Source of the DNA: a virus
DNA length: 21,295 bases
Reading direction: 5' to 3' (one strand)
Virus record (IMG/VR): IMGVR_UViG_3300032282_000982
Span: 1 to 21,295 of that record
The translations under genes and the position numbers were made by a program. This document shows positions 1 through 21,295 of the stretch, one piece after another. The notes below the pieces were generated by a model. The model ran no database searches, was not told the origin of the DNA, and was given only the letters and a program-made list of their open reading frames with translations. The first letter of the stretch is position 1. Each line of letters starts with the position of its first letter.

Positions 1-396
1 AACGGATACGTCTCAGAACTTTATGATAAGATCTCACAACCTATCGTAGACCAGTTTAAGATTAAAGGTTTACAATATCGGGAAGTGTATTATAATAGAA
101 TCTTCTTTCAAGTACCACTAGCCACTCAGTTTACTAAGGAGCATAACGGTGTACACGTCGATCTACCTCCCGAGCTACCTCACATAGCAGCTGTATATTA
201 TGTGAATGGAAGTGACGGACAGACTATCATCTACGAGCAACGTCACGGCGACGACACTACTGAGTTAAAAGAACATATGAGAGTGACACCTAAGAGAGGT
301 CGTATAGTCTTGTTTGATGGCTCTCGCTATCACTGCTCGAGTCAACCTACATACAACTATCGCTGCATCATTAACTTTGATCTACTAAAGGTTTGA
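1..396 (+). CDS. 2OG-Fe(II) oxygenase, 5'-truncated by window edge
   Basis: The reading frame is open from base 1, so the N-terminus lies outside the window; 131 residues are visible. The C-terminal half carries the cupin-type iron site of 2-oxoglutarate/Fe(II) dioxygenases: HxD at visible residues 52-54 (HVD), a distal His at 111 in SRYHCSS, and Arg121, the expected 2-oxoglutarate carboxylate ligand. Small oxygenases of this type are common in T4-like phages of marine and alphaproteobacterial hosts; their substrates are unknown. The stop is one base before the ATG of the deformylase gene, so the two are probably co-transcribed. A GTG at 85 could be mistaken for the start, but the upstream codons read as plausible protein. 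Family is confident, function is not. Confidence 0.8.
   Translation, partial: NGYVSELYDKISQPIVDQFKIKGLQYREVYYNRIFFQVPLATQFTKEHNGVHVDLPPELPHIAAVYYVNGSDGQTIIYEQRHGDDTTELKEHMRVTPKRGRIVLFDGSRYHCSSQPTYNYRCIINFDLLKV
69..96 (+). promoter_or_regulatory. Sigma70-type promoter inside oxygenase gene
   Basis: TTTACA (69-74), 16-bp spacer, TATAAT (91-96). The -35 context AAAGGTTTACAA is shared with the promoter at 12122 and nearly so with 20721. It lies within coding sequence, so it would drive the downstream deformylase and following genes. Confidence 0.45.
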
Positions 397-397
397 T

Positions 398-871
398 ATG
401 AATCTTGTTAAACATGATGATCCCATTCTTACTCGAGTTTGTGAGAATTTTGATTTTAGTAATCCTCCTTTCGATCCTATTGAGTTTGCGCAGCAGCTGG
501 TCAAACATACTTATGATTGGAATGGTATTGGCCTTAGTGCCAATCAAGTTGGAGTTCCTTATCGTGTATTCGCTCTTAGGGCTGCTCCTGAGAATTTCGT
601 ATGCTACAACCCCAAGGTCGTTGAGAACAGCGAGCAAACCATCTTCCTTGAAGAAAGTTGTTTGACATATCCCGGATTATTTGTTAAGATTAAGAGACCT
701 CAACATGTACGAGTACGTTTCGCCACACCTAATGGTGACGTACGTACAGAAACTTTTACCGGTATGTCTGCTCGAGCCTTTCAACATCAGTTAGATTATC
801 TCGATGGTGTCAAGTTTATCGATCGTGCAAATCGATTCCATCGTGAAAAAGCTATGAAAAAGTGGAAATAA
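398..871 (+). CDS. def: Peptide deformylase homologue with altered HExxH motif
   Basis: A 157-residue member of the peptide deformylase family, which removes the N-formyl group from nascent proteins. Motif 1 is present as GIGLSANQ (residues 43-50) and motif 2 as ESCLT (86-90) with the metal-binding Cys88. Motif 3, normally HExxH, reads HQLDY at 130-134: the catalytic Glu is Gln131 and the second metal-ligand His is Tyr134. On known chemistry this should impair or abolish deformylation unless another residue compensates. T4-like cyanophages and other marine phages often carry deformylases, usually with an intact motif. The start at ATG 398 follows the oxygenase stop directly. Family assignment is secure; catalytic activity is doubtful. 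Confidence 0.88.
   Translation: MNLVKHDDPILTRVCENFDFSNPPFDPIEFAQQLVKHTYDWNGIGLSANQVGVPYRVFALRAAPENFVCYNPKVVENSEQTIFLEESCLTYPGLFVKIKRPQHVRVRFATPNGDVRTETFTGMSARAFQHQLDYLDGVKFIDRANRFHREKAMKKWK
662..690 (+). promoter_or_regulatory. Promoter TTGACA-17-TAAGAT inside def
   Basis: Consensus -35 TTGACA (662-667), 17-bp spacer, -10 TAAGAT (685-690). The same hexamer pair and spacing recurs at 1346 and 1832, which argues against chance. It would serve the gene at 875. Confidence 0.45.
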
Positions 872-874
872 ACT

Positions 875-1435
875 GTGAATATCTTTTACGTTGATCATGA
901 TCCAGTCAAAGCTGCCGAAGCTCTAGTCGACAAGCATGTCGTCAAGATGATTCTCGAGTCGGCACAACTTCTATCTACTGCTCATCGAGTCCTCGACGGT
1001 GAGATGCGAGTCGTCGAGAAGTATGTCGATGGTTCGCTACCTCCTCGTTATCGTAAGTCTAAGCAGTGGATCTTAAACGACGTTCGCGAGAATCATATAT
1101 ACAAAGCTACACACATGAATCATCCGTCCGCTGTGTGGTGCCGACAGTCAGTCGAGAATTACTCGTGGCTCGTCGAGCACTTCTTCGCTCTCATGAACGA
1201 GTACATGCATCGCTACAACAAAGTTCATAAGTGTAACGGTGACTTGTCGTACTACCTGCAGTCACCTCCACATAATCTAAAAGAATGGGATTGGACTCCT
1301 ATGCCTTCAGCTATGGCTGACGAGTATAAGATCAGTGACGACCCATTGACAAACTATCGTAACTATTATAAGATTGGTAAATCGAGAATGCATCGTTGGA
1401 CTAATCGTCAACCTCCGGAGTGGATCAATGAGTAG
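875..1435 (+). CDS. Conserved phage protein of unknown function
   Basis: A 186-residue soluble protein starting at GTG 875, three bases after the def stop. I recognise the pattern from many tailed phages, where it is usually left as hypothetical: an N-terminal block DKHVVKMILESAQLLSTAH (about residues 19-37), a central NHPSAVW followed by NYSWL, and a C-terminal block with AMADEYK, YRNYY and a tryptophan-rich end. The conserved His, Lys, Trp and Tyr positions suggest an enzyme or nucleic-acid-binding role, but I cannot assign one. There is no signal peptide or membrane segment. Its stop overlaps the ATG of the pyrophosphohydrolase-like gene (ATGAGTAG), so translation is probably coupled and a link to nucleotide metabolism is possible. 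Confidence 0.8.
   Translation: MNIFYVDHDPVKAAEALVDKHVVKMILESAQLLSTAHRVLDGEMRVVEKYVDGSLPPRYRKSKQWILNDVRENHIYKATHMNHPSAVWCRQSVENYSWLVEHFFALMNEYMHRYNKVHKCNGDLSYYLQSPPHNLKEWDWTPMPSAMADEYKISDDPLTNYRNYYKIGKSRMHRWTNRQPPEWINE
1346..1374 (+). promoter_or_regulatory. Promoter TTGACA-17-TAAGAT before MazG-like gene
   Basis: TTGACA (1346-1351), 17-bp spacer, TAAGAT (1369-1374), inside the 3' end of the preceding gene and about 54 bp before the ATG at 1428. Same hexamers and spacing as 662 and 1832. Confidence 0.5.
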
Positions 1436-1835
1436 AGACTGGGTAAAAGATATCTTCACGATGCATAGCCATTACAAGGTTCATCCTGTTATGGATAGCA
1501 TGGAGCCTGAGAAGCTTAAGAAGTTTCTTGAGTTTCGTGCTAATTTCTTGCAAGAAGAACTCGATGAGTTGAAGAAAGCTGATAACGCTGACGACGTAGT
1601 CGACGCTCTCATCGATCTCTGCGTCGTAGCTATCGGTACACTCGACTCTTTCAACGTAGATGCTTATAAAGCTTGGGACGAAGTTCTAGAAGCTAACATG
1701 AAGAAAGAAGTCGGTATCAAGGAAGGTCGGCCAAATCCTCTAGGTTTGCCGGATCTTATGAAGCCTGCAGGCTGGACAGCACCTTCACATTTCAATAATG
1801 AAGGTAGACTTAAAGAAATTAACTTTAAAGGTTGA
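1428..1835 (+). CDS. MazG-like nucleotide pyrophosphohydrolase
   Basis: A 135-residue all-alpha NTP pyrophosphohydrolase-type protein. The metal-binding signature EExxE appears as EELDE (43-47) and is followed about nine residues on by DDVVDALID (55-63), the second acidic helix; the spacing matches the phage MazG/HisE-like group. Such enzymes hydrolyse (d)NTPs to the monophosphate and pyrophosphate. In a phage with dCMP hydroxymethylase and dCMP deaminase, an attractive role is making dCMP from host dCTP, the job of T4 gp56, but the substrate is not visible here. The start is ATG 1428, which overlaps the upstream stop; the frame stays open further upstream but lacks a better start. The C-terminal 40 residues (GRPNPLGLPDL, then AGWTAPSH) are typical of the phage version. 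Confidence 0.8.
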   Translation: MSRDWVKDIFTMHSHYKVHPVMDSMEPEKLKKFLEFRANFLQEELDELKKADNADDVVDALIDLCVVAIGTLDSFNVDAYKAWDEVLEANMKKEVGIKEGRPNPLGLPDLMKPAGWTAPSHFNNEGRLKEINFKG

Positions 1836-1860
1836 CAGTTATATCTTCTTTTGATAAGAT
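1832..1860 (+). promoter_or_regulatory. Promoter TTGACA-17-TAAGAT before gene at 1887
   Basis: TTGACA (1832-1837) overlaps the TGA stop of the preceding gene; 17-bp spacer; TAAGAT (1855-1860). It is largely intergenic, is preceded by AAAGG as at 69, 12122 and 20721, and leads to an AAGGAG/GTG start 27 bp downstream. Confidence 0.65.
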
Positions 1861-1886
1861 ACTATCATAGTCCAAGGAGTCCGACT

Positions 1887-2153
1887 GTGAAGAAAGAACT
1901 GTTTGATCCAGCCGTATTAGCTACACTCGATAAGCTTTCTATCAATGAAGCTAGAAACGTAGCTATCGATCTCGCGAAAAAGATGCCTCGAACTAATGTG
2001 AAGCAGACAGCTGCTGCTGAACGCATCGTTCGTGACTTGACTAAAGCGCCGACTGCTACTGAGATATCTCGAATCATGTATCAGGTGTATCTGTCTGGTA
2101 CTGGTTTGGGAACTGTAGGTTCAACTTGGAAGAAGCACTTTGATAATGTTTAA
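1887..2153 (+). CDS. Small conserved phage protein, unknown function
   Basis: An 88-residue protein. GTG 1887 was chosen because AAGGAG lies seven bases upstream (1874-1879) and the promoter -10 box at 1855-1860 would exclude the more upstream TTG at 1851. The sequence is helical, with a Lys/Arg-rich middle (KKMPRTNVKQTAAAERIVRD) and a C-terminal EISRIMYQVYLSGTGL segment. It resembles small hypothetical proteins I associate with T4-like cyanophages, but I know no function. It overlaps the next gene by eight bases. Confidence 0.72.
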   Translation: MKKELFDPAVLATLDKLSINEARNVAIDLAKKMPRTNVKQTAAAERIVRDLTKAPTATEISRIMYQVYLSGTGLGTVGSTWKKHFDNV

Positions 2154-2586
2154 TACTGAGCAAGAAATCATCGGTGACATCGGCGAAGTCGTAGTTCAAG
2201 AATTCTTTAACTCGACCCGAAGTGTTTACAAGTATGATCCCGAGAAAGACGGGATCATTGAACATATGAAGTACGCGGTCAAGACTTTTAGATTGAACAA
2301 AAAGACTCGCGGATTCTGGATAAGTGACAACAAGACTAAAGTCATGTGGAAGAATCTCGACGTAGTAGATCTTCTATTCTTTATCAGAATTCCGGAAACT
2401 GCTAACGATCCAGCTGAACTCTATCTCGCTATAGATCATAAGAATAGTTTTAATATCGTTAAGACTAACGCCGGCATTCCGTGCAGAAACTATCCATTGA
2501 CAAAGTGTCTGAAACTTTGTAATATATCAGAAGATCGTTCTCTAGTTCTCTATGAGAATTCTGTACAGCTTAGGAGTGTGAAGTGA
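2146..2586 (+). CDS. Unknown protein, possible PD-(D/E)xK-type nuclease
   Basis: A 146-residue protein starting at ATG 2146 inside the end of the previous gene; a TTG at 2140 is the alternative start. The N-terminus GDIGEVVVQEFF, then YKYDPEKDG and an aliphatic strand ending in AVKTF resemble the order GE...D...xK seen in PD-(D/E)xK nucleases, with WISDNKTKVMW and DVVDLLFFIRI as further strands. This is pattern-level inference only, because the canonical Glu-x-Lys is AVK here. No membrane segment or signal peptide is seen. It sits directly before the Nmad1-like and dCMP hydroxymethylase genes, so a nucleic-acid role would fit. A 9-bp inverted repeat occurs in its coding sequence at 2234-2258. 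Confidence 0.7.
   Translation: MFNTEQEIIGDIGEVVVQEFFNSTRSVYKYDPEKDGIIEHMKYAVKTFRLNKKTRGFWISDNKTKVMWKNLDVVDLLFFIRIPETANDPAELYLAIDHKNSFNIVKTNAGIPCRNYPLTKCLKLCNISEDRSLVLYENSVQLRSVK
2497..2525 (+). promoter_or_regulatory. Promoter TTGACA-17-TAATAT before gene at 2583
   Basis: TTGACA (2497-2502), 17-bp spacer, TAATAT (2520-2525), inside the 3' end of the preceding gene and about 57 bp before GTG 2583. The -10 is weaker than in the neighbouring promoters. Confidence 0.4.
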
Positions 2587-2939
2587 CAGAAAAAGAATCA
2601 GTAAAAGTCTTGCGCGAATGTATCGAGCTTCAGCTCAAGAAGTCGCAAGACTATCAAAATCCTAACTCAAACGTAGTTCAAGCCATGCACTATCGTCGTG
2701 GCGTCGATACTATTCACGACACTCTTCAAGGTAAGTTGTATCGAGCTCAGTCTCTCCTTGAGTCTGAACGCTTCAATGAAGCTAACTTTGAGTCACTCGA
2801 AGATACGTACAAAGATCTCATCAACTACGCTTCGTTCGCAGTGTCTTGGATTCGTGGTCAGATGGAAGGCCAAGATCCTAACCGTGATATTTTTAATCGT
2901 AAGGTAGATAAAGATGCTGACAAGAAATCGCGTAAGTGA
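2583..2939 (+). CDS. Nmad1/DUF1599-like phage protein
   Basis: A 118-residue protein starting at GTG 2583, overlapping the upstream TGA and preceded by TAGGAG. It matches from memory the phage family with KKSQDYQNPNS near residue 20, a middle ending in KLYRAQSLLE, and NFESLEDTYKDLINYASF near residue 70. These are usually labelled nucleotide-modification-associated domain 1 or DUF1599. The family is linked by genome context to DNA-base modification, but its biochemistry is not established. The position immediately before dCMP hydroxymethylase fits. The C-terminus is very basic (KVDKDADKKSRK) and its coding sequence overlaps the next gene by 26 bases. Confidence 0.72.
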   Translation: MTEKESVKVLRECIELQLKKSQDYQNPNSNVVQAMHYRRGVDTIHDTLQGKLYRAQSLLESERFNEANFESLEDTYKDLINYASFAVSWIRGQMEGQDPNRDIFNRKVDKDADKKSRK

Positions 2940-3600
2940 CATCCGAGACGAGTTCCGGTTTCTTCTCGAGAACAAAGTCTATGTGACTGATAAGACTGGC
3001 GTCAAGATGCTTGAGATCGCCAGCGCGTCGTTCATCGCTGACGAGGAAGCAATCTTTGGTGAAGTCAATCGTGACTACGTATCTCGCGAGATCGCTTGGT
3101 ACAACTCTCAGTCACTAAGCGTCAATGATATTCCAGGTGGTCCGCCGACTATCTGGAAGCAAGTATCTGACGCTGATGGTATGATCAACTCCAACTACGG
3201 TTGGTGTATCTGGTCGAAAGCCAACGGTCATCAGTACGAGAACGTCAAGACTGAACTCTTGAAGAACCCTGAGTCTCGCCGCGCGACTATGATCTACAAT
3301 CGTCCTCAGATGTGGGTCGACTATCGCAACAACGGCCGTAACGACTTCATGTGTACTAACGCAGTTCAGTATCTCATCCGTTGCAACAAGCTACATGCGG
3401 TCGTTCAGATGAGATCAAACGATGTTATCTTTGGTTATAAGAACGACTACGCTTGGCAGAAGACTGTTCTTGACACGCTGTGTAACGATCTTCGTGAAAC
3501 TGAAGGTGGTTATGACATCACTCCCGGTAACATCTATTGGAACGCTGGTAGTCTTCATGTCTATGAGCGTCACTTCCATCTGGTGAATGATGTCCACTGA
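2914..3600 (+). CDS. 42: dCMP hydroxymethylase (T4 gp42-like)
   Basis: A 228-residue thymidylate-synthase-fold enzyme. The catalytic Cys147 lies in DFMCTNAVQY, as in T4 gp42 (Cys148), not in the PCH context of thymidylate synthase. The position that binds the pyrimidine N3/4 group is Asp178 in GYKNDYAW, where thymidylate synthases have Asn; the T4 enzyme has Asp179, which selects dCMP over dUMP. Other family blocks are SNYGW (93-97), RRATMIYNRPQMW (122-134) and the C-terminal NAGSLHVYERHF. It should convert dCMP plus methylene-tetrahydrofolate to 5-hydroxymethyl-dCMP in the cytoplasm, predicting hydroxymethylated phage DNA. The glucosyltransferase at 4385 supports this. ATG 2914 lies within the previous gene. 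Confidence 0.9.
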   Translation: MLTRNRVSDIRDEFRFLLENKVYVTDKTGVKMLEIASASFIADEEAIFGEVNRDYVSREIAWYNSQSLSVNDIPGGPPTIWKQVSDADGMINSNYGWCIWSKANGHQYENVKTELLKNPESRRATMIYNRPQMWVDYRNNGRNDFMCTNAVQYLIRCNKLHAVVQMRSNDVIFGYKNDYAWQKTVLDTLCNDLRETEGGYDITPGNIYWNAGSLHVYERHFHLVNDVH

Positions 3601-4063
3601 GTGGGATCTTCGCTACGTTAGTTTAGCTAAAGAGATCGGATCTTGGTCAAAAGATCCACGCACCAAAGTTGGTGCAGTCATAGTTGGTGATAAGGGTCAG
3701 ATCCTATCTCAAGGATACAACGGCTTCCCACGTGGTATCAAAGATACGGAAGACAGACTAACTGATCGACCGACTAAGTTGAAGCTCGTAGTTCACGCTG
3801 AAATGAATTGTATCTACAACGCTTCATTCACCGGAACTACACTTCAGAATTCTACTCTCTATGTTTATGGTTTACCCGTCTGCTCCGATTGTGCGAAGGG
3901 TGTGATTCAAGTCGGTATTAAAAACGTATTCATGTGTTATCCGGCTGATATCGATGAAAAGTGGAAAGACTCATTTAATGACACGGCGCAAATGTTTGAA
4001 GAATCAAAAGTCTCACACAAAAGTCTTAGTAGTGGGTATGAATCCTTCAGGTTATCACACTGA
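3587..4063 (+). CDS. cd: dCMP deaminase
   Basis: A 158-residue zinc deoxycytidylate deaminase, which makes dUMP for thymidylate synthesis. The zinc and catalytic motif HAE is at 70-72 and the CxxC pair is Cys99 and Cys102 in PVCSDC; the N-terminal SKDPRTKVGAVIV and the QGYNGFPRG substrate loop are typical. Start codons are tandem ATGs at 3587 and 3590, overlapping the end of the hydroxymethylase gene. The two enzymes draw on the same dCMP pool, so their adjacency suggests balanced hydroxymethyl-dCMP and dTMP supply. The last 25 residues (from about SKVSHK) extend over the start of the next gene in another frame and look less conserved. Confidence 0.93.
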   Translation: MMSTEWDLRYVSLAKEIGSWSKDPRTKVGAVIVGDKGQILSQGYNGFPRGIKDTEDRLTDRPTKLKLVVHAEMNCIYNASFTGTTLQNSTLYVYGLPVCSDCAKGVIQVGIKNVFMCYPADIDEKWKDSFNDTAQMFEESKVSHKSLSSGYESFRLSH

Positions 4064-4388
4064 AGATAAAGATCGTAAGAATCATACGTTTGATAGATTG
4101 AAGAAGTGGTTTACACACGCCGGTGTGGACTACTTCTCTTTTGTTAACTGCTCACATAAACTTGGTGAAGTTAAGTTTTGTGACGTTGACTATGACACGC
4201 TGTCTAAGTGTATCGATGGCAACCAGAAGATTGTAGCCCTAGGTAACTTTTCATCGACGGTTCTGTCAAGGCTAAATATAACGCATTTGAAATTGCCGCA
4301 CCCGTCTCCAAGAAATCGTATCTTTAACGATAAGTCTTATGAGCCGGAGATGCTCAAAGAACTTAAGAGATACGTGAGGTCGAGATGA
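3978..4388 (+). CDS. Uracil-DNA-glycosylase-superfamily-like protein
   Basis: About 136 residues. An N-terminal strand KVLVVG leads into GMNPSGY, resembling motif A of the MUG/TDG/UDG superfamily (GxNPG or GxNPS). The C-terminal half has LPHPSPRNR, resembling the HPSP DNA-intercalation motif. Length is short for the superfamily, like other phage versions. The start is uncertain: ATG 3978 has GGAAAG about nine bases upstream, while ATG 3954 and TTG 3996 are alternatives; all lie within the dCMP deaminase gene, giving an unusually long overlap (about 86 bases). A base-excision or modified-base-sensing role would suit a phage with modified cytosine, but no activity can be claimed. Its stop overlaps the ATG of the glucosyltransferase. 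Confidence 0.65.
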   Translation: MTRRKCLKNQKSHTKVLVVGMNPSGYHTEDKDRKNHTFDRLKKWFTHAGVDYFSFVNCSHKLGEVKFCDVDYDTLSKCIDGNQKIVALGNFSSTVLSRLNITHLKLPHPSPRNRIFNDKSYEPEMLKELKRYVRSR

Positions 4389-5620
4389 AAGTTACAATCA
4401 TTATGGGTAGAGGCATCGAGGGATGCGGTGTCTCTAAGTATACAGTTGAGATGACTAAGTGGCTTGAGAGAAATGGTCACGATTACACGATCATCGCTTC
4501 CAAAGATAAGACATGGTCTCGTAAAGATGCTCATTCGTTTAAGAACCTGATGCATCTGAAGTTCTCAGTTGATGAGAACATTGAGACGATCATCAATAAG
4601 TGTAATGAAGCAGACTTCGTTATAGTCAACTCGCTTCCATCTCGTAAGTATGGTGCTTCGAAGGGTCACGATCCTAAGGTCGGCATCAACTTTATTCGTA
4701 TCATCAACGAAGTAAAATCAAAGATTGTTCTCATCCAGCACGATCACAACAAGCTTTCAATCGTTCGCAACGACGGGTTGGAAGAGTATGTGAAACGTGC
4801 TGATGTTATTTTTGCGCACTCACCCGATGGTGACTTCGCCCGCGAAGTACAAAAGATGAATGGCACTTCTGGATTCATGTCATTCGTAGAAAACACCGAG
4901 CCACGTAAGATCATGAACTTCCAACCTGGAATGTACTTCGATGAAGTGCGTCAGAAGTATTGGAAACCCATCTCACAACAAGATAAGATGGTACATCGCT
5001 GGGTAGGTCGCACTACTTTTTGGAAGGGATTCGGACTCATGTTCGACTTCCACAACAACTACTTAAAGAACTCAGGTGCACTGACTGTACTCGAAGGAAT
5101 CGAGAAATCACCAGCTTACATCGACTTTAAGAATAGATTCGACTTCACACCTATGCTAGATAAGAACCCTGATAAAGAAGATCTCACGTCTCACTACGGT
5201 GATAAAGCGGTAGTCTTCTCGTTCTTTAAGAACGTAGAGTTGCTCGAGCGTATGTCTAAGTCTGGCTTCGGATATCAACTATCGTTGATGGATCCTCGAT
5301 TCATTGAACACTCGATCGAATACACACACTGTGAAGTTGCTGCAACCGGTTGTATCCCTGTGTTCCGTAAGGAGTATGGTGACGCTTGTAAGCACATCAA
5401 GCATGGCGATCCATTGAGTCAATGTAAAGATAGTGGCACTATCTGGTTGTCAGATAGTAACATGCAAGAATGCATGGACCTGATCACTCGCATAAATAAT
5501 GATGACAGCATGAGAGAAGATTGGCGTGAGAAAGCTTTCGAGTTTTATAAGTCACACCAAGATGCGTCTGTTGCTTTTGATAGATTGTTTAGTGATATTA
5601 GGAATGAATTGAATGTATAA
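4385..5620 (+). CDS. agt: DNA alpha-glucosyltransferase (T4 AGT-like)
   Basis: A 411-residue GT-B enzyme matching T4 alpha-glucosyltransferase (400 residues) along its length, judged from memory of the T4 protein. Shared blocks include MGRGIEGCGVSKYT at the N-terminus (T4 MARGLEGCGVTKFS), IQHDH with His119-Asp120 in the catalytic region, RADVIFAHSPDGDF, WVGRTTFWKGF (206-216), LEGIEKSPA, LLERMSKSGFGYQLS and the C-terminal IEYTHCEVAATGCIPVF. T4 AGT transfers glucose from UDP-glucose to 5-hydroxymethylcytosine in DNA, which protects it from restriction. Together with the dCMP hydroxymethylase this is strong evidence that the DNA is glucosyl-hydroxymethylated. It overlaps both neighbours by a few bases, consistent with one operon. 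Confidence 0.93.
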   Translation: MKVTIIMGRGIEGCGVSKYTVEMTKWLERNGHDYTIIASKDKTWSRKDAHSFKNLMHLKFSVDENIETIINKCNEADFVIVNSLPSRKYGASKGHDPKVGINFIRIINEVKSKIVLIQHDHNKLSIVRNDGLEEYVKRADVIFAHSPDGDFAREVQKMNGTSGFMSFVENTEPRKIMNFQPGMYFDEVRQKYWKPISQQDKMVHRWVGRTTFWKGFGLMFDFHNNYLKNSGALTVLEGIEKSPAYIDFKNRFDFTPMLDKNPDKEDLTSHYGDKAVVFSFFKNVELLERMSKSGFGYQLSLMDPRFIEHSIEYTHCEVAATGCIPVFRKEYGDACKHIKHGDPLSQCKDSGTIWLSDSNMQECMDLITRINNDDSMREDWREKAFEFYKSHQDASVAFDRLFSDIRNELNV

Positions 5621-6815
5621 ACATGCTTCTATCGTGCCCCTGATCGGTGGCATGACTCTCGGTGCGGAACAAGCTTTCGGTACTCGACCCGACTATCTCA
5701 TCTCATATGAACCATTCATGTCGAACGATAGTCATATCGTTGCACACTATGATAATGAAGTTCCTTATTACCTGTTAGACAAAGGTGATAAGCCTAGCCA
5801 CAAAGTTGATATCGTAAACTCAACTTGTCCCTGTGCGGGTCTCTCACAGTTGTCGCATGGCTTCGGTGACGATAATCCAAACAACCAGTGGATGCCTAAG
5901 ACGACTCGTTACATCCTTGAAGAACTTCAGCCTCAAGTGCTGTACGGTGAGAACGCACCGGGATTCGCTGGTAAGATCGGGCAGAACATTAGAAACGAGT
6001 TGTTTGAGATCGGCAAGAAAGCCGGTTACACGATGAGTGTCTATCGTACTCGCTCACTCTTTCATGGTGTTCCTCAAGTACGTGAACGTTCTTTCTACTT
6101 CTTCTGGAAAGGTGACAAGGTTCCGATCTTGAACTATTATCGTCGTGAACGTAAGACGATCGAGGATACGATCAGGTCTGCGTCAGGTAACACACAACGT
6201 GATCCTATCAACGACAAGACACCATCGACGTGGGATCCCTACTATAAGTACATCCTCGAAGAGATTCATGGTGGCATCACTCACTCTGAGTTCTGTAAGA
6301 TCGTCGAGCCAATGAACGCTCGTGGCAACGACTCACTCTCTTACATCGAGCTTCAGGGTCATGATTACACTCGTGTCGGCGAGTGGATGGCTAAGAACGG
6401 GTATGATAAAGAAGTACCCAAGTGTGAGTACCGTGTCAATAAGCTCGCGGCTGGTGGTAACCTGATGCGTCGTGGAACAGTAGTTCCTAAAGATTACATC
6501 GGTGCTTTCGTCGGTCACTATCCTACCATGCTTACACATCCAGACGAAGATCGCTACATCAACTATCGAGAAGCGATGACTATCATGGGTATGCCTCAGA
6601 ACTTCCAGCTTCTAAATGCTAATAGGAAGAACGCAAATCACATCTGTCAGAACGTACCAGTTCAGACAGCTGCTGACATGGCCACGGAAGTGATTGAAGC
6701 GTTAAATAATAATCGTGAGTGGGTTGACAAAGATATGATTTTTCAGTATAATCATAGCCAGACCCACGAGATTAAGAACGAAAAAACGGGTTCATTAGCG
6801 GAGTTTTTGGCATGA
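5613..6815 (+). CDS. C5-cytosine DNA methyltransferase homologue
   Basis: A 400-residue protein with the ordered motifs of C5-cytosine methyltransferases: motif I-like VPLIGGMTLGAEQAFG (8-23), catalytic motif IV with Pro73-Cys74 (CPCAGLSQ), motif VI ENAPG (113-117), motif VIII QVRER (155-159) and a C-terminal motif X-like NVPVQTAADMATEVIEAL. Motif I lacks the usual DLFAG opening. A target-recognition region of about 180 residues separates motifs VIII and X. It would transfer a methyl or related group to C5 of cytosine in DNA. This is odd next to a hydroxymethylase, because C5 should already be substituted. Host DNA, unmodified cytosines, or a changed reaction are possible. ATG 5613 overlaps the upstream gene, with AGGA at 5600-5603. 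Confidence 0.85.
   Translation: MYKHASIVPLIGGMTLGAEQAFGTRPDYLISYEPFMSNDSHIVAHYDNEVPYYLLDKGDKPSHKVDIVNSTCPCAGLSQLSHGFGDDNPNNQWMPKTTRYILEELQPQVLYGENAPGFAGKIGQNIRNELFEIGKKAGYTMSVYRTRSLFHGVPQVRERSFYFFWKGDKVPILNYYRRERKTIEDTIRSASGNTQRDPINDKTPSTWDPYYKYILEEIHGGITHSEFCKIVEPMNARGNDSLSYIELQGHDYTRVGEWMAKNGYDKEVPKCEYRVNKLAAGGNLMRRGTVVPKDYIGAFVGHYPTMLTHPDEDRYINYREAMTIMGMPQNFQLLNANRKNANHICQNVPVQTAADMATEVIEALNNNREWVDKDMIFQYNHSQTHEIKNEKTGSLAEFLA
6724..6752 (+). promoter_or_regulatory. Perfect-consensus sigma70 promoter in MTase 3' end
   Basis: TTGACA (6724-6729), exactly 17-bp spacer, TATAAT (6747-6752). It lies inside the last part of the methyltransferase gene, 60 bp before ATG 6812, and could drive the DUF3310-like gene, the GT-A-like gene and perhaps the clamp genes. 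Confidence 0.6.
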
Positions 6816-7135
6816 AGTGCGATGAATATATGGAAAGAGTTTTGAAGCGCATGGATGATAGAAATATTCAATATAAGTTTAATGAAGATCAGTTAGTCAA
6901 CGAACTAAAACGATATATAGATAGTACGTACAATTCCCACTACGTCGGCTCAGATAACATCCAAGCTTTTGAGCTTATCACTGCAGCCGGTCACGGCATG
7001 GGATTCACTATCGGCGACATCATTAAGTACGCTTCTCGATACGGGAAGAAAGACGGTCGCAATCGTCAAGATCTTCTGAAGATTCTTCACTATACAATTT
7101 TGGCACTCTATGTGCATGATAAGGAGACTAAGTAA
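6812..7135 (+). CDS. DUF3310-like small phage protein
   Basis: A 107-residue helical protein. The core from SHYVGSDNIQAFELI (about 42-56) through GDIIKYASRYGKKDG to the RQDLLKILHYTILAL helix follows the DUF3310 pattern (HY, GN/D-xIKY-x-R, K-x-G, DLxK). Such proteins are frequent near phage nucleotide genes and are sometimes likened to MazG-type pyrophosphohydrolases, without a demonstrated activity known to me. ATG 6812 overlaps the methyltransferase stop (ATGA) and its own stop overlaps the next ATG (TAATG), so it is translationally coupled on both sides. The first 40 residues look poorly conserved. Confidence 0.75.
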   Translation: MKCDEYMERVLKRMDDRNIQYKFNEDQLVNELKRYIDSTYNSHYVGSDNIQAFELITAAGHGMGFTIGDIIKYASRYGKKDGRNRQDLLKILHYTILALYVHDKETK

Positions 7136-8004
7136 TGGAAATTAAGATCGACATCGAGCAACTGCGTAATCAAAAGTTGTTCGTAGCGACACCGATGTAC
7201 GGTGGCATGTGTGCGGGTATGTTTACTAAATCATGCGCAGACTTGTCAGCTATCTGTACTCAGTATGGCATTCAACTTCAATTCTACTTCCTGTTTAATG
7301 AGTCGTTGATCACTCGTGCTCGTAACTATTGTGTCGACGAGTTCATGCGTTCAGGTGCTGATCACCTGATGTTCATTGACTCTGACATCGGTTACAACCC
7401 TCAAGACATCATCGCTATGATGGCGCTTCAAGGTCAGGAACCAGAAAAGTATCACATCCTTGGCGGTCCGTATCCTAAGAAGTGTATCTCTTGGGAAAAG
7501 ATTAAGCGTGCAGTCGATAAGGGTGTAGCTGATCAGGATCCTAACATCCTCGAACGTTTCGTCGGTGACTACGTCTTCAATCCTAAAGCTGGTGCAACGT
7601 CTATCGCGATCGGTGAACCATGTGAAGTTCTCGAGATTGGTACCGGTTTCATGATGGTCCATCGCTCAGCGATGCAGAAGTTCATCGACTCCTATCCTCA
7701 GTATATGTACAAGCCTGACCACGTTCGCACTGAACACTTCGATGGTTCACGTGAAATCATGATGGCTTTCCAAGCTGAGATTGATCCGGTGTCTAAGCGT
7801 TACCTGTCAGAAGACTATTGGTTCTGTCAGAAAGCTCAGGCTATCGATATTAAGACTTGGTTCTGCCCGTGGATGCGTCTGCAACACGTTGGCAGCTACA
7901 TCTTTGGTGGGTCACTCGCTGACATCGCCTCGATCGGTGCCGCAGCCACCGCTGACCCGTCTGCACTCGGCAAGGGCAAAGAGAATCGCAAGCCTAAGCG
8001 TTGA
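7135..8004 (+). CDS. GT-A-like glycosyltransferase
   Basis: A 289-residue protein with a GT-A nucleotide-sugar fold pattern: N-terminal LFVATPMYGGM (15-25), LITRARNYCVDEF (59-70), then HLMFIDSDIGY with the DxD-type motif Asp82-Ser83-Asp84, and a C-terminal EDYWFCQKA acceptor/catalytic-like segment. The last 30 residues are Ala/Gly rich, then basic, and probably disordered. Its place just after the DNA-modification genes suggests it may add a second sugar to glucosyl-hydroxymethylcytosine, as T6-type and RB69-type phages do with other enzymes, or it may glycosylate another target; this is inference. Length and DxD place it in the family; acceptor and donor are unknown. Confidence 0.7.
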   Translation: MEIKIDIEQLRNQKLFVATPMYGGMCAGMFTKSCADLSAICTQYGIQLQFYFLFNESLITRARNYCVDEFMRSGADHLMFIDSDIGYNPQDIIAMMALQGQEPEKYHILGGPYPKKCISWEKIKRAVDKGVADQDPNILERFVGDYVFNPKAGATSIAIGEPCEVLEIGTGFMMVHRSAMQKFIDSYPQYMYKPDHVRTEHFDGSREIMMAFQAEIDPVSKRYLSEDYWFCQKAQAIDIKTWFCPWMRLQHVGSYIFGGSLADIASIGAAATADPSALGKGKENRKPKR

Positions 8005-8033
8005 TTTGAAACTACTATAACATGGAGTATATT

Positions 8034-8699
8034 ATGCAGAACATTAAGCTTGACAATCGTACCATCTCAGTGTTGAAGAACTTCTCAACGATCAACCCAT
8101 CGTTGCTCTTCACGCAGGGTAACATCCTTAAGACTCAGTCGCCAACATCTTCGGTGTTGGCGATTGCCACCATCAACCAGACATTTGACTCTGAGTTCGC
8201 GATCTATGAGCTTCCACGTCTCCTCGGCGTCATGTCTCTCTTCAAGGATCCTGAACTTCAGATCGGTGATAAGTTCCTTGTCATCAAGGACGATAGCTCA
8301 AAGAAAGTTAAGTATACTTTCGCCGACAAGGCAGCTATCATCTCGCCTAAGCCTGACGTCAAGATCAAGATGCCTGACACTCTGGCTGAGGTAAAGATCA
8401 CCGGCGAGATGTTGAATGACGTTCTTCGTGCTGCTGCTCTTCTCAAGCATCAGGACGTTGCGTTTATCGGTCGTGATGGTTCTATGACTCTCTCGACTAT
8501 CGACTCGACTGGCAAGAGCAAGGATACTTACGACGTCTCACTCGGTGAGACTGATAAGACTTTCCAGATCAACTTTAAACTCGATAGCTTGAAGTTCTTG
8601 CCCGGTGATTACGACGTCACGGTAGCGAAGGGTCTCGCTTACTGGGTCGGTGATCAGATCGAATACTACACGGGAGCTGAAACCAACTCCACGTTCTGA
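8034..8699 (+). CDS. 45: DNA polymerase sliding clamp gp45
   Basis: A 221-residue homologue of the T4 sliding clamp, a trimeric ring that tethers DNA polymerase to DNA and also activates late transcription in T4. N-terminal LKNFSTINPSLLF parallels T4 LKNFATINSGIML, FAIYELPRLLGVMSLF parallels VAIYDLNGFLGILSLV, and the C-terminal LPGDYDVTVAKG parallels QPGNYKLLLWAKG. ATG 8034 was preferred over the in-frame ATG 8022 because TGGAG (8023-8027) is spaced correctly for 8034. It is followed by gp44 and gp62, the clamp loader, in T4 order. Only a short gap separates it from gp44, so one transcript is likely. Confidence 0.95.
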   Translation: MQNIKLDNRTISVLKNFSTINPSLLFTQGNILKTQSPTSSVLAIATINQTFDSEFAIYELPRLLGVMSLFKDPELQIGDKFLVIKDDSSKKVKYTFADKAAIISPKPDVKIKMPDTLAEVKITGEMLNDVLRAAALLKHQDVAFIGRDGSMTLSTIDSTGKSKDTYDVSLGETDKTFQINFKLDSLKFLPGDYDVTVAKGLAYWVGDQIEYYTGAETNSTF

Positions 8700-8729
8700 C
8701 GTATTCTTTTTTTATTATGGAGTTGATTG

Positions 8730-9665
8730 ATGCAAAAGAATTTTTTGTGGGTGGAAAAGTATCGTCCGAAAAAAATCGACGATACTATTCTACCAGCCGA
8801 CCTTAAATCTACTTTTCAAAAGTTTGTAGCTGATGGTAATATTCCAAATCTTCTTCTCAGTGGTAGTGCTGGTGTTGGCAAGACTACAGTGGCTATGGCC
8901 ATGTTGGAAGAAGTCGGAGCGGAATACACCATCATCAACGGATCTATGAATGGCAATATTGACACACTCAGAAACGATATCTTACAGTTCGCATCATCGA
9001 TCTCGCTCGTCGGTGGACGTAAGTATGTCATCCTCGATGAGGCAGACTACCTTAACCCCAACTCTACACAGCCCGCACTCAGAAACTTCATGGAAGAATT
9101 CTCGCGGAACTGTGGCTTCATTCTCACTTGTAACTTCAAGAACAGAATCATTGAGCCGCTACATAGTCGTTGTTCCGTAATCGAGTTCAACATCGGTAAG
9201 AACGATAAAGCCAAGTTGGCTATGCAGTTCTTGAAGCGTGTAGAGAACATCCTCAGCATCGAGGGTGTCGAGTATGATAAAGCTGTAGTAGCTGAAGTAA
9301 TCATGAAACACTTCCCTGATTGGCGTCGTGTTCTCAATGAGCTTCAGCGCTACGCCGCGACTGGTAAGATCGACAGCGGCATCCTTGTCAACTTTGAAGA
9401 AGAGTCTTACAAGGGTCTCGTTGAGTTGCTTCGCGACAAGAACTTTACCGGCATGCGTAAGTGGGTTGATACTAATCCTATCGATCAGACTACGCTCTAT
9501 CGCAAGTTCTATGACACATCTGCTGAGTATATGTCACCTCAGGGTGTAGCACAACTCGTGTTGCTCCTAGGGCGTTACCAGTATCAAGCTGCGTTTGTCG
9601 CTGATCCTACTATCAACGTAGCTGCGTTCTTGACTGAGGTTATGATGAAGTGCGAGTTTGAGTAA
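8730..9665 (+). CDS. 44: Clamp loader ATPase subunit gp44
   Basis: A 311-residue AAA+ clamp-loader large subunit. Walker A is GSAGVGKTT (45-53), Walker B ILDEAD (101-106), and the SRC sensor/arginine-finger motif is 146-148 (HSRCSV). The N-terminal WVEKYRPKKIDD is the typical RFC/gp44 opening. With gp62 it opens and loads the gp45 ring on primer-template DNA using ATP. ATG 8730 has TATGGAG seven bases upstream; TTG 8727 is in frame but badly spaced. The stop overlaps the gp62 start (TAATG), which suggests coupled production of the two loader subunits as in T4. Confidence 0.96.
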   Translation: MQKNFLWVEKYRPKKIDDTILPADLKSTFQKFVADGNIPNLLLSGSAGVGKTTVAMAMLEEVGAEYTIINGSMNGNIDTLRNDILQFASSISLVGGRKYVILDEADYLNPNSTQPALRNFMEEFSRNCGFILTCNFKNRIIEPLHSRCSVIEFNIGKNDKAKLAMQFLKRVENILSIEGVEYDKAVVAEVIMKHFPDWRRVLNELQRYAATGKIDSGILVNFEEESYKGLVELLRDKNFTGMRKWVDTNPIDQTTLYRKFYDTSAEYMSPQGVAQLVLLLGRYQYQAAFVADPTINVAAFLTEVMMKCEFE

Positions 9666-10039
9666 TGGCTTACGACTGGCGTTACGAGAACAGCATCAAC
9701 TACACCAAAGAGTATCAGGATCCGGATAACAACGAGCATAAGTACTCAGCTTGGAGAACTAACTCGTCGTTATCCCTCCACTCCGACACGGTCTTATACG
9801 CTAACGAGATGAATATGCTCCATCATCTCGATAACAAACCTCAGTACGACTACCTCTTTTTCTCTATCAGAAAGAAGAAACGATTCGCCAAGCGGGAGAA
9901 ACGATCCGAAGACGTTAACTTTGACTTAATTCAGCAACACTATAAATATAATAACGAACGTACGAGAGAGGCTCTAAAGATCCTCAGCGAGGCACAGATC
10001 GATATTATACGACAAAAAGAAGAAAAAGGTGGAGCATGA
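9665..10039 (+). CDS. 62: Clamp loader small subunit gp62
   Basis: A 124-residue protein resembling the short gp62 of T4-like cyanophages: TKEYQDPDN, then SLSLHSDTVLYANEMNMLHHLDNKPQYDY read in two blocks (about 35-63), a basic SIRKKKRFAKREKR segment and a C-terminal ALKILSEAQIDIIR helix. It is shorter than T4 gp62 (187 residues) but lies in the gp44-gp62-regA order. It has no ATPase motif and acts as the non-catalytic loader subunit. An internal TATAAATA at 9941 encodes part of HYKYN and is probably not a late promoter. Its stop overlaps the RegA ATG. Confidence 0.88.
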   Translation: MAYDWRYENSINYTKEYQDPDNNEHKYSAWRTNSSLSLHSDTVLYANEMNMLHHLDNKPQYDYLFFSIRKKKRFAKREKRSEDVNFDLIQQHYKYNNERTREALKILSEAQIDIIRQKEEKGGA

Positions 10040-10434
10040 ATTTAGTAGATACGTTAATTGAGGTGAGGATCGCAGAAGAAGAAGACTTTCTCAAGATCAA
10101 AGAGACCCTAACTAGAATCGGGGTTGCCTCTCGCAAAGACCAGAAACTCTATCAGTCTTGCCACATCCTGCACAAGCAGGGCAAGTACTACATCGTCCAC
10201 TTTAAAGAGTTGTTTGCTCTGGATGGTAAGCCATCAGACTTCACCGTAGAAGACAAGGGTCGTAGAAACACGATCATCCAGCTTCTCGAAGAGTGGGGTC
10301 TCATTAAGGTAGTTGAACCGGAGAAGATCTCCGATCCAAAAGCACCTATGAGTCAAGTTAAGATTCTTCCTCACAAGGAGAAAGCTAACTGGACGCTTGA
10401 AGCTAAGTACAACATTGGTAGAAAGAAAAAATAA
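10036..10434 (+). CDS. regA: RegA translational repressor
   Basis: A 132-residue homologue of T4 RegA (122 residues), an RNA-binding protein that represses translation of early phage mRNAs by covering their start regions. The N-terminal EEDFLKIKETLTRIGVA matches T4 PEDFLKVKETLTRMGIA, and LYQSCHILHKQGKYYIVHFKEL is nearly the T4 sequence (residues about 36-57), which I note in two parts. The C-terminus WTLEAKYNIGRKKK extends T4 WKLVPKYTIGN with lysines. It follows gp62 as in T4, but the expected downstream DNA polymerase gene is not next. It probably autoregulates the clamp operon. Confidence 0.96.
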   Translation: MNLVDTLIEVRIAEEEDFLKIKETLTRIGVASRKDQKLYQSCHILHKQGKYYIVHFKELFALDGKPSDFTVEDKGRRNTIIQLLEEWGLIKVVEPEKISDPKAPMSQVKILPHKEKANWTLEAKYNIGRKKK

Positions 10435-10790
10435 TGATCAAGTTTTTTAGTATGAAGAAGCCATCGGATAAGTCCGTGGCGGAAGTGAAGTTAGATCAAA
10501 TTCGAGACATCTTATTTCCTCCCTGTGATCAGCACATCGATAGAGACGGTAGAAAGTTTCAGGTAGATTACTCTGCCGACATGAATCTCGACGCCGCTCT
10601 GACTGATCTTGAAGAAGGATACAACGACGAAGCGACTCGGAAGACGATCAAAAAAGTAGCAAATAGAATCTACGAAGTTCGTAACGTTCTACAAGCATAC
10701 CAAGAATTAACAGATTCAGAATATTTGATCGTAGACGATTTGTCGGAGGACATCGATGAGAAAATTCAAGCGGCAGATAGAGAACATTGA
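10434..10790 (+). CDS. T4-like conserved protein of unknown function
   Basis: A 118-residue acidic, mostly helical protein. The block KFQVDYSADMNLDAALTDLE (about 42-61) followed by EGYNDEATRKT reminds me of small conserved proteins beside regA in T4-like cyanophages, with no known function. ATG 10434 overlaps the RegA stop (TAATG); an in-frame ATG at 10452 is possible. No signal peptide, membrane segment or catalytic motif is visible. It overlaps the next gene by 35 bases. Confidence 0.75.
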   Translation: MIKFFSMKKPSDKSVAEVKLDQIRDILFPPCDQHIDRDGRKFQVDYSADMNLDAALTDLEEGYNDEATRKTIKKVANRIYEVRNVLQAYQELTDSEYLIVDDLSEDIDEKIQAADREH

Positions 10791-10989
10791 TAAGTTCATC
10801 GCGTCTCTCGAAGAGATGATTGATGCTCGAGATGATATGTGGGAAGAAGAGCAACACCACAATTATAAGAAGCAGATGTCTATCGAAGAAGAAAGATATC
10901 TTCCAGCTAAAGCTAAGCTGAGAGCCGCCCTACATGACTTCATCGTTGAAGTTCTAGAGGACGAGTCAGAAGACGAGCAAGCTGCATAA
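10756..10989 (+). CDS. Small charged helical protein, unknown
   Basis: A 77-residue protein likely to form a long helix or coiled coil: charged heptad-like spacing from residue 5 through about 45 (IENIDKFIASLEEMIDARDD), then YLPAKAKLRAALHDFIVEVL and a strongly acidic tail ending EDESEDEQAA. ATG 10756 lies within the upstream gene, in a GGAGGACATCG context that supplies a ribosome-binding site. It is the last gene before a terminator-like hairpin at 11026, so it probably ends the clamp operon. I do not recognise the family. Confidence 0.62.
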   Translation: MRKFKRQIENIDKFIASLEEMIDARDDMWEEEQHHNYKKQMSIEEERYLPAKAKLRAALHDFIVEVLEDESEDEQAA

Positions 10990-11025
10990 GCTATTGTAAC
11001 CAATATAGAAATATATGTTTCAGGG

Positions 11026-11051
11026 CCTGTTACACTATTGTAACGGGTTTT
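11026..11051 (+). terminator. Intrinsic terminator after clamp operon
   Basis: Arms 11026-11033 (CCTGTTAC) and 11040-11047 (GTAACGGG) pair over 8 positions with one G-T, loop ACTATT, followed by TTTT. It separates the clamp/regA operon from the promoter at 11077. Confidence 0.55.
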
Positions 11052-11076
11052 GTTACATTTGTACCACACTATGCTA

Positions 11077-11105
11077 TATACATTTGTAGCTAGATGGGGT
11101 ATAAT
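11077..11105 (+). promoter_or_regulatory. Promoter TATACA-17-TATAAT
   Basis: -35 TATACA (11077-11082), 17-bp spacer, perfect -10 TATAAT (11100-11105), in the intergenic space just after the terminator and 38 bp before GTG 11143. Four GTAAC/GTTAC half-sites lie upstream (10996-11056). Confidence 0.6.
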
Positions 11106-11142
11106 ATATCATAATCTGGAAAAGTACCTCTGGAGATCGACT

Positions 11143-11250
11143 GTGTCAACAGCTGATATTATGATTCTGACAGCACCTTTCTGGGTTCTGTTTGTTGGTA
11201 TGCTTATCGCTTTTGGTTTGTTCCACTACAACACTATGAAAGGTCGCTGA
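11143..11250 (+). CDS. Small single-helix membrane protein (35 aa)
   Basis: A 35-residue protein with one strongly hydrophobic helix (about residues 7-27: ILTAPFWVLFVGMLIAFGLF) and a short basic tail (MKGR). GTG 11143 is chosen because GGAG (11132-11135) is seven bases upstream and the promoter -10 at 11100-11105 places the transcript start just before it; the more upstream in-frame starts would precede the transcript. Small inner-membrane proteins of this type are frequent early phage products that affect host envelope or lysis timing, but no function can be assigned. The next gene begins one base after its stop. Confidence 0.65.
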   Translation: MSTADIMILTAPFWVLFVGMLIAFGLFHYNTMKGR

Positions 11251-11251
11251 C

Positions 11252-11575
11252 ATGCGTACATCTGCTTACAAGTCCACTATCTACAATCTCAACGACTTCG
11301 TTGTCGATAAGTATCGTCGTCAAGTCAAGCTTATGAATCTCCAGCAAAAGATTCAAGAAGTCAATGAGATCGAGAAGCCTATCGTTTACGGTGCCCTCAA
11401 GTTCGTCAAGCGTTATCGTATGGTTATTCGTGGTCGTCTCGGTAAGAACAATCGACACGCTCATCTCTACGCTAAAGGTGGTGAGCTTCATCGTCGCTCC
11501 GCTCAGACTATCAAGCTCGAGCATGCTTCTCGTTACGACATCTATATCAACAGCTACTTGCAGCGAGTAAAGTAA
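11252..11575 (+). CDS. Basic phage protein of unknown function
   Basis: A 107-residue, Lys/Arg-rich protein (for example VDKYRRQVKLMNLQQKIQEV and GRLGKNNRHAHLYAKGG), suggesting nucleic-acid or ribosome contact. The segment VKRYRMVIRGRLGKNN followed by a beta-like HAHLY is the most distinctive part. There is no membrane segment. ATG 11252 lies directly after the small membrane protein, and the stop overlaps the next ATG (TAATG), so it belongs to the operon from the 11077 promoter. I do not recognise the family. Confidence 0.7.
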   Translation: MRTSAYKSTIYNLNDFVVDKYRRQVKLMNLQQKIQEVNEIEKPIVYGALKFVKRYRMVIRGRLGKNNRHAHLYAKGGELHRRSAQTIKLEHASRYDIYINSYLQRVK

Positions 11576-11937
11576 TGACTATGCATCTGCTGCCGGCGTA
11601 CTATACGTCGACTAACTACAAGATGCGTCGTGTCAAGCCTAAACAGCTTGATGCTCACGACGCTTGGCTATGGAAGAAAGGTCTGCATCCGGAACAGATC
11701 CGTCTCAAGAAGACCGGTGACAAGAACTGGAAGCGTGACTATCAGGAATCGTTGAGTACAGATCGTTCTAACTACGTTAGTGCCGGCTTCGGTGACGGAT
11801 CTACTTCTAAAGCAGAACCAAAGGTGTACAATGGTGAGCGCAAGCTTCTGGGAATCGCTACTATGCACAAGTCTAACATGGTGCCTGTCTTCGCAAAGTC
11901 AGACGCCGAAGATATCGCAAGGATGCGCCGTGGTTGA
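11575..11937 (+). CDS. Conserved T4-like small protein, unknown
   Basis: A 120-residue basic protein. The N-terminal LLPAYYTSTNYKMRRVKPKQ and the C-terminal LLGIATMHKSNMVPVFAKSD followed by IARMRR are patterns I associate with a hypothetical protein common in T4-like cyanophages. The middle is polar and probably disordered. Tandem in-frame starts are ATG 11575 (overlapping the previous stop) and ATG 11581. The function is unknown. It overlaps the next small gene by eight bases. Confidence 0.75.
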   Translation: MTMHLLPAYYTSTNYKMRRVKPKQLDAHDAWLWKKGLHPEQIRLKKTGDKNWKRDYQESLSTDRSNYVSAGFGDGSTSKAEPKVYNGERKLLGIATMHKSNMVPVFAKSDAEDIARMRRG

Positions 11938-12115
11938 GAAAGAACAAGTAGCCATTCAGGTTCAAGACGTCACTGGCGTCTGGCGAACCTATCACATCAC
12001 AATGAATGAGTCTCAGCGTGTCTTGAGCGAGATGAAATCGTTGCAGAGTACTTATCCTAACTTTCGAGTTCGGGCGGTTGAGCTTAATTCCGGCCGAGTT
12101 GTAGACATTCTATAA
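11930..12115 (+). CDS. Small phage protein, 61 aa, unknown
   Basis: The start at GTG 11930 was chosen because AAGGA (11919-11923) is well spaced and overlap with the previous stop matches the style of this operon; longer in-frame starts would run deep into the upstream gene. The 61 residues read as an alpha/beta mini-domain: AIQVQDVTGVWRTYHIT, then a helix SQRVLSEMKSLQSTY, then VRAVELNSGRVVDIL. Its layout of strand, helix and strand resembles other small T4-like hypothetical proteins. It ends just before the strong promoter of the HTH gene. Confidence 0.65.
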   Translation: MVEKEQVAIQVQDVTGVWRTYHITMNESQRVLSEMKSLQSTYPNFRVRAVELNSGRVVDIL

Positions 12116-12121
12116 TAAAGG

Positions 12122-12150
12122 TTTACAACCACAAAAGACTGTGATATAAT
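12122..12150 (+). promoter_or_regulatory. Strong early-type promoter before HTH gene
   Basis: TTTACA (12122-12127), 17-bp spacer, TATAAT (12145-12150) with extended TGTGA before the -10. The surrounding AAAGGTTTACAA and TGTGATATAAT are nearly repeated at 20721, defining a phage promoter class. Confidence 0.75.
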
Positions 12151-12203
12151 CTATCTACAGTCGAAAAAGCTGTATTAGTCAAAACAACATGGAGTATGTG
12201 AAT

Positions 12204-12455
12204 ATGCATAATACAAAGACAGACGCCCTCATCGAAGCTTTCGAGTCGGGCAAGGAACTCACTGCCGCGCAGATCTCTGCTCGTTATGGCGTCGCTAATC
12301 CGACTGCTTCCATCACGGGTCTCCGCAAGGCTGGCTACGCGATCTACTTGAACAACCGCAACGGTGTCTCAAAGTATCGTCTCGGTAAGCCCACGCGTAA
12401 GATGATCGCTGCTGGCTACGCAGCACTCGGTGCCGAAGGCGCTGGTCTCGTTTAA
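12204..12455 (+). CDS. Winged-helix/HTH domain phage protein
   Basis: An 83-residue protein with a helix-turn-helix core: KTDALIEAFESGKELTAAQI, SARYGVANPTASITGLRKAG as turn and recognition helix, and a beta wing YAIYLNNRNGVSKYRLG. The C-terminal RKMIAAGYAALGA is typical of the short wHTH proteins of T4-like cyanophages. ATG 12204 has GGAG (12191-12194) at nine bases; the in-frame ATG 12189 would place the Shine-Dalgarno inside the gene. It has its own strong promoter and is followed by an 11-bp stem, so it is probably a highly expressed monocistronic regulator. The target is unknown. Confidence 0.8.
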   Translation: MHNTKTDALIEAFESGKELTAAQISARYGVANPTASITGLRKAGYAIYLNNRNGVSKYRLGKPTRKMIAAGYAALGAEGAGLV

Positions 12456-12469
12456 TTAAACTAAAAAAA

Positions 12470-12494
12470 GGGCGGAGAGACGGTCTCTCCGCCC
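12470..12494. terminator. 11-bp perfect stem-loop with A-tract on left
   Basis: GGGCGGAGAGA (12470-12480) pairs perfectly with TCTCTCCGCCC (12484-12494), loop CGG. The + strand has no T-tract after it (TAAATAAA), while seven A's precede it, so as an intrinsic terminator it faces the - strand. On + transcripts it may instead be an mRNA 3' stabiliser or processing boundary before the tRNAs. Confidence 0.5.
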
Positions 12495-12524
12495 TAAATA
12501 AACTGCTGTTTGACATTTGAATAT

Positions 12525-12674
12525 GAGGCAACGAAAGTTGTCTCTTCATGGGTGCATCAGAGCCCGAAGCGTCTGCAGAGTATTTAACGCAGAGGTAGCC
12601 TTCTCAGTCCGTATAATCAGCTGTAATCGACGGTGGTGACAGAAGTTAGATAGCTGGTGCATCCTTGAAGAGAC
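12525..12674 (+). ncRNA. Candidate structured RNA upstream of tRNA cluster
   Basis: There is no reading frame of note here. Bases 12540-12560 can pair with 12654-12674 over 21 positions with one T-T mismatch and two G-T pairs, enclosing about 93 nt. Inner stems are possible at 12572-12576/12589-12593 and 12600-12609/12638-12645. A separate 8-bp hairpin with a GAAA tetraloop (12525-12544) competes for the outer strand. The helix ends two bases before tRNA-Ile. It could be a stable phage RNA, like T4 species 1 and 2 beside its tRNAs, or a processing element. I recognise no Rfam family. Confidence 0.45.
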
Positions 12675-12676
12675 AT

Positions 12677-12750
12677 CCTCCTGTAGCTCAAAGGTAGAGC
12701 AGGCGGTTGATAACCGTCAGACATTGGATCGTTACCAGTCGGGAGGACCA
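12677..12750 (+). tRNA. tRNA-Ile(GAT)
   Basis: Acceptor CCTCCTG/CGGGAGG, D-stem GCTC/GAGC, anticodon loop TTGATAA (anticodon GAT at 12709-12711), encoded CCA. The T-loop is ATCGTTA instead of TTCRANN, so position 54 is A and 58 is T. Confidence 0.85.
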
Positions 12751-12758
12751 ACAAGATA

Positions 12759-12835
12759 CGGAGTGTAGCGCAGTCTGGTAGCGTGGCTGATTTGGAGTCA
12801 GTAGGTCGCAGGTTCGAACCCTGCCACTCCGACCA
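12759..12835 (+). tRNA. tRNA-Pro(TGG)
   Basis: Acceptor CGGAGTG/CACTCCG with the typical proline opening TAGCGCAG, anticodon loop TTTGGAG (TGG at 12793-12795), T-loop TTCGAAC, A73 and encoded CCA. Confidence 0.95.
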
Positions 12836-12839
12836 ATTA

Positions 12840-12923
12840 GGAGGATGCGGTTGCTGGGCAACAACTGGTCTTGAAAACCGGCGCACCGAAAGGTTGATGG
12901 TTCGATTCCTTCATCCTCCGCCA
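12840..12923 (+). tRNA. tRNA-Ser(TGA)
   Basis: Acceptor GGAGGAT/ATCCTCC, anticodon loop CTTGAAA (TGA at 12872-12874), long variable arm closed by ACC-GAAA-GGT, G73 and encoded CCA. The D-loop is unusually short (about five bases) and the T-stem has one mismatch. Confidence 0.9.
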
Positions 12924-12948
12924 TTATAATATAACAAGGAGTAACACT

Positions 12949-13218
12949 ATGAATAAAATTGTTTTAGTCTGTTTGGCTGCAATCACGATTGCAGGTTGTA
13001 CTCCTCGTGAGCAACAACTTCTTGCAGCAGGTGCTGTCGGCGCAGTAGCTGGTGCAGTCGTGGCTAATGAAGTATCTCAGCCTCGTCCGGTTTACGTCGA
13101 GCAACGTCCTGTCGTTTATCAGGAACGTTATGTTCCACTTCCGCCACGTCGTCCTCAGTGCTACATCATCGATCGTCGTACACCATACGGCATTCGACAG
13201 GAACGAGTCTGCAACTAA
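12949..13218 (+). CDS. Small secreted lipoprotein within tRNA cluster
   Basis: An 89-residue protein with a classic lipoprotein signal: MNKI, a hydrophobic stretch, and the lipobox IAGC with Cys17 as the lipidated residue. After it comes a Gly/Ala-rich LLAAGAVGAVAGAVVANEV, glycine-zipper-like, and a Pro/Arg/Tyr-rich tail (RPVYVEQRPVVYQERY, PLPPRR) ending in two cysteines (Cys77 and Cys88). Position +2 is Thr, so outer-membrane sorting is expected. Such short lipoproteins are common in alphaproteobacterial genomes and may be host-derived. AAGGAG lies just before ATG 12949. It sits between tRNA-Ser and tRNA-Asn. An envelope role, such as superinfection exclusion, is inference. Confidence 0.8.
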   Translation: MNKIVLVCLAAITIAGCTPREQQLLAAGAVGAVAGAVVANEVSQPRPVYVEQRPVVYQERYVPLPPRRPQCYIIDRRTPYGIRQERVCN

Positions 13219-13225
13219 AAGTTAT

Positions 13226-13301
13226 TCCTTGATAGCTCAGCAGGTAGAGCAGGTGACTGTTAATCACCGGGTCGGAGGTTCGAGCCCTTCTCAAGGAGCC
13301 A
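13226..13301 (+). tRNA. tRNA-Asn(GTT)
   Basis: Acceptor TCCTTGA/TCAAGGA, D-arm GCTC...GAGC, anticodon stem GGTGA/TCACC with loop CTGTTAA (GTT), T-loop TTCGAGC, G73, encoded CCA. It starts eight bases after the lipoprotein stop. Confidence 0.95.
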
Positions 13302-13305
13302 ATAT

Positions 13306-13380
<75 letters not shown>

Positions 13381-13480
13381 AGTCGCTGGATTACTATCCA
13401 CTGGTTCCTAGGCCTAGTGGTGTGCGTACCAGTAGTGGGGCTGCGATAAACTAGCCACTATAAAAGACGCGGATGAATTT
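13381..13480 (+). other. Structured spacer between tRNA-Val and tRNA-Ala
   Basis: A 100-nt gap in an otherwise tightly packed cluster. It has two hairpins with related arms: CCACT (13398-13402) with AGTGG (13416-13420), and TAGT/GGCT-type pairing of 13433-13442 with 13453-13460. It contains CCTAGG and GGCC palindromes. No reading frame or tRNA fold fits; it could be a small stable RNA or tRNA remnant. Confidence 0.3.
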
Positions 13481-13556
13481 GGGGCTATAGCTCAGTTGGG
13501 AGAGCGTCTGCTTTGCAAGCAGAATGTCGGCGGTTCGATCCCGTCTAGCTCCACCA
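13481..13556 (+). tRNA. tRNA-Ala(TGC)
   Basis: Acceptor GGGGCTA/TAGCTCC, anticodon stem TCTGC/GCAGA with loop TTTGCAA (TGC), T-loop TTCGATC, A73, encoded CCA. Confidence 0.95.
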
Positions 13557-13649
13557 GTATCAGAGGACCTGGACAATAGTTTGGAGATTCTGAGCGGTTG
13601 ATCGCGTTAAATAGATCCGACGGGAGCCAAGGTTAGCTCCCACAGTTTC
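13557..13649 (+). other. Spacer with hairpin between tRNA-Ala and tRNA-Thr
   Basis: A 93-nt gap. A 6-bp GGGAGC/GCTCCC hairpin (13622-13641) lies just before tRNA-Thr, and TCAGA (13560-13564) can pair with TCTGA (13589-13593). There is no T-tract for termination and no recognisable gene. Confidence 0.3.
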
Positions 13650-13725
<76 letters not shown>

Positions 13726-13730
13726 TATTA

Positions 13731-13807
13731 GGCCTCGTAGTTCAGTTGGTTAGAACGCTAGCCTGTCACGCTAGAGGTCGACGGTTCGAGCCCGTTCGAG
13801 GTCGCCA
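13731..13807 (+). tRNA. tRNA-Asp(GTC)
   Basis: Acceptor GGCCTCG/CGAGGTC, anticodon stem CTAGC/GCTAG with loop CTGTCAC (GTC), T-loop TTCGAGC, G73 as expected for Asp, encoded CCA. Confidence 0.95.
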
Positions 13808-13808
13808 A

Positions 13809-13883
13809 GTTCCCTGAGTAGGATGGTAATACACAGGTCTGCAAAACCTTGAGAATCCGGTTCAATTCCGGAAGGGAACTCCA
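13809..13883 (+). tRNA. tRNA-Cys(GCA)
   Basis: Acceptor GTTCCCT/AGGGAAC, anticodon loop CTGCAAA (GCA), T-loop TTCAATT, T73 (the Cys identity base), encoded CCA. It begins one base after the tRNA-Asp CCA. Confidence 0.93.
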
Positions 13884-13885
13884 AT

Positions 13886-13960
13886 GCGGAGGTAGCTCAG
13901 TGGTAGAGCTCTTGCTTGCCAAGCAAGTGGTCGTGGGTTCGAACCCCATTCTCCGCTCCA
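13886..13960 (+). tRNA. tRNA-Gly(GCC)
   Basis: Acceptor GCGGAGG/TCTCCGC with a terminal G-T, anticodon stem CTTGC/GCAAG with loop TTGCCAA (GCC), T-loop TTCGAAC, T73, encoded CCA. Confidence 0.95.
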
Positions 13961-13982
13961 TATATAATAATAAGGGATGATC

Positions 13983-14453
13983 ATGAAACCGTTTTCTCTC
14001 GAAGAAGTAAAAGAATTCATTGCCGCAACTTCCGAAACAACATCAATCTACATCGGCGCGGACTCCGAGAGATATCGTGGTAAAGACGATAGTTGGTATG
14101 CTGATTATACTGTTGCTATCGTTATACACATGGATTCTTCACGTGGCTGCAAGGTCTTCGGTGATGTTACGACTGAACGGGACTTCGATAAACGACACGA
14201 TCGTCCCGCGTATAGACTGATGAATGAAGTCTATAAGGCAGCTGACATGTATCTCGAACTCGCAGAAGTCATCGGTGATCGTCACTGTGAAGTTCATCTC
14301 GACATTAATCCTGATGAGATGCATGGTTCTTCTTGCGTTATTCAACAAGCTACCGGTTACATTAGAGGTCTGTGTGGGTTCTCACCTAAGGTGAAGCCTG
14401 AAGCATTCTCCGCTTCATACGCAGCAGATCGACTCAAAGAGATTCTAGTATAG
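13983..14453 (+). CDS. DUF458/YkuK-type RNase H-like nuclease
   Basis: A 156-residue protein resembling the YkuK/DUF458 family of predicted RNase H-fold nucleases. The first strand carries IYIGADSER with Asp27, the middle has VHLDINPDEMHGSS with Asp107, and the C-terminus has KVKPEAFSASYAADR with Asp149; these three acidic positions fit a two-metal active site. ATG 13983 is preferred over ATG 13977 because AAGGG (13972-13976) is spaced six bases from it. The gene is embedded in the tRNA cluster, and the G of its TAG stop is also the first base of tRNA-Met. A role in RNA processing or tRNA repair is tempting but inferred. Confidence 0.75.
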   Translation: MKPFSLEEVKEFIAATSETTSIYIGADSERYRGKDDSWYADYTVAIVIHMDSSRGCKVFGDVTTERDFDKRHDRPAYRLMNEVYKAADMYLELAEVIGDRHCEVHLDINPDEMHGSSCVIQQATGYIRGLCGFSPKVKPEAFSASYAADRLKEILV

Positions 14454-14527
14454 CGCGAGTAGCTTAAAGGTGAAGCCGGCCGCTCATAACGGTCTGAGTG
14501 TAGGTTCGAGTCCTACCTCGCGCACCA
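14453..14527 (+). tRNA. tRNA-Met(CAT)
   Basis: Acceptor GCGCGAG/CTCGCGC, anticodon stem GGCCG/CGGTC with loop CTCATAA, T-loop TTCGAGT, A73, encoded CCA. The paired first base and loop suggest elongator Met; lysidine-modified Ile(CAT) cannot be excluded. Base 1 overlaps the stop of the upstream gene. Confidence 0.88.
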
Positions 14528-14531
14528 ATAC

Positions 14532-14608
14532 GCCCCTGTAGCCCAACTGGTAGAGGTGCCGGTCTTAGAAACCGTAGGTTGTCAGTTCGAATCTGACCAG
14601 GGGCACCA
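14532..14608 (+). tRNA. tRNA-Leu(TAG), short variable loop
   Basis: Acceptor GCCCCTG/CAGGGGC, anticodon loop CTTAGAA (TAG), T-stem GTCAG/CTGAC with TTCGAAT, A73, encoded CCA. The variable loop is only about five bases (AGGTT), unlike the long arm of normal bacterial tRNA-Leu. Confidence 0.88.
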
Positions 14609-14617
14609 AACACTAAC

Positions 14618-14694
14618 GCCCACGTAGCCCAATCGGCAGAGGCAGAAGACTTAAAATCTTCCGAGTGTCAGTTCGAGTCTGACCGTGGGCACCA
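14618..14694 (+). tRNA. tRNA-Leu(TAA), short variable loop
   Basis: Acceptor GCCCACG/CGTGGGC, anticodon stem GAAGA/TCTTC with loop CTTAAAA (TAA), T-stem GTCAG/CTGAC with TTCGAGT, A73, encoded CCA. The variable loop is five bases (CGAGT). It is clearly related to the preceding tRNA-Leu, suggesting duplication. Confidence 0.9.
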
Positions 14695-14695
14695 T

Positions 14696-14769
14696 GCCAT
14701 CTTGGTGTAATGGGAGCACCCGAGTTTGTGAGTCTCGGAGAGCTGGATCGTAACCAGCAGATGGTACCA
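14696..14769 (+). tRNA. tRNA-His(GTG), no G-1, A73
   Basis: Acceptor GCCATCT/AGATGGT with G1-T72, base -1 is T, discriminator A73, encoded CCA. Anticodon stem CGAGT/TCTCG with a T-T mismatch at 31-39 and loop TTGTGAG (GTG). T-stem GCTGG/CCAGC is perfect, but the T-loop is ATCGTAA (A54, T58). Confidence 0.78.
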
Positions 14770-14773
14770 ATAT

Positions 14774-14859
14774 GGGAAGACGGCGAAGTTGGAGAGTCGC
14801 GGGGGACTGTAAATCCTCTTCTTATAGATGAGTTGGTTCGAATCCATCTCTTCCCACCA
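14774..14859 (+). tRNA. tRNA-Tyr(GTA)
   Basis: Acceptor GGGAAGA/TCTTCCC, anticodon stem GGGGA/TCCTC with loop CTGTAAA (GTA), long variable arm around TTCTTATAGATGAG, T-loop TTCGAAT, A73, encoded CCA. Confidence 0.94.
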
Positions 14860-14866
14860 ATCATTA

Positions 14867-14954
14867 GGGGAGTTGGCCGAGTGGCTGAAGGCACCTCACT
14901 GCTAACGAGACATACCGAAAGGTATCATAGGTTCGAATCCTATACTCCCCGCCA
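14867..14954 (+). tRNA. tRNA-Ser(GCT)
   Basis: Acceptor GGGGAGT/ACTCCCC, anticodon loop CTGCTAA (GCT), long variable arm ATACC-GAAA-GGTAT, T-loop TTCGAAT, G73, encoded CCA. One A-C mismatch closes the anticodon stem. Confidence 0.95.
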
Positions 14955-14960
14955 TAAATA
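14953..14960 (+). promoter_or_regulatory. Possible late promoter CATAAATA
   Basis: CATAAATA matches the NATAAATA form of T4-type late promoters. It begins in the CCA of tRNA-Ser and precedes tRNA-Trp and the radical SAM gene. A short motif, so weak evidence. Confidence 0.25.
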
Positions 14961-14966
14961 CTAGGA

Positions 14967-15040
14967 ATCGGTGAAGTGTTACGGAAGCACATCGGTCTCC
15001 AAAACCGAGAGCGTGGGTTCGACTCCTACCACCGGTGCCA
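14967..15040 (+). tRNA. tRNA-Trp(CCA)
   Basis: Acceptor ATCGGTG/CACCGGT with one T-G pair, anticodon stem TCGGT/ACCGA with loop CTCCAAA (CCA), T-loop TTCGACT, G73 (Trp identity), encoded CCA. Confidence 0.9.
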
Positions 15041-15055
15041 CTCAAGGATTTTTTT

Positions 15056-16402
15056 ATGTTCTCTAAAGCAACGTTTTGTACGTTACCGTGGTCGACTATC
15101 TTAATCACACCATCGGGTGACTTTAAAGTATGTGCTTTTACCGGTAACGAAAGAACTACAAAAGATTCTGCTACAGATCATGGAATTGGTTTAGATGATA
15201 ATGGTGTAGTCATGAACATCATGACACATTCTATCAAAGATGCTATGAACAGTCATCTTCATAAATCAATTCGTCTTGCACAATCTAAAAATGAAAAGCA
15301 TCTATCATGTAGAGTGTGTTGGGATAAAGAAGAATCTCATGTACGCTTCATGAAGTCTGGTGCTAATTACGATGGTGTACAACCTAGAAACTTATCACAT
15401 CGTATAGGGCAGAGCTTCGCTAAGTTAAATGAATATGAAGGCGTAATCAATATTGAAGATGCACCTAATGTTATAGATAAAGATGGTAGTATCGATAATC
15501 TTCCTATTCATTTGGATATAAGATTTAGCAATCTTTGTAATTCTAAGTGTATCCAATGTAATCCACAATATAGCAACATGTGGTATTCAGACCACATAGC
15601 TTTATCTGGTTCCAATCAGTTTATGATGGGACCGGCGAAGTATACGATTAGAGCTGAGGGAAATAAATTAGTATCTGACATGCCTAAGTGGCATGATACT
15701 CCTCAGTGGTGGGATCAGTTTGATCTGATTAAATCACGACTTCGTAAATTGTACATCACTGGTGGTGAACCATTTCTTCAACCTTCTCATGAAGAGATGT
15801 TAGATAGGTTGATAGCTGGCGATCATGCTAAAGATATTAATATCTCATACGATACTAATCTTATGGCGATCAATGATCGCGTTATGAATAAGTTAAGTAA
15901 CTTTAAGTCAGTAAAGTTTGGCATAAGTATAGATGACACAGAGAAGAGATATGAACTAATCAGATTCCCAAGTAGTTGGAATAAACTCCAAGCTAACATG
16001 GAAAAGATTAAAGCATATAGCAACTTAAGTATCTTACTCTCTTCATGCATAGGTATATTTGATATATACGCACCATTTAGAATGTCTAAACATTTCGAAT
16101 CTTTAGGCTACAAGAACTTTACGTATCATCTCGTTCATTGGCCACGTTTGTATGATATTAAATATCTGCCATCTGATGTTAAGAAGAAGATCATTGATCG
16201 ATATAATGAGTCTGATCTAGCGACAGTACATAAGTCAGTTGTGGTAGGTTACCTGAAAAATAATATGAACGTCCCAGAAGAGCAATGTAAAAAGGTGATA
16301 AATCTTTTTATAGATAGAATGGATAAGCTCGACAAACTACGTGGCACTGACTGGAAAGAAACTATGCCAGACGTTGTCGAACTTCTAAAAGATTATTTGT
16401 GA
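15056..16402 (+). CDS. Radical SAM protein with N-terminal twitch-like domain
   Basis: A 448-residue radical S-adenosylmethionine enzyme. The CxxxCxxC cluster motif is Cys161, Cys165 and Cys168 (SNLCNSKCIQCNP), followed by the SAM-binding GGEP at 236-239 (YITGGEPF). The N-terminal 90 residues hold CTLPWSTILITPSGDFKVC and a second pair in CRVCWDKEE (Cys85, Cys88), resembling the twitch/SPASM-like auxiliary region of phage radical SAM proteins, here placed before the barrel. Substrate is unknown. ATG 15056 has AAGGA seven bases upstream and follows tRNA-Trp by 15 bases. The gene is visibly AT-richer than the clamp and modification genes, suggesting separate acquisition. It forms a cassette with the oxygenase and unknown gene that follow. 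Confidence 0.85.
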   Translation: MFSKATFCTLPWSTILITPSGDFKVCAFTGNERTTKDSATDHGIGLDDNGVVMNIMTHSIKDAMNSHLHKSIRLAQSKNEKHLSCRVCWDKEESHVRFMKSGANYDGVQPRNLSHRIGQSFAKLNEYEGVINIEDAPNVIDKDGSIDNLPIHLDIRFSNLCNSKCIQCNPQYSNMWYSDHIALSGSNQFMMGPAKYTIRAEGNKLVSDMPKWHDTPQWWDQFDLIKSRLRKLYITGGEPFLQPSHEEMLDRLIAGDHAKDINISYDTNLMAINDRVMNKLSNFKSVKFGISIDDTEKRYELIRFPSSWNKLQANMEKIKAYSNLSILLSSCIGIFDIYAPFRMSKHFESLGYKNFTYHLVHWPRLYDIKYLPSDVKKKIIDRYNESDLATVHKSVVVGYLKNNMNVPEEQCKKVINLFIDRMDKLDKLRGTDWKETMPDVVELLKDYL

Positions 16403-16409
16403 GGTGGTC

Positions 16410-16877
16410 ATGAACAAATTCATTATTTTAGATAACGTATTCGATGAAGAGACACGCATCGCTATTCGTGATTTTGAGTATGGACCGCCTCGCCCACAGA
16501 AGTGGTATGAATATGGTGACAGTCCAGTTCATGAAAAGATCTTAGATATCGCATCACAACACTTTGATCTTAGCAAGACTATCGGTTATGAGATGTGGTG
16601 TAACACACGCGCCGTAGGTTGGCACTACGATCACGATGAAGTCAAGTCTAAAGAGACAGGCTTCTTTATCTTTCCACCCTGCGCTATCGTTTACTACGCT
16701 GAAGTAGATGATCTCGACGGTGGTGAGTTTGTTACTAATGATATCACTTGTACACCCGTGACCAATCGTCTAGTAATGTTCAGCGGTAACATTCATCACG
16801 CAGTAAAGCCATACAATGGAATCAGAAAAGCGATCTCAATGAATCCTTGGGATTCTAAGATTGAGAATGTTGCTTAA
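16410..16877 (+). CDS. 2OG-Fe(II) oxygenase
   Basis: A 155-residue 2-oxoglutarate/Fe(II) dioxygenase. Iron ligands are His72 and Asp74 (GWHYDHD) and His129 or His130 (GNIHHAV); Arg139 (NGIRKAIS) binds 2-oxoglutarate. DLDGGEF and the strand RLVMFSG are typical of the phage prolyl-4-hydroxylase-like group. ATG 16410 is used because GAGGTGG lies just before it; GTG 16404 is in frame. It follows the radical SAM stop by seven bases, so the two probably act in one pathway, possibly a peptide, sugar or base modification. It is not closely similar to the oxygenase at the start of the window beyond the motif. Substrate unknown. Confidence 0.85.
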   Translation: MNKFIILDNVFDEETRIAIRDFEYGPPRPQKWYEYGDSPVHEKILDIASQHFDLSKTIGYEMWCNTRAVGWHYDHDEVKSKETGFFIFPPCAIVYYAEVDDLDGGEFVTNDITCTPVTNRLVMFSGNIHHAVKPYNGIRKAISMNPWDSKIENVA

Positions 16878-16882
16878 TATAA

Positions 16883-16958
16883 GCGGGGTTGGTATAGATA
16901 GATGTGCACTAGCCTTCCAAGCTAGAGAGGACCGGAGCGTTACCGGCACCCCGCTCCA
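16883..16958 (+). tRNA. tRNA-Gly(TCC)
   Basis: Acceptor GCGGGGT/ACCCCGC, anticodon stem CTAGC/GCTAG with loop CTTCCAA (TCC), T73, encoded CCA. The D-arm is weak and the T-loop is AGCGTTA (A54, T58). It lies five bases after the oxygenase stop, away from the main cluster. Confidence 0.82.
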
Positions 16959-16970
16959 TTAGGATAGATT

Positions 16971-17714
16971 ATGTTTACATTCTTTCATCGTAAGACAAAG
17001 ATAACTCTTGACTGCTTCACTATGATGAAGCCGGCGTATGAGTATACGCCAATCGTTCGAGCTTCAAAAACGTTTCCACAGTGGTGGAAAGATCTACCTG
17101 AAGTAGGACCGTTGACTAAGCAAAACGATGTGTGGGCTTTTGATAGTAACATGAAGAAGTGTTACGGGTTTCTTGAGCTCTATAAGCGTGGTGCAGTCAT
17201 TGAGAACTGGTGTGATTTATTCGTCAAAGTTTATCCAGAAAATTATGAGTATCATGTAAGCACCGGCGAGAAGCCAACAGCACATAAAAGAATAGAGTTT
17301 CTCGGTGGCTTCAACGACTATCATCACTTGAAACATTTGAGTCCTTGGCATATAAGAGAGAAGTCTGGCGCCCATTTCATGTTCATGGGTACCGAGTGGT
17401 CTAACGAGTTGCCCATCAAGATGATGCCAGGTGTCGTTCAGTACAGACATATCACCGGTACTCACATCAACATGATGCTTCCTAAGTATAAAGAACCGTA
17501 TGAGTTCACACTTAAGTTGGGTACACCACTCGTTCATATAGTTCCACTCATCGATGATATAAAGCTTGAGATTAAGAATCATCTAGTATCTGAAGATGAG
17601 ATGAAAAAGATAGGTCTCTGGGGTGGTATCTCATATGACGGTGTTAGAGGCTTAGAGAGAGTATGGAACAGGAATCAGGAACGGAAAAGTAAGTGCCCGT
17701 TTGGTTTCGGGTAA
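16971..17714 (+). CDS. Unknown protein linked to radical SAM/oxygenase genes
   Basis: A 247-residue soluble protein with no signal peptide or membrane helix. The N-terminus has ITLDCFTMMKPAYEYTPIVRA and then FPQWWKDLP; Trp and aromatic residues recur (SPWHIREKSG, MGTEWSNELP), with HIVPL and KIGLWGG near the C-terminus and a final KCPFGFG. I recall similar hypothetical proteins in phages that also carry radical SAM and 2OG genes, but know no function. ATG 16971 has AGGA at 16961-16964. It lies directly after tRNA-Gly, in the same AT-rich stretch as the radical SAM gene. An AATAAATA late-promoter-like motif overlaps its stop. Confidence 0.72.
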   Translation: MFTFFHRKTKITLDCFTMMKPAYEYTPIVRASKTFPQWWKDLPEVGPLTKQNDVWAFDSNMKKCYGFLELYKRGAVIENWCDLFVKVYPENYEYHVSTGEKPTAHKRIEFLGGFNDYHHLKHLSPWHIREKSGAHFMFMGTEWSNELPIKMMPGVVQYRHITGTHINMMLPKYKEPYEFTLKLGTPLVHIVPLIDDIKLEIKNHLVSEDEMKKIGLWGGISYDGVRGLERVWNRNQERKSKCPFGFG

Positions 17715-17720
17715 TAAATA
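17713..17720 (+). promoter_or_regulatory. Possible late promoter AATAAATA
   Basis: AATAAATA matches the NATAAATA type of T4-like late promoters. It overlaps the preceding stop codon and lies 65 bp before ATG 17785 of the barrel protein. Confidence 0.4.
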
Positions 17721-17784
17721 GATCATGATAGTTTAGTTATGAGTCTGATGATTAAAAGATTATCAAATCATAACGGAGACAATC

Positions 17785-19641
17785 ATGAGAAAGATATTAG
17801 CAGCGCTCGTTGCGCTGATTGCATTTGTATCACCTGTATTAGCTGACCAAGCTCTTATCATTGATGCTGGTTATAGTAATGTTACACAAAATGTTAAAGG
17901 TCGTCTTGAGGCCGCCGGTCACACAGTCACTGTAACATCAGATGTATCCACAATTCCGATGGGAACTGGTTCATACCAACAGGTGTGGGATCTAAGATAT
18001 TCAGCTGCTCTAACTTCCGGTGAGCAGACAAAATACCAATCATTTATTACAAACGGTGGTTTTGCTTATTTCGTGACTGAGAACCCAGGATGCTGTATGG
18101 CACGTAACAATTCTGTTGCTGCTCTCGTTACAGCATTAGGTGGTGGTTCAACGCAGATTGGTCCAGGCTGGGCAAATAACGTTGAGACCAATCTGAACAC
18201 TACTTACATGACCAATGGTATCACCGTTAACTACGCGGCGGTTGCTGCTATCGTAAACAGCCAAGGTATCCCACTCATCTCTGACGGTTCAGGTGCAGTG
18301 TCTGGTATGTCTTGGATCGGTCGTGCCGGTGCACTTGGTCAAGGTGTTACTGGTACCATCATTACCGTAGCTGACACTAACTGGTTAGATCAATCACGTT
18401 TCGTAGTCGGTGGTACGACTGCACAACAACAAAACGTACAAGCACTTGATGATATCATTAGGGGTGTTGTCGCCGGTACAGTCGGTGGAACAATTAGTGC
18501 GGCCGGTAACGGTGCTGCTGCTTCTAACGGTGCCGCTCAGCAACAACAACAGCAGCAAGCTCCACCTCCAGTTACACTCGTAAGTTCTGCACCTGGTCAG
18601 AGCACGGTAACTTCAACGACCGCTTATGGTAACGCTACAGTTACTAACCAAGTAGTTGATGCAAGCACAAAGAGTGGTAAGAGCTTGACTGTGTCAAGAA
18701 CAACTACACCCGTTACAGTTACACCTTACACAGTGACTAATGTAACTACACCGACTACAGTTAATACGTATAGTGATAACTCAACTACGACTACTAATGG
18801 TACACCTGTAACAACGACAACTTCAGGTGACGTCATCACCGTTGGCCAATCAACGACTGATTCAAAAACTATCTCAGCTTCTGCAACTGCAGACTCCATC
18901 AAAGCTAAGAATATGAATCTATTCTTGATCGATCCTCTGTCACAGAATGATGGAACATGGGCGACACCTTACGCTAGTTACATCTCATCAGTTGGTAACT
19001 ATCGTATGCACGGTGGATCGTTTGGTTGGCAGAAGACTGTCGATAACAACTCGTTTGGTATCGCCGGTAATATGATCTATGGAAAAGCTGGCAACCAACC
19101 GGGTTCACAGTCTGACTCAGAGTCTTACTCGGGTAATATGTACTTGCTAACTAAGCAATCGTTAGCTTGGTTGAAAGCGGTAGTCGGATATAGCTCGACG
19201 GATCAAAGAACTACGACTAGCATTCCAGAGTTTGCGATGTCAAATAGTTCTAAAGTTCGTCAGAACAACTACTACGCAGATCTCGGTGCTTACTCGGCCG
19301 GCACACTCTATGGCATCAGAGCGGTCGGTGGAGCTATCATAAACTATAGCACTCTGAATGCTACTGAGTTTGGTTCACCTTTACTTTCTACTCTACCTGA
19401 AAACGGTGGAACGACTAAAGTATCACCTTACTTCGGTGCTAGATATGAGTTTCAGAAAGCTTCTTTTGAGACTCGCATGTATACAAACACTGAGTATAAG
19501 AACGTTGTGACTAACAAAGCTTCTATTAACCAAGAAGTAACCAAGAACGTATTCATTAATGCGACTGTCGGTTACGATAAAAGCTTTAGTGAGAAGTATA
19601 ACAACACTTATGGAACTTTAGGCTTGAGAGTAGCATTTTAA
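17785..19641 (+). CDS. Secreted protein with autotransporter-like beta-barrel
   Basis: A 618-residue protein that appears exported to the outer membrane. It has a Sec signal (residues 1-20, cleavage after VLA), an N-terminal alpha/beta domain (21 to about 235; ALIIDAGY, then a TSGE...FVTENPG region with Cys103-Cys104), a linker with a seven-Gln run (252-258) and PPP, and a Thr/Val-rich repeat-like stalk (about 275-365). A C-terminal region of about 245 residues shows alternating polar/aromatic strands and ends GLRVAF, the terminal Phe being the BAM recognition signature. The layout of signal, passenger, stalk and barrel is that of autotransporters. ATG 17785 has CGGAGA upstream. It is unusual for a phage; receptor masking or host-surface alteration is inference. 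Confidence 0.75.
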   Translation: MRKILAALVALIAFVSPVLADQALIIDAGYSNVTQNVKGRLEAAGHTVTVTSDVSTIPMGTGSYQQVWDLRYSAALTSGEQTKYQSFITNGGFAYFVTENPGCCMARNNSVAALVTALGGGSTQIGPGWANNVETNLNTTYMTNGITVNYAAVAAIVNSQGIPLISDGSGAVSGMSWIGRAGALGQGVTGTIITVADTNWLDQSRFVVGGTTAQQQNVQALDDIIRGVVAGTVGGTISAAGNGAAASNGAAQQQQQQQAPPPVTLVSSAPGQSTVTSTTAYGNATVTNQVVDASTKSGKSLTVSRTTTPVTVTPYTVTNVTTPTTVNTYSDNSTTTTNGTPVTTTTSGDVITVGQSTTDSKTISASATADSIKAKNMNLFLIDPLSQNDGTWATPYASYISSVGNYRMHGGSFGWQKTVDNNSFGIAGNMIYGKAGNQPGSQSDSESYSGNMYLLTKQSLAWLKAVVGYSSTDQRTTTSIPEFAMSNSSKVRQNNYYADLGAYSAGTLYGIRAVGGAIINYSTLNATEFGSPLLSTLPENGGTTKVSPYFGARYEFQKASFETRMYTNTEYKNVVTNKASINQEVTKNVFINATVGYDKSFSEKYNNTYGTLGLRVAF

Positions 19642-19644
19642 TAG

Positions 19645-19673
19645 TTTACTTCCTCTCTCCATTGTGGTATAAT
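19645..19673 (+). promoter_or_regulatory. Promoter TTTACT-17-TATAAT inside inverted repeat
   Basis: -35 TTTACT (19645-19650), 17-bp spacer, -10 TATAAT (19668-19673). The -10 lies in the loop of the 14-bp inverted repeat 19651-19694, so transcripts starting near 19680 lack the left arm. Confidence 0.6.
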
Positions 19674-19694
19674 TATCTTTCAATGGAGAGAGGA
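19651..19694 (+). repeat. 14-bp perfect inverted repeat covering the RBS
   Basis: TCCTCTCTCCATTG (19651-19664) is the exact reverse complement of 19681-19694, with a 16-nt loop. The right arm contains the Shine-Dalgarno GGAGAGAGGA of the gene at 19696. In a read-through transcript the hairpin would hide it; in a transcript from the internal promoter it would be free. Confidence 0.8.
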
Positions 19695-19695
19695 T

Positions 19696-19926
19696 ATGTC
19701 TGCACAAATCATTAGCTTTCCCATAGAAGCTGATCAACTTACTATCTGTGGCGAACAAGTAAAACGACCTTACACTAAGAGTGACTACCTTAAGATCGTT
19801 AAAAGGTTCTTGACAGAAGAAGACTACAAAGATATTTGTGTAGGTATCTTAGATCATAAGCACTTCGAGACTCTCGGTAAGTCTCTCCAGAAGATAGTCT
19901 GGGCTTACATGTCTTACGAATCATAA
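19696..19926 (+). CDS. Small phage protein under RBS-hairpin control
   Basis: A 76-residue soluble protein starting at ATG 19696. It has a short N-terminal beta part (QIISFPIEADQLTICGEQV) and a helical remainder (YTKSDYLKIVKRFLTEEDYK, then HFETLGKSLQKIVWAYMSYE). I do not recognise the family. Its expression signals are striking: own promoter with a perfect -10, and a ribosome-binding site that upstream transcripts would fold away. This matches the logic T4 uses for gene e and soc, so timing of this protein seems to matter. Confidence 0.68.
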   Translation: MSAQIISFPIEADQLTICGEQVKRPYTKSDYLKIVKRFLTEEDYKDICVGILDHKHFETLGKSLQKIVWAYMSYES

Positions 19927-19928
19927 GA

Positions 19929-19936
19929 TATAAATA
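19929..19936 (+). promoter_or_regulatory. Late-promoter consensus TATAAATA
   Basis: Exact match to the T4 late promoter -10 octamer, in intergenic sequence 33 bp before a 31-codon membrane peptide and about 160 bp before the porin gene. Confidence 0.5.
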
Positions 19937-19968
19937 TAAGACCTCCAAAGAAATTAGAGCTTTTTATT

Positions 19969-20064
19969 ATGAAATATAGTGAGTTACTATGGGTTTTTAT
20001 TATGTGTAACTGGATGGCAATAACCGCAGGGATTACTGCACTCGCCATTCACTATTTGAATTGA
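19969..20064 (+). CDS. Very small membrane peptide (31 aa)
   Basis: A 31-codon frame from ATG 19969 to TGA 20062-20064. The peptide is hydrophobic over most of its length (LLWVFIM, then MAITAGITALAIHYL) and would span the membrane once. The Shine-Dalgarno is poor (TTAGAG about seven bases upstream). It is placed between a late-promoter consensus and the porin gene. Position, hydrophobicity and absence of another feature make it plausible; chance cannot be excluded at this length. Confidence 0.4.
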   Translation: MKYSELLWVFIMCNWMAITAGITALAIHYLN

Positions 20065-20092
20065 GTATCGTCAACAACTAAGGAGTAAACTT

Positions 20093-20644
20093 ATGCAAAA
20101 GACTATCGTATCGGCGCTCGCTATTCTTGCGTCGACGGTCGTGGCTTCCGCCGCTGACCTTCCAAGCAAAGCGGCTGCTGCTGCGCCACTTCCTGCTTTC
20201 GCCGCTGGCGGATACTACGCAGGTGTGAACGTCGGTGGTAACGCTTCAGACACGCGCGTCTATTCTGGTGGTGCTGTTGCTGGTTGGAACGTCCTTCCGT
20301 TCCTCGCAGTAGAAGGTACATATGATCTTTCTCGTCCACAGACGAAAGTTCGTAACGAATACAACTGGCAGAATACTGTCGCTGTAAACGCTGTACCGCA
20401 GTACAAGATTCCTGGTGTCGGCGCGACCGTTTATGGTCTCGGCGGTGTTGGTTATCGTTGGAATGCAGCTTCTACCGTAGCGGATCATTCCGTTTACAAC
20501 ATCGGTGGTGGTCTCAAGTACGAGTTCGCCAAGAATCTTGAACTCGACGGACGCTATCGTCGTATCGACGCCCTTCAGAAGAAGGATCGTACGAACGCTT
20601 CAGCAGAAGATCGTGTCACCTTCGGTGTGAACTACAAGTTCTAA
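20093..20644 (+). CDS. Omp25/Omp31-like outer-membrane beta-barrel protein
   Basis: A 183-residue protein with a Sec signal peptide (about 1-20, cleaved before AADLPSK). The mature start AADLPSKAAAAAP and the first strand GGYYAGVNVGG are hallmarks of the Omp25/Omp31 porin-like family of Rhizobiales. The remainder alternates short amphipathic strands (VAGWNVLPFLAVEGTYDL, VYGLGGVGYRW, ELDGRYRRID) and ends VTFGVNYKF with the C-terminal Phe required for BAM assembly; an 8-stranded barrel fits. AAGGAG precedes ATG 20093. The gene is probably host-derived. Display of a host-like porin by a phage suggests receptor decoy, superinfection exclusion or envelope stabilisation, which is inference. A terminator-like hairpin follows. 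Confidence 0.85.
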   Translation: MQKTIVSALAILASTVVASAADLPSKAAAAAPLPAFAAGGYYAGVNVGGNASDTRVYSGGAVAGWNVLPFLAVEGTYDLSRPQTKVRNEYNWQNTVAVNAVPQYKIPGVGATVYGLGGVGYRWNAASTVADHSVYNIGGGLKYEFAKNLELDGRYRRIDALQKKDRTNASAEDRVTFGVNYKF

Positions 20645-20666
20645 TATTCTTAGAACTGGAAACTCT

Positions 20667-20703
20667 CGGCGCAGAACTCTTTCTAAAGGCTTCTGCGCCG
20701 TTT
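20667..20703 (+). terminator. Terminator-like hairpin after porin gene
   Basis: CGGCGCAGAA (20667-20676) pairs perfectly with TTCTGCGCCG (20691-20700) over 10 bp, loop 14 nt, followed by TTTGAT. The T-tract is short but the position after the stop codon fits termination. Confidence 0.6.
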
Positions 20704-20720
20704 GATATCTAAAATAAAGG

Positions 20721-20748
20721 TGTACAACTCGCTCGATTGTGATATAAT
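20721..20748 (+). promoter_or_regulatory. Early-type promoter before membrane protein
   Basis: TGTACA (20721-20726), 16-bp spacer, TATAAT (20743-20748). The AAAGGTGTACAA and TGTGATATAAT contexts nearly repeat those of the promoter at 12122. It lies 30 bp before ATG 20778. Confidence 0.7.
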
Positions 20749-20777
20749 ATATCTATAAGTTGATCAAGGAGACAAAC

Positions 20778-21122
20778 ATGAGCGCCTTTAACCTAGCCTT
20801 TAGTAAGAATTTTATTAAGCTTACACTCATCACCATCGCCGCGTTGTCTAGTACGCTTGGCCTTCGCACTGAGCTAACCATCATTCTTGATAACATCTTT
20901 ACTGCTACTTGGCTCGCTATCTCGTGGGTCTTCATCATAGTAGCTGTCATCGCCTACTACAAGGCTAAACAAGATGTTGAGCTTTCTCGTCTCAAGGACT
21001 ATGAAAAAAATCGCATGATGCTCGGTCTAGCTCAAGACAAACCCATATATACTAGTCCAGTTCAGATGAAGCCATTGCATGGCGCTGAGAAGACTAAAGT
21101 TGTAGAAAAGGTGGAGGGTTGA
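20778..21122 (+). CDS. Two-helix inner-membrane protein, unknown
   Basis: A 114-residue protein with two predicted membrane helices (about residues 14-30, LKLTLITI-type sequence ending ALSSTLG, and 43-61, TWLAISWVFIIVAVIAYY), followed by a charged cytoplasmic-type tail of about 50 residues (KAKQDVELSRLKDYEKNR and a Lys/Glu-rich end). ATG 20778 has AAGGAG at good spacing; upstream in-frame TTG 20760 is less likely. Early promoter and membrane topology are reminiscent of T4 Imm- or Sp-like superinfection-exclusion proteins, but there is no recognisable sequence identity. Confidence 0.75.
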   Translation: MSAFNLAFSKNFIKLTLITIAALSSTLGLRTELTIILDNIFTATWLAISWVFIIVAVIAYYKAKQDVELSRLKDYEKNRMMLGLAQDKPIYTSPVQMKPLHGAEKTKVVEKVEG

Positions 21123-21123
21123 T

Positions 21124-21295
21124 ATGTATCGCTTCAAAGTTTGTTACGACATCAAGCATCTCGGTAAGACTAACGCGTTGAACGGTTATCTTACACCTGA
21201 AACTTCTAAGTTTGCTACTCTTCAGGATGCTATCAAGTTTGTTCGTGTCATGCACGGTCGCCGCACGAATAAATATGAGGTGGTTGGAATGCCAG
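21124..21295 (+). CDS. Partial gene, 3' end beyond the window
   Basis: ATG 21124 lies one base after the preceding TGA, with GGAGGG just upstream, and the frame stays open to the window end (57 residues). The visible part (MYRFKVCYDIKHLG, then FATLQDAIKFVRVMHGRR) reads as a small alpha/beta protein with a strand followed by a helix. No family is recognised. Confidence 0.65.
   Translation, partial: MYRFKVCYDIKHLGKTNALNGYLTPETSKFATLQDAIKFVRVMHGRRTNKYEVVGMP

Follow-up and report, generated by a model that had tools for sequence, protein, structure and literature searches.

The locus and its phage context

The window, by which we mean the entire stretch of DNA analyzed, is a 21.3-kb virus record from IMG/VR (IMGVR_UViG_3300032282_000982) that carries a gene for an autotransporter-like protein (Table 1). 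The product begins with a putative Sec signal peptide (MRKILAALVALIAFVSPVLA, followed after the cleavage mark by DQ), continues with an alpha/beta passenger, a linker reading QQQQQQQAPPP and a Thr-rich stalk, and closes with a predicted barrel whose last residues are LGLRVAF (F618), bearing out the layout that an initial annotation had read from the sequence. Full-length relatives with 65-86% identity are found in other viral contigs, and these, along with purifying selection and the Phe that ends every complete family member (62/62), argue that the gene is not a chance ORF.

The same record encodes gp45, gp44, gp62 and regA in the order seen in T4, which upholds the earlier assignment to a T4-like phage. 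Among cultured phages, the closest clamp loaders belong to Stenotrophomonas phage DLP6 (62.5%) and the Methylophilales phage Melnitz (60.7%); hence, judged by its core genes, the window comes from a T4-like phage that has no close relative in culture, and its host is presumably Gram-negative. Elsewhere in the window there is a peptide deformylase gene (398-871) and, at 2914-5620, genes for a thymidylate synthase-like protein (possibly a dCMP hydroxymethylase), a dCMP deaminase and an alpha-glucosyltransferase homolog, a set that suggests glucosylated modified DNA in this phage. Also present are a gene, unusual for a T4-like phage, for a 455-residue radical SAM protein with a SPASM domain (15035-16402; late-type ATAAATA at 14954) and a G+C-rich inverted repeat (12469-12495), whose arms match perfectly over at least 12 bp around a short loop; it lies directly 3′ of the ORF at 12189-12455 and is probably a terminator.

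The late-promoter-like motif that had been noted upstream of the autotransporter gene is indeed present, with ATAAATA at 17714, about 65 nt 5′ of the start codon, and it recurs across the family: ATAAATA or TATAAAT precedes 24 of 54 family genes as against 5.7% of random segments, a figure to be read as an enrichment and not as a strict test because the loci are related to one another. The motif is absent from a group of loci in which the gene is linked to TerL. At the other end of the gene, a hairpin follows directly in many members. In the window its loop contains TATAAT (19668-19673), a sigma70-type -10 element, and the next gene's ribosome-binding site forms its 3′ arm; the same element occurs in at least six relatives (L002:7854, L009:5337, L047:3697, L062:6564, L072:6757 and L082:6857), with stems that differ in sequence between phages while the pairing is kept. 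The hairpin looks like a switch silencing the next gene on read-through messages: these would hide its ribosome-binding site in the hairpin, and transcripts initiated in the loop would leave that site accessible. The arrangement at T4 e and soc is the mirror image of this logic. Together, the late motif and the closing hairpin suggest that the autotransporter gene is a stand-alone unit that is probably expressed late.

The product of the second outer-membrane barrel gene has relatives with 33-36% identity in Ochrobactrum and Sinorhizobium phages, and an OMP_b-brl gene lies close to the autotransporter gene in about 10 loci. In the window it is preceded by a late-type motif (TATAAATA at 19929) and, between the motif and the gene, by a 31-codon ORF (19969-20064) for a small membrane-type peptide.

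Table 1. Positions of the autotransporter-like gene, its parts, the adjoining elements and the T4 core genes
Feature	Position	Strand	Basis or remark
gp45	8022-8699		T4 core gene
gp44	8727-9665		T4 core gene
gp62	9665-10039		T4 core gene
regA	10036-10434		T4 core gene
T4-type late-promoter-like motif AATAAATA	17713-17720	+	Sequence
Shine-Dalgarno GGAG	17775-17778	+	Read from sequence, 7 nt 5′ of ATG
Autotransporter-like gene	17785-19641	+	ORF, 618 aa; relatives in other viral contigs
Putative Sec signal peptide, residues 1-20	17785-17844	+	Sequence and family heuristic
Passenger A (residues 21-243): alpha/beta, strongly conserved, with invariant vicinal cysteines	17845-18513	+	
Q/P-rich linker	18514-18576	+	Sequence; length differs among members
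Thr-rich beta stalk, residues 265-364	18577-18876	+	AlphaFold2 strands
Helix directly before barrel, candidate pore helix, residues 367-377	18883-18915	+	AlphaFold2
Predicted 12-strand translocator barrel ending in Phe	18952-19638	+	AlphaFold2, Foldseek, family terminal Phe
Hairpin directly after stop codon	19651-19694 (region 19645-19696)	+	z -5.2 and -6.2
Second outer-membrane barrel gene, 183 aa	20093-20644	+	Pfam OMP_b-brl, 1.2e-12

The predicted anchor

The initial annotation had taken the protein for an outer-membrane protein of the autotransporter type and called for structure prediction of a 10-12-stranded barrel. Run on an alignment of 22 sequences, AlphaFold2 gives the stalk and barrel a mean pLDDT of 87, placing the Thr-rich stalk strands first, then the helix, and then 12 long strands (residues 390-617), a strand count that agrees with the range named initially and, like the strand order, matches classical autotransporter translocators. 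When the barrel is compared with the PDB using Foldseek, the nine top matches are all autotransporter translocators, with NalP in first place (5.8e-10) and EstA, Hbp, BrkA, AaaA and AIDA-I among the others; ordinary porins rank below these and superpose much worse. In the Pfam scan, the window protein has no match to PF03797, the curated cut-off of which is passed by another member of its barrel family (L086) and by the different barrels of three loci that carry the same passenger (L006, L007 and L029). Its connection to PF03797 is thus supported by the modeled structure and the family link, with its own score lying below the cut-off. Scans of the window protein with Pfam, PHROGs and NCBIfam gave nothing useful, a match to Cep192 at 0.03 was dismissed as due to chance, and the stalk-barrel profile retrieved no convincing sequence match from the PDB. 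The export signal is a family-wide trait, with 56 of 57 members passing a signal-peptide heuristic that is passed by 93 of 594 other ORFs (16%). Taking together the predicted structure, the PF03797 match of family members, and the family-wide signal peptide and terminal Phe, we consider the outer-membrane reading sustained, and the protein very probably has the display architecture of a classical, type Va-like autotransporter.

Passengers and their exchange

At least six kinds of passenger (A to F) are found on the same stalk-barrel, behind the same kind of signal peptide. Passenger A is that of the window protein; the others are B (NLPAGS...TNLLTNGGFD), C (DYSLSASGW...), D (ITSAKFSTAQIFDVQW), which is often in tandem with a C-like domain, E (VYNSIATAYVTTTISQ), and a sixth kind, F, seen, for example, at L068. 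No Pfam family matches any of them, and the profiles of A, B and E found no convincing sequence match in the PDB. At matched syntenic loci, neighboring genes are 79-94% identical and the passengers are different in kind: L038 (passenger C) and L020 (passenger A) share 87% identity in TerL and 86% in the portal protein, while L018 (A), L065 (B) and L068 (F) have a flanking gene that is 90-94% identical. The converse, passenger A on other barrels, is the case in L006, L007 and L029. Judged from these comparisons, the passenger swaps with conserved neighbors are an allelic cassette exchange.

Alignment A3 of passenger A displays 77-94% identity and a large number of invariant polar residues, among them ENPGCC, RNNS and QVWDLR. 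The median identity is 82% for this passenger and 52% for the anchor, and 169 of 171 pairs have the passenger as the better-conserved part; in bacterial autotransporters it is more often the anchor that is better conserved. Both passenger A and the anchor are close to saturation at synonymous sites, and passenger dN is about 0.04-0.2 with a dN/dS of about 0.1; this pattern of substitution rules out recent transfer as the cause of the conservation and shows strong purifying selection keeping passenger A. Passenger B is comparably conserved (86% mean column identity). With the passenger fixed and the anchor free, whatever passenger A does would have to be common to many hosts.

The model of passenger A reaches a pLDDT of 58, its second half being without a confident model. 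In fold, the alpha/beta N-terminal half weakly resembles a ThuA-like protein, flavodoxins and the N-terminal domain of IFT52; the best match (4jqs, 8.2e-4, TM 0.33) is marginal and was obtained with this weak model. The sole sequence homolog of passenger A found outside phages is a PEPxxWA-CTERM protein from Polymorphobacter (29.5%), and passenger C is similar to part of an autotransporter-associated repeat protein from Novosphingobium (37%). These homologies are distant at the sequence level; nevertheless, they suggest a kinship of both passengers with bacterial domains that are exported or surface-located. The ThuA-like and flavodoxin-like matches raise the alternative of a surface enzyme, in which a hydrolase-like passenger would trim glycans or another polymer on or around the infected cell, and the numerous invariant polar residues and the low dN/dS would be in keeping with this. 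However, beyond the marginal nature of the fold match, no conserved Cys occupies the site of the class I GATase nucleophile, the vicinal Cys pair is missing from the Polymorphobacter homolog, and the other passengers show no enzyme family, and we regard an enzymatic role as unlikely.

In IMG/VR, passenger A occurs at 26 loci and the stalk-barrel at about 60. The barrel gene is present in 10 of 13 long records tested, the remaining three being L006, L007 and L029 with another barrel, and the T4 capsid protein gp23 is encoded on 9 of 14 records tested. In a second phage group, the autotransporter gene adjoins a TerL, portal and protease module, indicating that the family crosses phage lineages. 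Genes for 2OG-Fe(II) oxygenase-like proteins and a GATase/BPL_N-like gene recur directly beside the autotransporter gene in many loci (e.g., L019:4181-4888, L020:2262-2864 and L024:262-1011). One phage group has the gene between tail-fiber-like genes and TerL, and the exchange of passengers recalls that of receptor-binding domains, both of which would be compatible with a virion protein, either a tail fiber or a decoration, in place of a host-membrane protein. Yet a fiber is ruled out by the signal peptides, the 12-strand membrane barrel and the terminal Phe, and these, with PF03797 in sister proteins, make any virion role very improbable.

A tblastn search of 50,697 INPHARED phage records with three members as queries recovered no family member. 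Thus, the earlier statement that such proteins are rarely seen in T4-like phages holds for cultured phages but not for uncultured ones, in which about 60 contigs carry them. A scan of 84,980 GTDB genomes with two pairs of peptide patterns turned up no relative; it needs exact words of 7-8 residues and hence excludes close homologs only. Plasmids offered nothing beyond 29.5% identity for passenger A. Close relatives from uncultured phages are present in BFVD, where they are automatically named “Autotransporter beta-domain containing protein,” and we found no description of such phage autotransporters, their passenger exchange or their regulation in the open-licence literature. The family is apparently a widespread and undescribed one of phages. 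The initial annotation had also entertained a host gene in transit, which we take to mean a bacterial gene recently picked up by the phage of the window. While passengers A and C do have distant bacterial homologs, the occurrence on some 60 viral contigs from several phage lineages, the purifying selection, the phage-type late motif and the lack of a close homolog in the GTDB pattern scan or on plasmids point instead to a resident phage family, and make such a recent acquisition most improbable.

Possible role and comparison with known systems

We propose that the gene is a late autotransporter cassette that provides an adhesin-like coat for the infected cell, an overall explanation that we hold at about even probability. 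In this scheme, the gene would be transcribed late, the signal peptide would direct Sec export, and the host BAM would insert the 12-strand barrel, with the C-terminal Phe as the signal. The globular passenger and its Thr-rich stalk would then cross the barrel and stay held outside the infected cell, where the passenger would act as an exchangeable ligand-binding module. Such a coat would stick the infected cell or its remains to glycans, exopolysaccharide or other cells, and this stickiness would place the burst near new hosts. Several features lead us to favor an adhesin-like role: the passengers are exchanged as modules, borne on a stalk, late-looking and near-constant across distant phages, and A and C have kin among bacterial surface-type domains. 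That the displayed passenger adheres or binds is something we infer only tentatively from these features. Few adhesins would be expected to be as conserved as this passenger, a degree of conservation that might fit an enzyme, and the low pLDDT of the passenger model, its marginal fold match, the lack of a Pfam family for any passenger, the distance of the bacterial homologies and the PF03797 score of the window barrel likewise count against the overall explanation.

The display could alternatively serve as a receptor shield, with the passenger covering or occupying the phage receptor (LPS or an outer-membrane protein) and thereby causing superinfection exclusion. This would exclude competitors and stop progeny from sticking to the debris of lysed cells. 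T5 Llp acts on FhuA in this way and sets a real precedent on both counts (PMC9586334); the surface display predicted by AlphaFold2 and Foldseek and the adjoining second outer-membrane protein gene would both be consistent with it. Exclusion proteins, however, are usually early (PMC9586334), whereas the motif here is of the late type; further, passenger A is near-identical across distant phages, whose receptors should differ, and acting on a neighboring protein needs no stalk. Hence, we consider a shield doubtful.

Returning to the adhesin-like coat, it is possible, at somewhat less than an even chance, that lytic phages more generally carry a dedicated set of stand-alone late cassettes in which conserved passengers are swapped at fixed loci on one anchor family, reprogramming the stickiness of the infected cell. 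Lysogenic conversion and small exclusion proteins are the usual frame for the effects of phages on the host surface. That a modular display family is common among T4-like phages would imply that the exterior of the infected cell is deliberately rebuilt late in infection, which would affect adsorption, aggregation and the site of the burst. If so, cassette display would give phages a new level of control over the infected-cell surface, exerted outside the virion.

Among known systems, the type Va autotransporters with PF03797 (NalP, EstA, Hbp, BrkA and AIDA-I) have in common with the window protein the signal peptide, the N-terminal passenger and, as modeled, the helix and 12-strand C-terminal barrel ending in Phe. 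In contrast to these bacterial proteins, the window protein is encoded on a lytic-type phage behind a T4-type late motif, carries a globular alpha/beta passenger on a Thr-rich stalk, has a passenger far more conserved than its anchor, and possesses a barrel below the PF03797 cut-off. Phage proteins bearing the autotransporter beta-domain name are already in the databases, as three entries from uncultured Caudovirales phages (A0A6J5R861, A0A6J5L9T3 and A0A6J5KUW0) whose name is an automatic annotation only; their stalk-barrel is the same by structure, and identity is 47% for A0A6J5R861 and 38% for A0A6J5L9T3. T5 Llp, a small lipoprotein, and lambda Lom, a small barrel, are phage-made and located in the host outer membrane, as is predicted for the window protein, but are without a displayed passenger domain. 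Finally, the YadA-like domain proteins of cyanophages also come from T4-like phages and carry an autotransporter-related name, but they have been described as virion structural proteins with YadA (trimeric) domains (PMC9146016), as distinct from the monomeric type Va display predicted for the window protein.
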